Source: an uncultured Kiritimatiellota bacterium (GTDB lineage: Bacteria; Verrucomicrobiota; Kiritimatiellia; RFP12; DVOR01). From it: a stretch of DNA of 59,902 nucleotides. The position numbers and the translations under genes were made by a program. The notes below the pieces were generated by a model. The model saw only the letters and a program-made list of their open reading frames with translations. It was not told the DNA's origin and made no database searches. Position 1 is the stretch's first letter. Each line of letters starts with the position of its first letter. Where the stretch lies: contig CALXSH010000007.1 of assembly GCA_944391065.1 (NCBI GenBank), forward strand, positions 1 through 59,902, given 5' to 3'. Shown here piece by piece: positions 1-59,902 of this stretch.

Positions 1-30
1 CCCCCGGGCATGAGGCAGATATGGGCCGGG

Positions 31-250
31 GGCCGGCGGTCTGAGGGGAGTGGGGCGCCGTGGGGAGGTGGGCGGTCTGAGGGGAGTGGGCCGGTGGGGT
101 GGAGCCTTTGAAGCAGGGAGTGAGCCGGTGCCGGGTAAGGGGCCGGCGGTCCGAGGGGAGTGGGGCGCCGTGGGGAGGTGGGCGGTCCGAGGGGAGTCGG
201 CCGGCGGGGTGGAGCCTTTGAAGCAGAGGGTGAGCCGGTGCCGGGTAAGG
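31..250. repeat. 110-bp tandem repeat, two copies
   Basis: Copy 1 is 31-140 and copy 2 is 141-250, differing at six positions that I count by eye. Each copy carries an internal near-duplicate of a shorter G-rich motif about 36 bp apart. I see no convincing gene: the open frame across it (50-313) is G/R/A/W-rich low-complexity translation of the repeat and has no recognisable domain. The remaining bases to 350 show only a short direct repeat (GACGTCTG twice near 288-305). Confidence 0.85.
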
Positions 251-350
251 GGCCGCTCCGGTGGGGTGGCCCAGGGGCATTGGAGACCGACGTCTGACGA
301 CGTCTGCGCATAGACCGTACTGACGGCGCGGGCGTAGCCCGCGAGGCGGC

Positions 351-545
351 GGCGCGGGCTGGTGCCCGCGGGAGGACGGCGGGTGAGGGCGGTGGCGCGG
401 GCTGGCGCCCGCGGGGGATGGCGGGTGAGGGCGGTGGCGCGGGCTGGTGCCCGCGGGAGGACGGCGGGTGAGGGCGGTGGCGCGGGCTGGTGCCCGCGGG
501 AGGACGGCGGGTAAGGGCGGTGGCGCGGGCTGGCGCCCGCGGAGG
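351..545. repeat. 43-bp tandem array of GC hairpins
   Basis: Five consecutive units begin at 351, 394, 436, 479 and 522, a period of 42-43 bp. Each contains the inverted repeat CGCGGGC-TGGY-GCCCGCG, a 7-bp perfect stem with a 4-nt loop. A sixth, related hairpin (CGCGGGC-GTA-GCCCGCG) sits just upstream near 327-343. The loop varies between TGGT and TGGC while the stem is kept, which suggests the structure matters or the units were duplicated recently. It lies directly upstream of the DUF2723 gene promoter; function unknown. Confidence 0.85.
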
Positions 546-590
546 GCGGTGGCGGCGGTGTGGGGGAGGGGTGCGGATCTTGGGGGCATA

Positions 591-599
591 TGGTATGAT
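591..599 (+). promoter_or_regulatory. extended -10 for DUF2723 gene
   Basis: TGG-TATGAT is an extended -10 element whose last base is 9 nt before the ATG at 609, so transcription would begin only about 2-4 nt before the start codon. No Shine-Dalgarno sequence is visible there. Confidence 0.5.
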
Positions 600-608
600 G
601 CGCAGCAT

Positions 609-3600
609 ATGCGGAGCGTAAAGGGGCGATTTTTTGACCGGTCGGATTGGCTGGCCTTCGGGCTGGCCGCGGGGGTGTCGTTTGCCGTGTATGCGCTGTC
701 GCTGGGGCCTTCGGTGGGGCTGGAGGATGCGGGGGAGCTGGTGACGGCGGCGGATGGGCTGGGGGTGCCGCATCCGCCGGGGTATCCGCTGTGGACGCTG
801 ATTTCGTGGTGTCTTTGCCGGCTTTTCGGGTGGGTGACGTGGCAGGGGTATCCCAATCCGGCGTGGGCGGTGGCGTTGGGTTCGGCGCTGGCGGGGGCCG
901 TGGCGGCGGGGCTGACGGCGCTTCTGGTCTCGCGGTCGGCGCGGGATCTGGCGCCGGTGCTGAGGCGGAGCGGGGGCGTGGTCTGCGGGGTGTCGGCGGC
1001 GCTGGTCTTTGCCTTCTCGCCGGTGATGTGGTCGCAGGCGGTCATCGCGGAGGTGTATGCGCTGGGGGCGCTCTTTCTTGCTGCGGTGCTGGTGCTGCTT
1101 TACCGTTGGCTGCGGGAGCCGCGCGCGTGGGTGTTGGTGGCGCTGGGGGCGGTTTTCGGTCTGGGGCTGACGAACTATCAGGTGCTTCTTTTGGGTCTGG
1201 TGCCGATGGCGGCGGCGGTCTTTCTGCGGCGGCCGCGGCTGGGCGTGACCTTTCTGCTGGCGGCGGTGCCGCTGGGGCTGACGGCCTATCTGCTGACGGT
1301 GGGGGCGTTGCCTTCGGCCGGTATCCTCTCGACGCCGGGGGCTCCGACGGTGGTGCGTCCGCTGGCGGGTGACGGGACCTTCCTCCCGGCGCCGTTCTGG
1401 GCTTATGGGGCGCTGGGGGCGTTTTTGGCCGTGGTGCTGGTCGGCATCGCGTGGCGTTGGCTTTGGGTCGCCCTGCCGGGGCTGGCCGGCACGGCGGTGA
1501 TGCTGGGCGTAACGGGTTATTGCTACGCGGCGGCATCGGTGCCGGAGGGATTCCGGGGGACGCTTTACGGATTTGGCCGGGCGTGGGGGATTCATCTGGC
1601 GGCGCTGGCGGTGCTGTGGGCGGCGGCGTGGCGTTTCCGGCGCGCGCGGCGGTTCGCGGCGTGCGTGACGGCGGTGCAGTCGGTGGGATTGGTCCTGATG
1701 CAGCAGGGGTTGCTGCCGGGGCTGACGTCGCCGGCGACGGGATGGTTCTGGTGGCCTGTCGTCTGGAATCTGGTCATGCTCGCCCTGCTGGCGAAGCTGA
1801 CGCTGCAGGGCGGGCGCGCGGCGCTGGCCATTCTTGCGGCGGAATTGGGGTTGGCGGTCTATGCGTATCTGCCGATTGCGGCCTCTTTCTCGCCGGCGAT
1901 GAATTGGGGTTATGCCTGTACGTGGGAGGGCTTTTGGCGGGTGGTGACGCGCGGGCAGTATGCGGCGCTGGAGCCTTCGGCCTTCTTTTCGGCGGACTAT
2001 CTGCGGCAGCTGTGGGATTACCTGGGGGATCTGTGGGTTCAGTTTTCGCCGGCGGTCTTGGGATTGGCGCTCCTGGGCGCGGCGGTTTCGGTTTGGGCGG
2101 CGGTCCGGCGGCGGGGGCTGTGGCTGCGGTGGACGGTGGCGCTGGGGGGCTTCTTTCTGGTGATGTCGGCGGTGCTGATTGCGCTGGCCAATCCGACGGG
2201 GGACATCCAGGACGGATTCGTGCAGAAGGTCAAGTTCATCTCTTCGCACGGGATCTTTGTGCTGTGGGGCGGTTACGGTCTGGCGGCGGTGCTGGCCTTC
2301 TGCCGGAGCCGCAGGATCCGGGGGCTCTACGTGCCGGCCTGTCTGCTGGGGGCGCTGCTGCCGTCGGTGCCGCTGGCGGCGAATTTTCTGGATGGGGAGC
2401 TGGTGCGGCGCATGGGGGCGGCGGAACAGACCGGGCATGATTTCGGATGGCAGTACGGAGCGTATATGCTTGACGGGCAGCGGGCCATCGCGGCGGAGCT
2501 GAGCCCGGACGAGGAACCGCTGCCGGATCCTTTCTGGCCGCCGCCGATGGCGGCGGGGGCGCTCTTCTTCGGAGGGACGGACCCGGGGCGCTTCGTGCCG
2601 ACTTATATGGTTCACGCGGCGGCGTTCCGCCCCGACATCGCCGTGGTGACGCAGAACGCTCTGGCGGACGCGACCTATCTGCAGACGGTGCGCGAGCTCT
2701 ACGGGGAGCGGCTGGAACTGCCCTCGGAGGCGGAGCATACGGCGACGCTGGCGGACTTTTTCGGGGAGGTGACCTCGGGACGGCGGGAGGGTGTGTCGGG
2801 CTCCTTCACCGAGGAGAACGGGACGATGCGCATCTCGGGCACCGGGGCCATCACGGCGCTGAACGGCATCCTGTCGCGGCGGATTGTGACCGGCAATCCG
2901 GGGATTCCGGTCTACGTGGAGGAGAGCTATCCTCTGGCGTGGATGCGTGGACGGCTGGTGCCGAACGGGCTGGCGACGCGGCTGACGGCGTCGGCGGAGG
3001 CGGCCCGGGAGGCGTTGGAGGCGAACGCGGTCCGGGACGCGGATTTCTGGGACTGGCTGGAGCGGCGGCTGATTTCGCGGGATGCGTACCGGCGGGATTT
3101 TGCGGCCAAGAAGAGTTTTTCGAAGCTGCGCGCGGTGCAGGCCTCAGCCTATGCGGCGGCGGGGATGACGGGTGCGGCGGAGCGGGCTTTCGACGGGGCG
3201 ACGGCGCTGTGGCCGGAGTCGCCGGAGACGGTTTACCGGGCCGTGCGCGAGGTTTACGGGCCGACGCTGCGGCACCGCGAGGCGGTGCGGCGGATACGGG
3301 CCGTGCTGCGGCTGGACCCGCGCAATGCGGCGCTGCGGGGCCTGCTCGCGGCGGAGGAGGCGCGTGCGGCGGACGCTGAGGCCTTTGAGGCCCTGACGCG
3401 GAAGGTCCGCGCGGGGCAGGCCGTCACGGCCGATGTCTGTGCGCTGGCGCGCACGGCGGAGCGGCTGGGGCTGGGGCAGGCTGCCCTTGCTTATTGGGGG
3501 CAGGTCGCCGAGGCCCCGGATCTGACGGCCCGGGAGGCTGCCGACGGGACGTCGGCGGCGATCCGTCTGGACGATGCGGAGCTGGCCGTGCGCCTGCTGC

Positions 3601-3923
3601 GGCGCGTGCCGGAGCCGTCCTGGACACTGATGTCGCCGGCGGACCGGATGGTCTGCGCGGGAGTGGCCCTGCAGGCCGGCGACGAGGAACGCGCGCGCGG
3701 TCTGGCGCGTTCGGCCCTGCGCGCGGATCAGCGCAATCCGCGGCTGTGGCTGACGGCGGCCGCGCTGTATGAGGCCATCGGCGAGGGACCGGCCGCGTAT
3801 GCCATGGTCCGCCGCGCCCTGGCCTGCGGGGGAGAGCCGATCGTGCGCGCGGACGCGGCGCTGTCGGCCCTCTGCCTGAGACTGACGGAGCGGTTCGGAC
3901 CGCGGAAGGGAGAGATGCCATGA
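609..3923 (+). CDS. DUF2723 (TMEM260-like) membrane protein with TPR-like tail
   Basis: A polytopic membrane protein of 1104 residues. The N-terminus carries the DUF2723 signature seen in TMEM260/O-mannosyltransferase-like GT-C proteins: E-D-A-G-E at residues 39-43 and H-P-P-G-Y-P at 55-60, followed by many hydrophobic segments to about residue 620. A soluble part follows, and the last about 270 residues are Ala/Arg/Leu-rich helical repeats resembling TPRs. Family knowledge suggests lipid-linked sugar transfer to proteins in the envelope; the substrate is unknown. The start at 609 was chosen over upstream in-frame starts because those translate the repeat array and because a -10 element sits at 594-599. 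The stop overlaps fmt by 4 nt. Codons here end mainly in G, unlike the C-ending genes further on. Confidence 0.8.
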   Translation: MRSVKGRFFDRSDWLAFGLAAGVSFAVYALSLGPSVGLEDAGELVTAADGLGVPHPPGYPLWTLISWCLCRLFGWVTWQGYPNPAWAVALGSALAGAVAAGLTALLVSRSARDLAPVLRRSGGVVCGVSAALVFAFSPVMWSQAVIAEVYALGALFLAAVLVLLYRWLREPRAWVLVALGAVFGLGLTNYQVLLLGLVPMAAAVFLRRPRLGVTFLLAAVPLGLTAYLLTVGALPSAGILSTPGAPTVVRPLAGDGTFLPAPFWAYGALGAFLAVVLVGIAWRWLWVALPGLAGTAVMLGVTGYCYAAASVPEGFRGTLYGFGRAWGIHLAALAVLWAAAWRFRRARRFAACVTAVQSVGLVLMQQGLLPGLTSPATGWFWWPVVWNLVMLALLAKLTLQGGRAALAILAAELGLAVYAYLPIAASFSPAMNWGYACTWEGFWRVVTRGQYAALEPSAFFSADYLRQLWDYLGDLWVQFSPAVLGLALLGAAVSVWAAVRRRGLWLRWTVALGGFFLVMSAVLIALANPTGDIQDGFVQKVKFISSHGIFVLWGGYGLAAVLAFCRSRRIRGLYVPACLLGALLPSVPLAANFLDGELVRRMGAAEQTGHDFGWQYGAYMLDGQRAIAAELSPDEEPLPDPFWPPPMAAGALFFGGTDPGRFVPTYMVHAAAFRPDIAVVTQNALADATYLQTVRELYGERLELPSEAEHTATLADFFGEVTSGRREGVSGSFTEENGTMRISGTGAITALNGILSRRIVTGNPGIPVYVEESYPLAWMRGRLVPNGLATRLTASAEAAREALEANAVRDADFWDWLERRLISRDAYRRDFAAKKSFSKLRAVQASAYAAAGMTGAAERAFDGATALWPESPETVYRAVREVYGPTLRHREAVRRIRAVLRLDPRNAALRGLLAAEEARAADAEAFEALTRKVRAGQAVTADVCALARTAERLGLGQAALAYWGQVAEAPDLTAREAADGTSAAIRLDDAELAVRLLRRVPEPSWTLMSPADRMVCAGVALQAGDEERARGLARSALRADQRNPRLWLTAAALYEAIGEGPAAYAMVRRALACGGEPIVRADAALSALCLRLTERFGPRKGEMP

Positions 3924-5005
3924 TTCGCGTGGTCTTTATGGGGTCGGCGGACCTGTCCGCCGTGATGCTGGAGCGTTTGGCGCAGACCGAGGGCTTCCGG
4001 GTGGTCGGGTGCGTGACGCAGCCCGACAAGCCGGCGGGCCGGAGCAAAAAGCTGACGCCGTGCGCGTGCAAGGCCTTCGTGACGCAGGCGGGCATCCCCT
4101 GCCTGACGCCGGAGAAGGTGAATACGCCGGAGTCGCTGGCGCAGATTGCCGCGTGGCTGCCGGACGTGATCGTGGTGGTGGCCTACGGGCAGTTTCTGAG
4201 CCGCCGTCTGCTGGACATCCCGACGCTGGGGTGCATCAATATTCATCTGTCGCTGCTGCCGCGCTACCGCGGGGCGTCGCCGATCCATGCCGCGCTGCTG
4301 GCGGGCGACGCGGTGACGGGGGTGACGGCCATGCTGATGGACGAGGGCATGGACACGGGGCCGATCCTCATGCGTGAGGAGACGCCGATCTATCCCTTCG
4401 ACACGATCGAGACGCTCCATGACCGCCTGACGGAATTGGGGGCGCAGCTTCTGGTGCGGGTGCTGCCGCAGTGGGCCTTCTTCAAAATCCGGGCGACGCC
4501 GCAGGATCCGGCGCTGGCGACGGTGGCCTACAAAATCCGCAAGAGCGACGGGCTGCTGCATTGGACCGAGCCCACGGACCGGCTGCTGCGGATGGTGCGG
4601 ACCTACAATCCCTGGCCGTCGACCTATACCTATCTGCCGCCGACGGAGCGGGACGCAGCGCTGGAGGCGGAGGGAAAGCAGGACGCGGGGAGGCGGATGT
4701 TCAAGATTCTCGAGGCCGAGGCGGCCATGCTGGACGTGGCGGGCGAACGCGCCGCGCCCGGCACGGTGGTGCAGGCCGACCGCGAAGGTCTTGTCATCCG
4801 GACCTCCGACGGGGCGATCCGCTGTCTGCGCGTGCAGGTGCCGGGCGGCAAGCCGATGGAGACGGAGGCCTATCTCCGCGGGCGGCCGCTCCCGGTGGGG
4901 ACGGTCTTTGACACGCCGCCGACGCCGCCGGCGCCGCCGCCGAAGGCGTTCCAGCGCCATCCGTGTCTGAACAGGCCGGCCGCAGAGCCGCCGCGGGAGG
5001 GCTGA
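3920..5005 (+). CDS. fmt: methionyl-tRNA formyltransferase
   Basis: Transfers a formyl group from 10-formyltetrahydrofolate to initiator Met-tRNA in the cytoplasm. The catalytic Asn-His-Asp set is present at about N107, H109 (in INIHLSLLP) and D145 (GMDTG), and the folate-site motif SLLPRYRG follows the His. The protein has 361 residues, somewhat longer than the usual about 315 because of a Pro-rich C-terminal tail and an insertion in the C-terminal tRNA-binding domain. Its ATG overlaps the stop of the DUF2723 gene (ATGA), so the two are translationally coupled. No def (peptide deformylase) gene, its common partner, is adjacent. Confidence 0.95.
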   Translation: MIRVVFMGSADLSAVMLERLAQTEGFRVVGCVTQPDKPAGRSKKLTPCACKAFVTQAGIPCLTPEKVNTPESLAQIAAWLPDVIVVVAYGQFLSRRLLDIPTLGCINIHLSLLPRYRGASPIHAALLAGDAVTGVTAMLMDEGMDTGPILMREETPIYPFDTIETLHDRLTELGAQLLVRVLPQWAFFKIRATPQDPALATVAYKIRKSDGLLHWTEPTDRLLRMVRTYNPWPSTYTYLPPTERDAALEAEGKQDAGRRMFKILEAEAAMLDVAGERAAPGTVVQADREGLVIRTSDGAIRCLRVQVPGGKPMETEAYLRGRPLPVGTVFDTPPTPPAPPPKAFQRHPCLNRPAAEPPREG

Positions 5006-5020
5006 GCGGGATGCCGGCCG

Positions 5021-5049
5021 GCGCGCCCCCGGGCTTTCCGGGGGCGCGC
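5021..5049. terminator. hairpin between fmt and MATE gene
   Basis: A perfect 12-bp stem (5021-5032 with 5038-5049) closes a GCTTT loop between two convergent genes. There is no T-run on either side, so it may act as a bidirectional or factor-assisted terminator. Confidence 0.65.
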
Positions 5050-5055
5050 GGCGTC

Positions 5056-6390
5056 TCAGACCGAGCCCGCCCGGCCCGTGCGGAGCAGGCCCGTGAGGCG
5101 CAGCAGCAGGGGGAGGAGCAGCAGTTCGGCCAGCGCAAAGGCCCACCAGAGGGCTTCCGGGGCGAGGGCCAGACAGAGCAGCAGCGCCAGGGGGAGCTGG
5201 AGGCCGCCGTTGCGCAGCAGGGCCATGGTCAGGCCCGCGGTGGGCCGGGCCAGCGCCGGGAGCTGGAGCGTGAGGCATTGGCCGGCGGCGATGGGCAGGA
5301 GCGCGCCGAGCGCTGCGGCGACGGCTGCGCAGGCTCCGCCGGGCAGGGCGTCCACGGTCCCGGCCGGCAGGAAGACGCGCAGCACCGCCTCCGGGAAGAG
5401 TATGCCGCCCGCGGCAAAGAGCGCTCCGGCCGAAAGGGCCGTCAGCAGGGCCAGAGAGAGCAGCCTGCGGACGCGGGCCGCGCGGCCGACGGCGGCATTG
5501 GCCGCGACAATGGGAATGGCCGCCTGGGCGATGCCGCCGAAAAGGGCGGCGGCGGTGAGATGGCAGTTGGCCACCACCGTATAGACGACGAGCCCGGAGG
5601 GACCCAGGGCGCCCAGGATGAGGCGGTTGAAGAGGAGCACGGTCGTGCAGCCGGAGAGATCCTGCAGGAACGCCCCGCAGCCGTAGTGAAGGATGACGGG
5701 AAGCCCGCGGAGGGACGGCCGCGCAAAGCGCAGCGCGGTCCCGCGGCTGCGGAATCTGGGCAGCATGAGCAGCACCGTCAGCAGCGCCCCGAGGAGCGTG
5801 GCCAGCGCCGCGCCGCCCAGACCCATGTCCAGCGGATAGAGAAAAATCCAGTCGAGCAGGATATTGCTCAGGCCGCCGCCCAGCACGGCAGCCATGGCCA
5901 GCCGGGGCGCCCCGTCGTGGCGCACGAGGACCTGCAGGAAGGTCGCCGCGGCAAAGACCGGACAGCCCAGCGCAATCCAGAAGCCGTAGGCGGCCGCGGC
6001 GTCGGCGAGCGCTCCCCGCGCACCCAGGACGCTCCCGACAAACGTGTCGAGGCAGAGCACGGACAGGAGCATGCCGAGCACGCCGAAGGCCAGCAGGGCG
6101 GCCAGCGCCAGGGTGACGGCGCGGCGTGCCGCGGCCGTGTCGCCGCGGCTGAGGCTGCGGGTGAAGCATACGGCCGCACCGTTGCCCAGCAGTGCGCCGA
6201 CGGCAAACCAGAAGTATTCGAGAGGAACGATGAGGTTGAGCGCCGAGATGGCGTCGGCACCGAGGCGGTGTCCGACCATAACCGAATCGGCAAAGAGATA
6301 GACCGCGGTGACCAGCGTGGCGGCAACCGTAGGCCCGAGATAACGGAAGTAGAGTCCCCGGACGGGGGCTTCAAGCAGAAACGATGACAT
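5056..6390 (-). CDS. MATE-family efflux transporter
   Basis: A 444-residue inner-membrane protein with about twelve hydrophobic segments in two similar halves, typical of Na+/H+-driven multidrug and toxin extruders (NorM/DinF/MatE). The first half contains the FADSVMVGH-type segment expected in helix 1-2 of MATE proteins, and the second half repeats the pattern around the LFNRLILG stretch. The start at 6390 is supported by an AGAGGAG ribosome site about 9 nt upstream; the longer frame upstream is not membrane-like. The gene is divergent from the pseudopilin cluster and preceded by a possible leader ORF. Substrate unknown; polysaccharide flippases of the MATE clan are a less likely alternative. 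Confidence 0.85.
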   Translation of the reverse strand: MSSFLLEAPVRGLYFRYLGPTVAATLVTAVYLFADSVMVGHRLGADAISALNLIVPLEYFWFAVGALLGNGAAVCFTRSLSRGDTAAARRAVTLALAALLAFGVLGMLLSVLCLDTFVGSVLGARGALADAAAAYGFWIALGCPVFAAATFLQVLVRHDGAPRLAMAAVLGGGLSNILLDWIFLYPLDMGLGGAALATLLGALLTVLLMLPRFRSRGTALRFARPSLRGLPVILHYGCGAFLQDLSGCTTVLLFNRLILGALGPSGLVVYTVVANCHLTAAALFGGIAQAAIPIVAANAAVGRAARVRRLLSLALLTALSAGALFAAGGILFPEAVLRVFLPAGTVDALPGGACAAVAAALGALLPIAAGQCLTLQLPALARPTAGLTMALLRNGGLQLPLALLLCLALAPEALWWAFALAELLLLPLLLRLTGLLRTGRAGSV

Positions 6391-6436
6391 GGGTGAGACT
6401 CCTCTAAAGCGGTCGAAAACCGGACAGCAAGGGCGC

Positions 6437-6454
6437 GGCCGCAGGCATGCGGCC
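6437..6454 (-). promoter_or_regulatory. hairpin between leader ORF and MATE gene
   Basis: A perfect 7-bp stem (GGCCGCA/TGCGGCC, 4-nt loop) lies between the leader ORF stop and the MATE ribosome site. It has no T-run of note. It could take part in attenuation, but this is only inferred from position. Confidence 0.3.
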
Positions 6455-6484
6455 GGCATCATGATGAACTGTGGGGGAATCCGA

Positions 6485-6592
6485 TCAGCGGATATCCGAG
6501 GGCGCGGGATGGCTGTCGCCGGTCCCGATGGCTGCCGTCTCACCCGGATGATGCGGGTCGGAGCAGCGGCAGAAACGTATCTTGGCGTTCAT
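6485..6592 (-). CDS. putative 35-residue leader ORF before MATE gene
   Basis: A small ORF starting with ATG at 6592 has a good ribosome site (AAAGGAG, about 6 nt spacing) and lies just downstream of an extended -10 (6622-6630). It reads MNAKIRFCRCSDPHHPGE at the N-terminus, then a polar tail ending SDIR, with no membrane segment or known domain. The stop is 94 nt before the MATE start. Position and strong initiation site suggest a regulatory upstream ORF or a small peptide gene; coding nature is unproven. Confidence 0.35.
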   Translation of the reverse strand: MNAKIRFCRCSDPHHPGETAAIGTGDSHPAPSDIR

Positions 6593-6621
6593 GTCTCACT
6601 CCTTTCCGTAAGAATGCGGCC

Positions 6622-6630
6622 ATACTAGCA
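6622..6630 (-). promoter_or_regulatory. extended -10 for leader ORF/MATE unit
   Basis: On the minus strand the sequence reads TGC-TAGTAT, an extended -10 that would start transcription near 6615, about 22 nt before the leader ORF. It gives a leader of roughly 225 nt ahead of the MATE gene. Confidence 0.45.
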
Positions 6631-6681
6631 GAGGCGGCCGGCGGGCGTCAAGCGCGGCGCCGCGGGGGCTCCGATTTCGGG

Positions 6682-6711
6682 TTGCGTGGGCTATCCTGCA
6701 TGCGGTATCAT
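6682..6711 (+). promoter_or_regulatory. promoter for pulF-pseudopilin operon
   Basis: TTGCGT at 6682-6687 and TATCAT at 6706-6711 are 18 bp apart, about 50 nt upstream of the first gene of the pilin-like cluster. A GC hairpin follows in the untranslated leader near 6729-6744. The match to consensus is moderate. Confidence 0.4.
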
Positions 6712-6762
6712 GTAAGAAGAGTGTGAATGGGGCCCGGCGCCCCCCAGCAGAAGGAAACAGCG

Positions 6763-8049
6763 ATGGCCAAATTCAGGTACAAGGCGGTAGACTCCCAGGG
6801 CAAAGAGGTCCTGAGCACGGTTGAGGCGGATTCCCAGCGCGCGGCGATCGAGAAGATCCGGGCCATGCGCCTGACGCCCAAGGCAATCGGTCAGGTGCGC
6901 GACGACGAACCCGTGGCCGCCCCGGCCGCCAAGGCGGCTGCCCCCGCCAAGAAGAAAAAAGGCGGGTCGATCAAGACGCCGAAATTCATGCAGGCCAAGG
7001 TCAAGACGAAAGACCTGATGGTCTTCACCCGTCAGCTGGCGACGCTGGTCGACGCCGGTCTTCCCCTGCTGCGCGGCCTGCGCGTGCTGCACCGCCAGTG
7101 CACCCACGAGACACTCAAAGACGCGCTCAGCGGCATGATCGAGACGGTCGAGACGGGCAACACCTTCTCCGAATCGCTCGGCAACTATCCGAAGATTTTC
7201 AGTCACCTGTACGTCAACATGGTCAAGGCCGGTGAGGCCGGCGGCGTGCTGGAGACGGTCCTGAACCGTCTGGCCGAATTCATGGAGAAGGCCGAGAAGA
7301 TCAAGAACAAGGTGAAGGGCGCGATGACGTACCCGATCGTGGTGCTGTGCGCGGCCTTCGGCATCGTGGCCTTCCTGATGGTGGGCGTCATTCCGAAGTT
7401 TCAGCAGATTTTCAATGACCTGATGGGCGGCGAGGGCATGCCGGCGATCACCGAATTCGTCATCGGGCTCTCCGAGTGGTTCCAGCAGTACTGGCTCTTC
7501 GCGATCTGCGCGGTCGTGGGCGGTGTCGTGCTCATCAAGTTTGCCGTGCGCACGAAGCGCGGCTCCTACGTGGCCGATAAGCTCGCGCTGAAGGCGCCGG
7601 TCTTCGGTCCGCTTACGCAGAAGACCAACGTGGCCCGTCTGACCCGTACGCTGGGCACGCTGCTCTCCTCGGGCGTGCCGGTGCTGCAGGCCCTCTCGAT
7701 CGTCAAGGACACGACCGACAACCAGGTCATCGCCAACGCCCTGCAGACGGTGCATGACAGCGTGAAGGAGGGCGAAGGCATGACCGCGCCCCTGGGCGCC
7801 AGCGGCGTCTTCCCGCCCATGGTGGTCTCGATGGTCGAGGTCGGTGAGGAAACCGGCGCGCTGGCCGAGATGCTGGTGCGCATCGCCAATACCTACGACG
7901 ACGAGGTCGACAACGCCGTGGCGGCCATGACCTCGGTCATTGAGCCGATTATGATCATCTTCCTGGCTGTGGTCGTCGGCGGCATCGTCATTGCGATGTT
8001 CATGCCGCTGATCTCCATCATCGGCACCATCGGTCAGCAGGCGGGCTGA
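6763..8049 (+). CDS. type II secretion/type IV pilus inner-membrane protein (PulF/PilC)
   Basis: Polytopic platform protein that connects the assembly ATPase to pilin polymerisation in type IV pili and type II secretion. The 428-residue length matches the GspF/PilC family. The N-terminal part (MAKFRYKAVDSQGK) is the usual cytoplasmic start; an Ala/Lys-rich linker near residues 48-70 separates it from two T2SSF domains, each opening with a TRQLATLVDAGLPLL-like and a TRTLGTLLSSGVPVL-like segment and containing paired membrane helices. The ATG at 6763 has an AAGGAAA site. It is the only assembly-machine component in the cluster: no GspE/PilB ATPase, GspD secretin or PilD peptidase is present in the window. 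Confidence 0.9.
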   Translation: MAKFRYKAVDSQGKEVLSTVEADSQRAAIEKIRAMRLTPKAIGQVRDDEPVAAPAAKAAAPAKKKKGGSIKTPKFMQAKVKTKDLMVFTRQLATLVDAGLPLLRGLRVLHRQCTHETLKDALSGMIETVETGNTFSESLGNYPKIFSHLYVNMVKAGEAGGVLETVLNRLAEFMEKAEKIKNKVKGAMTYPIVVLCAAFGIVAFLMVGVIPKFQQIFNDLMGGEGMPAITEFVIGLSEWFQQYWLFAICAVVGGVVLIKFAVRTKRGSYVADKLALKAPVFGPLTQKTNVARLTRTLGTLLSSGVPVLQALSIVKDTTDNQVIANALQTVHDSVKEGEGMTAPLGASGVFPPMVVSMVEVGEETGALAEMLVRIANTYDDEVDNAVAAMTSVIEPIMIIFLAVVVGGIVIAMFMPLISIIGTIGQQAG

Positions 8050-8072
8050 TCCGGACGAAAGGAGCTTCGCGT

Positions 8073-8852
8073 ATGACTTCGAAACAGATTCTCCGTAAGG
8101 GCTTTACCCTGATCGAACTGCTGGTGGTGGTGGTCATCATCGCCATTCTGGCCTCGGGCGTCTTCCTGATGATGCGCGCCGGCGGCGACCGCTCGGGCAT
8201 CGCCAAGACGACGGCCAAGGTCCACGCCATTGCCTCGATGCTGGAGAGCTACAAGGCGGCCTACGGCAGGTATCCGCAGGTCCGGACCGGCGTCAGCGAG
8301 GACGGCGTCTCCTCCGTCTCCTTCAGCTTCGTCTGCGACCCCGGTGGGGACGACACGGTCATGGCCGACGACAACACCGATGACGGCGGCCTCTCGGACT
8401 CCAACAAGATCACCTTCGGCCTCTTCTCCTATTTCATGCCGCGCGCCAAACTCATCGACGGCAACGCCAGCGATTCGATGCGTTCCTACTACGAGGGCTG
8501 CATCCGCAATCCCGACGAGGGGTCGGTCTGGGAGGTGGAGTACCGCGGCGGCACGTCCGGAAACCTGCGCATGCTTGCCAGCGAGGAGAACGCCAATCCC
8601 AATCTGACCGAGGTGTACCGTGAGTTCCGCCGCCTGGCGGCCGACGGGCTGGTCTCCGCCGGTCCGGTGATCTATCCCGACACCGGCAAAGAGGTCTATC
8701 TGGCCACGGCCATCGACGCCTGGGGCCGCACGCTCTACTACCGCCAGGACGGCGGCGTGGGCGAAATCATCTCCGCCGGTCCCGACGGCGTGGTCGGCAC
8801 GGCCGATGACATCAGCAGCGCCGGCGCCGGCGGCAATGACGACGACGAATAA
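8073..8852 (+). CDS. GspG-like prepilin-type protein 1
   Basis: A 259-residue protein with a short leader ending in G followed by FTLIELLVVVVIIAIL, the classic prepilin cleavage/methylation site with Glu at +5, then one membrane helix. The soluble part has the major-pseudopilin pattern (SMLESYKAAYGRYP near residue 60) and a C-terminal GPDGVVGTADDI loop, which resembles the calcium-binding loop of GspG proteins. It is longer than a standard GspG (about 140 residues). A clear AAAGGAG site precedes the ATG, and the gene follows pulF by 23 nt. Probably a structural subunit of a pilus-like fibre. Confidence 0.85.
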   Translation: MTSKQILRKGFTLIELLVVVVIIAILASGVFLMMRAGGDRSGIAKTTAKVHAIASMLESYKAAYGRYPQVRTGVSEDGVSSVSFSFVCDPGGDDTVMADDNTDDGGLSDSNKITFGLFSYFMPRAKLIDGNASDSMRSYYEGCIRNPDEGSVWEVEYRGGTSGNLRMLASEENANPNLTEVYREFRRLAADGLVSAGPVIYPDTGKEVYLATAIDAWGRTLYYRQDGGVGEIISAGPDGVVGTADDISSAGAGGNDDDE

Positions 8853-8870
8853 TCCCAGGAGGAGTGGCCC

Positions 8871-9473
8871 ATGAAGCTTCCCGAATCCGTCCGTTCCCGT
8901 GCCCGTGCGGGCTTTACGCTGATCGAGCTGCTGGTGGTCATCGTGATCATCGCGGTGCTGGCGGCCACCGGCGGCGGCGCGTATATGCACTTCATCGAAC
9001 AGGCCCGTCAGAGCAATGCCTCCGACACGTGCGCGCAGATTGCCGCGGCCTGGACCCATTACCACCAGCAGCTCGGCTTCTGGCCCCAGACCCTCGGCAG
9101 CGGCGTCCAGAAGATGGATACCGAGATGTGCGAAATCCTCGGCAAGGCCGGGTTGCTCGACGTGCTCTACATCGATGACAACGAGGCCAACACCGGCCTG
9201 ACGCGCAACCGCGACAACGAACCCGAGCTGGCCGTCGGCCTGCTCTCGCCGATCGGTCTGGACCTCTTCGAGAAGGGCGTCCGCGGCAGCCGCGTCGAGG
9301 ATCATCTCTATCACTTCGTCCTGGACGCCAACGAGGACGGCATGGTCGACGGCAGCGACGGTCTGCCGGGGTCCCTGGGCGACGTCAAGGTCCGCGGCGA
9401 CGCGGCCGTGTGGTGCTGGCCCGAGAGCGAGGACGCCCGCAACGACGGCGAAGTCTTCGGCTGCAATTGGTAA
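8871..9473 (+). CDS. GspG-like prepilin-type protein 2
   Basis: A 200-residue protein with a 14-residue basic leader, G/FTLIELLVVIVIIAVLA cleavage site and helix, and a short soluble domain with the HYHQQLGFWP pattern typical of the G-type pseudopilin alpha-1C/beta region. An acidic loop near residues 148-160 (DANEDGMVDGSDG) looks like a metal-binding dockerin/EF-hand-type loop. Preceded by an AGGAGG site, 18 nt after the previous stop. Role inferred from family and context: a minor or alternative fibre subunit. Confidence 0.85.
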   Translation: MKLPESVRSRARAGFTLIELLVVIVIIAVLAATGGGAYMHFIEQARQSNASDTCAQIAAAWTHYHQQLGFWPQTLGSGVQKMDTEMCEILGKAGLLDVLYIDDNEANTGLTRNRDNEPELAVGLLSPIGLDLFEKGVRGSRVEDHLYHFVLDANEDGMVDGSDGLPGSLGDVKVRGDAAVWCWPESEDARNDGEVFGCNW

Positions 9474-9501
9474 ACGCCCTGACGGGCAGGAGTGACGCAT
9501 C

Positions 9502-10143
9502 ATGATTTTCCGCAATGCCAAGAAAGTCCCGGTCAAGTCCGGTTTCACCCTAATCGAACTGCTTGTCGTCATCGCCATTCTGGCCACCTTGGTCGGGCTG
9601 GGCGCGATGGCGGTCACCCGCACGCTGAGCGGCGCGGAGGATACGCAGCGCTCCTCCTTCGGTCCGATCGTGGAGAGCGCCGTGGCGGCGTACAAGTCCG
9701 AGAACGGCGAGTATCCGCTGCCCGACGGCGGCGGCCTCTCCTCGTCGGCCACGCCGTTTGTCGTCTACGGCCAGCCCAAGGACGGCCAGGTGGAGAATCC
9801 CAACGCGCCGATCCTGCTCAAGCTCTTCGGCCGCCGCTCCAACGGCGAACGCGATACGGAGATGCGCGCCTACATCACCGACACCTCCGACCTCTACGTG
9901 AGGACCTCCTCCGGCCGCGTGACGAAGTTCGACGAGGCGCTGGCCGCCGGGTCGATCGGCGAGCGTGACAACATCGGCTACCGTCTGCGCATGGACGAGA
10001 CCAACGCGACGGCTTTCCGCGATGTCAGCGGCCGCATGGCCTTCGCCCCGATCATCATCAGCTTCGACTTTGACCTTGACCGCGCGTCCGTCACCGTGCC
10101 GGGACGCAACAGCTTCAATCTCGTCATGCGGATCGGGAACTGA
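9502..10143 (+). CDS. GspG-like prepilin-type protein 3
   Basis: A 213-residue protein with a 14-residue leader and G/FTLIELLVVIAILATL cleavage site. The segment AVAAYKSENGEYPLPD (about residues 61-76) is the hallmark of G-type pseudopilins, but the typical C-terminal WG.PY motif is not obvious. The long C-terminal region is Arg/Asp-rich. It follows the second G-like gene by 28 nt and is preceded by a GGCAGGAG site. Three consecutive G-type paralogues with divergent C-termini suggest specialised subunits rather than redundancy. Confidence 0.8.
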   Translation: MIFRNAKKVPVKSGFTLIELLVVIAILATLVGLGAMAVTRTLSGAEDTQRSSFGPIVESAVAAYKSENGEYPLPDGGGLSSSATPFVVYGQPKDGQVENPNAPILLKLFGRRSNGERDTEMRAYITDTSDLYVRTSSGRVTKFDEALAAGSIGERDNIGYRLRMDETNATAFRDVSGRMAFAPIIISFDFDLDRASVTVPGRNSFNLVMRIGN

Positions 10144-10195
10144 GGCCGAGGCCTGACCGGAGCACCCCCCCCCTGGACCGTCGGGAGATCTGACC

Positions 10196-11032
10196 ATGAA
10201 GAAGCGCTTCTCTGCCATTGCCCATGCCGCCGGGCGCGCCCGGCGCGGCTTCACGCTGATCGAACTGATCGTCGTCGTCGGCATCGTCGCGATGCTGATT
10301 ACCATGGCGTCGACCGGGTTCTTCGGGGCTCTCCGCCAGGAGGACGCCACGCGCGCCCGCAACCAGCTCCGCGACGTGCTGCTCGCGGCGCGTCAGACGG
10401 CCTGCGTCTTCGGGCGCACCCAGGTGGTCGTCCTCTGGAACGCCGACACCGAAATCGAGGTCGGCAACCGGAAGCAAGCGGCCAAGCAGGGCAAGTATGC
10501 CGTCTTCTCCTCCGTCGGCAACGTCTGGCTCTCCGGCACCCAGATTTGCGTCCCCTACGGGTATCAGCGCGAGTCGCTCGGCACCCTGGAGCCGGGGACC
10601 CGCGTCATCAGTCTGGCCGACCCGGACGCGACGCGGTTCGCCGTCATCGACGAGTCGCTCACCGGCCCCAACATGACGCAGAGCGACATCGACCAGAACC
10701 GCCAGGCCCAGACCGTGCAGCTTCGCTACATGGCCGGCGGCCAGCAGGAGTCGGTCAACTACCCGATGCAGGTCATCGCCAGACTGAGGTCCGGTGCCGC
10801 GCCGCTGAAGTCCGTCGACGGGGTCGTCCCCCTCGCGGCCCGCGACAGCCAGGTCTACAATCTGCCGGCCTACTACGCCTTTGGCTCCGACCGCACGGCC
10901 ATCGTCTTCCGTCCCGACGGCCGCGTCGAGACCGAGGGCAATGCGCGCCTCTCCGTCAGCCACAGCGTCGCCAGCCGTGAGACCGGAAACTTCTCGCTCT
11001 CCATCGATTCGACCGGCAAGGTCACATTCTGA
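10196..11032 (+). CDS. GspH-like prepilin-type protein
   Basis: A 278-residue protein with an 18-residue leader (last residues RARRG), G/FTLIELIVVVGIVAML site and membrane helix. The following ARNQLRDVLLAARQTACVFGR segment matches the GspH/FimT pattern, in which a helix is followed by a beta-rich domain. It resembles the 'D' component of Verrucomicrobial four-gene prepilin cassettes, as far as I can judge from memory of the family. It follows the previous gene after 52 nt, the largest gap inside the cluster, which holds a C-run (10164-10173) but no obvious promoter. Confidence 0.75.
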   Translation: MKKRFSAIAHAAGRARRGFTLIELIVVVGIVAMLITMASTGFFGALRQEDATRARNQLRDVLLAARQTACVFGRTQVVVLWNADTEIEVGNRKQAAKQGKYAVFSSVGNVWLSGTQICVPYGYQRESLGTLEPGTRVISLADPDATRFAVIDESLTGPNMTQSDIDQNRQAQTVQLRYMAGGQQESVNYPMQVIARLRSGAAPLKSVDGVVPLAARDSQVYNLPAYYAFGSDRTAIVFRPDGRVETEGNARLSVSHSVASRETGNFSLSIDSTGKVTF

Positions 11033-11052
11033 ACCCGCGGAGGACACAGCCT

Positions 11053-11595
11053 ATGATCCGCACATCCCTCTCCGAACTCCGCCCGGCCGTCCGGCGGCCG
11101 CGCCGGGGTTTCTCGCTGATTGAGGTCAATATGGCCATTTTCGTGCTGGCCGGCGGCGCGCTGGCGCTCCTGGGGCTCTTCCCGCTCGGGCTGCGCTACA
11201 GCCAGCAGGCCAATGCCGAGATGCGCACCACGGCCTTCGCCCAGCGCTTTCTCGGGGCCGCGCGCGTCGTCGCCATGAGCCCCGACGTCCGCGATGAGAA
11301 CGATCTGGCCAACGCGATCAGCTCGGAATTTGGCATCAACGTGAGCGTCGGCATCGGCGAGGAGCACGAGACGGGCGGCATTTATGAGGATACCTTCAGC
11401 AATGTCTTCTACCGCGCCTGGGTCGCCGAGGACAGCTCCGGCGACGTTGACCTGAGCGATACCGGAAAACGGGTGGTGGAGGCCGGCATCCAGGTGACGA
11501 CGGAAAACTGGCGTCAGAACAAGTATGCCTTCGTCGGACGCCCGATCAGCGTGGTCAAGCTCGTGCTCAACGGTGCCGGCGACGAGACGAACTGA
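11053..11595 (+). CDS. GspI/PilV-like prepilin-type protein
   Basis: A 180-residue protein with a 19-residue Arg-rich leader and the I-type site G/FSLIEVNMAIFVLAGGALALLGLFPLG. The LLGLFPLGLR stretch after the helix is characteristic of the GspI/PilV-like subset and of the 'B' member of Verru_Chthon-type cassettes. The soluble part is short and acidic. GspI normally forms the fibre tip with GspJ and GspK, and the J-like and K-like genes follow in the expected order. Starts 20 nt after the preceding stop. Confidence 0.8.
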   Translation: MIRTSLSELRPAVRRPRRGFSLIEVNMAIFVLAGGALALLGLFPLGLRYSQQANAEMRTTAFAQRFLGAARVVAMSPDVRDENDLANAISSEFGINVSVGIGEEHETGGIYEDTFSNVFYRAWVAEDSSGDVDLSDTGKRVVEAGIQVTTENWRQNKYAFVGRPISVVKLVLNGAGDETN

Positions 11596-11609
11596 GGGAG
11601 GCCGCATTC

Positions 11610-12338
11610 ATGAGAAATCCCATCCGCCGAATCCTTCCCGCATCCTCCCGCCGCGGCTTCTCGCTGATCGAAGTGCTCGTGGCGATGACCATCCTGGTTG
11701 TCATCGTGCTGATCGTCGCGCGCGTCTTTCAGCAGACCGGGCTGGCCTGGTCCATCGGTCTGCGCCGGGCCAACACCCAGGCGTCGACCCGCGCCGTCGT
11801 CGGTTCGCTGAGCCGCGACCTGGCCTCCGCGGTCGATCCCGCCACCTTCCTGCCGATGGACGGTGAGGGCAACGTCGACCTGACGAAGGCCGACGAACTC
11901 AACGAGCAGATTTCCGTCGACGGCAACACGCTCTCCTTCTGGACGCTGCGCACGCCCGGCGACGACGATCCCACGGCGGCGATGGCGGACCGTCCCGACC
12001 GCGCCGTGGCCTACATCACCTATACCTTCGGGACGGACGTAAAGCGCGAGGAGCGCTTCTTCGAGAACGGCCAGCTGACCGCCGCCGGCCGCACGGCCGA
12101 ATTTCCCATCGGCAGCGGCGGCAGCGTCTCGGCCCGCTCCGTCACGCTCTCCGAGACCTCCGGCGAGACGGAGTCCAGCGCCTTCGGAGACGCCCTGGGC
12201 ATCGAAATCACCGTCAGTCCCGCCACGCCGCCCACCATCGCCGACTACGAGATTGCCGTCGGCTCCTGCGGCCCCGACGGACGGTGGGGCACCGATGATG
12301 ACATCCGCCCTTGGGTCGAGGGTGAGGACAACCGCTAA
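11610..12338 (+). CDS. GspJ/PilW-like prepilin-type protein
   Basis: A 242-residue protein with a 16-residue leader and G/FSLIEVLVAMTILVVIVL site, typical of the J/PilW group. A helix with repeated R-A-N-T-Q-A residues precedes a beta-rich domain; the C-terminus contains GPDGRWGTDDDI, very like the loop at the end of the first G-type protein. Corresponds in position to the 'C' member of the Verru_Chthon-type cassette. Starts 14 nt after the I-like gene with a GAGGG site, so the two are probably co-translated. Confidence 0.8.
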   Translation: MRNPIRRILPASSRRGFSLIEVLVAMTILVVIVLIVARVFQQTGLAWSIGLRRANTQASTRAVVGSLSRDLASAVDPATFLPMDGEGNVDLTKADELNEQISVDGNTLSFWTLRTPGDDDPTAAMADRPDRAVAYITYTFGTDVKREERFFENGQLTAAGRTAEFPIGSGGSVSARSVTLSETSGETESSAFGDALGIEITVSPATPPTIADYEIAVGSCGPDGRWGTDDDIRPWVEGEDNR

Positions 12339-12365
12339 GCCCGCCGGCAGAGAGGAAGCCTGTTT

Positions 12366-12932
12366 ATGAGCCATACGCTGACTGTTCTGAATGCCCTCCG
12401 CCGCCGTCTGCGCGCCCGCGTGACCGGTCCCGCCGCCAGGCGCGGCTTCACGATGATCGAACTGCTGGTCGTAATGGCCATCATCGGCATTCTGGCCGGT
12501 ACCTTCGCCTTCTCCATGGTCTCGGCCCAGGAGAACGCCCGCACCGCCAAGGCCACCGCCGAGGGGCGTGAGCTGGGCAACGCCATCCGTCTTTACTGCC
12601 TCACCCAGACCGGCACCGAGGAGGACGGGGAGAGCGCCGGCAACCCTCTCTCCGACCTGGGGCTGAACGAGGGCATCTCCGACGTCAACAGCACGCTGAC
12701 GCGCCTGATGACCGAACCCTCCGCCTCCAACGGCAACACCGTCTACTTCCGCGCCGACCAATCCTCCATCCGCGGCGGCGTCCTCCGCGACCCGTGGGGC
12801 AATCCCTACCGCATCCGCGTCCGCCGGTTCGAACCGAAGGACCAGGAGGAGAACGATTACCGTCTCGTCATCCCGCTGGAGACCCGCCACCGCGCACTGA
12901 AGAAGGCGGATTCCTCCGCCTCCGGTTCGTAA
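12366..12932 (+). CDS. GspG-like prepilin-type protein 4
   Basis: A 188-residue protein with an unusually long leader (27 residues, several Arg) before G/FTMIELLVVMAIIGILAG. The C-terminal GVLRDPWGNPYRI motif is the conserved DPWG.PY of true GspG major pseudopilins, making this the most canonical G-type subunit in the cluster. It is placed between the J-like and K-like genes, 27 nt after the former and 22 nt before the ATG of the latter. Confidence 0.85.
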   Translation: MSHTLTVLNALRRRLRARVTGPAARRGFTMIELLVVMAIIGILAGTFAFSMVSAQENARTAKATAEGRELGNAIRLYCLTQTGTEEDGESAGNPLSDLGLNEGISDVNSTLTRLMTEPSASNGNTVYFRADQSSIRGGVLRDPWGNPYRIRVRRFEPKDQEENDYRLVIPLETRHRALKKADSSASGS

Positions 12933-12954
12933 CCCTCTTCCCTTGGAGTCACCC

Positions 12955-15900
12955 ATGAATCTCCGCAACCCCTTCTCCCGCAAACGCGGTTCGGCCCTGC
13001 TGATTGTGCTGGGCCTGCTCGGCTTCCTGATGATCAGCGCCGTGGCCTTCTCCATCTCCATGCGCACCGAGCGCGCTGCGGCGGCCTCCTTCCGTACCGA
13101 CGTGCGCACGCGCGACCTGCTGGCCATGGCCTTCGCCGACGCCCGCTCCACGCTGGAGGGCGCCATGGTCGAGCAGCGCGGCGGCGCCGACCCGGCGAAC
13201 AATTCCGACGACCGCAGGGTCGAATACATCGCGCCCTTCCGCGTCTCCGAGAACAGCTACGCCCGCCTGATCAGCTCGCGTTCCGTCGAGGATGGCGGCA
13301 GCGGCGCCGCCGTCGCCTATCTGCTCGACGATGCCGTCATGGCCCACGTGCCGCCCTACGTCGCCTCCAACGTCTTCAGCGCGCTTGAACCTCCCCTCGA
13401 CGGCGCGACGGCCGGTGAGTCCACGGGCCGCTCCTACGCCTACGACGCCGCGGCCAGCTGGCGGCCGATTTATGCGACGATCCCGGAGGTGGATGTCGGG
13501 TCCGACAGCGGGCTCGAAGACCGTTCGCGGACCCTCGTCGGCCGCATGGCCTGGGCCATCATCAACCTCTCCGACTCCGTCGACATCAATGGCATCGGCT
13601 CCTTCTCCCCCTACCGCGGCCTTGGCCTCACCGGCAACGAGTTCGCCTTCGGAAAGGCGCCCGGCGCCACCGCGGATACGGATACGCGGACCTTTGACCT
13701 GGTCGAGTCCTCCGCCGACGAATCGGGCGAGCTGCAGCCCAAGCTGCCGGTCTTTCTCTCCAACGCCGACCTCTACACCTACGCCTCGATGACCGACGAG
13801 GGCAATCTCAAGCCCGAGGGCACCGACGGCATCCTCTCGTACTCCTGGCAGGACGCCGCGCTCTACAGCGGCGACGGCGAGGGATACTACTCGCCCTTCT
13901 CCGTCTACAGCTTCTGGCCCACCGACCGCAAGAATGAGGAGGGGGACCTCATCACGACCGACGACACCGCGGGCAATGCGCCCTCCTGCGACGAGGTCCG
14001 TCCCGAGGATCTGGGGACCGGGTCCGAGCTCGTCAACCGCATCGAACAGGCCCTCTCCGACGCCGGCGTCTCCAACGCCGCCGACATCCGCGACAGCCTC
14101 GTCCGTCTGCTGACCGATTACCTCGACACCGACAGCGAACCCTGCGCCATCGATCTGCGCGCCGGCGCCGACGAGGCCGCCAATGCTTTCCCGTCCGTCG
14201 AGAACGTGCCGATGGTCATGGAGGTCGGCTACGACGCCGCCCAGGTCGATTCGGCCATCGGCGAACTGCTGCAGAAGGCTATCGAACCGATGGAAGGCAC
14301 CAAGAAGGAGAACCTCTCCCTCGCGGACGCGCAGAGCCTCCTGAGCACCTTTGACGAGGCCCTGTCCATCGAGTCCGGCGATCTCCCGCTGACGGTGAAC
14401 GCGCGGACCTACTTCCCGGGCTATGAGACGGCCTCCGACGCCGTCAAGGGCGCCGACGTGAAGGCCGAGGGCTATATCCTCTTCACCGCCGCCGTCGCCG
14501 GTTCCGGCCGGGGCGAGACGGAAATCGCGCCGGTCTCTTCCGAGATTGACGGGGTGAGCCTCGGGGGTGTCGAGGAGAATGTCTACTCCGCCTCCGCCTC
14601 CGCCTCCGCCACGCTCGACGGCTCCTCCCCCGAGGTCGACCTCACCGGCAAGATCCCCACCGGCGCTCAGGGCGAGGGGGTCGATATCCCCGCCGAGGAC
14701 GTCACCGTCACGGCGCTGATCGATTATTTCTTCCGCGTGCGCATCGATGCCGACGGCATCTGCGATCTGGCTCCCGCCGAGGGGGATGCGCCTCCGAGTG
14801 CGTCGGATATGCCGTCCTCGCTCCGCGACCGCCTGAACGAGTCAACCATGAAGGCGTGGGACAGCTATTACTTCCGCGTCTCCCGCGCCGCCCAGATCAA
14901 GTTCCGGCCCGTCTGGCAGGTCACTAAGAATGACGGCGGCGATCCCTCCCAGGAGCCGACCTACACGGCCGAGCTGACCTTTGACGGCGACCTGCAGCTG
15001 ATTCAGGGCGCCGACGACCCGGCCGTGCAGATTACCATCGGCGGGCAGTCCTTTTCCGCGGCCTCTCAGGGGGGTAAGTCCCTCTACAGCTATGCCCCCG
15101 CGCAGGGCGTCTGGAAGACCGTCGATCCGCGCTACAACTGGCTCTCCCCGATGCTCGGTAGCTCCGGGTCTGCCGTTGACTACGGGACCGACGCCCAGAA
15201 CGCGATCGTCTCCTATTCCTCGCCGCACTGGTTCTTCCTGGCCGAGGCCGCCGATTCCGGCCGCGAGGTCCTGCTGGCCGACAGCTATGCCGAGAAGCAC
15301 GCCGCCCAGGTGCCCTTCAGCTTCGGGCTGACCTGGGACAACGTCCGCTACGGCACCAACGACTCCGGCCGCCTCTATCTCCCGGGTGAAGTCGGGTTTC
15401 TGCCCGTACCCTTCCACGACACCGTCTGGACCCCGTCGGGCAACTACAATTCCCGCGACCTGTCGGACTACTACAACCGTGTCGCCAGGTGCTCCTACTT
15501 CCGCACGATGCCCGTGACGAAATTCAATGACGGCGCTTTCGACGGCAACGGCACCTGGGACGAGGAGCGCGCGACGAAGATGACCCGCCTCTTCCGCCGA
15601 TTCGCCGCCCCCGGTTTCCCCGAGGAGCACCGCGCCATCATGAGCGTCTTCGCCGCGCAGGACAACTATGCGCTCGCCCAGCGCCTGAGGCAGTTTGCCA
15701 TGTGCGGCATCATGCCCTCCATCCGTGAGGCCGCCGCCGTCACCCGCGCGCGTCTCGAGACCGCCCAGAGCGCCGGCCGCATCAACATCGAGAATTTCGA
15801 CGAGGTCTTCCCGCGGATCGAGGGCGTCACCCTCGGCAAGCCGAAGTACGACACCTTCATCTGCAGGTATCTCTTCCCGCTCCCCGGCGAGGAGGCCTCC

Positions 15901-16293
15901 GGCGCGGGCTTCTCCTCCTCCGCGTCGCCCGAGGTGTGGCCGGCCGGAGCCCGTCCCCAGGACGTCAACTTCCTTTCCGACATGAGCGAGGACGCCGGGT
16001 CCGGCACCTCCATCGCTGACCGCATCGTGGCCTACAACGGGGCCGAGGGAGCCGCCGAACCGCTCGGTCAGAACGATCTGACGACGCTGCTCTCCGTCGC
16101 CGGGGAATGCTTCGGCGACCGTCAGCAGCTCTTCCTCTACATTCTGCGCGCCGACTCCGTCGCGGCCGTGGCCGGTACCGAGTCCCTGGGGGATTACAGT
16201 CCGCTGGCCACCGCCCGCGCCGTGGCCCTGGTCTGGCGCGACGCCTACGGCCTGCTCCCTGACCGCGTGGTCTACTACCAGGTCCTGCCCTAA
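12955..16293 (+). CDS. giant GspK-like prepilin-type protein
   Basis: A 1112-residue protein whose N-terminus (RKRGSALLIVLGLLGFLMIS) is the GspK/PilX type: cleavage after G, membrane helix, and no Glu at +5, as in real K-type subunits. Ordinary GspK proteins have about 320 residues; here a very long extracytoplasmic region follows, rich in Asp, Ser, Tyr and Ala, without a recognisable enzymatic motif. Size, position and neighbours match the 'A' member of Verru_Chthon-type cassettes. An alternative TTG start at 12943 exists, but the ATG at 12955 is preferred because it has a TTGGAG site 8 nt upstream. Likely exported and attached at the tip of a pseudopilus; function unknown. Confidence 0.75.
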   Translation: MNLRNPFSRKRGSALLIVLGLLGFLMISAVAFSISMRTERAAAASFRTDVRTRDLLAMAFADARSTLEGAMVEQRGGADPANNSDDRRVEYIAPFRVSENSYARLISSRSVEDGGSGAAVAYLLDDAVMAHVPPYVASNVFSALEPPLDGATAGESTGRSYAYDAAASWRPIYATIPEVDVGSDSGLEDRSRTLVGRMAWAIINLSDSVDINGIGSFSPYRGLGLTGNEFAFGKAPGATADTDTRTFDLVESSADESGELQPKLPVFLSNADLYTYASMTDEGNLKPEGTDGILSYSWQDAALYSGDGEGYYSPFSVYSFWPTDRKNEEGDLITTDDTAGNAPSCDEVRPEDLGTGSELVNRIEQALSDAGVSNAADIRDSLVRLLTDYLDTDSEPCAIDLRAGADEAANAFPSVENVPMVMEVGYDAAQVDSAIGELLQKAIEPMEGTKKENLSLADAQSLLSTFDEALSIESGDLPLTVNARTYFPGYETASDAVKGADVKAEGYILFTAAVAGSGRGETEIAPVSSEIDGVSLGGVEENVYSASASASATLDGSSPEVDLTGKIPTGAQGEGVDIPAEDVTVTALIDYFFRVRIDADGICDLAPAEGDAPPSASDMPSSLRDRLNESTMKAWDSYYFRVSRAAQIKFRPVWQVTKNDGGDPSQEPTYTAELTFDGDLQLIQGADDPAVQITIGGQSFSAASQGGKSLYSYAPAQGVWKTVDPRYNWLSPMLGSSGSAVDYGTDAQNAIVSYSSPHWFFLAEAADSGREVLLADSYAEKHAAQVPFSFGLTWDNVRYGTNDSGRLYLPGEVGFLPVPFHDTVWTPSGNYNSRDLSDYYNRVARCSYFRTMPVTKFNDGAFDGNGTWDEERATKMTRLFRRFAAPGFPEEHRAIMSVFAAQDNYALAQRLRQFAMCGIMPSIREAAAVTRARLETAQSAGRINIENFDEVFPRIEGVTLGKPKYDTFICRYLFPLPGEEASGAGFSSSASPEVWPAGARPQDVNFLSDMSEDAGSGTSIADRIVAYNGAEGAAEPLGQNDLTTLLSVAGECFGDRQQLFLYILRADSVAAVAGTESLGDYSPLATARAVALVWRDAYGLLPDRVVYYQVLP

Positions 16294-16311
16294 TCCGAAA
16301 GCCCTCCGAAC

Positions 16312-16818
16312 ATGACCTTCTCCGACGACGACCCTGACGAATCCCACCTCCACGGCGACGGCTGCGCCTGCGAAGCCTGCGCCGGCGCGGGGGAGGATGA
16401 CGGAGAGACCGAACTCCTCGACGACGGGGACTTCCTCGATCTCCGCCCCGTCTCCGACAATCAGTTCGCCTGTTCCGGTGAGGACCTCGAGTCTCTGCTC
16501 AACTACGGCGACGAGGGCGTCGACGAGGCCTTCTTCGCCAAACTCGGCCTGACCGCCCGTCCGGGCGAGCTCTGCGGCGAACCCTACCACACCTTCGACG
16601 AAGTCCTTCCCGGCCGGTACTATCTCGTTACCCTCACCGAAGACGCGGACGCCACGGAGTTCTCCATGGCCCAGGCCGTCAAGGTTGAGGAATTCTCCGA
16701 AAAGTGCTTTAATGAGCTGGATGAGTCGGATTCCGACGATGACGGCGCCTGGCCCTGCGAGGGGGACTGCGAAAACTGTCCCCAGGACTGCGTCGGCAAA
16801 CTTCCCCGACTCCCCTAA
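16312..16818 (+). CDS. acidic Cys-rich protein of unknown function
   Basis: A 168-residue, strongly acidic protein I do not recognise. Cysteines cluster at both ends: HLHGDGCACEACAG near residues 12-25 and CEGDCENCPQDC near residues 149-160, patterns that could bind metal or form disulfides. There is no signal peptide or membrane segment, so it is probably cytoplasmic. It lies 18 nt after the giant GspK-like gene and 26 nt before tpiA, so it is probably the last gene of the pseudopilin transcript or is co-transcribed with tpiA. Confidence 0.65.
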   Translation: MTFSDDDPDESHLHGDGCACEACAGAGEDDGETELLDDGDFLDLRPVSDNQFACSGEDLESLLNYGDEGVDEAFFAKLGLTARPGELCGEPYHTFDEVLPGRYYLVTLTEDADATEFSMAQAVKVEEFSEKCFNELDESDSDDDGAWPCEGDCENCPQDCVGKLPRLP

Positions 16819-16844
16819 CCAACGTATCAGCAAAAGGAAACGCC

Positions 16845-17597
16845 ATGCGTAAAACTATCGTTGCCGGCAACTGGAAGATGAACAAGCTCCCTTCCGAAGC
16901 CGCCGCCCTCATTGCCGACATCCGTAAGGCCACCAACGACGGCGACTGCGGCGTCGAAGTCGTTGTCTGCGTCCCCTTCACTGCCATTCCCGCCGCCGCC
17001 GAAGCCCTCGAGGGGTCCTCCATCGGCCTCGGTGCCCAGAACATGCACTGGAAGGCCTCCGGCGCCTACACCGGCGAAATCTCCGCCGACATGCTCAAGG
17101 ATCTCGGCGTGCAGTACGTCATCCTCGGCCACAGCGAGCGCCGTCAGTACTTCGCCGAGACCGACGAGACCGTCAATCTCAAGCTCAAGGCCGCCCTCGC
17201 CGCCGGGCTCACCCCGATTGTCTGCGTCGGCGAGACCCTCGAAGAGCGCGAAACCGGCAAGATGCAGGACGTCATCGTCCGCCAGGTCACCGAAGACCTC
17301 GCCGGCTGCCAGGAGGATTTCGAAAAGATCGTGATTGCCTATGAGCCCGTCTGGGCCATCGGCACCGGCAAGACCGCCACCTCCACCCAGGCTCAGGAGG
17401 TCCACGCCCTCATCCGCGCCACCCTGGCCAAGATGAATCCCGCCCAGGCCGAGAAGGTCCGCATCCAGTACGGCGGCTCCATGAAGCCCGAAAATGCCGG
17501 CGACCTGATGGCCAAGCCCGACATCGACGGCGGCCTCATCGGCGGCGCCGCTTTGGTCGCCGCGTCGTTTGCGGCGATCGTCGAGGCCGGCAAGTAA
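16845..17597 (+). CDS. tpiA: triosephosphate isomerase
   Basis: Interconverts dihydroxyacetone phosphate and glyceraldehyde 3-phosphate in glycolysis and gluconeogenesis. All signatures are present in 250 residues, the normal length: GNWKMN with the substrate-binding Lys at about K11, the GHSERR motif with the catalytic His at about residue 95, and the [14 protein letters not shown] motif with the catalytic Glu and flexible loop 6. A C-terminal [10 protein letters not shown] phosphate-binding segment is intact. An AAAAGGAAA site precedes the ATG. Codons end overwhelmingly in C, as expected for a highly expressed gene here. Confidence 0.98.
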
Positions 17598-17642
17598 GCC
17601 GCGGGGCGCCGGACGCGTCCCGCTCCCTGAGGCAGCAAAATG

Positions 17643-17675
17643 GCCCCGGCAGTGCACTGCCCGGGGCTTTTCTTT
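17643..17675 (+). terminator. intrinsic terminator after tpiA
   Basis: A long, nearly perfect GC stem (GCCCCGG.CAGTG with CACTG.CCGGGGC, one bulged C) is followed by TTTTCTTTT. It ends the pseudopilin/tpiA transcript. The remaining bases to 17811 show GC-rich sequence without a recognisable feature. Confidence 0.85.
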
Positions 17676-17787
17676 TGCCGGAGGCTGTCCCCGCACCGGA
17701 GCCCGCCGGGGCGCAGTCCACGGGCCGGAGGCGGGGTACCGGTGCCCCGCCGGGGTGCCGCCTGCGGCGGCGAAGGCATGCCTCCGC

Positions 17788-17817
17788 TTGCCTTTCATCG
17801 CCGCTTCGGGGTACAAT
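17788..17817 (+). promoter_or_regulatory. promoter for ribE
   Basis: TTGCCT at 17788-17793 and TACAAT at 17812-17817 are separated by 18 bp. The -10 ends 9 nt before the ATG at 17827, so the message would be leaderless or nearly so. No FMN riboswitch is visible. Confidence 0.45.
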
Positions 17818-17826
17818 GGCCCCGAT

Positions 17827-18471
17827 ATGTTTACGGGATTGGTCCAGCGGATCGGCGAAGTGGCCGAGGCGCGGCGCCGCGGAAGCGGCCTGTCGCTGAC
17901 GGTGCGCGCGCCGGGGTTGGCGCCGGCGGAGGATCCGCCGGCGCTGGGCGAGAGCATCGCCGTCAACGGTGCGTGCCTTACGGCCGCCGCCCTTACGGCC
18001 GACGGATTCACGGCCGACGTGCTGGAGGAAACGCTCCGCTGCACGATGCTGGGCACGCTCCGCGCCGGCGACCGGGTCAATCTCGAGCGGGCCCTGCGTC
18101 TGGGGGACCGCCTCGGCGGACATCTCGTCTCGGGGCACGTCGACGAAGTCGGCCGCCTCATTTCCGTCCGCTCCGCCGGCGATGATTTCGTTTACCGTTT
18201 TGCCTGTTCGTCAGCCTTCGCGCGCGGCACCGTGCGCAAGGGGTCGGTGGCGGTCTCGGGGGTCAGCCTCACGGTGACGGCCGTGGACGACGGGGCTTTT
18301 GAAGTGTCGCTCATTCCGACCACGCTGCGCGATACGGTCCTGGGGGCGTTGCGGCCCGGGGATCCCGTGAATCTCGAGGCCGACCTCCTGGGGGTTTACG
18401 TGCGCAGGGCGCTGGGACGGGAGGCGACGGTTTCGGCCGAACACTGGTTTGCCGCGGGTTGCGCGGATTAA
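17827..18471 (+). CDS. ribE: riboflavin synthase alpha subunit
   Basis: Dismutates two 6,7-dimethyl-8-ribityllumazine molecules to riboflavin, the last step of the pathway. The 214-residue protein has the tandem lumazine-binding domains: first begins MFTGLVQ with NGACLT, second contains HLVSGHVD and SGVSLTV. The MFTG start fixes the ATG at 17827 although a longer frame is open upstream. No other rib genes are close, so the pathway is dispersed. It is 13 nt from pgi, suggesting one transcript. Confidence 0.95.
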
Positions 18472-18484
18472 GAAAGGAATACTC

Positions 18485-20089
18485 ATGGACATTGACACGT
18501 GCGAACGCCTGGAAGAGACCATTGCCTCCAAGGAACTGACACTCAAGGAACTCTTTGCCGCCGATCCCGACCGTGCCGCGAAGATGACGCTGACGGCCGC
18601 CGGCTGGACGCTTGACTATTCCAAGAATCTGGTGGACGCCCCCACGATGGCGCTCCTCATCAAACTCGCCGAGAAGGCCAACCTCAAGGCCGAGATCGAG
18701 CGCATGTTCACCGGTGAGCACATCAACCGCACCGAGAACCGCGCCGTCCTCCACACCGCGCTGCGCGCCAATCCCAAGACCCCGCTCGTCGTCGACGGCC
18801 AGAACGTCACCGCCGACGTCCGGGAGGTCCTGGAGCGCATGTCCGCCTTCGCCAAGGCCGTCCGCGACGGCGCGTGGCGCGGCGCCACCGGCAAGCGCAT
18901 CCGCGACATCGTCAATATCGGCATCGGCGGTTCCGACCTCGGTCCCGCGATGGCCTATCAGGCCCTGCTGCCCTTCTCGAAGCGCTCCGTCACCTGCCAC
19001 TACGTCTCCAATATCGACGCCTCTCACATGGCCGAGACGCTTCGCACGCTGAAGCCCGACCAGACGCTCTTCATCGTCGCCTCCAAGACCTTTACGACCC
19101 TCGAGACGATGACCAACGCGGCCACCGCCCGCGCGTGGCTCGTCAGGGCGCTCGGCGAGGAGGCCGTCGCCAAGCACTTTGTCGCCGTCAGCACCAATGC
19201 CAAGAAGGTCTCCGAATTCGGCATCGATACGGCCAACATGTTTGGCTTCTGGGACTGGGTCGGCGGCCGTTATTCCCTGCCCTCGGCCATCGGCCTCTCG
19301 CTGATGATTGCCATCGGCCCGCAGAACTTCCGCCGCATGCTCTCCGGTTACGAGGCGATGGACCGCCACTTCCGCACGGCCTCCTTCAAGCGCAACATGC
19401 CGGTCATCATGGCCCTCCTCGGCATCCTCTACGCCAATGGCTACGGCGCCGATTCCTACGCCGTCCTGCCCTACGACCAGTATCTGGCCCGCTTCCCTGC
19501 CTACCTCCAGCAGCTCGACATGGAGAGCAACGGCAAGTCCGTCGACCGCGACGGCAACCCCGTGGAATACACCACCGGCCCGATCGTCTGGGGCGAACCC
19601 GGCACCAACGGCCAGCATGCCTTCTACCAGCTCATCCACCAGGGCACCCGCCTGATTCCGGCCGACTTCATCGGTTTCTGCCGTTCGCACAATCCTCTGG
19701 GCGACCATCACGCCAAGCTGATGGCCAACTTCTTTGCCCAGACCGAGGCCCTGGCCTTCGGCAAGACCGCCGACCAGTGCCGCGCCGAAGGCGTCCCGGA
19801 GGAGCTCGTGCCCTTCAAGACCTTCGAAGGCAACCACCCGACCAATACGCTCCTGGCCGACGAGCTCACGCCGAAGACCTTCGGCGCCCTTATCGCCCTC
19901 TATGAGCACAAGGTCTTCGTCCAGGGCATCATCTGGAATATCTTCTCCTTCGACCAGTGGGGCGTCGAGCTGGGCAAGGTCCTGGCCGGGCGCATTCTGA
20001 AGGAACTCACCGACCCCAAGGCTCCCCTCGCGCACGACAGCTCGACCAACGCGCTCATCGCCCGTTTCCGTGCCGCCAACGCGAAGTAA
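18485..20089 (+). CDS. pgi: glucose-6-phosphate isomerase
   Basis: Interconverts glucose 6-phosphate and fructose 6-phosphate. The 534-residue length is that of the classical long PGI. Signatures seen: [11 protein letters not shown] near residue 155, [13 protein letters not shown] near residue 205, the second PGI signature [19 protein letters not shown]-like FGFWDWVGG, and the C-terminal helix with [19 protein letters not shown], which includes the catalytic Lys region. AAAGGA precedes the ATG at 18485. Strong C-ending codon bias. Together with tpiA it makes a small glycolytic neighbourhood. Confidence 0.97.
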
Positions 20090-20093
20090 GCCG

Positions 20094-20663
20094 ATGCGGA
20101 CCCTTCCCTTCACGGAAGCTTCGCTTGAGGCCGCCGCCGAACGCCTGCTCGGCGGCGGCGCCGTCATTCTTCCCACCGAGACCGTTTACGGCATCGCCTG
20201 CCACCCCGCCTTCCCCGCGGCCCTGGACCGCATCCGTGCCCTCAAGCGCCGCCCCTCCGCGCAGCCTTTCCAGCTGCTTGCCGACGGGGCGGAGACCGTC
20301 TGGGCCGCCGGTGCCATCCGCACCCCCGCGGCCGAACGTCTCGCGGCCTGTTGGCCGGGCGCTCTGACTCTGGTCCTGCCGATGGAGCGGGGCGGCGACG
20401 AAGGCTTCCGCGTGCCGGACCATGCCCTCCTGCGCGCTCTCATCCGCCGTTGCGGCGGGTTGCTGCGCTGCACGAGCGTCAACGTTCACGGCGAACCGCC
20501 GGCGCGCGACGCGGCCGAGGCCGCCGCGGCCCTGCCGGGCGCCGACCTCCTGCTCGACGGCGGCCCCGCCCGCATGGGCGTGGCCTCGACCGTTGCCCGC
20601 GTCGGTGCCGACGGCACCCTCACCGTCCTCCGTCAGGGCGGTCTCACCCTCCCCGTCCGCTGA
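20094..20663 (+). CDS. TsaC/YrdC/Sua5-family threonylcarbamoyl-AMP synthase
   Basis: Probably makes threonylcarbamoyl-adenylate for t6A37 modification of ANN-decoding tRNAs. The 189-residue protein is a single YrdC domain: [13 protein letters not shown] near residue 26, [14 protein letters not shown] near residue 50, [10 protein letters not shown] near residue 87, and the C-terminal GVASTVARV. The usual S-A-N-x-S-G motif is replaced by TSVNVHG, a deviation that leaves some room for a YciO-like role. It begins 4 nt after the pgi stop. There is no C-terminal Sua5 domain. Confidence 0.82.
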
Positions 20664-20670
20664 CGGGGTT

Positions 20671-20679
20671 TGCTATACT
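20671..20679 (+). promoter_or_regulatory. extended -10 for recA
   Basis: TGC-TATACT is an extended -10 starting transcription near 20686, about 70 nt before the recA ATG. The leader holds a small GC hairpin (20696-20711) and the 12-bp palindrome CAGGAATTCCTG (20742-20753) beside the start codon. Confidence 0.55.
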
Positions 20680-20755
20680 GGTGCCCGCTGTCCGACCCCG
20701 CATGGGCGGGGCCCAAGGTCAGCTTCTCCCAACCGCTTATTCAGGAATTCCTGCC

Positions 20756-21847
20756 ATGGCAGACAAGAAGACCGCCGCCCCCTCCTCCGCTCAGGAAAAA
20801 CTCAACGCCGTACTCAGTCAGATCCGCAAGGAATTCGGCGCCACCGCCATCATGAAGATGGGTGACGTCGAGGTTCAGGATATCCCGGTCATCTCCACCG
20901 GCGCCTTCTCCCTTGACCTGGCCCTCGGCGTCGGCGGCGTTCCCCGCGGCCGCATCATTGAGATCTTCGGCAACGAATCCTCCGGCAAGACCACCCTCTC
21001 GCTGCACATCGCCGCCAACGCCCAGAAGCAGGGCGGCATCGTCGCCTTCGTCGATGCCGAACACGCCCTCGACATCGCCTACGCCCGCCGCATCGGCGTC
21101 GACGTCGACAATCTCCTCCTCTCCCAGCCCAACTCCGGCGAAGAGGCCCTTCAGATCACCGAACAGCTCGTCCGCTCCGGTGCCGTCGACGTCGTCATCG
21201 TCGACTCCGTCGCCGCCCTCGTGCCCCAGAGCGAACTCGACGGCGACATCGGTGACTCTCACATGGGTGCCCAGGCCCGCCTGATGTCCCAGGCCATGCG
21301 CAAGCTCACCGGTCTCCTCGCCTCCACCAAGACCCTCTGCATCTTCACCAACCAGATCCGCATGAAGATCGGCGTCATGTTCGGCTCTCCCGAGACCACG
21401 ACCGGCGGCAACGCCCTCAAGTTTTACGCCTCGGTCCGCATGAAAATCGCCCGTATCTCCACCCTTAAGGACGCCTCCGGCAAGGCCTACGGCAACCGTA
21501 CCCGCGTCAACGTGGTCAAGAACAAGGTCGCCCCGCCCTTCACCGAGGCCGAATTCGACATTCTCTACTCCCGCGGCATCTCCTGGGAAGGCTCCGTCCT
21601 CGACTCCGCCATTGCCGCCGGCGTCGTTCTCAAGCGCGGCAGCTGGCTCAGCTACGACGGCGAACAGATCGGTCAGGGGGCCGCAGCCGCCGTCGAATTT
21701 CTCCGTGCCCATCCCGAAACCCTCGAATCCATCCGTCTCCAGGTCCTCGGCCACCGCGAGATCTTCGCTCCCGGAGCCACCAACCGCTCGCTCTCCGGGG
21801 AGGACGCCGCAGCGCCCGAAGGCGACACGGACCCGTCCGCGGAATGA
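20756..21847 (+). CDS. recA: recombinase RecA
   Basis: ATP-dependent strand exchange protein of homologous recombination and SOS induction. The 363-residue protein has Walker [10 protein letters not shown] (72-80), Walker [11 protein letters not shown], the L1/L2 DNA-binding loops (including the MGLQAR-equivalent [10 protein letters not shown] and [30 protein letters not shown]) and an acidic C-terminus. The start MADKK at 20756 is typical. Shine-Dalgarno is weak (AGGA inside a palindrome). I see no canonical LexA box in the leader. C-ending codon bias is strong. Confidence 0.98.
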
Positions 21848-21882
21848 CGACGGCGCCCTGACGCCGCCGTGCGGAGACGCGG

Positions 21883-21901
21883 GCGCCGCTCCTTGCGGCG
21901 C
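21883..21901. terminator. hairpin after recA
   Basis: A 7-bp stem (GCGCCGC/GCGGCGC, loop TCCTT) lies 35 nt after the recA stop and just upstream of the mreB promoter. There is no T-run, so termination strength is doubtful. Confidence 0.4.
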
Positions 21902-21922
21902 TTCGCGCATCTGTGCTATCGT
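21893..21922 (+). promoter_or_regulatory. promoter for mre operon
   Basis: TTGCGG (21893-21898) and the extended -10 TGC-TATCGT (21914-21922) lie 18 bp apart, about 32 nt before the mreB ATG, which has a TAAGGAG site. Confidence 0.5.
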
Positions 21923-21954
21923 ATCGGGGTACACAGAGGCATAAGGAGCTGACA

Positions 21955-23004
21955 ATGCTGAAATGTTTGGATTGGCTGGTGGGCATGTTCTCGACCGACA
22001 TCGGAATTGACCTGGGCACGGCGAATACGCTGGTCTTCGTCAAGGGGCAGGGCGTGGTGATCCGCGAACCCTCCGTCGTGGCCATGCAGCGCGGCACCAA
22101 GAAGATCCTGGCGGTGGGCGCGGAGGCCAAGCGCATGCTGGGCCGTACCCCGGGCAATATCATCGCCGTGCGTCCGATGAAGTCGGGCGTGATTGCCGAT
22201 CCGGACATTACCGAAGCAATGATCCGCTATTTCATCACCAAGGCCCGTCGCGGCCATCACAGCCTCTTTCGTCCGCGCGTGGTCATCGCGGCGCCCTCCG
22301 AAATCACCGATGTCGAGTGGCGCGCCGTCGAGGAAGCTGCGCGCCGTGCCGGCGCGCGCCGGGTCTGCCTCATTGAGGAGCCCATGGCGTCGGCCATCGG
22401 CGTGGGCCTCCCCGTGCAGGATCCCTCGGGCAGCCTGATCGTCGATATCGGCGGCGGCACCTGCGAAATCGCCCTGATCTCCCTGGCCGGCATCGTCCGG
22501 GCCAAGAGCGTCCGCGTAGGCGGCGACACGATGGACGAATGCATCATGCAGTACATGCGCCGCGTCTACAATCTGCTCATCGGCGAGCGCACCGCCGAAG
22601 ACATCAAGGTTTCAATCGGTTCGGCCTATCCGCTGGACGAGGAGATGTCGATGGAGGTCAAGGGCCGCGACCTGGTCGCCGGTCTGCCGAAGACCCTGCG
22701 CATCACCTCCGAGGAGGTCCGCGAAGCGCTCAAGGACCCCGTCACCGCCATCGTCGACGCCATCCGCACCCTGCTCAACGACGCGCCGCCGGAACTCTCC
22801 TCCGACCTGGTTGACCGCGGCATCGTGCTCGCGGGCGGTTCTTCGCTGCTGCGCGGTCTGGACCGCCTCATTGCGGCCCAGACGGGGCTCCCGGTCATGG
22901 TGGCGGACGACCCGCTTTCGGGTGTGGCCAACGGCACCGGCCGCGTGCTGGAGGAGCTGGATTTCTTCGAAGCGCACTCCGGCATGAGCCGCAACCGCGG
23001 CTGA
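21955..23004 (+). CDS. mreB: rod-shape protein MreB
   Basis: Actin-like protein that polymerises under the inner membrane and guides elongation of the peptidoglycan wall. The 349-residue protein has the nucleotide-binding signatures GIDLGTANTLVFV (phosphate 1), IVDIGGGTCEIALI (phosphate 2) and GIVLAGGSSLLRGLD (adenosine), and the EEPMASAIGVGLPV segment. The hydrophobic N-terminal MLKCLDWLVGMFS may be a membrane-binding amphipathic helix. First gene of a mreB-mreC-mreD-mrdA operon; rodA, often present at its end, is missing. Confidence 0.98.
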   Translation: MLKCLDWLVGMFSTDIGIDLGTANTLVFVKGQGVVIREPSVVAMQRGTKKILAVGAEAKRMLGRTPGNIIAVRPMKSGVIADPDITEAMIRYFITKARRGHHSLFRPRVVIAAPSEITDVEWRAVEEAARRAGARRVCLIEEPMASAIGVGLPVQDPSGSLIVDIGGGTCEIALISLAGIVRAKSVRVGGDTMDECIMQYMRRVYNLLIGERTAEDIKVSIGSAYPLDEEMSMEVKGRDLVAGLPKTLRITSEEVREALKDPVTAIVDAIRTLLNDAPPELSSDLVDRGIVLAGGSSLLRGLDRLIAAQTGLPVMVADDPLSGVANGTGRVLEELDFFEAHSGMSRNRG

Positions 23005-23036
23005 TTCCCGTCCGGACGGGATAGGGAGTCGCGGCT

Positions 23037-23888
23037 TTGAGGCAGCGGATTGTTCTTCTTCTGGCATCGGCCGCCGTCGGCCTGACCGTTCTCTTCTGTC
23101 ATGACACCGTACGCGGTCTCTGTACGGAGGCCGCCTATCCCTTTACGCGCGCCGCGGGATGGTTCCGCGGCCAGGTCGGCACCCGCCTGAAGGCGGCCTG
23201 GCGCGGCCTCTGTGACGGCGTGACGCGCGCCGACGCCGACGCGGAGATTGAGCGTCTCCGCGTCCTCCTTGCCAGGACCGAAGCGGTGCACCGCGAGAAT
23301 GCCGACCTGCGCCGGGCCCTGGGGTGGGAACCGCCGCCCGGGCTGGAGGCTGTGCCGGCCCATATTCTCTCTCATGGCGGCGGACTGGGCGTCTGGCCGC
23401 GGCTGACGCTGGACGTCGGGAGCCGCGACGGCGTGGCCGTCGGCGACGCTGTGGTCGTACCGGAGGGGTTGGTCGGGCGCGTGGCCGGGGGCGTCACGGC
23501 CAATACCTGCACCGTTATTCTCCTTTCCGATCCGGGCTGCTACGTGGCTGCGGAGATTCCCGGCGTGGCCAAGGGCATTGTCCAGGGCGGGCGCGGGTTG
23601 GACGTCGGCGGTCCCGGCGGGCCCGACGCCCTCTACGCGCAGAACCCGCTCCGGCTGCGCTTCATCGACCGTCATATCGCCCTCCAGCCCCGGCAGCAGC
23701 TGCTGACCGAGGGGAGCGGCGACCTTTTCCCGCGCGGCATCGTCATCGGCTCCGTCATCGCCATGGTCGTGCCGGAGGAGAACGCCGGCCTGATCGGTGA
23801 GGCGGCGGTGGCTCCGGCCGTCGACCCGACGCTGTTGCGCATGGCCTTCGTGCTGCGTCCCGAACGCCGGGAGGGGCCTTCCGAATGA
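23037..23888 (+). CDS. mreC: rod-shape protein MreC
   Basis: Bitopic periplasmic scaffold linking MreB to PBP2. The 283-residue protein has an N-terminal membrane helix (about residues 5-22), a helical coiled-coil part with ADAEIERLRVLLARTEAVHRENADLRRAL (given here in pieces: residues about 67-95), then the MreC beta domain with VGSRDGVAVGDAVVVPEGLVGRV. The start is TTG at 23037, supported by AGGGAG about 8 nt upstream; no ATG is available before the helix. Overlaps mreD by 4 nt. Confidence 0.93.
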   Translation: MRQRIVLLLASAAVGLTVLFCHDTVRGLCTEAAYPFTRAAGWFRGQVGTRLKAAWRGLCDGVTRADADAEIERLRVLLARTEAVHRENADLRRALGWEPPPGLEAVPAHILSHGGGLGVWPRLTLDVGSRDGVAVGDAVVVPEGLVGRVAGGVTANTCTVILLSDPGCYVAAEIPGVAKGIVQGGRGLDVGGPGGPDALYAQNPLRLRFIDRHIALQPRQQLLTEGSGDLFPRGIVIGSVIAMVVPEENAGLIGEAAVAPAVDPTLLRMAFVLRPERREGPSE

Positions 23889-24415
23889 CCGCCGTCCGCT
23901 TCATGGACGGACTCTGGTTTACCCTCTTCTTCGCCGCGCTGGCCGGGGTGGGGCAGGCGGTGCTGCCCGAAACGCCCCTCTTCCGCTTTGCCTGGCTGCC
24001 GTCGTGGTTTGCCTACCGCGTGCTGACGCGCCGCGATCGGATCGGGTGCTGGGCGCCGCTCTGGGCAGGCCTCCTCTGTGAGACGATGTGGGACCTGCCG
24101 CCCTTGGGCGGGGTCATCGGGTGCGTGCTGCTGGCGTGGGTGCTCAAGGGGCTGGAAGACCTCTTTCCGCGCCATCCGCTGACGCGCCACGGGGTCTTCG
24201 TGGGGTTGGTGCTGACGCCGGCCGTCTGGCTCTGGGCGCTCGGCTATGCCCTCCTCTTCCGCGGCACCGATGCGCTGGCGCTGGTGCCGGGAGCGGGCTC
24301 GATCGTCGCCGCGCCCGTCGTCGGCGCGGCCCTTGGCGGCTTCGCCTTCTGGCTCTACGGCCGATGGAACTTCCTCTGTCTGGAGGAACCGACGGAGGCG
24401 GACGATGAAGGTTGA
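23885..24415 (+). CDS. mreD: MreD-like membrane protein
   Basis: A 176-residue hydrophobic protein with about five membrane segments, in the position of mreD between mreC and mrdA. Sequence similarity to MreD is weak by eye, as is usual for this family; size, topology and context carry the call. It would be part of the elongasome in the inner membrane. The ATGA start overlaps the mreC stop, and its end overlaps mrdA by 11 nt, so the whole operon is translationally coupled. Confidence 0.75.
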   Translation: MTAVRFMDGLWFTLFFAALAGVGQAVLPETPLFRFAWLPSWFAYRVLTRRDRIGCWAPLWAGLLCETMWDLPPLGGVIGCVLLAWVLKGLEDLFPRHPLTRHGVFVGLVLTPAVWLWALGYALLFRGTDALALVPGAGSIVAAPVVGAALGGFAFWLYGRWNFLCLEEPTEADDEG

Positions 24416-26222
24416 GCGCGTCGCGCCCCAGCGCGTGGCCGGCTGGAAACTCCTCGTGGCCATGGTCTTCTTTCTGCTTGGCTGCCTGACGCTGGTCTGG
24501 CGCCTTTGGAACGTGCAGGTCGTCGAGAGCGGCGAATACAGCGGGGCCCAGTCCGCGCAGAGTTACCGCCGCGTCCAGACGCCCGGCCTGCGTGGGCGCA
24601 TCTATGACCGCCACGGTATCGTCCTGGCCGACAACCGGCCGGTCTATTCGGTGGCAATCTACTGCGAGGAGCTCCGCCAGTCCGGACGCTGGGAGAATAC
24701 GATCCGCGCCGTGGACGCCTGCATCGACGATCTCTCGCTGCGGCTCGGACTGCCGCGCGAGGTGACCTCCAAGGAGGTGTCGCGTCACGTGCGGCAGGCG
24801 TTGCCGATGCCCTTTGTCGTCTTTGAGGATGTTGGGTTCCGCACCGTGGCCTATGTCACCGAACACGCGGACGAACTGCCGGGCGTCATCATTCTGGTCG
24901 GGTCGCGGCGCGTCTACCCGCTGGGTTCGCTGGCGGCGCATGTGCTCGGTTACGTCGGGTATGCCACGGAGGTCCGCGACGACGGCATCCGGTGGCACTA
25001 CCGGCTGCCCGAGATCGTCGGGCGCGCCGGCATTGAGGCGCGTTATGACAGCCTGCTGGCGGGTCACAGCGGCGAGGGACTGCTGCGCGTCGATTCGCGT
25101 GGCTATGCCCATGAGCGATGGATGAACCGCGCCCAACAGGCCGGGAGCGATCTGACGCTGACCCTGGACGTGCGGCTGCAGCAGGTGGCCGAGACGGCGC
25201 TCGCCGGGCGCCCGGGCGCCGTGGTGGCGCTGGATCCGCGCAACGGCGACGTCCTGGTCATGGCCTCCGCGCCGGCCTATGACCCCAACAACATGGTGCC
25301 GCCGGTCTCCTCGGCCTTCTACAGGGGGCTCCTTGAGAATCCTGACCGGCCGCTCTTCAACCGCGCCATTCAAGGCAATTATCCGCCCGGGTCGGTCTTC
25401 AAGCCCTTCGTGGCCATCGCCGCGCAGGAGCACAATTACGACGCGAATACCCTCTTTGACTGCACGGGCATCTATACCGAGCACAACTGCCGTCTGCGGT
25501 GCGCGAACCGTTACGGTCACGGCGAACTCGACATGCGCCAGGCGCTCATGAAGTCGTGCAATCCCTACTTCTGTTCTCTCGGCACGCGCATCGGGATGGA
25601 CGCCATCGCGGCGACGGCCGAGCAGGCGGGCTTCGGATCGCGCACGGGCATCGACCTGCCGGGCGAGAGCGCCGGGCTGATGCCGACGCCGGCGTGGAAG
25701 GAGCGCACGGGACGGGGACGGTGGCGGATTTCCGACACGGCGCAGTGTTCCATCGGGCAGGGCATGATTCTCTCCAACCCGCTCCAGGTGGCCCATGCCA
25801 TCGGCACGCTGGCGATGGAGGGCGACATGCGCCGTCCGCGTCTCGTGGCGGTGGGCACGCAGGGCGAACTGCAGCGGCGCCTGCCGTGGGACCATGACGC
25901 CATCCGCGCCGTCATCGACGGGATGTGCATGGTCGTCGCCGGCGGCACCGGCCAGACGATGCGCGTCGAGGGCCTGACCGTGGCCGGCAAGACCGGCACG
26001 GCCGAGTACATCGACGCCGCGACCAAGTCCCGCCGCAAGCGCGTCTGGTGCGCGGCCTTCGCACCTTCCGAACATCCCGAGATCGTCGTCGTGGCGCTGC
26101 TCGACAACGGCACAGGCGGCGGCAAGGACGCGGGCCCCATCATTCAGAATGTGCTGGCAGCCTACTTTGGGGCCAAGGCGCGTTCCAACGACGACATCAA
26201 CCCTTACACGCTGGAAGACTGA
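24405..26222 (+). CDS. mrdA: penicillin-binding protein 2 (elongation transpeptidase)
   Basis: Class B transpeptidase that cross-links peptidoglycan during cell elongation. The 605-residue protein has one N-terminal membrane helix (about 14-35), a PBP dimer domain beginning with RGRIYDRHGIVLADN, and a transpeptidase domain with SxxK (SVFK, about S330), SxN (SCN, about 384) and KTGT (about 529). The length matches PBP2/MrdA. As last gene of the mre operon it is the PBP partner of MreC. A weak GC hairpin (AGCCCG/CGGGCT, about 26222-26243) follows the stop. Confidence 0.95.
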   Translation: MKVERVAPQRVAGWKLLVAMVFFLLGCLTLVWRLWNVQVVESGEYSGAQSAQSYRRVQTPGLRGRIYDRHGIVLADNRPVYSVAIYCEELRQSGRWENTIRAVDACIDDLSLRLGLPREVTSKEVSRHVRQALPMPFVVFEDVGFRTVAYVTEHADELPGVIILVGSRRVYPLGSLAAHVLGYVGYATEVRDDGIRWHYRLPEIVGRAGIEARYDSLLAGHSGEGLLRVDSRGYAHERWMNRAQQAGSDLTLTLDVRLQQVAETALAGRPGAVVALDPRNGDVLVMASAPAYDPNNMVPPVSSAFYRGLLENPDRPLFNRAIQGNYPPGSVFKPFVAIAAQEHNYDANTLFDCTGIYTEHNCRLRCANRYGHGELDMRQALMKSCNPYFCSLGTRIGMDAIAATAEQAGFGSRTGIDLPGESAGLMPTPAWKERTGRGRWRISDTAQCSIGQGMILSNPLQVAHAIGTLAMEGDMRRPRLVAVGTQGELQRRLPWDHDAIRAVIDGMCMVVAGGTGQTMRVEGLTVAGKTGTAEYIDAATKSRRKRVWCAAFAPSEHPEIVVVALLDNGTGGGKDAGPIIQNVLAAYFGAKARSNDDINPYTLED

Positions 26223-26245
26223 GCCCGCCCCCGGGATCGGGCTTG

Positions 26246-26254
26246 TGCTAGAAT
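26246..26254 (+). promoter_or_regulatory. extended -10 for speA
   Basis: TGC-TAGAAT lies about 48 nt before the speA start. A 6-bp hairpin with a TCCG tetraloop (26266-26281) follows in the leader, just before the ribosome site. Confidence 0.5.
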
Positions 26255-26301
26255 AGTCCGGATCTTCCGCCTCCGGGCGGACCTACAGAGGAGACATGAC
26301 G

Positions 26302-28236
26302 ATGGCCAAAAACACCGCAGAGGCGCTGAACAGCTGGGATGCCGCCCGCAGTGCCGATCTTTATGCCGTGGATGCCTGGGGGCACGGGTACTTCAGCGTG
26401 ACGGCCGACGGCTTCGTCGCCGTGCGCCTGCGCAAGGGCGACCAGCACGTCGACGTGAAACTCGAGACCATCGTCAAGGATATCTACGACCGCGGCATGA
26501 GCCTGCCGGTCCTCCTGCGCTTCTCCGACATCTTGGCCGACCGCATCCGCATCATCAACGACGCTTTCGCCAAGGCCATCGCCGATTACGGTTACAAGGG
26601 GATCTACCGCGGCGTCTATCCGATCAAGGTCAATCAGCAGCAGCAGGCCGTTCAGGACGTCGTCACCTACGGCCGCGCCTATCACCACGGGCTGGAGGCC
26701 GGGTCCAAGGCCGAACTCATCGCCGCCCTGGCCTATATGCATGACCCCGAGGCCTATATCGTCTGCAACGGTTACAAGGACGAGGAATTCGTCCGCCTCG
26801 CCCTCTCCTCCCTGAAGATGGGCCTTCAGACCATGCTGGTGCTGGAGTCGCTCGAGGAGCTCGACATCATTCTGACCGTCGCCGAGGAACTCAAGGTCAA
26901 GCCCCGCATCGGCGTGCGCGTGAAGCTCTCGAGCAAGGTGGGCGGCAAGTGGAGCGAATCGGGCGGGGACCGGTCGGTCTTCGGCCTCACGCCGGCTCAG
27001 CTCATTCAGGCCGTCGACCGCCTGCGCGAAGAGGGCGCACTCGACTGCCTTGAGATGCTCCACTACCACCTCGGTTCGCAGGTGCCCAACATCCGCGACA
27101 TCCGCAACACCATCAAGGAAGCCTCGCGCTTCTACGTCGGCCTGGTCAAGGAGGGCGCCCCGATGGGTATCTTCGACATCGGCGGCGGCCTGGCCGTCGA
27201 CTACGACGGCAGCCATACCAACTTTGAATCGAGCGCCAATTACCACATCTCCGAGTACTGCGCCGACGTCGTCGAGGGTATCATGCTCGCGTGCGACCAC
27301 GGCGGCGTGCCCCATCCGACGATTCTGAGCGAATCGGGCCGCGCCCTGATAGGTTATTACTCCGTGCTGCTGGTGGACGTCCTCGGCACGGCCTGCTACG
27401 AGGTGGCCGACGCCGACGTGGCCGACATCGTCGCCTCCAAGGATCAGCCCGAGTGCATCGCCAACCTCATCGACGTCTCGAAGAACCTGCGCACGAAGAA
27501 TCTGCCGGAATTCTTCAACGACGCCCTCTACTACCGCGAGGAGACGCACAAGGCCTTCAAAGAAGGGCTCATCTCGCTGCGTCAGCACGCCGCGGCCGAT
27601 CGTCTCTTCTGGAACATCCTCACGCGTATCCGCGCCGAGGTGCCCAATCTCAAGTACGTGCCTGAGGACCTCTCCGGGTTGGACGGGGTCATGGCCGACA
27701 TCTACTACTGCAACTTCTCGGTCTTCCAGTCGCTGCCGGACTCATGGGCAATCGACCAGCTCTTTCCCATCATGCCGATTCACCGGCTGAAGGAGAAGCC
27801 GACCCGCTCGGCCCATCTCTCCGACATCACCTGCGACTGCGACGGCAAGATCGACAAGTTCATCGACCTGCACGACGTCAAGCGCGCCCTGCCGCTCCAT
27901 GAGGTCCGCGACGGAGAGGATTACGTCCTCGGTGCCTTCCTCGTGGGCGCCTATCAGGAGACGCTGGGCGACCTGCACAACCTCTTCGGCGACACCAACG
28001 TCGTCTCGATCCGCCTCGACGAGGACGGCGAGCTCGAATTCGTCGATGAGGTCGAGGGCGATACCGTCTCGGAGGTGCTCACCTACGTCGAGTATTCCCC
28101 GACCGACCTCGTCGCCCGGTTCCGCCGCCTGACCGACGCGGCCATGAAAGCCCGCCGCATTACGGCTCTGGAACGCCGCAAAATCCTCTCTTCCTACGAA
28201 AACGGCCTGCGCGGTTACACCTACTTCGAAATCTAA
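26302..28236 (+). CDS. speA: biosynthetic arginine decarboxylase
   Basis: PLP- and Mg-dependent decarboxylation of arginine to agmatine, first step of polyamine synthesis by the agmatine route. The 644-residue protein is a full-length SpeA: PLP-Lys motif GVYPIKVNQQ near residue 110, HYHLGSQ near 253, the GGGLAVDYDG phosphate loop near 293, and the C-terminal DITCDCDGKID with the catalytic Cys. Two ATGs (26296 and 26302) are possible; 26302 is preferred because AGAGGAG is 8 nt upstream of it. No agmatine-processing genes (speB, aguAB) lie in the window. Confidence 0.95.
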   Translation: MAKNTAEALNSWDAARSADLYAVDAWGHGYFSVTADGFVAVRLRKGDQHVDVKLETIVKDIYDRGMSLPVLLRFSDILADRIRIINDAFAKAIADYGYKGIYRGVYPIKVNQQQQAVQDVVTYGRAYHHGLEAGSKAELIAALAYMHDPEAYIVCNGYKDEEFVRLALSSLKMGLQTMLVLESLEELDIILTVAEELKVKPRIGVRVKLSSKVGGKWSESGGDRSVFGLTPAQLIQAVDRLREEGALDCLEMLHYHLGSQVPNIRDIRNTIKEASRFYVGLVKEGAPMGIFDIGGGLAVDYDGSHTNFESSANYHISEYCADVVEGIMLACDHGGVPHPTILSESGRALIGYYSVLLVDVLGTACYEVADADVADIVASKDQPECIANLIDVSKNLRTKNLPEFFNDALYYREETHKAFKEGLISLRQHAAADRLFWNILTRIRAEVPNLKYVPEDLSGLDGVMADIYYCNFSVFQSLPDSWAIDQLFPIMPIHRLKEKPTRSAHLSDITCDCDGKIDKFIDLHDVKRALPLHEVRDGEDYVLGAFLVGAYQETLGDLHNLFGDTNVVSIRLDEDGELEFVDEVEGDTVSEVLTYVEYSPTDLVARFRRLTDAAMKARRITALERRKILSSYENGLRGYTYFEI

Positions 28237-28251
28237 GGCGCCGCGGCGATA

Positions 28252-28260
28252 TGCTATAAT
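28252..28260 (+). promoter_or_regulatory. extended -10 for psd-pssA
   Basis: TGC-TATAAT, a perfect extended -10, lies 16 nt after the speA stop and about 41 nt before psd. Confidence 0.65.
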
Positions 28261-28301
28261 GGCGCGTAAGGAACGGCAATTACCCCGTATTGGAGCGTAT
28301 T

Positions 28302-29021
28302 ATGTACGACAACGAGAAACGCGAACACGAACTGATCATCCGTGACGGATGGCTTCTCATTCTGGTCCCGTTGGTGCTGGGCTTCGGCGGTTGGGCCACG
28401 TTGCTCTTTTGGGCCTGCATGCCGATTGCGGCGTGGATTGTCTTGGCGCCCTTCGCGTTGCTGGCGCTCTTCATGCTCTGGTTCTTCCGCAACCCGACGC
28501 GCATGCCGCCGGTGGGCAGCGACAACATCGTCTCCGGCGCCGAGGGCACGGTCCGTTCCGTCCAGTACGTGACGGAGGATGACGGGTCCCCCGCCGCGCC
28601 CGTCGTGAAGGAATTCTTCCCCGGCCGGCGCGCCGTGCGCATCTCCACCTTCCTCTCCCCCCTCCATGTCCATGTCAACCGACTTTGCGTCGGCGGCATC
28701 GTGACCTTCTGCGAATACCGTCACGGCAAGCACCTGCTGACGATGGATGAGCGTTCCAGCCTTTACAACCAGCACTCGGTCATCATGGTCGAGCGTCCCG
28801 ACGGCCTCCGCTGCCTCCACAAGCAGATCACCGGACCCGTCGTCCGCCGCGTCGTCTACTGGCTCACGCAGGGCCAGCCCGTCCGCCGCGGCGGCATTCT
28901 CGGCATGATGAAGTTCGGCAGCCGCATGGATATCTGGCTGCCGGCCGACCGTGTCGAGGTCTGTGTGGCCCCCGGCGATCCCGTCGTGGCCGGTGAAACC
29001 GTTATCGCAAAGGTGAAATGA
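28302..29021 (+). CDS. psd: phosphatidylserine decarboxylase proenzyme
   Basis: Converts phosphatidylserine to phosphatidylethanolamine at the inner membrane. The 239-residue protein is of the short, archaeal/Gram-positive-like type, with two N-terminal membrane segments (about 18-62), STFLSPLHVHVNR near residue 110, and a C-terminal MKFGSRMDIW where autocleavage between G and S would generate the pyruvoyl group. A GGAG site precedes the ATG at 28302. It overlaps pssA, which makes its substrate, so the two-gene operon completes PE synthesis from CDP-diacylglycerol and serine. Confidence 0.93.
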   Translation: MYDNEKREHELIIRDGWLLILVPLVLGFGGWATLLFWACMPIAAWIVLAPFALLALFMLWFFRNPTRMPPVGSDNIVSGAEGTVRSVQYVTEDDGSPAAPVVKEFFPGRRAVRISTFLSPLHVHVNRLCVGGIVTFCEYRHGKHLLTMDERSSLYNQHSVIMVERPDGLRCLHKQITGPVVRRVVYWLTQGQPVRRGGILGMMKFGSRMDIWLPADRVEVCVAPGDPVVAGETVIAKVK

Positions 29022-29833
29022 CCATGGAGCAGAACGACACCCCCCGTCCCCGTCTGAAGCAGGCACCCCGCGTCGGCTTCGTCAATTCCATCACCTCCGG
29101 CGCCCTGCTCTGCGGCCTGCTGAGCATTCTCTTCTCGGCCTCCGGCAACTTCTACATGGGTGCCCTCCTCGTGCTCGGCGCGATGATTCTCGACGGCATC
29201 GACGGCACCATGGCCCGCCTGCTCAAGGCCGAAACCGCCTTCGGCGCGGAATTCGACACCTTCGTTGACATCACGGCCTTCGGCATCGCCCCGGCCATGC
29301 TTGTCTACTTCTACCTCTTCCATGACTTCGGCGCGCCCGGTCAGATTCACACCATCGGCGCCCTCCTGGGCATGGCCATCGTCCTCTCCGGCGCCGTGCG
29401 TCTGGCGCGCTTCAAGGTCGTTGACGAGGATCACGGCATGAGCGGCTACACCGGCATGCCCATCACCGTCAATGCCCTCTGCCTCACCGGCATCATCCTG
29501 CTCATCGAGGCCTGGAAGAAGGGCTTCGGGCTGGATTATCCCCTTCCCGCCTGGCTTACCCTGCAGGACGGCGGCTGGCTCTCCTGGATCATGTACGCCA
29601 ACTGCATCATCTGCCTCTTCCTCCAGGTCTCTCCCTTTAAGTATCCCAAGCCCACCAACACCCCCATCGGGCAGTTCATCGGCGTGCTGGCCTTCCTCGG
29701 TCTCTTCCTCGGTCCGAAGACGGCCGTCATCAGCTGCTGCTATCTGGTGCCGCTGACCCTCTTCTACATTTACGTCGCGCCCTTCTGGTACGCCCTCAAG
29801 CGCGCCGTCCAGGCCCGCCGCCAGGCGGCCTGA
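29018..29833 (+). CDS. pssA: CDP-diacylglycerol-serine O-phosphatidyltransferase
   Basis: Makes phosphatidylserine from CDP-diacylglycerol and serine in the inner membrane. The CDP-alcohol phosphotransferase signature DG-x2-G-x-AR-x8-G-x3-D-x3-D is intact (starts DGIDGTMARLL, near residue 59), and about eight hydrophobic segments follow. The 271-residue length fits PssA of the membrane-integral class II. The start at 29018 overlaps the psd stop (ATGA); a second in-frame ATG at 29024 is equally possible. Psd, just upstream, uses its product. Confidence 0.92.
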   Translation: MTMEQNDTPRPRLKQAPRVGFVNSITSGALLCGLLSILFSASGNFYMGALLVLGAMILDGIDGTMARLLKAETAFGAEFDTFVDITAFGIAPAMLVYFYLFHDFGAPGQIHTIGALLGMAIVLSGAVRLARFKVVDEDHGMSGYTGMPITVNALCLTGIILLIEAWKKGFGLDYPLPAWLTLQDGGWLSWIMYANCIICLFLQVSPFKYPKPTNTPIGQFIGVLAFLGLFLGPKTAVISCCYLVPLTLFYIYVAPFWYALKRAVQARRQAA

Positions 29834-29873
29834 GACCGCGGCGTCCCGTCTCCCCAAGGAATCTCTGACTCAC

Positions 29874-31811
29874 ATGAACGTTACCGAAAAAATCCTTCGC
29901 GCCCATCTCGTGTCCGGCGAACCCCGCGTCGGCGAGGAGGTGGCCATCCGCATCGATCAGACCCTCACGCAGGATGCCACCGGCACCATGGCCTATCTCC
30001 AGTTTGAATCCATGGGCCTGGAGCGCGCGCGGACCGAACTCTCCGTCAGCTACGTTGACCACAATACCGTCCAGATCGGTTACGAAAATGCCGACGACCA
30101 CGATTACCTCCAGTCCGTCGCCAAGAAGTACGGCGTCGTCTACTCCAAGCCGGGCAACGGCATCTGCCACCAGCTTCACCTCGAGCGCTTCGGCAAACCC
30201 GGCAAGACCCTGATCGGTTCCGATTCCCACACCCCCACGGGCGGCGGCATCGGCATGGTCGCCATCGGTGCCGGCGGCATTGACGTCGCCGTCGCCATGG
30301 GCGGCGGCGCCTTCTTCGTGGCCTGGCCCAAGGTCGTGGGCATCCGGCTCACCGGCGAACTGAAGCCCGGCGTCTCGGCCAAGGACATCATTCTGGCCGT
30401 CCTGCGCCGTTACGGTTCCAAGGGCAACGTCGGCAGGGTCATGGAATACTTCGGCCCCGGCGTCGCCACGCTCGACGTCCCTTCCCGCGCCACCGTCACC
30501 AACATGGGCGCCGAACTCGGCGTCACCACCTCCGTCTTCCCCTCCGATGACGTCACCAAGGCCTTCCTGGAGGCCCAGGGCCGTGGCGGAGACTGGATGC
30601 CCCTCGCCGCCGACAGCGAAGCCGACTACGACGAGACCTGGGAGCTCAACCTCTCCGAACTCGAGCCCCTTGCCGCCGCCCCGCACAATCCGGGCAACGT
30701 CGAGACCGTGGCCGAACACGTTGGGCAGCGCGTCAACCAGATTATGATCGGGTCCTGCACGAACTCCTCCTACCGCGACATCAAGACCGTCGCCCTCATG
30801 CTCCGCGGCCGGACCGTCCATCCCGACGTCGAGGTCGGCATTGCCTGCGGTTCCCGTCAGGTCGTCCGCATGCTTGCCGACGAAGGGCTTCTCAGCGACC
30901 TCATCGCCGCCGGCTGCCGCATCCTGGAGAATGCCTGCGGCTTCTGCATCGGCGCCCACATGAGTCCCGCGACCGATGCCGTCTGCCTGCGCACGAGCAA
31001 CCGCAATTTCGAGGGCCGCTCCGGCACCGCCTCGGCCAAGGTCTACCTCGTCTCCCCTGAGACTGCCGCAGCCTCCGCGCTGACCGGCGTCTTCACCGAC
31101 CCGCGCACCTGCTGCGTCGACCCCGTCGCGATGCCCGGGCGCTTCACGATTGACGACAGCCTCTTCCTCTACCGCGAGACCGCCGGCGTCGGCGTCCCGG
31201 ACACCGAGATTGTCCGCGGCCCGAATATCGGCCAGGTCCCGCCCGGCCACCCCGTCGACGAAATCCTCCGCGGCCTGGCGACCATCAAGGTCGGCGACAA
31301 GATCACCACCGACCACATCATGCCCGCCGGCGCCCGTCTGAAGTACCGCTCCAACGTGCCCGAATACGCCAAGTACGTCTTCGAGCACACCGATCCGGCC
31401 TTCTACGCCAATGCCTCCGCCGCCCGCGACGCCGGCAAGGCCAACGTCATCGTCGCCGGCGAGAGCTACGGCCAGGGCTCCTCCCGCGAACACGCCGCGC
31501 TCTGCCCGATGTACCTCGGCGTCCGTGCCGTCATCGCCAAGAGCGTCGAGCGCATCCACCGCGCCAATCTGATCAACTTCGGCATCGTTCCCTTCGTTTT
31601 CGCCGATCCCGCCGACTACGATAAGGTGGACCAGGGCGACGAGCTGGAAATCGCCGGCCTCCGCGAGGCTGTGCTGGGGAACGGCCGCGCGACCGTACGC
31701 AATCTTACGAAACAGAGCTCGTTCGACGTGACCGTCACGTTGTCCGACCGACAGAAACGCCTGCTTGCCGCCGGCGGCCTCTTGGCTGCCGTCGCCCGCG
31801 GCGAAGCCTAA
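29874..31811 (+). CDS. aconitate hydratase (Aquifex-type)
   Basis: [4Fe-4S] hydro-lyase interconverting citrate and isocitrate. At 645 residues it is the compact single-chain type with the swivel domain at the C-terminus. The cluster ligands are visible in GSCTNSSYRD (near residue 293) and CGFCIG (near 359); SDSHTPTGGG (about 115) and the C-terminal GESYGQGSSREHAA belong to the substrate site. Isopropylmalate or homoaconitate dehydratases are split into two subunits, so aconitase is favoured. It sits between pssA and an unknown zinc-finger gene; no other TCA-cycle gene is nearby. Confidence 0.88.
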   Translation: MNVTEKILRAHLVSGEPRVGEEVAIRIDQTLTQDATGTMAYLQFESMGLERARTELSVSYVDHNTVQIGYENADDHDYLQSVAKKYGVVYSKPGNGICHQLHLERFGKPGKTLIGSDSHTPTGGGIGMVAIGAGGIDVAVAMGGGAFFVAWPKVVGIRLTGELKPGVSAKDIILAVLRRYGSKGNVGRVMEYFGPGVATLDVPSRATVTNMGAELGVTTSVFPSDDVTKAFLEAQGRGGDWMPLAADSEADYDETWELNLSELEPLAAAPHNPGNVETVAEHVGQRVNQIMIGSCTNSSYRDIKTVALMLRGRTVHPDVEVGIACGSRQVVRMLADEGLLSDLIAAGCRILENACGFCIGAHMSPATDAVCLRTSNRNFEGRSGTASAKVYLVSPETAAASALTGVFTDPRTCCVDPVAMPGRFTIDDSLFLYRETAGVGVPDTEIVRGPNIGQVPPGHPVDEILRGLATIKVGDKITTDHIMPAGARLKYRSNVPEYAKYVFEHTDPAFYANASAARDAGKANVIVAGESYGQGSSREHAALCPMYLGVRAVIAKSVERIHRANLINFGIVPFVFADPADYDKVDQGDELEIAGLREAVLGNGRATVRNLTKQSSFDVTVTLSDRQKRLLAAGGLLAAVARGEA

Positions 31812-31823
31812 AGGAGCGCGCAG

Positions 31824-33479
31824 ATGAGCGACGCAGACAAGAATCCCACCCTGGGTTTTGATTTTGCCCCGGACTGGGCCCGCGGTTCGGCTGACGACTA
31901 TGTCAGCCGCTATCAGTCCAAATCCTACGATGAGCGCACCGGCCGCGAAGAGCGTCCGCGCCGTGACGGCGACCGCCCCCGCGGTGACCGCCGCGGCCCG
32001 CGCCCCGTGGGGGATCGCCGCGGTCCGCGCCCCGTGGGGGACCGTCCCCGCGGTCCCCGCCCCCATGGCCCGCGTCCTGAGGGAGACCGCCCGCGTTTCC
32101 CCCGCCGCGATCCCGTCCGTCCGCTTGACGCCGAAATCCGCATTCTTCCCAATCAGAAGAATCTCGGCTCCATCATCAAGACCCTCCAGGGGACCCACAC
32201 CGCCTTCCCGATGAAGAAGTTCGTGACGCTCTTCCTCGAGAACCCGCAGGCCTGCCTGGTCCGTTTTGAGGCCAAACCCGAGACCGAGACGAAGTTCTGG
32301 AGCTGCAAGGCGTGCGGGTTCGTCGCCCTCAGCGAGGCCGAGGTCGAGACGCACATTCTGGCCGAGCACTTCGGCGACTTCTTCGACGAATGCGTCGAGC
32401 CCTGCGAACCGCCGTCGGGCAACTATCCCTGCGTCGCCCGCTGCACGCTCACCGGCGAATGGGTCGGCGCCCCCAACCATCACTCTTACCGCCGCCGTCT
32501 CGCCGAGATGGCCGCCAAGGCCGGCATGTCCGAGCGCGACTTCCAGCACACCCTCGAGATGTGCCGCGACCCCGAATCGGTCGAGGCCTGGAAGCAGTCC
32601 GTCACCACGCAGATTGTCTACCGCCGCCGTGTGACCGAGGCCGCTCCCGCCGCTCCCGCTCCGGCTTCCGAGACTGCTCCCGCCGAGGGCGAAACGCCCG
32701 CCGCCGAGACGCCCGCTCAGCCCGCTCTGACGCGTGACCAGGCGGAATATGCCTTCCGTCACGAGATTCTGCCGACGCTTGTCGCCTCCGCCCGCCACGT
32801 TTGCCTGCCGGTCGAGGTCGCGCGGCGGTCCACCTCGCTGCCGCTGACCCTCCTGCTGAAGTACACCCTCCGCGACGAACAGCGCTTCCCGCGTTCCCTC
32901 TTCTTCGCGCTCCGCGGTGCCTTCCGCCATCGGAAGTTCACCCTCTTCCGCGCCAATGACGCCCGCGGTCCCGAGTTCGTGGTCAATGCCGCCCTCAGCC
33001 CCTTCACCTCCGAGAACGTCGTCCGCGAGATCCGCGCGGCGCTTGACTATGTCACCGCCCACCCGCTCTGCACCCGCGCCGAACTTCTCGCCGCGCTGCG
33101 GACCGAGCTGGCCGACATGGACCCGAGTACCGTCGTCCGTCAGATTGCCTTCCTCTTCCAGAAGGGCCACATCCTCGAATACTACAACGGCGTCCTCGCC
33201 CTCCCCGAGGCCAATCCGAAGTTTCGCAAACTGCCTGAGGAGCTGAAGAAGGCCCCGGCCGAGACGCCCGCCGAAGAGACCGCTCCCGCTCCGGAAGTCG
33301 CTCCCGCTCCGGAAGCCGCTCCCGCTCCGGAAGCCGCTCCCGCTCCGGAAGCCGCTCCTGAGGCCGCCGCCGAAGAGCCCGTTCCCGAGCCCGCGCCTGA
33401 AGTGCCCGCCGGGGAAGCCGCTCCGGCTGAACCGGCCGCACCGGAAGCCCCCGCGCCGGCCGCCGAATCCCAGAACTGA
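31824..33479 (+). CDS. Arg/Gly-rich zinc-finger protein of unknown function
   Basis: I do not recognise a characterised homologue. The 551-residue protein has four parts. Residues about 40-100 are an RG/RP-rich disordered tract with repeated DRRGPRPVG units, RNA-binding in style. Then comes a folded domain with a C2H2-type zinc finger (WSCKACGF ... HILAEHF, about 154-177) and more Cys nearby. A second helical region (about 295-470) resembles winged helices. The C-terminus is a PEAPA-rich tail encoded partly by four 18-bp repeats. No signal peptide, so cytoplasmic. It lies 12 nt after aconitase and 20 nt before lpxD. A role in RNA or nucleoid binding is a guess from composition. Confidence 0.7.
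   Translation: MSDADKNPTLGFDFAPDWARGSADDYVSRYQSKSYDERTGREERPRRDGDRPRGDRRGPRPVGDRRGPRPVGDRPRGPRPHGPRPEGDRPRFPRRDPVRPLDAEIRILPNQKNLGSIIKTLQGTHTAFPMKKFVTLFLENPQACLVRFEAKPETETKFWSCKACGFVALSEAEVETHILAEHFGDFFDECVEPCEPPSGNYPCVARCTLTGEWVGAPNHHSYRRRLAEMAAKAGMSERDFQHTLEMCRDPESVEAWKQSVTTQIVYRRRVTEAAPAAPAPASETAPAEGETPAAETPAQPALTRDQAEYAFRHEILPTLVASARHVCLPVEVARRSTSLPLTLLLKYTLRDEQRFPRSLFFALRGAFRHRKFTLFRANDARGPEFVVNAALSPFTSENVVREIRAALDYVTAHPLCTRAELLAALRTELADMDPSTVVRQIAFLFQKGHILEYYNGVLALPEANPKFRKLPEELKKAPAETPAEETAPAPEVAPAPEAAPAPEAAPAPEAAPEAAAEEPVPEPAPEVPAGEAAPAEPAAPEAPAPAAESQN
33282..33353 (+). repeat. 18-bp tandem repeat, four units
   Basis: Four 18-bp units (GCTCCCGCTCCGGAAGCC type, one with a single change) encode the Ala-Pro-Ala-Pro-Glu-Ala tail of the zinc-finger protein. 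Such in-frame repeats can expand or contract. Confidence 0.9.
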
Positions 33480-33499
33480 TACCCGAAGGGAGACTCAGC

Positions 33500-34540
33500 A
33501 TGAAACTCGCAGACGTAGCCAAGACCGTCAACGGCACCTTTACCGGTGACGGCGATGTCGAAATCGTTGCCATGGCCAGCCTTCTCGAGGCCCGTGAAGG
33601 AGACATCTCCTTTCTCGCCAACCCGAAGTACGCCAAGCAGATGAAGGATACCAAGGCCTCCGCCGTGCTCGTGGCCCAGGATTATGAGGGCGAAACCCGC
33701 GCCACCCTGATCCGCGTCCCCGAACCCAATAAGGCCTTTGCCTCTCTGGCGCCGATTTTCGGGCCCCGTCCCTACGTCCGCGAGCCCGGCATCCACGCGA
33801 CCGCCGTCATCGGCGAGAACGTGACCCTCGGCAAGGACCTCTACATCGGGCCTTACACCGTCATCTCCGACGGCGTCACCATCGGCGACGGCACCGTCAT
33901 CGAGGGCCAGGTCTTCATCGCCCATGACGTGCATATCGGTGCCGGCTGCCACCTCTACCCGCAGGTCAATATCCGCGAATCCTGCGTCCTCGGCGACCGC
34001 GTCATCCTCCATGCCGGCGTCAAGATCGGTACCGACGGCTACGGTTACACCGTCGAGATCGGCGCCCAGGGCCCCGTCATCACCAAGGTGCCCCAGGTCG
34101 GCATCGTCGAAATCGGCAACGACGTCGAGATCGGTTCCAATACCTGCGTCGACCGCGCCCGCTTCGGCCGTACCCGCATCGGGGACTGCACCAAGATTGA
34201 CAACCTTGTCCAAATCGGCCACAACGTCCAGATTGCACCCTTCGTCGGCATCATCGCCCAGGCCGGCATCGCCGGCAGCGCGAAGATCGAATCCGGCGCC
34301 CTCATCTGGTCCCAGGCCGGCGTCTCCGGCCACCTTACCGTCCACGAACGCGCCCAGGTCGGCCCGCAGTCCGGCGTCAAGGAGGATGTCCCCGAAGGCG
34401 AATACGTCGTGGGGTCGCCCGCCGTGCCCAAGCGCGCCTTCGCCGAAGGCCTCCTTCTGCCGCGCCTCGTCGACAAGCTCAAGCGCCGCGTCGCCGATCT
34501 CGAAGCCAAGGTGAAGGCCCTCGGGCAGGGGAACGACTGA
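33500..34540 (+). CDS. lpxD: UDP-3-O-acylglucosamine N-acyltransferase
   Basis: Third step of lipid A synthesis: adds an N-linked hydroxyacyl chain from ACP to UDP-3-O-acylglucosamine. The 346-residue protein has the N-terminal LpxD uridine-binding domain (to about residue 95), then a left-handed beta-helix of hexapeptide repeats, with the catalytic His in NLVQIGHNVQIA (about 238), and a C-terminal helix. It shows that the organism makes LPS-type lipid A and is Gram-negative. No lpxA, lpxB or fabZ is adjacent, unlike the common cluster. Followed directly by an intrinsic terminator. Confidence 0.96.
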   Translation: MKLADVAKTVNGTFTGDGDVEIVAMASLLEAREGDISFLANPKYAKQMKDTKASAVLVAQDYEGETRATLIRVPEPNKAFASLAPIFGPRPYVREPGIHATAVIGENVTLGKDLYIGPYTVISDGVTIGDGTVIEGQVFIAHDVHIGAGCHLYPQVNIRESCVLGDRVILHAGVKIGTDGYGYTVEIGAQGPVITKVPQVGIVEIGNDVEIGSNTCVDRARFGRTRIGDCTKIDNLVQIGHNVQIAPFVGIIAQAGIAGSAKIESGALIWSQAGVSGHLTVHERAQVGPQSGVKEDVPEGEYVVGSPAVPKRAFAEGLLLPRLVDKLKRRVADLEAKVKALGQGND

Positions 34541-34590
34541 CCCCATGCTCGGACGGCTCATCCGCGACCGCCTCTTTGCCTTTCACGGAC

Positions 34591-34621
34591 CGGACCGCGC
34601 CCGTGCGGTCCGTCTTTTTTT
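34591..34621 (+). terminator. intrinsic terminator after lpxD
   Basis: CGGACCGC-GCCCGT-GCGGTCCG is a perfect 8-bp stem followed by TC and seven T. It ends the aconitase/zinc-finger/lpxD transcript, 50 nt after the lpxD stop. Confidence 0.92.
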
Positions 34622-34677
34622 GACCCTGGCCCTGCTCCTCGCGTGGGGGCTGACGTGGCTGGGGTAGGAGACCGCTT

Positions 34678-35847
34678 ATGGCTTTCCGTTACATCTCCGC
34701 CGGTGAATCCCACGGCCCCTGCCTGACCGTGATCGTCGAGGGCGTCCCCGCCGGCCTTCCGCTCAGCGAGGACCTCATCGCCGCCGATCTTGCCCGCCGT
34801 CAGCTCAAAGCCGGCGCCGGCGGCCGCATGGACATCGAGACCGATCGCGCCGAAATCCTCTCCGGCGTCATGGCCGGTCGTACCACCGGCGCGCCCATCG
34901 CCCTGCGTATTGCCAACCGCGACTTCGCCGCCTGGCAGGGCCGCGAAGTCCCCGCCTACACCGTGGCCCGTCCCGGCCATGCCGACCTCGCCGCCTGCGT
35001 CAAATACGGCTTCGACGACATCCGCTGCGCCCTTGAGCGCTCCAGTGCCCGCGAGACCGCCTGCCGCGTCGCCGTCGGCGCCGTTGCCCGCGCCTTCCTG
35101 GGCGAATTCGGCATCACCGCCTCCTCTTACGTCGCCTCCCTCGGCGCCGTCCCCGAATGCCCCGTCGACCTCGACGCCGCCCTGGCCTTCGCCGCGACCT
35201 CGCCCAGCCGCGCCCCCGACCAAACCGCCGAGGACGCCTATGCCAATGCGATCCACCTCGCCCGCGTCCAGGGCGAAACCCTCGGCGGCCGCATCGTCTG
35301 CGTCGTCAGGGGCCTCCCGGTCGGGCTCGGCTCCTACGTCACGCCCGACCGCCGTCTCGACGCGCGCATCGGCGGCGCCGTCCTCTCCGTCAACGCCATC
35401 AAGGGCGTCGAGTTCGGACAGGCCTTTGCCGCCACCGCCGTCCCCGGCAGCAGGCTCCACGACCCCATTGTCCGCGACGACGCGGGCCATCTGGTCCGTC
35501 CGACCAACGCCGCCGGCGGCCTCGAGGCCGGCATGACCACCGGTCAGCCCCTCGTCGTCCGCGCCGCGATGAAGCCCATCCCGACCACCCTTGCCCCCCA
35601 GCGCAGCGTCAACCTCGCCGACGGTCAGCCCTCCGCGACCGCCTATGAGCGTTCCGACACCTGCCCCGTGCCCCGCGCCTGCGTCGTCATCGAGTCCGTC
35701 ATCCTTATCGAACTCGCCGCCGCCCTCTGCGAAAAGCTCGGCGGCGACTCCCTGACCGAAATGAAGTCCCGCCGCCTGGCCACCCCCGACGACGTCCGTC
35801 TCTCCCCCGAGCCGAAGGTCTTCTGGCCTCTTCCCGGCCATGATTGA
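34678..35847 (+). CDS. aroC: chorismate synthase
   Basis: Reduced-FMN-dependent elimination of phosphate from EPSP to give chorismate, the last shikimate step. The 389-residue protein has the signature GESHGPCLTVIVEGVPAG at the start, ERSSARETACRVAVGA near residue 120 and the FMN/substrate-binding Arg-rich GGLEAGMTTGQPLVVRAA stretch near 280. A TAGGAG site precedes the ATG. It overlaps tatD by 8 nt. Codons are strongly C-ending. Confidence 0.97.
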   Translation: MAFRYISAGESHGPCLTVIVEGVPAGLPLSEDLIAADLARRQLKAGAGGRMDIETDRAEILSGVMAGRTTGAPIALRIANRDFAAWQGREVPAYTVARPGHADLAACVKYGFDDIRCALERSSARETACRVAVGAVARAFLGEFGITASSYVASLGAVPECPVDLDAALAFAATSPSRAPDQTAEDAYANAIHLARVQGETLGGRIVCVVRGLPVGLGSYVTPDRRLDARIGGAVLSVNAIKGVEFGQAFAATAVPGSRLHDPIVRDDAGHLVRPTNAAGGLEAGMTTGQPLVVRAAMKPIPTTLAPQRSVNLADGQPSATAYERSDTCPVPRACVVIESVILIELAAALCEKLGGDSLTEMKSRRLATPDDVRLSPEPKVFWPLPGHD

Positions 35848-36631
35848 CGCCCACCTCCATCTCCGCGACCGCCGCATCCGGTCCTGCCACGCCCGCTTCG
35901 TCCGCGAAGCGCTCGAAGCCGGCGTCACCGGATGCATTGCCTGCACGGCCGTTCCGGAGGAGTGGGACATCGAGGTCGACTGCTCCTGGGACGTCACCGA
36001 CGCCTTCGGCGCCCACCCTTGGGCCGCCGGCGTCCTCCCGCCCGACTGGGCGGAACACCTCCGGGAGGTCCTCCTCCGCCACCCCGGCGCCCTCGTCGGC
36101 GAAATCGGCGTCGACGGTATCCGCCGCGTCCACGACTGCGGCGCCCTCCAGCGCGCCGTCCTGACGCGTCAGCTCGAACTCGCCGTCGCCCTCGGCCGCC
36201 CCGTCGTCCTCCATGGCGCCCGCGCCTGGGTCCACCTTTTCCACGCCATCGAACCCTACCTGAAGCGTCTTCCTGCCGTCCTTCTGCACGGCGTCTCCTT
36301 CTCCCGCGACCTCCTCACCCATCCCGTCCTGCGCTCCGCCGACCGCGTCTGGTACTCCGTCAGCGGCGCCGTCTGCTCTCCCGACGCCAAGACCCTCCCC
36401 GCCCTCGCCGCGGCCCTCCCCCTCGACCGCCTCCTCCTCGAGACCGACTCGCCCGACATGTTTCCCGTCGGCGGCGACCCCCTCGTCCTCGGTTCCGGCG
36501 TCTCCCCGTACAATTCCCCTGCCAATCTTCCCCGCGTCTGTGCCACCGTGGCCAGACTCCGCGGTATCCCCGCCCAGGAGTTGGCCGAGATCACCGCCTC
36601 GAACGCGCGCGCGTTTCTCGCGCGCAGGTGA
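35840..36631 (+). CDS. TatD-family metal-dependent hydrolase
   Basis: Likely a 3'-5' DNA/RNA exonuclease or DNase of the TatD/YcfH amidohydrolase family. The metal-binding residues are recognisable in order: DAHLHL (residues 3-8), GAHPWA near 57, GEIGVD near 91, VVLHG near 124, LLHGVS near 153, and ETDSPDMFP near 207. Length, 263 residues, is normal. The start overlaps the aroC stop by 8 nt. A GC hairpin (36607-36625) is embedded in its last codons and could affect transcription past the gene. Confidence 0.85.
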   Translation: MIDAHLHLRDRRIRSCHARFVREALEAGVTGCIACTAVPEEWDIEVDCSWDVTDAFGAHPWAAGVLPPDWAEHLREVLLRHPGALVGEIGVDGIRRVHDCGALQRAVLTRQLELAVALGRPVVLHGARAWVHLFHAIEPYLKRLPAVLLHGVSFSRDLLTHPVLRSADRVWYSVSGAVCSPDAKTLPALAAALPLDRLLLETDSPDMFPVGGDPLVLGSGVSPYNSPANLPRVCATVARLRGIPAQELAEITASNARAFLARR

Positions 36632-36753
36632 CGCACCTGATGGCACGCTGGGGATTCGCCACGCCTCTGGGTGACACCCTGGCGGGCGGCGGTGACGCGT
36701 CTGGCGGCTTGCAGTCCTGCGACAGGCTAAAGGCGATGCGGATGAGGGCGCAG

Positions 36754-36841
36754 ACCAATTCAAACGTGGGCGTAAACCAACTCAAAAGTGGGCGACAATT
36801 GCGGCAAAAGTGGGCGACAATTGCGGCAAACGTGGGCGTAG
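36754..36841. repeat. four 22-bp-spaced GTGGGCG repeats, IS21-like terminus
   Basis: GTGGGCG occurs at 36766, 36788, 36810 and 36832, exactly 22 bp apart, inside imperfect units of the type AATTGCGGCAAAAGTGGGCGAC. Regularly spaced terminal repeats of this size are typical of the ends of IS21-family elements, to which the transposase binds. No istA/istB gene or second end is seen, so this would be a remnant or a solo end. A regulator-binding array is the alternative. Confidence 0.5.
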
Positions 36842-37093
36842 TTTTCCGGCCATGCCGTTACAGGCACTTATTTGAAGATCCCGGAGAGGGGTGAGCGTGC
36901 CGCCATGCGCAACGCTCCCGGGGCCGCGCGGCCGTCAGGACGCGCGCTATGCGTCAGATGGAAGGTGCGCCGAAGCCTAAATCGGGGTTTGCGCAGGCGT
37001 ACTTTGTGCGCTTCCGGGCTCGGTGCACTTTGTTGTGAAGAATAGCGCTCTGCCCGCAGCCTGAGGCGGCCAATCCGCCGTAGCCCTTCAATT

Positions 37094-37102
37094 TGGTATA
37101 GT
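37094..37102 (+). promoter_or_regulatory. extended -10 for gmk operon
   Basis: TGG-TATAGT would start transcription near 37110, about 30 nt before the chosen gmk ATG (37143) and only 2-4 nt before an alternative in-frame ATG at 37113. Confidence 0.5.
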
Positions 37103-37142
37103 AATGGCAATTATGGACAGAGAAGGAAAGAAGCGCCGACTG

Positions 37143-37736
37143 ATGAAGCCTTTGCTGATTGTGATGAGCGCCCCGAGCGGGGCCGGGAAGAGCACGCTGT
37201 GCGATTTGCTGCTGCAGGAGTTTCCCGAGATTTCGTATTCCGTCTCGTGCACGACGCGCGCGCCGCGCGGCGAGGAAGAGGACGGGCAGGATTACTTTTT
37301 CCTGAGCCCGGCGGAGTTTGACCGCTACGTGGCCGAGGGGCGTCTGCTGGAGCACGCGACGGTGCACGGCAACCGTTACGGGACGCCGGCGGCGCCGGTG
37401 CGGGAGGCCTTTGCCGAAGGACAGAGCGTCCTGATGGACATCGACGTGGCGGGTGCCGAGCAGGTGCGGCGTTATGTCGCGACGCTGCCGGAGGACGATC
37501 CGCTGCGTCAGGGGTTCGTGGATATCTTCATCGAGCCGCCGGACATGGAGGAGCTCCGCCGCCGTCTGGAGGGGCGCGGGGAGGATTCTCCGGAGACGAT
37601 TGCCCTGCGCCTGGGCAACGCGCAGGGCGAGATGTCGCGGGCGGGCGAGTACCGTTACCGTGTGGTGAATGACGATCTGCAGATGGCCTATCGGCGTCTG
37701 CGCGATATCGTGCTGAACGCGTCCGGTCTGCTCTGA
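37143..37736 (+). CDS. gmk: guanylate kinase
   Basis: Phosphorylates GMP to GDP with ATP. The 197-residue protein has the P-loop APSGAGKST (about 10-18), the GMP-binding SVSCTTRAPRGEEEDGQDYFF stretch read in parts near residues 34-54, and the lid region with RLEGRGEDSPE. In-frame ATGs at 37104 and 37113 would add a basic extension; 37143 is chosen because the family starts just before the first strand (MKPLLIV). A GAAGGAAAG sequence lies upstream. First gene of a G-ending codon block gmk-coaC-mcsA-mcsB. Confidence 0.95.
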   Translation: MKPLLIVMSAPSGAGKSTLCDLLLQEFPEISYSVSCTTRAPRGEEEDGQDYFFLSPAEFDRYVAEGRLLEHATVHGNRYGTPAAPVREAFAEGQSVLMDIDVAGAEQVRRYVATLPEDDPLRQGFVDIFIEPPDMEELRRRLEGRGEDSPETIALRLGNAQGEMSRAGEYRYRVVNDDLQMAYRRLRDIVLNASGLL

Positions 37737-37770
37737 GGCCGGCGCGGGGCGCATCGAAGGAGGCTGTGGC

Positions 37771-38304
37771 ATGAAAAAGATTTTGCTGGGTGTGACGGGG
37801 GCCATCGCGGCTTACAAGGTCTGCACGCTGGTCCGCCTGATGATCCGCGAGGGCTGGGACGTGCGCGTGGTGGCGACGCCGACGGCGCTGGAGTTCGTCG
37901 GGGAGGTCGTCTGGCATACGCTGACGCAGCGTCCGGTGGAGCGCGACGGGCTGGGCCCGATCTATCCGCCGCGTCATATCGAGCTGGCGACGTGGTGCGA
38001 CTGCTTCGTGGTGGCGCCGGCGACGGCGAACACGCTGGCGAAGCTGGCGCACGGCATCGGCGACAATCTGCTGACGCAGACGGCGCTGGCGTGCGACAGG
38101 CCGCTGCTCCTGGCGCCCTCGATGAATGCGAAAATGTGGGCCCATCCGGCGACGCAGGCGAATCTGACGACGCTGATGGGGCGGGGCGCGCACCTGTTGG
38201 ACCCGGGCGTGGGCGAATTGGCCTGCGGCGTGACGGGGACGGGGCGGCTGCCCGAGCCGGAAGAGATTTTGGCGGTGATGAAGGATCTCGTACGTGAAAT
38301 GTGA
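37771..38304 (+). CDS. coaC: phosphopantothenoylcysteine decarboxylase (stand-alone)
   Basis: FMN-dependent oxidative decarboxylation in coenzyme A synthesis. The 177-residue protein corresponds only to the N-terminal half of the usual CoaBC fusion. It has the PASANT-type motif PATANTLAKLAHG (about 88-100), PSMNAKMW (about 115-122) and the Cys-containing substrate clamp ACGVTGTGRLPEP (near 150). The absent CoaB ligase must be encoded elsewhere. Other HFCD flavoproteins (e.g. Pad1/UbiX, lantibiotic EpiD) are less likely because of the PxMNxxMW match. An AAGGAGG site precedes the ATG. Confidence 0.85.
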   Translation: MKKILLGVTGAIAAYKVCTLVRLMIREGWDVRVVATPTALEFVGEVVWHTLTQRPVERDGLGPIYPPRHIELATWCDCFVVAPATANTLAKLAHGIGDNLLTQTALACDRPLLLAPSMNAKMWAHPATQANLTTLMGRGAHLLDPGVGELACGVTGTGRLPEPEEILAVMKDLVREM

Positions 38305-38926
38305 GCTTTGCCATAACCATGACGCGCAGACGGTGATCTACCGCCGCGAGGCGGACGGGTCGTCGCGCGAGCTCTATGTCTGCCGGACGTGCGCGGATGC
38401 CGAGCGGGCGTTCGGCGGACCGCGCGGCGTCAGCGTGACGGCCATGGAGGCGCCCGAACCGCCTCCCGGGGCGGGCAATCTGCCGCAGCAGCTGCTGGGC
38501 AAACTGGAGTCGCTGCTCTCGCGCCTGCCGGAGGGGCCGGAGGACGGGGAGGGGCGTGTGGACTTTACCGACGGCGGTTCGAAACGCTGCCCGTCGTGCG
38601 GTCTGTCGTTGGATGATCTGCAGAACCTCTCGGCGGTGGGGTGCGCGAAGTGTTATGCGTTCTTCGGCGAGGCGCTGCGTACCATCGTGGCCGACCTGCA
38701 GGGGTGCCGGAAGTACGCCGGCGACCCGCCGGCCGAGCGGCAGCCCGGCGACGGGGCGGGTGAGGGGTCGCGCGAGGCGCGCCTCGGGGCCCTCCGCAAG
38801 GCCCTGAAGCAGGCCATCGAGGATGAGGATTACGTCAACGCCAAGCGGTTCCGCGAGGAACTCCGGAAGCTGGAGGACGAACCTCCGGCAAAGCCGCCGG
38901 AGGGGGAGGAACCTCATGGCGCGTGA
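38294..38926 (+). CDS. mcsA: McsA-like UVR-domain zinc protein
   Basis: In Firmicutes McsA binds and activates the protein-arginine kinase McsB. The 210-residue protein has four CxxC pairs: CELC at residues 3-6, CRTC near 31-34, CPSC near 98-101 and CAKC near 115-118. It ends with a UVR domain (LRKALKQAIEDEDYVNAKRF, about 165-184). The start is GTG at 38294, giving the first CxxC right at the N-terminus and overlapping coaC by 11 nt; it overlaps the McsB-like gene by 11 nt. The gene order matches mcsA-mcsB, but ctsR and clpC are not here. Confidence 0.82.
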   Translation: MKCELCHNHDAQTVIYRREADGSSRELYVCRTCADAERAFGGPRGVSVTAMEAPEPPPGAGNLPQQLLGKLESLLSRLPEGPEDGEGRVDFTDGGSKRCPSCGLSLDDLQNLSAVGCAKCYAFFGEALRTIVADLQGCRKYAGDPPAERQPGDGAGEGSREARLGALRKALKQAIEDEDYVNAKRFREELRKLEDEPPAKPPEGEEPHGA

Positions 38927-40046
38927 TTTGGACACGCTCTTCCCGCCGGCCTGCCGGGGCGTGCAGGACATCGTCCTGAAGACACAGCTCTCGCTGGTGC
39001 GCAACCATCCCGAACACCCCTTCCCGCAGCACATGACGCGGCGGGAGGGTCTGGCCTTCGCCGAGGAACTCTGCGAACGGGTCAAGAGCCTTTTCGGCGC
39101 TGAGGACGTGACGGACGATCCGCTGACCTCCGACATCGCCGAGACCTATTTCGGGCTGTCGCCGCTCTCCAGGCGCGGACCCTTCTATAGGCTGCTGAGG
39201 AAGGCGTTGGGCCGGGGAAGCTATTTCTGGATTGAGGTGGGGGCAATGAACCATCTCACCTTCTCGGTGCTGTGCGAGCATGACGCGATGCCGCAGCAGG
39301 CTGAGGCGCTGTGGGGGCTGGTCTCGCTCTATGAGCGCCGTTATCCCTTCGCCTATGCCCAGCCCTGGGGCTATCTCTCGGCGCAGCTCTCTTTCGCGGG
39401 AACGGGATTCCGCATCCGCACGTGGGTCCACGTGCCGGGGCTGTCGCACTTCGACCAGCTCACGCAGCTCTGCAACGCCGCGGAACGTTACGGGTGCCTG
39501 GTCGAGATCGACGGTCCGGAGGACGAGGCGCCGCCCGGCAATCTGGCCATCCTTTTCAACCGCTCGACGATGGACGCGCCCGTGGCGGAAATCGCCCGGC
39601 GCCACCGGCGCTTCCTGGGGATGCTCTGCGACGCCGAGGATCAGGCCCGGAGACGGCTGCGGCTCGATTTTCCCTTTGTCTTGTATGACCGCATGAAGCG
39701 GATGCGCGGCCTGCTGCGCGACGCGGAGATGTTGGAGCCCGACGAGGCCCTGGACGTGCTCTCGGCTTACCGGCTGGGCATCGCGACGGGGGCGCTGAAG
39801 GGCCGCGAGGCGAAGGCAGGGTTCCCGCATTTTTGGTTTGAATCGGTCTGGGACGGCCCGATGATCCGTGAGATGGAGTGCCGGATGACGCCGGAGGAGC
39901 AGACGATGCTGGTCCGGGCGATGCCGCCCGGCGTGGAGCGCCACGGGTATCAGCACAGCTGCTGCCGCGTGCAGTGGCTGAGGATGCTGATTACGGTTCG
40001 GCTTGATCCGGCCTTTGTCCGAGAGGCCAAGGAGTGGAGAGGATGA
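38916..40046 (+). CDS. McsB-like guanido-kinase fold protein, catalytic residues lost
   Basis: The 376-residue protein aligns by eye along its length with protein-arginine kinase McsB: DIVL..... RN near residues 18-30, WGYLSA...... GTGFR near 151-166, HVPGL, GNLAILFN, and the C-terminal YRLGIATGALKG (DLRLGIDLG in McsB). Key catalytic positions differ. The SRIRLARN ATP-binding Arg cluster is KTQLSLVRN (22-30), NEEDH is GAMNH (109-113), and the active-site CPTN is QLSF (157-160). It should therefore be unable to phosphorylate arginine by the known mechanism. A GGAGGA site precedes the ATG; it overlaps mcsA. Probably a pseudokinase partner or adaptor for McsA. Confidence 0.72.
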   Translation: MARDLDTLFPPACRGVQDIVLKTQLSLVRNHPEHPFPQHMTRREGLAFAEELCERVKSLFGAEDVTDDPLTSDIAETYFGLSPLSRRGPFYRLLRKALGRGSYFWIEVGAMNHLTFSVLCEHDAMPQQAEALWGLVSLYERRYPFAYAQPWGYLSAQLSFAGTGFRIRTWVHVPGLSHFDQLTQLCNAAERYGCLVEIDGPEDEAPPGNLAILFNRSTMDAPVAEIARRHRRFLGMLCDAEDQARRRLRLDFPFVLYDRMKRMRGLLRDAEMLEPDEALDVLSAYRLGIATGALKGREAKAGFPHFWFESVWDGPMIREMECRMTPEEQTMLVRAMPPGVERHGYQHSCCRVQWLRMLITVRLDPAFVREAKEWRG

Positions 40047-40876
40047 CGATGGATTTTCCGAAGACGCTGCTGCTTGCGGCGGTGGCCCTGTTGGCGGCCG
40101 GGAGCTTCCCGGCCGCGGAATCCGCGCCGGTGACGAAGGGCCCGGAGGACCGTTCGGCCGCGTTGGCCGAGCTTCCGGCGCCGTTGGCGCTGGCGATGGC
40201 GCGCGGAATGTTTCCCAAGGATCACATCGACGTGGAGGGGATACTCTCCACGGCCGAGGAGCGCGGCATGAATCCCACCGACCGTCCCTATAAACTGGGG
40301 CTGGACTGGGATGCCGAGACGCCGCGTGCCACGGTGGAGCTCTTCGCCGCCAAGGGCGACACGGAGCCCTTGCTGCATGCCGAAATCACCCGTCGCGACG
40401 GCAAATCCGGCGTGACGCTGACGATGCCCGACGGCACCGTTTATCCCGGCGTGCGCCTCAATACGCCCATCGGCGAGAGCGACATCACCTGGATGGATCT
40501 CACGATGGATTACCTCTGGTGGACCGACGCGCGCTATCTCTCCGAGGACGAGATCGCCGCCCAGGACCTCTCCGCGCGCACCTGCGGGCGGAGCTGCCGC
40601 ATCGTCGAGGCCAAGCCGCCGGAACCCGTCCCGGGCTGTTCGGCCGTGCGCCTCTGGATTGACGAAGGCACGGGTTATATGCTGCAGGCCGAGCAGCTCA
40701 GCGACAGCGGGGCCGTCCTGCGCCGTCTGTGGGTCCAGCGCATCGGCCGGGAGGAGGGGCGCTGGGTGCCGCGCGAATTCCGCGTCCGCGTCCTGGGCAT
40801 CCGCCGCGTGACCTCGCTCTGGGTGCGGTCGGTGAAGAGTGACGGCTTCGAGGCCGTCGAGGAGGAACGTCGATGA
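40043..40876 (+). CDS. LolA-like outer-membrane lipoprotein-sorting domain protein
   Basis: A 277-residue exported protein with a signal peptide (MTMDFPKTLLLAAVALLAAGSFPAAESA). The mature part is beta-rich with patterns of the LolA-like 'uncharacterised outer membrane lipoprotein-sorting' family: YLWWTDARYLSEDEI near 157, then the RLWIDEGTGYMLQAEQLSDSG strand pair near 215 and a C-terminal VLGIRRVTSLWVRSV. Likely periplasmic, binding lipid or lipoprotein acyl chains. The ATG at 40043 overlaps the previous stop (ATGA), with AGGAG 8 nt upstream; ATG 40049 is an alternative. First of an envelope gene set. Confidence 0.55.
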   Translation: MTMDFPKTLLLAAVALLAAGSFPAAESAPVTKGPEDRSAALAELPAPLALAMARGMFPKDHIDVEGILSTAEERGMNPTDRPYKLGLDWDAETPRATVELFAAKGDTEPLLHAEITRRDGKSGVTLTMPDGTVYPGVRLNTPIGESDITWMDLTMDYLWWTDARYLSEDEIAAQDLSARTCGRSCRIVEAKPPEPVPGCSAVRLWIDEGTGYMLQAEQLSDSGAVLRRLWVQRIGREEGRWVPREFRVRVLGIRRVTSLWVRSVKSDGFEAVEEERR

Positions 40877-42108
40877 ATCATGACTGCTCCGCGGCCCCGG
40901 CGACGGGCCGGCTGATTTTCACCCCTGTGCAGAATCGTGTCATCACGACGGCGCTGACGCTCGTCTGCGCGCTCTTCGTGACGGTGGCGACGGTGGCGGT
41001 GCTGTTGCTCGCGCTGCGGGCAATGGGCTACTTCTTCCACATCGTCGGCCCGGTGATCGTGGCCTTTTACCTCAGCCTGCTGACGCGGCCGTGGTACGCG
41101 CGGCTGCTGCGCTTCACGGGCGGACGGGCGGCGTTGGCCGCGACGCTCTTCACCGTCTCGGTGCTGACGCCGCTCATCCTGATCGTCGTCTTCTTCGGGA
41201 CCTTCGCCGTGCAGCAGGGCTCCAGCCTCCTGCGCGAACTGCCGGGAATGATTACCAAGACCCATCTGGCGCTGACCGAGCGCTTTCCTGAACTGAAGGG
41301 CGTCCTCAATGAGGTTTACGCGGGGTTCCGGACCTTTATCGGCTCCGACGGAGCCTTCGATCCGGGGGCCCTGACCGCGGTGCTCCGCCAGGGCGTGACG
41401 GTGGGCAACGCCGTCTTCTCCGTCGGGTCGGCCACGCTGCTCTGGCTGCTGACGGTCTTCTACTGGGTCATCTTCGTCATGCAGCCGCCGCTTTCGGGCG
41501 AGGCGCTGGCGGCGCGGCTGCCCTTCTTCCATGCCAACGCGCGCCAGACCATCGCGCGGTACTTCCACAATTTCAACGACATCATCGTCTCCTACTTCCG
41601 CGGCCAGATCATCGACGTGACGATCCAGGGCGCGCTGTACGGGACGGCCTTCTTCCTGATGGGGTTGCCCTACGGCTTCATCATTGGGTTCGTCCTGGGC
41701 CTGATGAACCTCGTGCCCTACCTAGGCGTGACGATCGGTCTCTGCGTGGCCCTGCCGGTGGCCTTCGCCCACGGCGGGCTGGGGTTCACGGCCGCGATCT
41801 TCGGTATCTTCTGCTGCATCCAGACCTTTGACGGCTACCTGATGCAGCCCTACATCCAGGGCGACCGCATGAAGCTCTCGGCCTGGCAGATTGTCTTCGC
41901 CCTGCTCTTCTGGACTCAGCTGGGCGGGTTCCTCGGGCTCCTGCTGGCCATCCCGCTGACGGCCTTCGTCAAGGCCTCGTGGGACGAATGGCTCGCCTCC
42001 TCGGAACGCTTCACCGACAACTCCCCGGCCCCTGCGGCCCCCGCGTCGGCTCCCCCGGCCGCGCCGTCGGAAGCCCCGTCGGACGCTTCTCAGGGAGGTG
42101 AACGGTGA
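40873..42108 (+). CDS. AI-2E/PerM-family permease
   Basis: A 411-residue inner-membrane protein of the UPF0118/AI-2E transporter family, with about seven to eight membrane segments. Recognisable family stretches are GPVIVAFYLSLLTRP near residue 59, the amphipathic middle with FHNFNDIIVSYFRGQIID near 235, and the conserved LGLMNLVPYLGVTIG near 280. Substrates in this family are diverse (autoinducer-2, indole-3-lactate, Na+/H+ exchange in some), so none is assigned. A Pro/Ala-rich cytoplasmic tail of about 35 residues is added. It is coupled to the LolA-like gene by ATGA. Confidence 0.85.
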   Translation: MNHDCSAAPATGRLIFTPVQNRVITTALTLVCALFVTVATVAVLLLALRAMGYFFHIVGPVIVAFYLSLLTRPWYARLLRFTGGRAALAATLFTVSVLTPLILIVVFFGTFAVQQGSSLLRELPGMITKTHLALTERFPELKGVLNEVYAGFRTFIGSDGAFDPGALTAVLRQGVTVGNAVFSVGSATLLWLLTVFYWVIFVMQPPLSGEALAARLPFFHANARQTIARYFHNFNDIIVSYFRGQIIDVTIQGALYGTAFFLMGLPYGFIIGFVLGLMNLVPYLGVTIGLCVALPVAFAHGGLGFTAAIFGIFCCIQTFDGYLMQPYIQGDRMKLSAWQIVFALLFWTQLGGFLGLLLAIPLTAFVKASWDEWLASSERFTDNSPAPAAPASAPPAAPSEAPSDASQGGER

Positions 42109-42659
42109 TGGCCGCGCCGCTTGCCGCCGCCGCTGTGGCCGTCGGGCTGCTGGCTCTGGCCGCCCTTCTCGCCGCGCCCCAGGCCCCCGCGGGGCTGAGG
42201 GCCTTCCCCCGCGCCCGCGCCGTTGGGGGCGTCCTGACCGCGTTGGCCTGGGCCTGGGCCGCCGCCGAACTCATCCTTCATTCCGTTGATTTCCTGGCCT
42301 TTCTGACGCCGGCGATGACTGTCGTGGTGGCGGTGATCTGCGTCCCGCTGAGCTGGACGCTGTTGGCCAACCTGCTGTCGGTGCGCGGGCTCGGGGCGCT
42401 GATGATGCTCTGGCCGATGCCCGTCATCCTCGCGGTGCGCGAGGACGTGAGCGCCTGGCGCCTGCTGCCGGTCTCGGTGGGGTACCTCTCGCTGACGCTG
42501 GGCATGGTCCTGGTCTTCCATCCCTGGACGGGGCGGGCCCTCTGCGAAGGCCTTGCCGCCCGTCCCCTCACGCGGCGTGCCGTCGCCGCGGTCCTCGGGC
42601 TCCTGGGCATCCTGACCGGCGTTGGGGCCTTCATTCTCGGAAAGGCGGTGGGCGAATGA
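42108..42659 (+). CDS. polytopic membrane protein of unknown function
   Basis: A 183-residue, very hydrophobic protein with five to six predicted membrane segments and no motif I recognise. It begins at ATG 42108 (GTG 42105 is possible) with an AGGGAGG site, touching the stop of the preceding permease gene, and overlaps the LptF/G gene by 4 nt. Its tight coupling suggests it belongs with the LptF/G permease or the AI-2E-type permease, but nothing in its sequence shows what it does. Confidence 0.7.
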   Translation: MAAPLAAAAVAVGLLALAALLAAPQAPAGLRAFPRARAVGGVLTALAWAWAAAELILHSVDFLAFLTPAMTVVVAVICVPLSWTLLANLLSVRGLGALMMLWPMPVILAVREDVSAWRLLPVSVGYLSLTLGMVLVFHPWTGRALCEGLAARPLTRRAVAAVLGLLGILTGVGAFILGKAVGE

Positions 42660-43777
42660 AGTTTGGCGGCATTCTCTTCTGGTACGTCCTGCGCAGCTTC
42701 GCGGTGCCGGCGCTGATCTGTTTTCTCGGGCTCTGCGCACTCTTCCTGCTCTTCACGAGCTTTGACCTGATCGGGGCGGTCTTCGATCCCAAGGCGGCCG
42801 TCGACCTGCGGATGGCCTGGGACTTCCTGGGCGGCACCCTCTCGACCTATCTCGAGTGGCTTCTGCCGGCGGTCTTCCTGTTGGCGACGCTCTACACGAT
42901 GTGGCAGTTCTGCCGGCACAGCGAACTCACCGCGATGCGCGCCGGCGGCATCGGTATGACCACCGTCGTGGCCCCCATCCTCATCGTCGCGGCGATTGCC
43001 GCGGTCCTCTCCTTCCTCAATACCGAATACTACCGTCCCGCCGCGGCGACCCGGGCCGTAATCATCAAAGATTCCGATTTCCGCGACAATGGCCGCACGC
43101 CCCGCAGCGGCGTCGGCTTCGTCGCGCCCGACGGCAGCCACATCTGGCTCTTCGGCACCTTCGACCCGCAGCGGCCGGACCGGCCGCGCGACGTGCAGAT
43201 CACTTTCTTCCGCGACGACGGGTCGCGCGACGTCTCCTACAGCGCCCCGCGGGCCGAATACCTCGACGGCGTCTGGTGGCTCCGCGGCGGCGTCACCGGC
43301 CAGTGGTACGACGAACTCGACAACGTTATCCTGCCGCCTGAGGGCGTTCCCGCCCGCGTCAGCGAGAAGGCCCTCTACGCCGTCACCGAGAAGCCCCTGC
43401 AGATCCTCGCGCAGAACAGCGACGCCGATACGGCCTCCATCACCCTGCGCAAGGCCAACCGCAAACTTCGCGACCAGACCGGTCTGACCACGCGCCAAAA
43501 GAACGAGGATTCCTACGCGACCTACAGCCATTACGCCGCGCCGGTCTCCATCCTGCTGGTGACGCTCTTCGCCATCCCCGCCGGCATTGCCTCCGGGCGT
43601 CAGTCGGTCTTCCGCGGCATCCTGCTGGCCATCTCGCTCTTCCTGGCCTACTACCTGATTACCGCGCTGGCCATGTGGCTGTCGGGCCTGGACATCATCA
43701 AACCCGCCTTGGCCGCGGCCCTGCCGTCGATTCTCTTCGGCATCGCGGCGATCTGGCTCTTCAGGAGGCAGCGATGA
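42656..43777 (+). CDS. LptF/LptG-family LPS export permease
   Basis: Membrane subunit of the LptB2FG ABC exporter that extracts LPS from the inner membrane. The 373-residue protein has the family layout: three N-terminal membrane segments, a periplasmic beta-jellyroll domain (about residues 135-265), and three C-terminal segments. ELTAMRAGGIGM near residue 83 is the conserved coupling-helix motif (E-x2-A-x-R-A-x-G-x-S/G). Only one such permease is present, while LptF and LptG usually lie together; the small membrane gene upstream is too short to be the second. With lpxD this supports an LPS-containing outer membrane. Confidence 0.88.
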   Translation: MKFGGILFWYVLRSFAVPALICFLGLCALFLLFTSFDLIGAVFDPKAAVDLRMAWDFLGGTLSTYLEWLLPAVFLLATLYTMWQFCRHSELTAMRAGGIGMTTVVAPILIVAAIAAVLSFLNTEYYRPAAATRAVIIKDSDFRDNGRTPRSGVGFVAPDGSHIWLFGTFDPQRPDRPRDVQITFFRDDGSRDVSYSAPRAEYLDGVWWLRGGVTGQWYDELDNVILPPEGVPARVSEKALYAVTEKPLQILAQNSDADTASITLRKANRKLRDQTGLTTRQKNEDSYATYSHYAAPVSILLVTLFAIPAGIASGRQSVFRGILLAISLFLAYYLITALAMWLSGLDIIKPALAAALPSILFGIAAIWLFRRQR

Positions 43778-44490
43778 ACGCGCCCGAACGCGCCACGGTG
43801 CGCGGCATCCCGGGCGATTCCGCCCGCCGCCGCGGCCTCAAACGGATTCTGCTGCCCACGGCCGGGTTTGCGCTGGCCGTCGGGATCGGGTTCGGCGCCG
43901 TGCTCGGGGCCGCGGTGCCCTGCGCGCTCTGGGGCGGTCTGGGGCTGTTGGTGCTCTCGGCGCTGCTCTTCGGCGTCTATCTGCGCCGCCAGCCCGCGCT
44001 CGTCTATGGGTTCTTCAAAGGGGCCCGCGGCGAGGAGATGGTGGCCGGCGAATTGGCCCGTCTGCCGGCGGACTGGACCGTCTTCCACGGTGTGGTGCTG
44101 CCTGACGGCACCGACATTGACCACCTGGCCGTCGGCCCGCAGGGCGTCTTTTTGATTGAGACGAAGTACTGGAGCGGCCAGGTCTCCGTCGAACGCGGAC
44201 GGATTCTCGCCAACGGCCGTCCCGTCAACCGTTCCCCGGTCCTTCAGGTCCGCCGAGCCGCGGCGGCCCTGGCCAAGGCCACGGGGCTCTCCGCGGAGCA
44301 CATCCGCGGGATGCTCTGTTTCGCCGGGACCCATTTTCCCGAAGGCAGCGCCCGGGCGGATGAGATTCTCGTCTGCTCCCACGTGGGGCTGACCGATACG
44401 CTCGGAGGCGGTGCCCGCACGCTCTCCGACGTCGATGTCGCGCGGGCCGTCGCCAAGATCGGCGAACTGACCATTACCGAAGGACTCTGA
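43774..44490 (+). CDS. NERD-domain membrane protein
   Basis: A 238-residue protein with two N-terminal membrane helices (about 27-68) and a nuclease-related (NERD) domain. The PD-(D/E)xK-like core is visible: GARGEEMVAGELARLP near residue 86, DIDHLAVGPQGVFLIETKYWSG near 112-133 with D, E and K in the expected positions. NERD proteins may cleave or process DNA, but few have been studied. It overlaps the LptF/G gene by 4 nt and precedes prc by one base. The membrane anchor suggests action at the inner membrane. Confidence 0.8.
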   Translation: MNAPERATVRGIPGDSARRRGLKRILLPTAGFALAVGIGFGAVLGAAVPCALWGGLGLLVLSALLFGVYLRRQPALVYGFFKGARGEEMVAGELARLPADWTVFHGVVLPDGTDIDHLAVGPQGVFLIETKYWSGQVSVERGRILANGRPVNRSPVLQVRRAAAALAKATGLSAEHIRGMLCFAGTHFPEGSARADEILVCSHVGLTDTLGGGARTLSDVDVARAVAKIGELTITEGL

Positions 44491-44491
44491 G

Positions 44492-46738
44492 ATGAAGCGA
44501 TTCCGATTCGGCCGGCTTCTGCCGGTCCTGCTGCCGGCCCTGCTGGCCACCGCGCTTTTCGCCGCCCCCGCCGCTCCCGCCGCTCCCGCCGCCCCGGCGG
44601 TCACCGAGGTCAAACCCGAACCGGTTTATGCCGAAATTGCCCGCCGCCTGACGGCCAGCCTCGGCGAGAATCACCTCTCGGGGGAACGGTTTGACGACCG
44701 CCTCTCCCAGGCGGCATGGACCAATTTCATCAACCTGATCGACTTCGACCACACCCTGCTCACGCAGGAGGACCTCGACGCCGTGGCCGGCATGAAGACC
44801 GCCATCGACGACATGATGCGCGCCGGCGACCTCACCTTCGGCTACCGCATGATGGACCTCGTCCGCCGCCGGATCATTGAGCGTTATGACTTCATCGACA
44901 AGGTCCTTCAGGAGCCCGAACCCTTTGATTTTACGAAGGACGAGACCTATCTCTGGAAACGCGAGGATGCCCCGCATCCGGCCGACGCCGAGGCCCAGCG
45001 CGCCCTCTGGCGCGCCGCCCTGAAGAATGAGTACCTCGCCATCGTCCTCAACCGCGAACTTGACGCCGAGGAGGCTGCCAAGAAGCCTGCGCAGGAGCCG
45101 TCCGAGGAGGCCGCGTCCGACGCGTCCGCGGAGACGGAGACCCGCGAGATTTATGTCGAGGAGGAGAATCCCGACGAACCGGTCGCCGACGTGCTGCGCA
45201 GGCGCTACCGTCAGCTCCGCGACGTCTACGCCGAGATGGACGCCGAGACCGTCCTGCAGCGTTACCTCTCCGCCGTCGCCACGGCCTACGACCCGCACAC
45301 CGACTACATGAGCCCGATGAGCTTCGAGGAGTTCGCGATGGACATGAACCTCACGCTCTACGGCATCGGCGCCACGCTGCGTTATGACGACGGGTACATC
45401 CGCGTCATGGAGGTCATGCCCGGCGGCCCGGCCGGACGCGACACGCGCGACATCCGCCTGCGGGCCGGTGACCGCATCGTCGGCGTCGCCCAGGAGGGCG
45501 GCGAGATGGAGGACGTCGTCCACAAACCCCTCCAGCGCACCATCCGCAAAATCCGCGGCCCCAAGGGCACCAAGGTCATCCTCAAGGTCATTCCCTTCTC
45601 CGACAAGACCGGTTCCCGCACCAAGATCGTTGACCTCGTCCGTGACGAAATCCGTCTCGAGGACCAGGCCGTCACCGGCCATATCGAGACCGTGAAGGCC
45701 GCCGACGGCACCGAGCGCCGCATCGGCTACGCGCGCGTCCCGGCCTTCTACGCCGGCACGGCGGCCGACGCCGGCCGCGGCGGGGAGAAACCCGCCTCGG
45801 TCACGCGCGACCTCTTGGCCATCCTGCAGGACTTCAACGCCAAGCACGTCGACGGTCTCGTCCTCGACCTGCGCGGCAACGGCGGCGGTTCACTCCTGGA
45901 GGCCCTCGCCATGAACGGCCTCTTCGTCTCCGGTCCCGTCGTCCAGGTCAAGGACGCGCGCAGCGTTCAGGTGCTGCCCTGCCAGGCCCCCGTCGTCTTC
46001 CGCAAGCCGATGGTCGTGCTGACCAACCGCCTCAGCGCCTCGGCCTCCGAGATCGTCGCCGGCGCCCTGCAGGATTACGGCCGCGCCATCGTCATCGGCG
46101 ATTCCAAGACCCATGGCAAGGGCACCGTCCAGACCGTTCAGGGCTTCGGCGATTCGAAGACCTACGGCGCCTATCGCGTGACGACGGCCTGCTTCTACCG
46201 CATTACCGGCGCCACCACCCAGGTGCGCGGCGTCGTTCCCGACCTTGTCATCCCCTCGGCCTTCGACGCCATGGACCGCCTCGGTGAGGACAAGCTCCCC
46301 GGCGCCCTGCCGTACTCCGAGATCGAGCCGGCCTTCTACGCCAGGACCGACGAGACCGTTGCCGGTTTTATCCCGCGCCTCAAGGCCGCCTCCGACGCCC
46401 GTCTGGCCAAGGACGAGCAGTACGGCAAGACGGCCCGCATGATCGATTACATCCGCAAGGCCAATGCCGAGAAGACCGTTCCCCTGCGCATGGACCTGCG
46501 CCGTGAGCGCATGCGCGCCGAACGCGCCCTGGAGGAGTGGGAGGAGAAGGAGCTCAGCCCCGTCCGCCGCCTCAAGGATGAGGGCCCGACGGCGGAGAAT
46601 GATCCCGTCCTCCGCGAATCCCTCAGCGTCCTCTCCGACTTCATCGATCTGCGCGGCGGTCCCGATCAGCCCGTCCGCACCGACGGCGATGTCGGGTCGC
46701 GGCTCTTCAATATCTTCGGCAACGGCGCCTCCCGGTAA
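44492..46738 (+). CDS. prc: carboxy-terminal (tail-specific) protease Prc
   Basis: Periplasmic S41 serine protease that trims or degrades proteins by their C-terminus, including peptidoglycan enzymes and lipoproteins in other bacteria. The 748-residue protein has a signal peptide with an Ala-Pro run, an N-terminal helical domain, a PDZ domain (GIGATLRYDDGYIRVMEVMPGGPA near residue 291, read in parts) and the protease domain with the nucleophile in SASASE (about S519) and the general-base Lys in KTHGKG (about K544). A C-terminal DUF3340-like helical region completes the long Prc type. An acidic insert near 195-230 is specific to this protein. Confidence 0.93.
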   Translation: MKRFRFGRLLPVLLPALLATALFAAPAAPAAPAAPAVTEVKPEPVYAEIARRLTASLGENHLSGERFDDRLSQAAWTNFINLIDFDHTLLTQEDLDAVAGMKTAIDDMMRAGDLTFGYRMMDLVRRRIIERYDFIDKVLQEPEPFDFTKDETYLWKREDAPHPADAEAQRALWRAALKNEYLAIVLNRELDAEEAAKKPAQEPSEEAASDASAETETREIYVEEENPDEPVADVLRRRYRQLRDVYAEMDAETVLQRYLSAVATAYDPHTDYMSPMSFEEFAMDMNLTLYGIGATLRYDDGYIRVMEVMPGGPAGRDTRDIRLRAGDRIVGVAQEGGEMEDVVHKPLQRTIRKIRGPKGTKVILKVIPFSDKTGSRTKIVDLVRDEIRLEDQAVTGHIETVKAADGTERRIGYARVPAFYAGTAADAGRGGEKPASVTRDLLAILQDFNAKHVDGLVLDLRGNGGGSLLEALAMNGLFVSGPVVQVKDARSVQVLPCQAPVVFRKPMVVLTNRLSASASEIVAGALQDYGRAIVIGDSKTHGKGTVQTVQGFGDSKTYGAYRVTTACFYRITGATTQVRGVVPDLVIPSAFDAMDRLGEDKLPGALPYSEIEPAFYARTDETVAGFIPRLKAASDARLAKDEQYGKTARMIDYIRKANAEKTVPLRMDLRRERMRAERALEEWEEKELSPVRRLKDEGPTAENDPVLRESLSVLSDFIDLRGGPDQPVRTDGDVGSRLFNIFGNGASR

Positions 46739-46744
46739 GTCACG

Positions 46745-48562
46745 ATGGCGACGCTGCTCCGTACGATCCGTTCTCCCGCCGACGTCCGCGCCCTTCCGGA
46801 GGCGGACTTGGAGGCGTTGGCCTCCGAAATCCGCTCGGTCATGATCGATACGGTCTCGCGCACGGGCGGCCATCTGGCCCCCAGCCTCGGGACCGTCGAC
46901 CTCACCGTCGCCCTCTGCCGCGTCTTTGACTTTCCCACCGACCGGGTGGTTTGGGACGTCGGCCATCAGGCCTACGCCTGGAAGATGCTCACCGGCCGCC
47001 TGGACCGCATGGAGACCCTGCGCCGCCACGGCGGCCTGCGGCCCTTTACCTTTCCGGCAGAATCGCCCTACGACGCCTCCGTCGGCGGCCATGCCGGCGT
47101 GGCCCTCTCCACGGCCCTCGGCCTTGCCGCCGCCCGCGACGCCCGCGGCGGCAGGGAGAATATCATCGCCGTCGTCGGCGACGCCGCCCTGACCAACGGC
47201 ATCGCCCTCGAGGCCCTCAATGCCGTCCGTCACACCACCGACCGCCTGATTCTGGTGATCAATGACAACGGCATGAGCATCTCCCGCAACGTCGGCGCCT
47301 TCACCCGTCTGCTGGCCCGGCGTCTCTCTGCGTTGCGCTACAACCGCGTCCGCGCCGCCGCCGAGGCGGCCGGCCATGCCCTGCGCCTCGGGTGGCTCCG
47401 CGGCGCCTACCTTCGCTTCAAAGGCATTCTCAAGTCCCTGATCCTCCGTCACCGGGCGGCCATCTTCGAGGATCTCGGCATCCGTTATCTCGGGCCCATC
47501 GACGGCCACGACATTCCGACGCTCTGCGAGGCGCTCCGCTCCGCCGCCGAGGGCCACGAACCCGTCGCTCTCCACATCTCCACCGTCAAGGGCAAGGGGT
47601 TCCCCCCTGCCGAGCGCGCCCCGGCCAAGTGGCACGGCGTCGCGCCCTGGGCCTCCGAGACGCGCCGCGAATCCGAGCCCGCCCGCCCGAGCTGGAGCGT
47701 CGCCTTCGGGCAGCACCTCTGCGAACTGGCCGAACGCGATCCGCGCGTCGTCGCCGTCACCGCCGCCATGCGCGACGGCACCGGCCTGGCCGAATTCTTC
47801 CGGCGTTTTCCCGGCCGTGCCTACGACGTCGGCATCTGCGAGGAACACGCCCTGGTCTTCGCCGCCGGCCTTGCCGCCGCCGGCCTGCGCCCCTTTGTGG
47901 CCGTCTACTCCACCTTTGCCCAGCGCGCCGTCGACTGCATGATGCACGACGTCTGCCTGCCCGGCCTCCCCGTGACCCTCTGCCTCGACCGCGCCGGCGT
48001 CGTCGGCGCCGACGGTCCCACCCATCACGGTCTCTTTGACCTGGCCCTCTTCGGCGCGCTGCCGGGGCTGACGCTCCGCGCCCCGACCGACGCCGCCGGC
48101 CTCGTCCGCGCGATGGACGGCGCCCTGGCCGGCGACGTTCCGGCCGTCATCCGTTATGCCCGCGGGAGCGTTCCCGCCGAAACCCTTCCGCCCGCGCCTC
48201 TGCCGCCGGGTGACGGGCCGGTCATCCTGGCCGTCGGCCGTGCCGCGGCCTGGCTGAAACCCGTCGCCGATCGCCTCAGCCTCCCCCTGGTGCCCGTCGA
48301 CAGCGTCAAACCGTTGCCCGCCGGCCTCGGCCCGGACGTCACCCGTCCTCTTGTCACCGCCGAGGACGCCACCGTGCACGGCGGGTTCGGCGCCGCCGTG
48401 GCCCAGGCCGTCGGCGGGCCCGTGCTCTGCCTCGGCTGGCCGGACGACGGTTGGGTGGGGCAGGGGACCGAAGCCGAACTCCGCGCCGACTGCGGCCTCG
48501 ACGGCGAGGCCCTGGTCCGCCGTATCGGGGCCTGGCTGAAGGAGCTCCCGGCCCATGGCTGA
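46745..48562 (+). CDS. dxs: 1-deoxy-D-xylulose-5-phosphate synthase
   Basis: TPP-dependent first enzyme of the MEP isoprenoid pathway, from pyruvate and glyceraldehyde 3-phosphate. The 605-residue protein contains SRTGGHLAPSLGTVDLTVAL near residue 38-57, DVGHQAYAWKMLTGR near 75, the TPP motif GDAALTNGIALEALN ... NDNGMSIS (GDA instead of the common GDG), and the transketolase C-terminal half with ICEEHALVFAAGLA. Short loops fit PVC-type DXS. It follows prc by 6 nt and overlaps mutL by 8 nt. Confidence 0.94.
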   Translation: MATLLRTIRSPADVRALPEADLEALASEIRSVMIDTVSRTGGHLAPSLGTVDLTVALCRVFDFPTDRVVWDVGHQAYAWKMLTGRLDRMETLRRHGGLRPFTFPAESPYDASVGGHAGVALSTALGLAAARDARGGRENIIAVVGDAALTNGIALEALNAVRHTTDRLILVINDNGMSISRNVGAFTRLLARRLSALRYNRVRAAAEAAGHALRLGWLRGAYLRFKGILKSLILRHRAAIFEDLGIRYLGPIDGHDIPTLCEALRSAAEGHEPVALHISTVKGKGFPPAERAPAKWHGVAPWASETRRESEPARPSWSVAFGQHLCELAERDPRVVAVTAAMRDGTGLAEFFRRFPGRAYDVGICEEHALVFAAGLAAAGLRPFVAVYSTFAQRAVDCMMHDVCLPGLPVTLCLDRAGVVGADGPTHHGLFDLALFGALPGLTLRAPTDAAGLVRAMDGALAGDVPAVIRYARGSVPAETLPPAPLPPGDGPVILAVGRAAAWLKPVADRLSLPLVPVDSVKPLPAGLGPDVTRPLVTAEDATVHGGFGAAVAQAVGGPVLCLGWPDDGWVGQGTEAELRADCGLDGEALVRRIGAWLKELPAHG

Positions 48563-50399
48563 ACCCCGCATCCGGAAACTCGACGAGACCGTCGCCAACC
48601 AGATTGCGGCCGGTGAGGTCGTCGAGCGTCCCGCCTCCGTCGTCAAGGAGCTCGTCGAAAACGCCCTCGACGCCGGCGCCACCCGTATCGAGGTCGCCAT
48701 CGAGGGCGGCGGCGCGCGCGCCGTCACCGTCTCGGACAACGGCTGCGGCATGACCCCGGAGGAGGTCCTCCTCTCCCTCGAGCGGCAGGCCACCAGCAAG
48801 ATTTCGGGCCCCGAGGACATCGTCCGCATCGCCACCTTCGGCTTCCGCGGCGAGGCCGTCCCCTCCATCGCGAGCGTCTCGCGCTTCGTCGTCACCTCCC
48901 GCGTCCCCGACGCTGACGCCGCCGCGCGCGTCGTCGTCAATGGCGGCATGGCCGAAGCCCCCGAGACCGTCGGCCATCCCGTCGGCACCACCGTCGAGGT
49001 CCGCGACCTCTTCTTCAATCTTCCCGCGCGCCGCAAGTTCCTCCGCGCCCCCGCCACGGAGCAGACCCGCATCCGTCAGGTCCTGACCGCCGTCGCCTTG
49101 GCCGAACCCGAAATCGCCTTCCGCTTCCTGGCCGACGGCCGTGAGATATTCCGCCTGCCCTCGGGTGACACCCTGACCGACCGCATCCGGGCCCTTCTCG
49201 GCCCCGCCGTGGCTGACGCCACCATGCCCGTCGACCACACCCAGGGCGCCATCCATGTCCATGGGCGGATCACGCGGCCGGACTTCGTCCGCCTCGGCAC
49301 GCCCGAGCAGTTTGTCTTCGTCAACCGCCGCGCCGCCACGGCCCCGCAGCTGCAGTACGCCCTCCGCGAGGCCTTCCCCAGGGACCGTCGCCCGGCCGTC
49401 GTCCTCTTCGTCGACCTGCCGCCCGAGGAGGTCGATGTCAACGTCCACCCCGCCAAGCGCGAGGTGCGGTTCCGTCGCGGCAACCTCGTGGCCGACGCCG
49501 TGCTGGCGGCCCTCGCCCGCGCCGTCCCCATGCCCGAGACGCGGGCCGTGCCCGGCACGCCGCTCGCCGTGACGCCCGGACCCGGCGTCCCGTCCGTCGC
49601 CGCGGGCCTCCCGCCCATCGGCCGCCTCCCCACGCCGCAGGCGCCAAAACCGAGACAGCTGGGCCTCGACATCCGCGTGGAGCCCGACCCGGCCCCCGCG
49701 GCCATACCGACGCCGACCACCTCTGCCGTGACTGCGCCTGAACCGGATTCGGCCCCCCTCAGGCCCGGCCCGAGCGGCCTCACGCCGGGGCCTGAGGGCC
49801 CGACCGTTCCCCAGGGGCCCGCGCCGTGGCAGTGGTTCCGTCTGCTCGGCATCCTTGAGGGGGGCTATTGGCTCCTCCTGACCGAGCAGGGCTACGTCAC
49901 CGTCGACGGCCGCGCGGCGTTGGAACGCATCGCGTACGAGCGCCTCATGGCCTCCGCCGGGCCTGACGCCGTCCAACCCCTCCTGATTCCCGAGACGCTC
50001 ACCCTCCCGGCCGCCGACGCCGACCGCGTCCGGCGTTTTCTCCCCGAACTGCAGGCCTGTGGGTTCGGCCTGGCCGATTACGGCGGCGACACCTTCATGA
50101 TTGACGCCGTCCCCGCTTTCCTCGACGGCGCCGACCCCGCCGCGCTCATCGCCTCGGTGGCGGCGGAGCTCGACCGCGCCGGCGTCCGCCGCGGCCTTGA
50201 GGGCCAGCGCCGCGAAACGGTTGCCCGCGCCGCCGCCCAGGCCGCCTGCGGCGCCCTGCCGCCCGCCGACGCGACGGCCGCCGAGGCCATCGTCGGCCGT
50301 CTTGGCCGCTGCGCCATGCCCTACATCACGCCCCGCGGGAGGCCGACGATGTTTCTCACCTCTTACCGCGAACTTGATCGGCGGTTCCGCCGGAGCTGA
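48555..50399 (+). CDS. mutL: DNA mismatch repair protein MutL
   Basis: GHKL ATPase coordinating mismatch repair with MutS. The 614-residue protein has IAAGEVVERPASVVKELVENALDAGA split over residues 17-42, DNGCGM near 61-66 and TFGFRGEA near 95-102, then the transducer domain with VDVNVHPAKREVRF. A Pro-rich linker leads to the C-terminal dimerisation domain. There the endonuclease motif DQHAxxExxxxE reads DGRAALERIAYE (about 457-468), so Gln and His are replaced; strand nicking may be lost or altered. No mutS in the window. Confidence 0.95.
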   Translation: MAEPRIRKLDETVANQIAAGEVVERPASVVKELVENALDAGATRIEVAIEGGGARAVTVSDNGCGMTPEEVLLSLERQATSKISGPEDIVRIATFGFRGEAVPSIASVSRFVVTSRVPDADAAARVVVNGGMAEAPETVGHPVGTTVEVRDLFFNLPARRKFLRAPATEQTRIRQVLTAVALAEPEIAFRFLADGREIFRLPSGDTLTDRIRALLGPAVADATMPVDHTQGAIHVHGRITRPDFVRLGTPEQFVFVNRRAATAPQLQYALREAFPRDRRPAVVLFVDLPPEEVDVNVHPAKREVRFRRGNLVADAVLAALARAVPMPETRAVPGTPLAVTPGPGVPSVAAGLPPIGRLPTPQAPKPRQLGLDIRVEPDPAPAAIPTPTTSAVTAPEPDSAPLRPGPSGLTPGPEGPTVPQGPAPWQWFRLLGILEGGYWLLLTEQGYVTVDGRAALERIAYERLMASAGPDAVQPLLIPETLTLPAADADRVRRFLPELQACGFGLADYGGDTFMIDAVPAFLDGADPAALIASVAAELDRAGVRRGLEGQRRETVARAAAQAACGALPPADATAAEAIVGRLGRCAMPYITPRGRPTMFLTSYRELDRRFRRS

Positions 50400-50404
50400 C
50401 GGCC

Positions 50405-51838
50405 ATGACGCTTCCGCCTCCGGCCCATTTCGTCTTGCTGGCCTTTCTGGGGCTCTGGGTCTGTCTGGCCCTCGTCCGCGCCTCCTGGCGCCGCACGACG
50501 GGGCTCGGGGTTCTGCTGCTTCTCCTCTTCGCCGGGCTCTGGGTCCATCAGGGATGGTGGCAGATCCATGGCGGGGCCTCGGAGGACTTCCTCCTCTTCA
50601 TGCGCCGCTACGACCCGCGGCCGGCCGCCGTCGAAAGGACCGGGTCCGGCTGCGGCCGCCTCCTGGACCGCCGCGGCGAGGTCCTTGCCGCACCGCTCGC
50701 GGGCGAACGCTGGAAGCGCCGTACGCCCCTCGGCGCCGCGGCGCTCCACGCCGTCGGGCACCGATCGGCCGACTTCGGCGTCAGCGGCCTCACCCGCGTC
50801 TTCGACAGGCGTCTCTGCGGATTGGCCTCCGGGCCGACCCTCTCGCCGGACCGCGCCGCGCCGCGCGACGTCACCGTCACCCTTGACGCGAGGCTCCAGC
50901 GTGTCGCTTACAGGGCCCTGGACGGACGCAAGGGCGCCGTCGTCGCGATCGATCCCCGCACGGGCGAAATTCTGGCCCTCGTCTCCTCGCCCTCCGTGGA
51001 GGAGAGGGACCTGGCCGGGGCCGTGGCCGACAAGGCCCGTTCGCCGCTCTTCAACCGCGCCACACAGGGCCTCTACGCGCCCGGGTCCGTCTTCAAAGTC
51101 TTCACCGCCGCCCTGGCCCTCGAGCTCGGCAAGCCCCTCCGTTACGTCTGTCCCGCCCAGGGCTGGGCCCCCGCGCCCGGCACGCCGCCCATCCGCGACA
51201 CCCATCCCATGGGGCAGGGGGCTATCCCCATCCTCCCCGCCTTCGCCGAGAGCTCCAATATCTGGTTTGCCAAGGCCGCCGTCGACTGCGGGTGGGATGC
51301 TTTCCGTGCGCTGGCCGCGAAGGCCGGGTTGGACAGGGGCTTTACGCTCGCCCGCGACGGGGACCTCTCCATGGGCACCGCCGCCGGCGTCGTGCCGGAC
51401 TATGGCGCTTCGCCCCGTAAGATGGCTTACCTCGGGTTCGGCCAGGGCGATCTGCGGCTCACGCCCCTCCATGTCGCGGCCCTCACCGCCGCCGTGGCCA
51501 ACGGCGGCCTCCTCGTGCCGCCGACCCTCGTCGCCGGGCAGGCCGGCAGCCCGGTCCGCCTCTGGTCGCCCGAGACCAACGCCGCCCTCTCGGCCCTCAT
51601 GGCGGCCTCCGTCCGCGAAGGCACCTCCCGGGCAGTCGCCCTCTCCGGCCTCACCGTGGCCGGCAAGACCGGCACCGCCGAGAATGAGGGCCGCGACCAT
51701 GCCTGGTTCACGTGCTTTGCCCCTGTCGACAGCCCCCGCATCGCCGTCACCGTCCTCGTCGAAAACGGCGGCTTCGGCGCCGCCGCCGCGCTCCCCGTCG
51801 CACGCGAACTCCTCAACGCCTGGCGTGACCGCCGCTGA
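50405..51838 (+). CDS. short class B penicillin-binding protein
   Basis: A 477-residue transpeptidase with two N-terminal membrane segments (about 8-25 and 33-50), a very short linker instead of a full PBP dimer domain, and a complete transpeptidase domain: SVFK (about S228), SSN (near 286) and KTGT (about 421). The architecture is nearest to PbpA/SpoVD-like short class B enzymes. With the mrdA gene it gives two class B PBPs, so this one could serve division or another process; there is no ftsW nearby to support that. It starts 5 nt after mutL. Confidence 0.85.
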   Translation: MTLPPPAHFVLLAFLGLWVCLALVRASWRRTTGLGVLLLLLFAGLWVHQGWWQIHGGASEDFLLFMRRYDPRPAAVERTGSGCGRLLDRRGEVLAAPLAGERWKRRTPLGAAALHAVGHRSADFGVSGLTRVFDRRLCGLASGPTLSPDRAAPRDVTVTLDARLQRVAYRALDGRKGAVVAIDPRTGEILALVSSPSVEERDLAGAVADKARSPLFNRATQGLYAPGSVFKVFTAALALELGKPLRYVCPAQGWAPAPGTPPIRDTHPMGQGAIPILPAFAESSNIWFAKAAVDCGWDAFRALAAKAGLDRGFTLARDGDLSMGTAAGVVPDYGASPRKMAYLGFGQGDLRLTPLHVAALTAAVANGGLLVPPTLVAGQAGSPVRLWSPETNAALSALMAASVREGTSRAVALSGLTVAGKTGTAENEGRDHAWFTCFAPVDSPRIAVTVLVENGGFGAAAALPVARELLNAWRDRR

Positions 51839-51920
51839 GCATCCGCCCGTCTGCCGCTTCCCCTTCAGCCGCCGAATCGGCGTTCAGGATGCCCGCAGTC
51901 ACACCCCGGGCGTGGCTTTT

Positions 51921-51929
51921 TGCTATGCT
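51921..51929 (+). promoter_or_regulatory. extended -10 for Flp pilin operon
   Basis: TGC-TATGCT ends 6 nt before the ATG at 51936, so the first pilin would be translated from a leaderless message. No Shine-Dalgarno sequence is present. Confidence 0.55.
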
Positions 51930-51935
51930 GTCGGC

Positions 51936-52082
51936 ATGCAAAAGTCCGGACAGACGATGGTTGAGTACATTCTGGTCGTCGTCGCGCTCTTCGCGGCGGT
52001 GTCCGCGGCTTGGTATTTTGTTCGGATGGTCCGCACGCAGACGGCGCGGACGGAGACAGTGTTGGGATCGGAGTATCCCTGA
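51936..52082 (+). CDS. Flp-type pilin-like small protein 1
   Basis: A 48-residue protein reading MQKSGQTMVEYILVVVALFAA at its N-terminus (residues 1-20 shown in part). It has a very short leader ending in G, then Q-T-M-V-E-Y with Glu at +5, and one membrane helix. That is the Flp/Tad pilin pattern. The mature part is only about 43 residues, with a basic then neutral tail. It starts a run of four genes that share the (S/K)GQ cleavage site. Too short for most gene finders. Confidence 0.7.
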   Translation: MQKSGQTMVEYILVVVALFAAVSAAWYFVRMVRTQTARTETVLGSEYP

Positions 52083-52099
52083 GAGACGGAGGAAGGTGT

Positions 52100-52339
52100 A
52101 TGAACCTGAAATCACGCAAGGGCCAGACGATGGTCGAGTACATCATCATCGTGGTGCTGATTGCCATCACGCTGTTGGCGTTGGTGGGCTTTTTCGGCAA
52201 AGCCATCGCGAGGAAGTTTTCCGGCGCGACCTCGGCCATTGACGAGGAGGTCGGTGAGGAGGCCCAGGATGTGTACAATCAGCTCGATGACGGCGGTGAT
52301 ACGCTCCGTCGCCTGGATGAGACGGGCGAGGTCAACTGA
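52100..52339 (+). CDS. Flp-type pilin-like protein 2
   Basis: A 79-residue protein with leader MNLKSRKG and mature start QTMVEYIIIVVLIAITLLALVG, an Flp-type class III site and helix, followed by an acidic tail (EEVGEEAQDVYNQLDDGGD). The N-terminus is nearly the same as in the preceding pilin (GQTMVEYI), so the two are paralogues with different tails. A strong GGAGGAAGG site precedes the ATG at 52100. The frame is open further upstream, but that part overlaps the first pilin gene. It overlaps the TadE-like gene by 23 nt. Confidence 0.85.
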   Translation: MNLKSRKGQTMVEYIIIVVLIAITLLALVGFFGKAIARKFSGATSAIDEEVGEEAQDVYNQLDDGGDTLRRLDETGEVN

Positions 52340-52916
52340 TTCTCCGATCCCCGGCCGGCGGGACCGCCGGTCGGGACAGGCGCTGATTGAGTCGCTGCTG
52401 GTACTGGTCGTGCTGGTGGCGGCCTTCTGTTTCTTTTTCGATTTTACGTACGGGGTCGTGGCCCGTACGGTCATGGATTATGGTGCCCAAAAGGCCGCGC
52501 GCGCCGATGCCGTGGGGTTCAATGCGTTTCATCGGGGTAAGGCACTGCGGGTGGGGTTGATTCCGGTCTCAGGAGAGCGATATTGGCCTCAGGTTCCGTT
52601 TGGTATGCTGCGCGGGCACATCGTTGATTATTTGGCAAGCCAGACGGAGGACGAGGCCAACAGTATTCTGGGGTATGAGCGCTGGCCGTCGCTTCGGATG
52701 ACGACGCACCGAGAGGGAGGTCTGACGGAGACGGCGGTGTCGATGGATTTCCCCATCCTGCTGCCGGCTCAATTGGGGCAGATTTTTGGGGTGGTGCCGG
52801 TGGGGGCAGCCTCGGGGACGCGACGGTTGACTTCGGTGTGGCGTTTGGAGGACCACGCCTCGGATTATCTCGCCGGCGGCGACGACGGATCCCTGTGGCC
52901 GGAGGACGAACCGTGA
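52317..52916 (+). CDS. TadE-like pseudopilin
   Basis: A 199-residue protein with leader MRRARSTDSPIPGRRDRRSG, then QALIESLLVLVVLVAAFCFFF: the TadE-type cleavage site with Glu at +5 and a membrane helix. The C-terminal part is soluble and has no motif I know. The ATG at 52317 is the only one before the helix, overlapping the pilin-2 gene; its ribosome site is poor, so coupling to pilin 2 is likely. In Tad systems TadE and TadF are minor pseudopilins. Codons here use more G and T in third position than neighbours. Confidence 0.72.
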   Translation: MRRARSTDSPIPGRRDRRSGQALIESLLVLVVLVAAFCFFFDFTYGVVARTVMDYGAQKAARADAVGFNAFHRGKALRVGLIPVSGERYWPQVPFGMLRGHIVDYLASQTEDEANSILGYERWPSLRMTTHREGGLTETAVSMDFPILLPAQLGQIFGVVPVGAASGTRRLTSVWRLEDHASDYLAGGDDGSLWPEDEP

Positions 52917-54283
52917 AGGGGGGAAGCGGAAGGTCCGGTCAGGCCGTCGTGCTGCTTCTGGCGCTTCTGGTCGCCATGGCGGCGATGGTCTTCTGGATGA
53001 CCGACGTGCATACGCTGCTGATGCGCAAACTGCGCATTCAGGACGGCGGCGACGCCGCCTGCCTGGCTGCGGCGCGCTGGCAGGCGGCAGGGCTGAATCT
53101 GGTCGGTGAGCTCAACCTGATTCGGGCGTATATGATTTCGGCAGGTCTGCCGCGGGAGGAGGTAGAGGCGGTCTATGAACTGCAACAGCGCGTGGCGCTG
53201 ACAACGCCTTTCTTGGCGATGTTGGCCGCTCAGCAGGCTGCCCGCGAGAATGCTTGTGCGCCGTGGCCCGAAGAGACGACGCGTGCGGTGCGGGACTATT
53301 TCAACCTCCTGGGGGGGCTGGGAAGTTTTGAGGGGTACCATGAAGCGGCCCGAGAGGACTTTCTGGCCATGACGGATATCCTTTTCGGGGACGGAATGCC
53401 GATCTATGCCATGCCGGCGGTGGCGGTTTTTGAATCGTCGACGCCGCTTTCGCTGCTGCTGATGCGTGATTTCTATGAGGCCGTGCTGGCGAACGATCGA
53501 TGCTGGTTCCTCCGTCGTCAGGAATTGCTGCGGACCTATGCCGGGCCGAAGTCCTTTGGGCCGTTGCCCGAATTGCGCACCGATCCGCCCTTTGGTCTCC
53601 TGTTAGCCGGATTCGAGTCGTCGCTTGAGGAGTTGGAACAGCCTGTCGGAACCGCCCCAAAAATCGGCATGGACGGTATTCGGATGCAGTTGGCGAGGCT
53701 TCGCCATCCGGCAATGGAGGAGCCACAGTCCGATGAGGACCGAAAGCGCCGCGGACAGAATCATATGTGGATGGGATTTGACCGCAACCGTTGGACGCCG
53801 TGGTATCTGATAGACGATCTGCCGATGCGTGCCGAGGTCCGCGCCTGCTATGATTACCAGGGGCCGGCGGCGGTGGTCGCGGTGCGTTCTGAGGACGGCA
53901 CCGCAGGCTGGTTGGCCGCGGCGAAGGCTTTGGGTGAGGTGGGCGGGGATCGCCCGAATGATTACCCGTTGGTGTTGGGTGGCTTTGACCGGGTACGCCT
54001 GATCCCTATCGATGCCGCCGACAGAGGGCTGACGGCGTTGGATCCGGATTGGCTGACGCATTTGGTGGCTCATCTGCAGGAGTTCGTCAGCCGGGGCACC
54101 TTGGCGGAGCATACCTGCCGATATTGCCGTGCCCTGCGGATTTGGAGTACGCCGGCTTTCCGCTTCGGGACACTGGAATGGCTTCGGCTCTACGGGCACA
54201 CCTGTCGGCAAAATACGGATTCCGAAGGCGGAGGCAGCGCGAGTGAGACAGGAGGGAACGGCGGTACATCGTTCGCGCACTGA
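52913..54283 (+). CDS. TadG-like membrane protein
   Basis: A 456-residue protein with RSGQAVVLLLALLVAMAAMVFW (residues about 7-28): the same GQ site as its neighbours but no Glu at +5, then DVHTLLMRKLRIQDGGDAACLAAA, which resembles the TadG N-terminal region (Tad domain). The long remainder is extracytoplasmic, without the von Willebrand domain of classical TadG. The start is GTG at 52913, with GGAGG upstream and 4-nt overlap with the TadE-like stop. Uses many TTG and GGG/GCG codons, unlike the downstream genes. Last of the four-gene pilin set. Confidence 0.68.
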   Translation: MKGGSGRSGQAVVLLLALLVAMAAMVFWMTDVHTLLMRKLRIQDGGDAACLAAARWQAAGLNLVGELNLIRAYMISAGLPREEVEAVYELQQRVALTTPFLAMLAAQQAARENACAPWPEETTRAVRDYFNLLGGLGSFEGYHEAAREDFLAMTDILFGDGMPIYAMPAVAVFESSTPLSLLLMRDFYEAVLANDRCWFLRRQELLRTYAGPKSFGPLPELRTDPPFGLLLAGFESSLEELEQPVGTAPKIGMDGIRMQLARLRHPAMEEPQSDEDRKRRGQNHMWMGFDRNRWTPWYLIDDLPMRAEVRACYDYQGPAAVVAVRSEDGTAGWLAAAKALGEVGGDRPNDYPLVLGGFDRVRLIPIDAADRGLTALDPDWLTHLVAHLQEFVSRGTLAEHTCRYCRALRIWSTPAFRFGTLEWLRLYGHTCRQNTDSEGGGSASETGGNGGTSFAH

Positions 54284-54292
54284 GCCGGTATG

Positions 54293-54301
54293 TGTTAAAC
54301 T
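54293..54301 (+). promoter_or_regulatory. extended -10 for beta-CASP nuclease gene
   Basis: TGT-TAAACT lies about 78 nt before the ATG at 54380. A GC hairpin (GGGCGG/CCGCCC near 54311-54325) follows in the leader. Confidence 0.4.
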
Positions 54302-54379
54302 GATTCCGTCGGGCGGGGGCCGCCCCGGACCCGTCGCTTGAATTCGGTTTGCGCACACGCAGGCAAAGGAGGACGGACG

Positions 54380-55786
54380 ATGTATACGCTGACCTTTCAG
54401 GGCGCTGCCCGCACCACTACCGGCTCGATGCACATCGTGGATGTCGCGGGACTGCGCATCCTGCTTGACTGCGGCCTCTATCAGGGGCACCGCAAGGAGG
54501 CCTTCGAGCGCAACCGCACCCTTCGCGTCGACCCCTCGACCGTCGACTGCGTCCTGCTCTCCCACGCCCACATTGACCACAGCGGCAACCTTCCCTCCCT
54601 GGTCCGGGCGGGTTACCGCGGGCCGATTTACATGACCGAGGCCACGCGCGATCTCTGCGACCCGATGCTGCATGACTGCGCCTTCATCAACCAGCACGAC
54701 GTCACCATCATCAACCGCCGCCGCCAGGCCGAGGGCAAGCGCCTCTTCGAACCGCTCTACCTCGACGAGGACGTCGACCGCACCCTCTCCCTCGCCCGCG
54801 GCGTCCCCTACAAGCGCGCCATTGACCTCGGCCGCGGGGTCTTTGCCTGTTTCCACAATGCCGGCCACATTCTCGGCTCCTCCCTCGTCGAAATCATGGC
54901 CAGGATGCCCAACGGCCGTTACCGCCGGCTCGTCTTTTCCGGCGACCTGGGCCAACCCGGCCAGCCCATCATTCCTCCCTACGACATCATTCCCCCTCCC
55001 GACATCCTGATGGTCGAGTCGACCTACGCCGACCGCGACCACCCGCCGCGCGAGAACGTCGCCGGCCGCCTCCGCGACTACGTCGACGACATCGTCCAGC
55101 AGCGGGCCAAGCTGATCATCCCCTCCTTCAGCGTCGGCCGCACCCAGCAGCTCCTCTTCTTCCTCAACCGCCTCCGCCGCGAGAAGAAGATTCCCGAGAT
55201 TCCCATTTACGTCGATTCGCCCCTCTCCTACAAGGCCACGCGCGTCTACGAGCGTCACACGGACTGCTACGGCGAGGCGGCCTCGGAGATGCTGCGCCGG
55301 GGGCTCGACCTCTTTCGGATGCCCGGGCTGCAGTTCCTTCAGACCGCAGACCAGTCCAAGGCGCTCAACAAAGCCGAAGGCCCGATGATCGTCATTGCCG
55401 CCAGCGGCATGTGCGAGGGCGGCCGCATCCTGCATCACCTGCAGAACGGCGTCGGCGACCCGCGCAACATCATCCTCATCGTCGGCTATCAGGCCGAGGG
55501 GACCCTCGGCCGCCGCATCGTCCAGTGCCAGTCGCCGCTGAAAATCCTTGGCGAGGAATTTGAGCTGCGCGCCCGCGTCCACACCATCAACGCCCTCTCG
55601 GCCCATGCCGACCGCACCGCCCTGAAGGCCTGGGTCAAAGCGATGAATCCCGAGGGCACCGTTTCCCACGTCTTTGCCGTCCACGGCGAAGAGGAGAAGG
55701 TCGCCGCCATGTGCGAAATCCTCCGTGAGGCCGGCTACCGCAATCCCGTCGCCCCCGCCCCCGGCGCCGTCTACAAGGGCCTCTGA
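54380..55786 (+). CDS. beta-CASP metallo-beta-lactamase RNase-like protein
   Basis: A 468-residue protein of the MBL fold with the beta-CASP insert, the family of Ysh1/CPSF73 and bacterial RNA-processing exonucleases. The metal motifs are LLSHAHIDHSG (HxHxDH, near 66), NAGHILGSS (near 164) and SGDLG (near 193). The beta-CASP part includes PSFSVGRTQQLL near 250, IVIAASGMCEGGRILHHL near 340 and the C-terminal SAHAD (near 413). It lacks the RNase J C-terminal domain. Probably a cytoplasmic ribonuclease. AAAGGAGGA precedes ATG 54380. Confidence 0.88.
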   Translation: MYTLTFQGAARTTTGSMHIVDVAGLRILLDCGLYQGHRKEAFERNRTLRVDPSTVDCVLLSHAHIDHSGNLPSLVRAGYRGPIYMTEATRDLCDPMLHDCAFINQHDVTIINRRRQAEGKRLFEPLYLDEDVDRTLSLARGVPYKRAIDLGRGVFACFHNAGHILGSSLVEIMARMPNGRYRRLVFSGDLGQPGQPIIPPYDIIPPPDILMVESTYADRDHPPRENVAGRLRDYVDDIVQQRAKLIIPSFSVGRTQQLLFFLNRLRREKKIPEIPIYVDSPLSYKATRVYERHTDCYGEAASEMLRRGLDLFRMPGLQFLQTADQSKALNKAEGPMIVIAASGMCEGGRILHHLQNGVGDPRNIILIVGYQAEGTLGRRIVQCQSPLKILGEEFELRARVHTINALSAHADRTALKAWVKAMNPEGTVSHVFAVHGEEEKVAAMCEILREAGYRNPVAPAPGAVYKGL

Positions 55787-55808
55787 GCCCTGTCGGCATA
55801 CGCTCCCG

Positions 55809-55833
55809 CCCCGGCCCACGGAGGGCCGGGGCT
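55809..55833 (+). terminator. hairpin after beta-CASP gene
   Basis: CCCCGGCCC-ACGGA-GGGCCGGGG is a perfect 9-bp stem, followed only by CTT. It probably ends transcription of the nuclease gene and lies directly upstream of the hemB promoter. Confidence 0.6.
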
Positions 55834-55844
55834 TGGACGTGCCG

Positions 55845-55853
55845 TGCTATAAT
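55845..55853 (+). promoter_or_regulatory. perfect extended -10 for hemB
   Basis: TGC-TATAAT ends 6 nt before the hemB ATG (55860), with no ribosome-binding site in between. Transcription should begin at or beside the A of the ATG, giving a leaderless mRNA. Confidence 0.7.
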
Positions 55854-55859
55854 GGACGC

Positions 55860-56867
55860 ATGAGCGCGAACTTTCCCGAACTGAGGCTGCGCCGCATGCG
55901 GCGCACCGAGGGCATCCGGGCCCTCTTTGACATCGACCCGCTGCCGGCCCGTCGCTGGTGCTGGCCGACCTTTGTCGTCCCCGGCACCGGCGTCGAACGC
56001 GAGATTCCCTCGATGCCGGGCCAGTATAACTACTCCGTCGACCGCCTGATTCCCGCCGTGGAGCGGGTCATCCGCCAGGGCATCGGTTCGGTCATGGTCT
56101 TCGGTCAGGCCGACGCCCCCAAGGACAATGGCGGCAGCGCCGCCTGGTGCCCCCATGCCCCCGTGCAGGAGGCCGTCCGCGCCCTGAAGCGCGCCTTCCC
56201 CGACCTCACCGTCTGGACCGACGTCTGCCTCTGCGCCTATACCGCTCACGGTCACTGCGCCCCGCTGCGTCCCGACGGCACGCCCGACAACGATGCCGGC
56301 TGCATGGCGTTGGCCAAGGTGGCCCTCTCCCACGTCGAGGCGGGAGCCGACGGCGTCGCTCCCTCGGCGATGATGGACGGCCAGGTCCGTGCCATCCGCT
56401 CGGCCCTGGACGAGGCGGGCTTTGAGGAGCGTCTCCTGATGGCCTACTCCGCGAAGTTCGCTTCGGCGCTTTACGGTCCCTTCCGCGACGCCGAGGGGAG
56501 CGCCCCGGTCGCCGTGCCGGGCGCCCCGACTGACCGCAGGGGCTACCAGGCCTCTTACGCCAATCCCGACAGCGCCATGCTCGAGCTCGTCCAGGACGAA
56601 GCCGAGGGTGCCGATATCCTGATGGTCAAGCCCGCCCTCTTCTATCTCGACATGCTCCGCCGCGCCAAGGAGCGCACGCTTCTGCCCGTGGCGGCCTACA
56701 ATGTCAGCGGCGAATACGCCATGATTCACGCCACGGCCCGCCAGGGGTGGGGTGACCTGGATGACCTCGCCCGCGAATCGCTGCTGGCCCTGACCCGTGC
56801 CGGCGCCGACCTCATCATCTCCTACTGGGCGCCCTTCTACGGGCGCCTCTTCGGAAAGCGCCGATGA
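55860..56867 (+). CDS. hemB: porphobilinogen synthase (delta-aminolevulinate dehydratase)
   Basis: Condenses two aminolevulinate molecules to porphobilinogen in tetrapyrrole synthesis. The 335-residue protein has the zinc-type metal site D-V-C-L-C-A-Y-T-x-H-G-H-C (near residues 120-132), so it is the Cys/Zn form, and both Schiff-base lysines, in YSAKFAS (near 200) and LMVKPAL (near 258). The ATG at 55860 directly follows a -10 element; the upstream open frame is not HemB-like. It overlaps the recombinase gene by ATGA. Confidence 0.97.
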   Translation: MSANFPELRLRRMRRTEGIRALFDIDPLPARRWCWPTFVVPGTGVEREIPSMPGQYNYSVDRLIPAVERVIRQGIGSVMVFGQADAPKDNGGSAAWCPHAPVQEAVRALKRAFPDLTVWTDVCLCAYTAHGHCAPLRPDGTPDNDAGCMALAKVALSHVEAGADGVAPSAMMDGQVRAIRSALDEAGFEERLLMAYSAKFASALYGPFRDAEGSAPVAVPGAPTDRRGYQASYANPDSAMLELVQDEAEGADILMVKPALFYLDMLRRAKERTLLPVAAYNVSGEYAMIHATARQGWGDLDDLARESLLALTRAGADLIISYWAPFYGRLFGKRR

Positions 56868-57796
56868 ACCTCCCCGCCGCGTGGGCCGACCCGATTGAGC
56901 GTTTCCTGGAGGCCATGGTTTACATGGCCGGCCTGACGCCTGCGACCTGCGAGGCTTACCGGCGCGATCTCTCGCGCCTCGCGGCCTTCGCGCGGACCCG
57001 CAATCTCCCGGACTGGACCGCCGTCGGCACGGCCGACCTGAAGGCCTGGGTCCTCAGCCTGCGCGCGGACGGCTACGCGGACGGCACCGTCCGCCGGCGT
57101 GTCGTCGCCGCGCGGCGTTTCTTCCTCTGGCTCCTCGACGAAAATGTCATCGGCCGTCTCCCGACCGACGGCCTCATCCTCGGCCGCGCCGTGCGCCGGC
57201 GTCTCCCCCGGACCATTCCCGAGCGCACCCTCTGCGCTCTCATCGAGGCCGTCGACGGCGACGGCCGGGACGACCGCCGCGATCGCGCCATGCTCGAGCT
57301 CCTCTACGGCAGCGGCCTGCGCGTGACGGAGCTCTGCACGCTTCGCCTGCAGGACGTCGATCTCGGGGCGATGCGGCTGCACGTCCGCGGCAAGGGCCGC
57401 AAGGAGCGCGTCGTCCCCTTCGGCCCGCCCGCCAAGGCGGCCGCGGAGCTTTGGCTGAAGGCCCGCGCCGCCCTCATTGCCGGGCTTCGCCGCGAGGGCG
57501 AACTCTCCGACCGCTCCGCCGCCCTCTTCATCACCGACCGCGGCCGGCCCTTCACGCGCAGCGCCGTCGCGGCCATGGTCCACGCCCGCATCCATGCCTT
57601 CCTGCCGGAGGGTTCCGAGGCCACGCCTCACACCCTGCGCCACTCCTTCGCCACCCATCTTCTCGACCACGGCGCCCCCCTTCTCGACATCCGCGACCTT
57701 CTCGGCCACGCCTCCGTCGAGACCACCGGCATCTATACCCACACCTCCGCCGCGGGACTTCGCGAAACATTCCGGAAGTGTTTTCCGCGCGGCTGA
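56864..57796 (+). CDS. XerC/XerD-family tyrosine recombinase
   Basis: Site-specific recombinase of 310 residues, the size of chromosomal dimer-resolving XerC/XerD. The N-terminal SAM-like DNA-binding domain (FLEAMVYMAGLTPATCEAYRRDL near residue 14, in parts) is followed by the catalytic domain with R in GSGLRVTEL (near 153), K in GKGRKERVVP (near 177), HTLRHSFATHLL (H and R near 258-261), LGHASVETTGIYTH with His and the nucleophile Tyr (near 281-294). XerD-like rather than phage integrase because it is compact and lies in a stable housekeeping context. Coupled to hemB. Confidence 0.92.
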   Translation: MNLPAAWADPIERFLEAMVYMAGLTPATCEAYRRDLSRLAAFARTRNLPDWTAVGTADLKAWVLSLRADGYADGTVRRRVVAARRFFLWLLDENVIGRLPTDGLILGRAVRRRLPRTIPERTLCALIEAVDGDGRDDRRDRAMLELLYGSGLRVTELCTLRLQDVDLGAMRLHVRGKGRKERVVPFGPPAKAAAELWLKARAALIAGLRREGELSDRSAALFITDRGRPFTRSAVAAMVHARIHAFLPEGSEATPHTLRHSFATHLLDHGAPLLDIRDLLGHASVETTGIYTHTSAAGLRETFRKCFPRG

Positions 57797-57829
57797 GGCT
57801 TCCGTCAGCGATAAAGCTTTCACCGTTTT

Positions 57830-57857
57830 TTGACATACGTTCTCAAAAGTGTATAAT
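57830..57857 (+). promoter_or_regulatory. consensus sigma-70 promoter for CBM48 gene
   Basis: TTGACA (57830-57835) and TATAAT (57852-57857) are both perfect and 16 bp apart, the strongest promoter in the window. Transcription should start near 57864, leaving a leader of about 75 nt with a hairpin (TTCCGCGG/CCGTGGAA, 57899-57917) before an AAGGAGG site. Confidence 0.92.
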
Positions 57858-57938
57858 AGGGCGCGTTTTTCACGGTGTGGCAGATGTCGGAACAGAGCTT
57901 CCGCGGTACCCGTGGAACGCATCAAGGAGGAAATGAAT

Positions 57939-58412
57939 ATGGCTACTACGAAGAAGACCGCCAAGACCGCCAAGCCGGCTGTCGAAGCCGTCAAGAAGGC
58001 TCCTGCCAAGAAGGCCGCCCCCGCCAAGAAGGCCCCTGCCAAGAAGGCCGCTCCCGCGCAGGACGATCTCTTCGCCGAGCCCGTCGCGCCCAAGGCCGAA
58101 CCCGAAGCCCCCAAGGCCAAGGCTCCCGCCAAGAAGCCCGCCGCCCCCAAGACCGTCCGTGTGACCTTCTCGGTCCGTGCCGAAGTCGGCAGCAAGGTCT
58201 TTGTCGCCGGCAGCTTCAACAACTGGGACCCCATCGCCAAGCCGATGACCGACAAGAAGGGCGACGGTGTCTACACCTGCGTCCTCGTGCTCCCCAAGGG
58301 CACCTACGAATACAAGTTCGTCATCAACGGCACCTGGTGCGCCGATCCCGAGTGCACCGACTGGGTGCAGAACGACATGGGCACGCTCAACAGCGTCAGG
58401 GTCGTCGACTGA
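57939..58412 (+). CDS. histone-H1-like tail fused to CBM48/AMPK-type glycogen-binding domain
   Basis: A 157-residue protein. Residues 1-70 are Lys/Ala/Pro repeats (KKAPAKKAAPAKKAPAKKA type), like histone H1 or bacterial AlgP/Hc1-style nucleoid proteins. Residues about 72-157 are one E-set/CBM48 domain as in AMPK beta subunits and branching enzymes: VFVAGSFNNWDP, GVYTCVLVLPKGTYEYKFVINGTW in two parts, then DPE; the glycogen-binding Trp, Lys and Trp positions (NNW, YKF, GTW) are kept. ATG 57939 has AAGGAGG 8 nt upstream; ATG 57933 is too close. It is monocistronic with a strong promoter and terminator, so probably abundant. Confidence 0.8.
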   Translation: MATTKKTAKTAKPAVEAVKKAPAKKAAPAKKAPAKKAAPAQDDLFAEPVAPKAEPEAPKAKAPAKKPAAPKTVRVTFSVRAEVGSKVFVAGSFNNWDPIAKPMTDKKGDGVYTCVLVLPKGTYEYKFVINGTWCADPECTDWVQNDMGTLNSVRVVD

Positions 58413-58438
58413 CCGCGGTCCCTGCGTCAATCGTCTGT

Positions 58439-58471
58439 GCGGATTCCGCTTGCGCGGAGTCCGCTTTTTTT
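58439..58471 (+). terminator. intrinsic terminator after CBM48 gene
   Basis: GCGGATTCCGC-TTGC-GCGGAGTCCGC forms an 11-bp stem (one G-U pair) followed by seven T, 26 nt after the stop codon. Confidence 0.95.
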
Positions 58472-58484
58472 GTGCCCGCGCGGC

Positions 58485-59486
58485 TCATCCTTCGCACTGG
58501 ACGAGGCCGAGCGCCGCGAAGTCCGCGCGGAGGGCCTCCATGCTGTCGGCCTGCGGGGCGACGGCACAGATTTTGCCGGGATAGATGCGGTAGTCGGCGC
58601 GGCAGGCGTCGGGGGTGAGGTTGGGCATGAAGACGTTGGCGCCGGAGGAGAGACCGCGGATGCGGCCCTCGGCGGGGTCGAGGGTCGAGAGGGCCGTGGT
58701 GGAGGGGATGTTGGCCCAGGGGCAGAGGAGGCGCGCGAGGGCATAGCAGCGGCAGGTGAAGCCGACGGAGACGGGGACCTCCGAGGGCGCGGGGTCGGCG
58801 CCGAGGGGCGTCTGCGGGTCGGCGAGGTAGGGGCCCAGGCCGATCATGTCGAGATGAAGCTCCCGGAAGAGCAGCAGGTCCCGGACGACGGAATCCAGCG
58901 TCTGGCCGGGGATGCCGAGCATGATGCCGCTGCCGATTTCGTAGCCTTGGGCGCGGAGGCGGCGGAGCATCCCGATGCGGGGGTGGGGGCCTTCGGCGGG
59001 GGCGCCGGGATGGATGGCGCGGAAGAGAGAAAGATCGGAGGTCTCAAAGCGCAGCAGATAGCGTTCGGCGCCGGCCTCGCGCCAGGCGGCCGTGTCGGCT
59101 TCGGCGCGTTCGCCGAGGGAGAGGGTGACGCGCTGGCCGGTTTCGGACCTGATGCGGCGGACGAGGGTGCTGACGCGTTGGCGGGTCCAGAGGGCCGCGT
59201 TTTCGCCGGCCTGGAGGACGACGGTGCCGAAGCCGAGGTCCCGCGCGAGGCGCGCGGAGGCGAGGACGTCGTCGTCGGAGAGGGCGTAGCGGCGGGGATG
59301 GGGATTGCTGCGGCGCATGCCGCAGTAGAGGCAGTCGCGGAGGCAGCGGTTGGAGAGTTCGATGAGGCCGCGGAGGAAGACACCGTTGCCCTTGGAGCGG
59401 AAGCGTTCGGCCCGGGCCTCGGCGAAGAGCGGTTCGGGGTCGGGTGCGGTGAGGGCGGCGCGGATGGCTTGGGGTGTGGGGTCCAT
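58485..59486 (-). CDS. hydE: [FeFe]-hydrogenase maturase HydE-like radical SAM protein
   Basis: Radical SAM enzyme, probably HydE, which acts with HydF and HydG to build the H-cluster 2Fe subcluster. The 333-residue protein has CLRDCLYC (C48, C52, C55) holding the [4Fe-4S] cluster, preceded by GLIELSNRC as in HydE (EISNYC), RYALSDDDVLASA, GFGTVVLQAGEN, GSGIMLGIPGQT and the C-terminal YRIYPGKICA. PylB or BioB-like methylornithine synthase is the alternative, judged less likely by the YPGKIC ending. ATG 59486 lies 7 nt from a TGG-TACACT -10. HydF, HydG and the hydrogenase are not in the window. Confidence 0.85.
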   Translation of the reverse strand: MDPTPQAIRAALTAPDPEPLFAEARAERFRSKGNGVFLRGLIELSNRCLRDCLYCGMRRSNPHPRRYALSDDDVLASARLARDLGFGTVVLQAGENAALWTRQRVSTLVRRIRSETGQRVTLSLGERAEADTAAWREAGAERYLLRFETSDLSLFRAIHPGAPAEGPHPRIGMLRRLRAQGYEIGSGIMLGIPGQTLDSVVRDLLLFRELHLDMIGLGPYLADPQTPLGADPAPSEVPVSVGFTCRCYALARLLCPWANIPSTTALSTLDPAEGRIRGLSSGANVFMPNLTPDACRADYRIYPGKICAVAPQADSMEALRADFAALGLVQCEG

Positions 59487-59493
59487 GAGGGCG

Positions 59494-59502
59494 AGTGTAC
59501 CA
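59494..59502 (-). promoter_or_regulatory. extended -10 for hydE
   Basis: On the minus strand TGG-TACACT ends 7 nt before the hydE ATG at 59486, so the message would be leaderless. It abuts the T-run of the nagA terminator. Confidence 0.5.
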
Positions 59503-59536
59503 AAAAGAAAACGGGGCGGCAGGATGGCCGCCCCGT
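59503..59536 (-). terminator. intrinsic terminator after nagA
   Basis: Read on the minus strand, ACGGGGCGGC-CATCCT-GCCGCCCCGT is a perfect 10-bp stem followed by TTTCTTTTT. It separates nagA from hydE. Confidence 0.92.
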
Positions 59537-59563
59537 CCGGGTCGCGCGTGCGAACGCGGAGGC

Positions 59564-59902
59564 TTACAGGCGTTTTTCGCCGTTGACGAAGACGGCGCGG
59601 ACCGCGAAGGTCTCGTCGTCGAGGACGGCGATATCGGCGATGTAGCCGGGCTCGATGCAGCCGAGTTCGTGCTCGAGGCCGTGCTCAAGGGCCTGGTTGT
59701 AGGAGGTGGCCTTGACCAGGACGTTGAGGGGCAGACCGGTGACCTCGGAGACGTTCTTGAGGGCGACGTTCATGCGCAGGATGGAGCCGGCCAGGGCGCC
59801 GTTGGAGGCGAGGCGGGCGGCGCCGTCCTTGACGATGACGTCCAGGCCGCCGAGGCTGGAGGGGCCGTCGGGCATGTGGCTGGCGCGCATGGAGTCGGTG
59901 AT
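59564..59902 (-). CDS. nagA: N-acetylglucosamine-6-phosphate deacetylase, C-terminal part
   Basis: The gene runs off the window end, so only the last about 112 residues are seen, beginning ITDSMRASHMPDG. They match the C-terminal part of NagA: the ITDSM metal-site Asp strand, GLDVIVKDGAARLASNGALAGSIL near the start (shown in part), then a helix with TGLPLNVLVKATSYNQA and the closing strand GCIEPGYIADIAVLDDE. NagA deacetylates GlcNAc-6-phosphate in amino-sugar catabolism and cell-wall recycling. AgaA (GalNAc-6-P deacetylase) cannot be excluded from this fragment. Confidence 0.88.
   Translation of the reverse strand: MTDSMRASHMPDGPSSLGGLDVIVKDGAARLASNGALAGSILRMNVALKNVSEVTGLPLNVLVKATSYNQALEHGLEHELGCIEPGYIADIAVLDDETFAVRAVFVNGEKRL

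Follow-up and report, generated by a model that had tools for sequence, protein, structure and literature searches.

A stand-alone AMPK-beta-type CBM48 protein with a Lys/Ala/Pro-rich tail in the Kiritimatiellia, a candidate for glycogen positioning

The gene and its flanking signals

The window (the whole stretch of 59,902 nucleotides that was analyzed, from an uncultured Kiritimatiellota bacterium) contains a gene (57939..58412, + strand), identified by ORF call and Pfam, for a tailed stand-alone CBM48 (AMPK1_CBM) protein of 157 amino acids with a pI of 9.6. A consensus sigma-70-type promoter, TTGACA-16-TATAAT (57830..57857, +), lies upstream and matches at 12/12 positions; shuffled sequence yields a mean of 0.1 sites as good as this one, and a promoter scoring 10–12/12 is found at the same place in all 14 members of the genus whose upstream region is intact, which bears out the perfect promoter reported in a preliminary description of this DNA. 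The Shine-Dalgarno sequence AAGGAGG (57924..57930, +) is located 8 nt 5' of the start codon, ATG 57939; an alternative start at ATG 57933 was rejected because it lies only 2 nt from AAGGAGG, which is too close. Rfam gave no match to positions 57600–58700, and hence no known riboswitch in the leader. Judging only from the promoter and ribosome site, the protein is probably abundant.

An xerC/D-like integrase gene precedes the CBM gene on the same strand and stops at 57796, short of the promoter, and on the downstream side lies a radical-SAM gene in convergent orientation, an arrangement that fits the earlier view of the gene as monocistronic. The strong terminator of that description fares less well: a hairpin of 11 pairs (8 of them G-C) followed by a T-run (58439..58464, +) does exist, and comparable GC hairpins with T-runs are found 3' of the gene in most genus members, but the single site is in itself no better than chance, one such match being expected in the region.

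The CBM48 domain and its glycogen context

The combination of a Lys/Ala/Pro tail with an AMPK-beta-type CBM48, first proposed on reading the sequence, is confirmed by Pfam and by an AlphaFold model. The CBM48 or AMPK-beta glycogen-binding domain comprises residues 72–157 (58152..58409, +). Within it, Pfam matches residues 83–153 to AMPK1_CBM (PF16561; 2.6e-15, 56.8 bits with a cut-off of 26.8) and also finds CBM_48 (PF02922; 5.7e-9, 36.6 bits with a cut-off of 22.4), and the closest sequences in the PDB are AMPK beta subunits. In the model, which was built from 42 homologues, block-mean pLDDT is 94–98 from residue 71 on. Structural comparison (VIA-align) of the model with AMPK beta1 (1z0m_B) gives Z 14.4 and rmsd 1.4 over 81 aligned amino acids at 33% identity, and comparison with a cyclodextrin complex (4yef_B) gives Z 13.8; plant SEX4 and then GlgB CBM48 are the next structural matches, at Z about 13 and 11. 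Residues 72–157, for which a fold comparison with AMPK beta and GlgB had been suggested, are thus predicted to form an AMPK-beta-like beta-sandwich. The window protein differs from AMPK beta in being stand-alone and bacterial, in its basic tail, and in having no AMPK alpha/gamma-interacting region.

The sugar-contact surface of AMPK beta is retained. Residues W96 (58224..58226, +), K126 (58314..58316, +) and W133 (58335..58337, +) are equivalent to W100, K126 and W133 of AMPK beta1; the first two are invariant among the 42 homologues and the third is present in 40 of them (95%). In the alignment, M147-G-T149-L-N151 (58377..58391, +) corresponds to the AMPK L146/T148/N150 loop, in which N150, too, is a sugar contact of AMPK beta1. 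N151 is invariant among the same homologues, of which 35 have T and 5 have S at position 149; position 147 is variable (M/L/H/F). Five of the six AMPK sugar-contact positions are identical in the window protein, the sixth being a conservative change from Leu to Met; the contact residues rank among the most conserved positions of the alignment, and the signature is present in 74 of 82 small homologues. The earlier claim that the glycogen contacts are conserved is in agreement with these counts. In AMPK beta itself, mutation of W100, K126, W133, L146 or T148 markedly lowers glycogen binding (PMC2642990).

The family is widespread. Among 59 relatives in the order, 53 have a homologue, mostly in single copy; of 289 genomes sampled across the phylum, 148 encode AMPK1_CBM, and small stand-alone AMPK1_CBM proteins (mostly 90–120 aa in the cases examined) occur in about half of the sampled Verrucomicrobiota. 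These small proteins, of about 90–110 aa, are direct homologues that share the domain, the signature and a basic N-terminus, and some are encoded in glg clusters; they have about 8–25 aa before the domain, whereas in the window protein a K/A/P tail of 71 aa precedes it, and the gene lies outside any glg cluster. At seven related loci the CBM gene lies directly upstream of glycogen genes (glgP, glgA or glgB) with a gap of 54–380 nt, being followed by glgP and glgA (L045, L055, L060), by glgA and glgB (L054, L057, L061; the first two near-identical to each other) or by glgB (L053); the glg neighbors were verified by Pfam at L045, L053, L055, L060 and L061. The glg-linked members do not group in one clade but are dispersed through the domain tree, which was built on only 84 columns and leaves many forks unresolved. 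At the window locus the CBM gene is not near glg genes; elsewhere in the window's genome glgA and glgB are adjacent, with glgP at a separate location. Cultured Pontiella, of the class Kiritimatiellae, has glgABCPX and storage granules taken by the authors for glycogen (PMC7356697). Co-occurrence with glgA was dropped as support for a link between the CBM protein and glycogen; with GlgA in almost every sampled genome of the phylum (280 of 289, the CBM gene being in 148), it carries no information on the point.

The fold, the conserved contacts, the glg synteny in relatives and the glg genes in the window's genome together argue that the window protein very probably binds glycogen. Of the link between glycogen and the nucleoid put forward in the preliminary description, the glycogen half is strengthened by this evidence; the nucleoid half is much less well supported, the tail being of a type not specific to DNA-binding proteins, as described below, and the alternatives named in that description, a flexible scaffold or another polyanion, are also plausible.

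Two further features of the family were observed. Relatives G023, G094 and G243 contain 18, 16 and 15 AMPK1_CBM copies per genome, respectively, a large expansion. In other families of the order a pdxA-like gene (judged by eye) follows the CBM gene (L017, L018, L020, L021, L022, L039, L040), with no evident link to it.

The Lys/Ala/Pro-rich tail

The tail (residues 1–71; 57939..58151, +) has a calculated charge of +11.5 and a pI of 10.2, and the domain (72–157) a calculated charge of about -1.6. It is composed of 25% K, 33% A and 16% P and is predicted by AlphaFold to be disordered (pLDDT 52–59, residues 1–60). Its likeness to histone H1 is compositional only, as the HC2 family (PF07382) falls below the Pfam cut-off (17.6 bits with a cut-off of 40, E 0.0042). 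The DNA encoding the tail contains short tandem repeats, the best of which has a 33-bp unit (57988–58057), as would be expected of a tail that changes length easily. A short acidic break in the tail is centered on QDDLF (residues 41–45; 58059..58073, +); in a comparison across the genus the motif x-x-[DE]-[LM]-[FP] occurs mid-tail in 13 of 14 members while the remaining tail drifts. Interpretation of QDDLF as a sliding-clamp motif (cf. QL[SD]LF) was dropped, as the Q is present in no relative of the genus.

A basic stretch N-terminal to the domain is present in every Kiritimatiellia homologue examined; it is 9–85 aa long and in most cases has a net charge of +4 to +17. The tails are always net basic, and it is this trait that is conserved, not the sequence. 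The first ten residues have a mean charge of +2.9 in 79 family members and +0.6 in 130 genes mostly from the same loci, a large shift for which the p value of about 6e-19 is inflated by relatedness. In many relatives the tail is only about 10 aa long, and in all glg-linked relatives only 10–15 aa precede the domain; the long K/A/P form is seen on the tree in the window's genus and in some other families.

The same type of tail is found on other proteins. The census of K/A/P tails relied on DNA patterns, among them a strict KKxxxKK pattern, and is incomplete, so that its counts are lower bounds; a reversed-pattern control for KKxxxKK gave zero matches in the window's genome, and the tail used as a protein query against that genome found only itself. 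There the KKxxxKK pattern identified few other tails: on AccA, on a DksA/TraR-type zinc-finger protein and on ribosomal protein L35, as well as two short or truncated frames. The N-terminal Lys/Ala/Pro tail of AccA (L095:1186-2163, - strand, contig 5) is genus-wide and takes the place of the helical region that AccA normally has at its N-terminus; the AccA of most other families in the order has no tail, G027 being an exception. N-terminal K/A/P tails of about 150 aa or more are carried by DksA/TraR zinc-finger proteins (L104:1339-2274, +, contig 37 of the window's genome; L184:1056-2054, -). In relatives within the order, N-terminal K/A tails occur on HU (L185:1221-1679, -; L186:1218-1562, -), an N-terminal tail on the GGGtGRT protein (L188:190-1236, -; L191), and C-terminal tails on an Fe-alcohol dehydrogenase (L192:232-1584, +) and a 2-hydroxyacid dehydrogenase (L172:349-1950, +); small, nearly pure K/A/P proteins are also present in the order (L181, L187, L195). 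Because AccA, Fe-alcohol dehydrogenase, GGGtGRT and 2-hydroxyacid dehydrogenase all have such tails, the tail does not imply DNA binding; its presence on nucleoid proteins and enzymes alike indicates that it is a lineage-wide polycation module and no specific sign of DNA binding.

Possible roles of the tailed protein

Nucleoid tethers are known already for PHA and polyphosphate granules: in PhaF and PhaM (PHA) and in AlgP (polyphosphate) the tail binds DNA and spreads the granules (PMC13052382, PMC9239181). PhaF of Pseudomonas and PhaM of Cupriavidus have the same plan as the window protein, a storage-polymer-binding domain with a Lys/Ala/Pro histone-H1-like tail (PMC13052382), and the disordered Lys/Ala/Pro tail of these proteins is found in the window protein as well. 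Its granule-binding domain is, however, unrelated (no phasin family was listed by Pfam at E up to 1), its tail is N-terminal and its charge is lower, so that the likeness is one of plan and predicted role only. AlgP of Pseudomonas aeruginosa likewise has a KPAA-rich disordered tail, needed for polyphosphate-granule spacing (PMC9239181); unlike that of the window protein it is C-terminal, 195 aa long and net +55, and is joined to a helical N-domain in a protein of polyphosphate granules. By analogy, the best reading is that the window protein may function as PhaF, PhaM and AlgP do, though homologous to none of them.

The mechanism proposed from these analogies, tentatively and with some doubt, is that of a glycogen-coating protein whose tail would hold or space glycogen by way of a polyanion, with the nucleoid as leading candidate. 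The protein would be small, cytoplasmic and glycogen-associated. Its CBM48 would bind glycogen or the outer chains of an alpha-glucan through the AMPK-beta sugar-contact surface, a step that is strongly indicated, and the disordered polycationic tail might project from the glycogen surface and touch a polyanion, most likely nucleoid DNA; glycogen might thereby stay close to the chromosome and be distributed along it, or be stopped from clumping. The nucleoid-tether step taken separately is held with similar or slightly less confidence. Against it count the tail charge of +11.5, which is far under that of PhaF (+35) or AlgP, the acidic stretch that interrupts the tail, and the short stretches of 10–15 aa in relatives that include all the glg-linked ones; the position of the window gene away from glg genes counts against the proposed mechanism as a whole.

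The strongest competing reading is that of a glycogen coat in which the tail acts as an electrostatic or steric brush, or as a solubility spacer, preventing clumping and tuning the access of GlgA, GlgB and GlgP with no nucleoid contact. This reading, which is possible though on balance doubtful, comports with a tail that varies from 9 to 85 aa while its basic charge is kept, with the short tails of the glg-linked members, with the occurrence of this tail type on AccA, Fe-alcohol dehydrogenase and other soluble enzymes, and with the glycogen enzymes encoded next to the gene in relatives. Such strong basicity is not required of a pure spacer, however, and in its long K/A/P form the tail is much like those of bona fide DNA-binding proteins of the same order, such as the HU at L185. 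Disordered tails rich in lysine have little intrinsic specificity, a consideration that bears on a further reading, in which the partner of the tail is RNA, the ribosome or polyphosphate and not DNA, placing glycogen on another polyanion or linking glycogen and polyphosphate stores. The similar tail of AlgP on polyphosphate granules (PMC9239181) is a precedent for this, yet the neighborhoods examined contained no polyphosphate or RNA link, and the reading is considered improbable.

The nearest fold being the AMPK beta sensor domain, and the gene adjoining glgP, glgA or glgB in relatives, the protein might alternatively be a regulatory adaptor whose CBM senses glycogen or its branching, as in AMPK beta, and adjusts a glycogen enzyme or the transcription apparatus; it consists only of tail and CBM, with no fused partner domain or kinase, and such a role is judged slightly less probable still. 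Use of the E-set fold for protein contact in place of sugar binding has precedents in E-set/CBM48 relatives with non-sugar roles (the domain has, for example, a weak match to the type IX secretion plug protein), but is very improbable in view of the highly conserved sugar-contact residues and the glg synteny.

What is new here is the pairing of an AMPK-beta-type domain with a polycationic tail in one stand-alone bacterial protein. Literature on stand-alone CBM48 or isoamylase early set proteins in connection with glycogen was searched and nothing relevant was found. A review from 2025 on how bacteria position their organelles covers PhaM, PhaF, PhaH and AlgP, and the word glycogen is absent from it (PMC13052382). 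In E. coli, glycogen collects at the poles of the cell; in cells mutated in csrA it shuts out the chromosome and brings division to a halt (PMC4836754); glycogen positioning is therefore a real question, for which the family offers a concrete candidate in a phylum with cultured members that store what is thought to be glycogen in granules. The proposed coating protein would, if it were indeed a tether, be the glycogen counterpart of PhaF and AlgP and of high interest. A more far-reaching version, that this one protein tethers glycogen to the nucleoid so that it is shared between daughters and not left at the old pole, and that the order's histone-H1-like tails more widely attach stores and metabolic enzymes to the chromosome, is thought unlikely, if well short of negligible.

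A comparable arrangement was observed in Fibrobacteraceae (L079:3842-4216, +; L080:3836-4210, +), where, as in the window protein, a K/A tail, here of 54 aa and with several Cys, precedes a CBM48-like domain. That domain is distant and lacks part of the C-terminal sugar-contact loop, and the tailed protein of the Fibrobacteraceae is possibly of independent origin.
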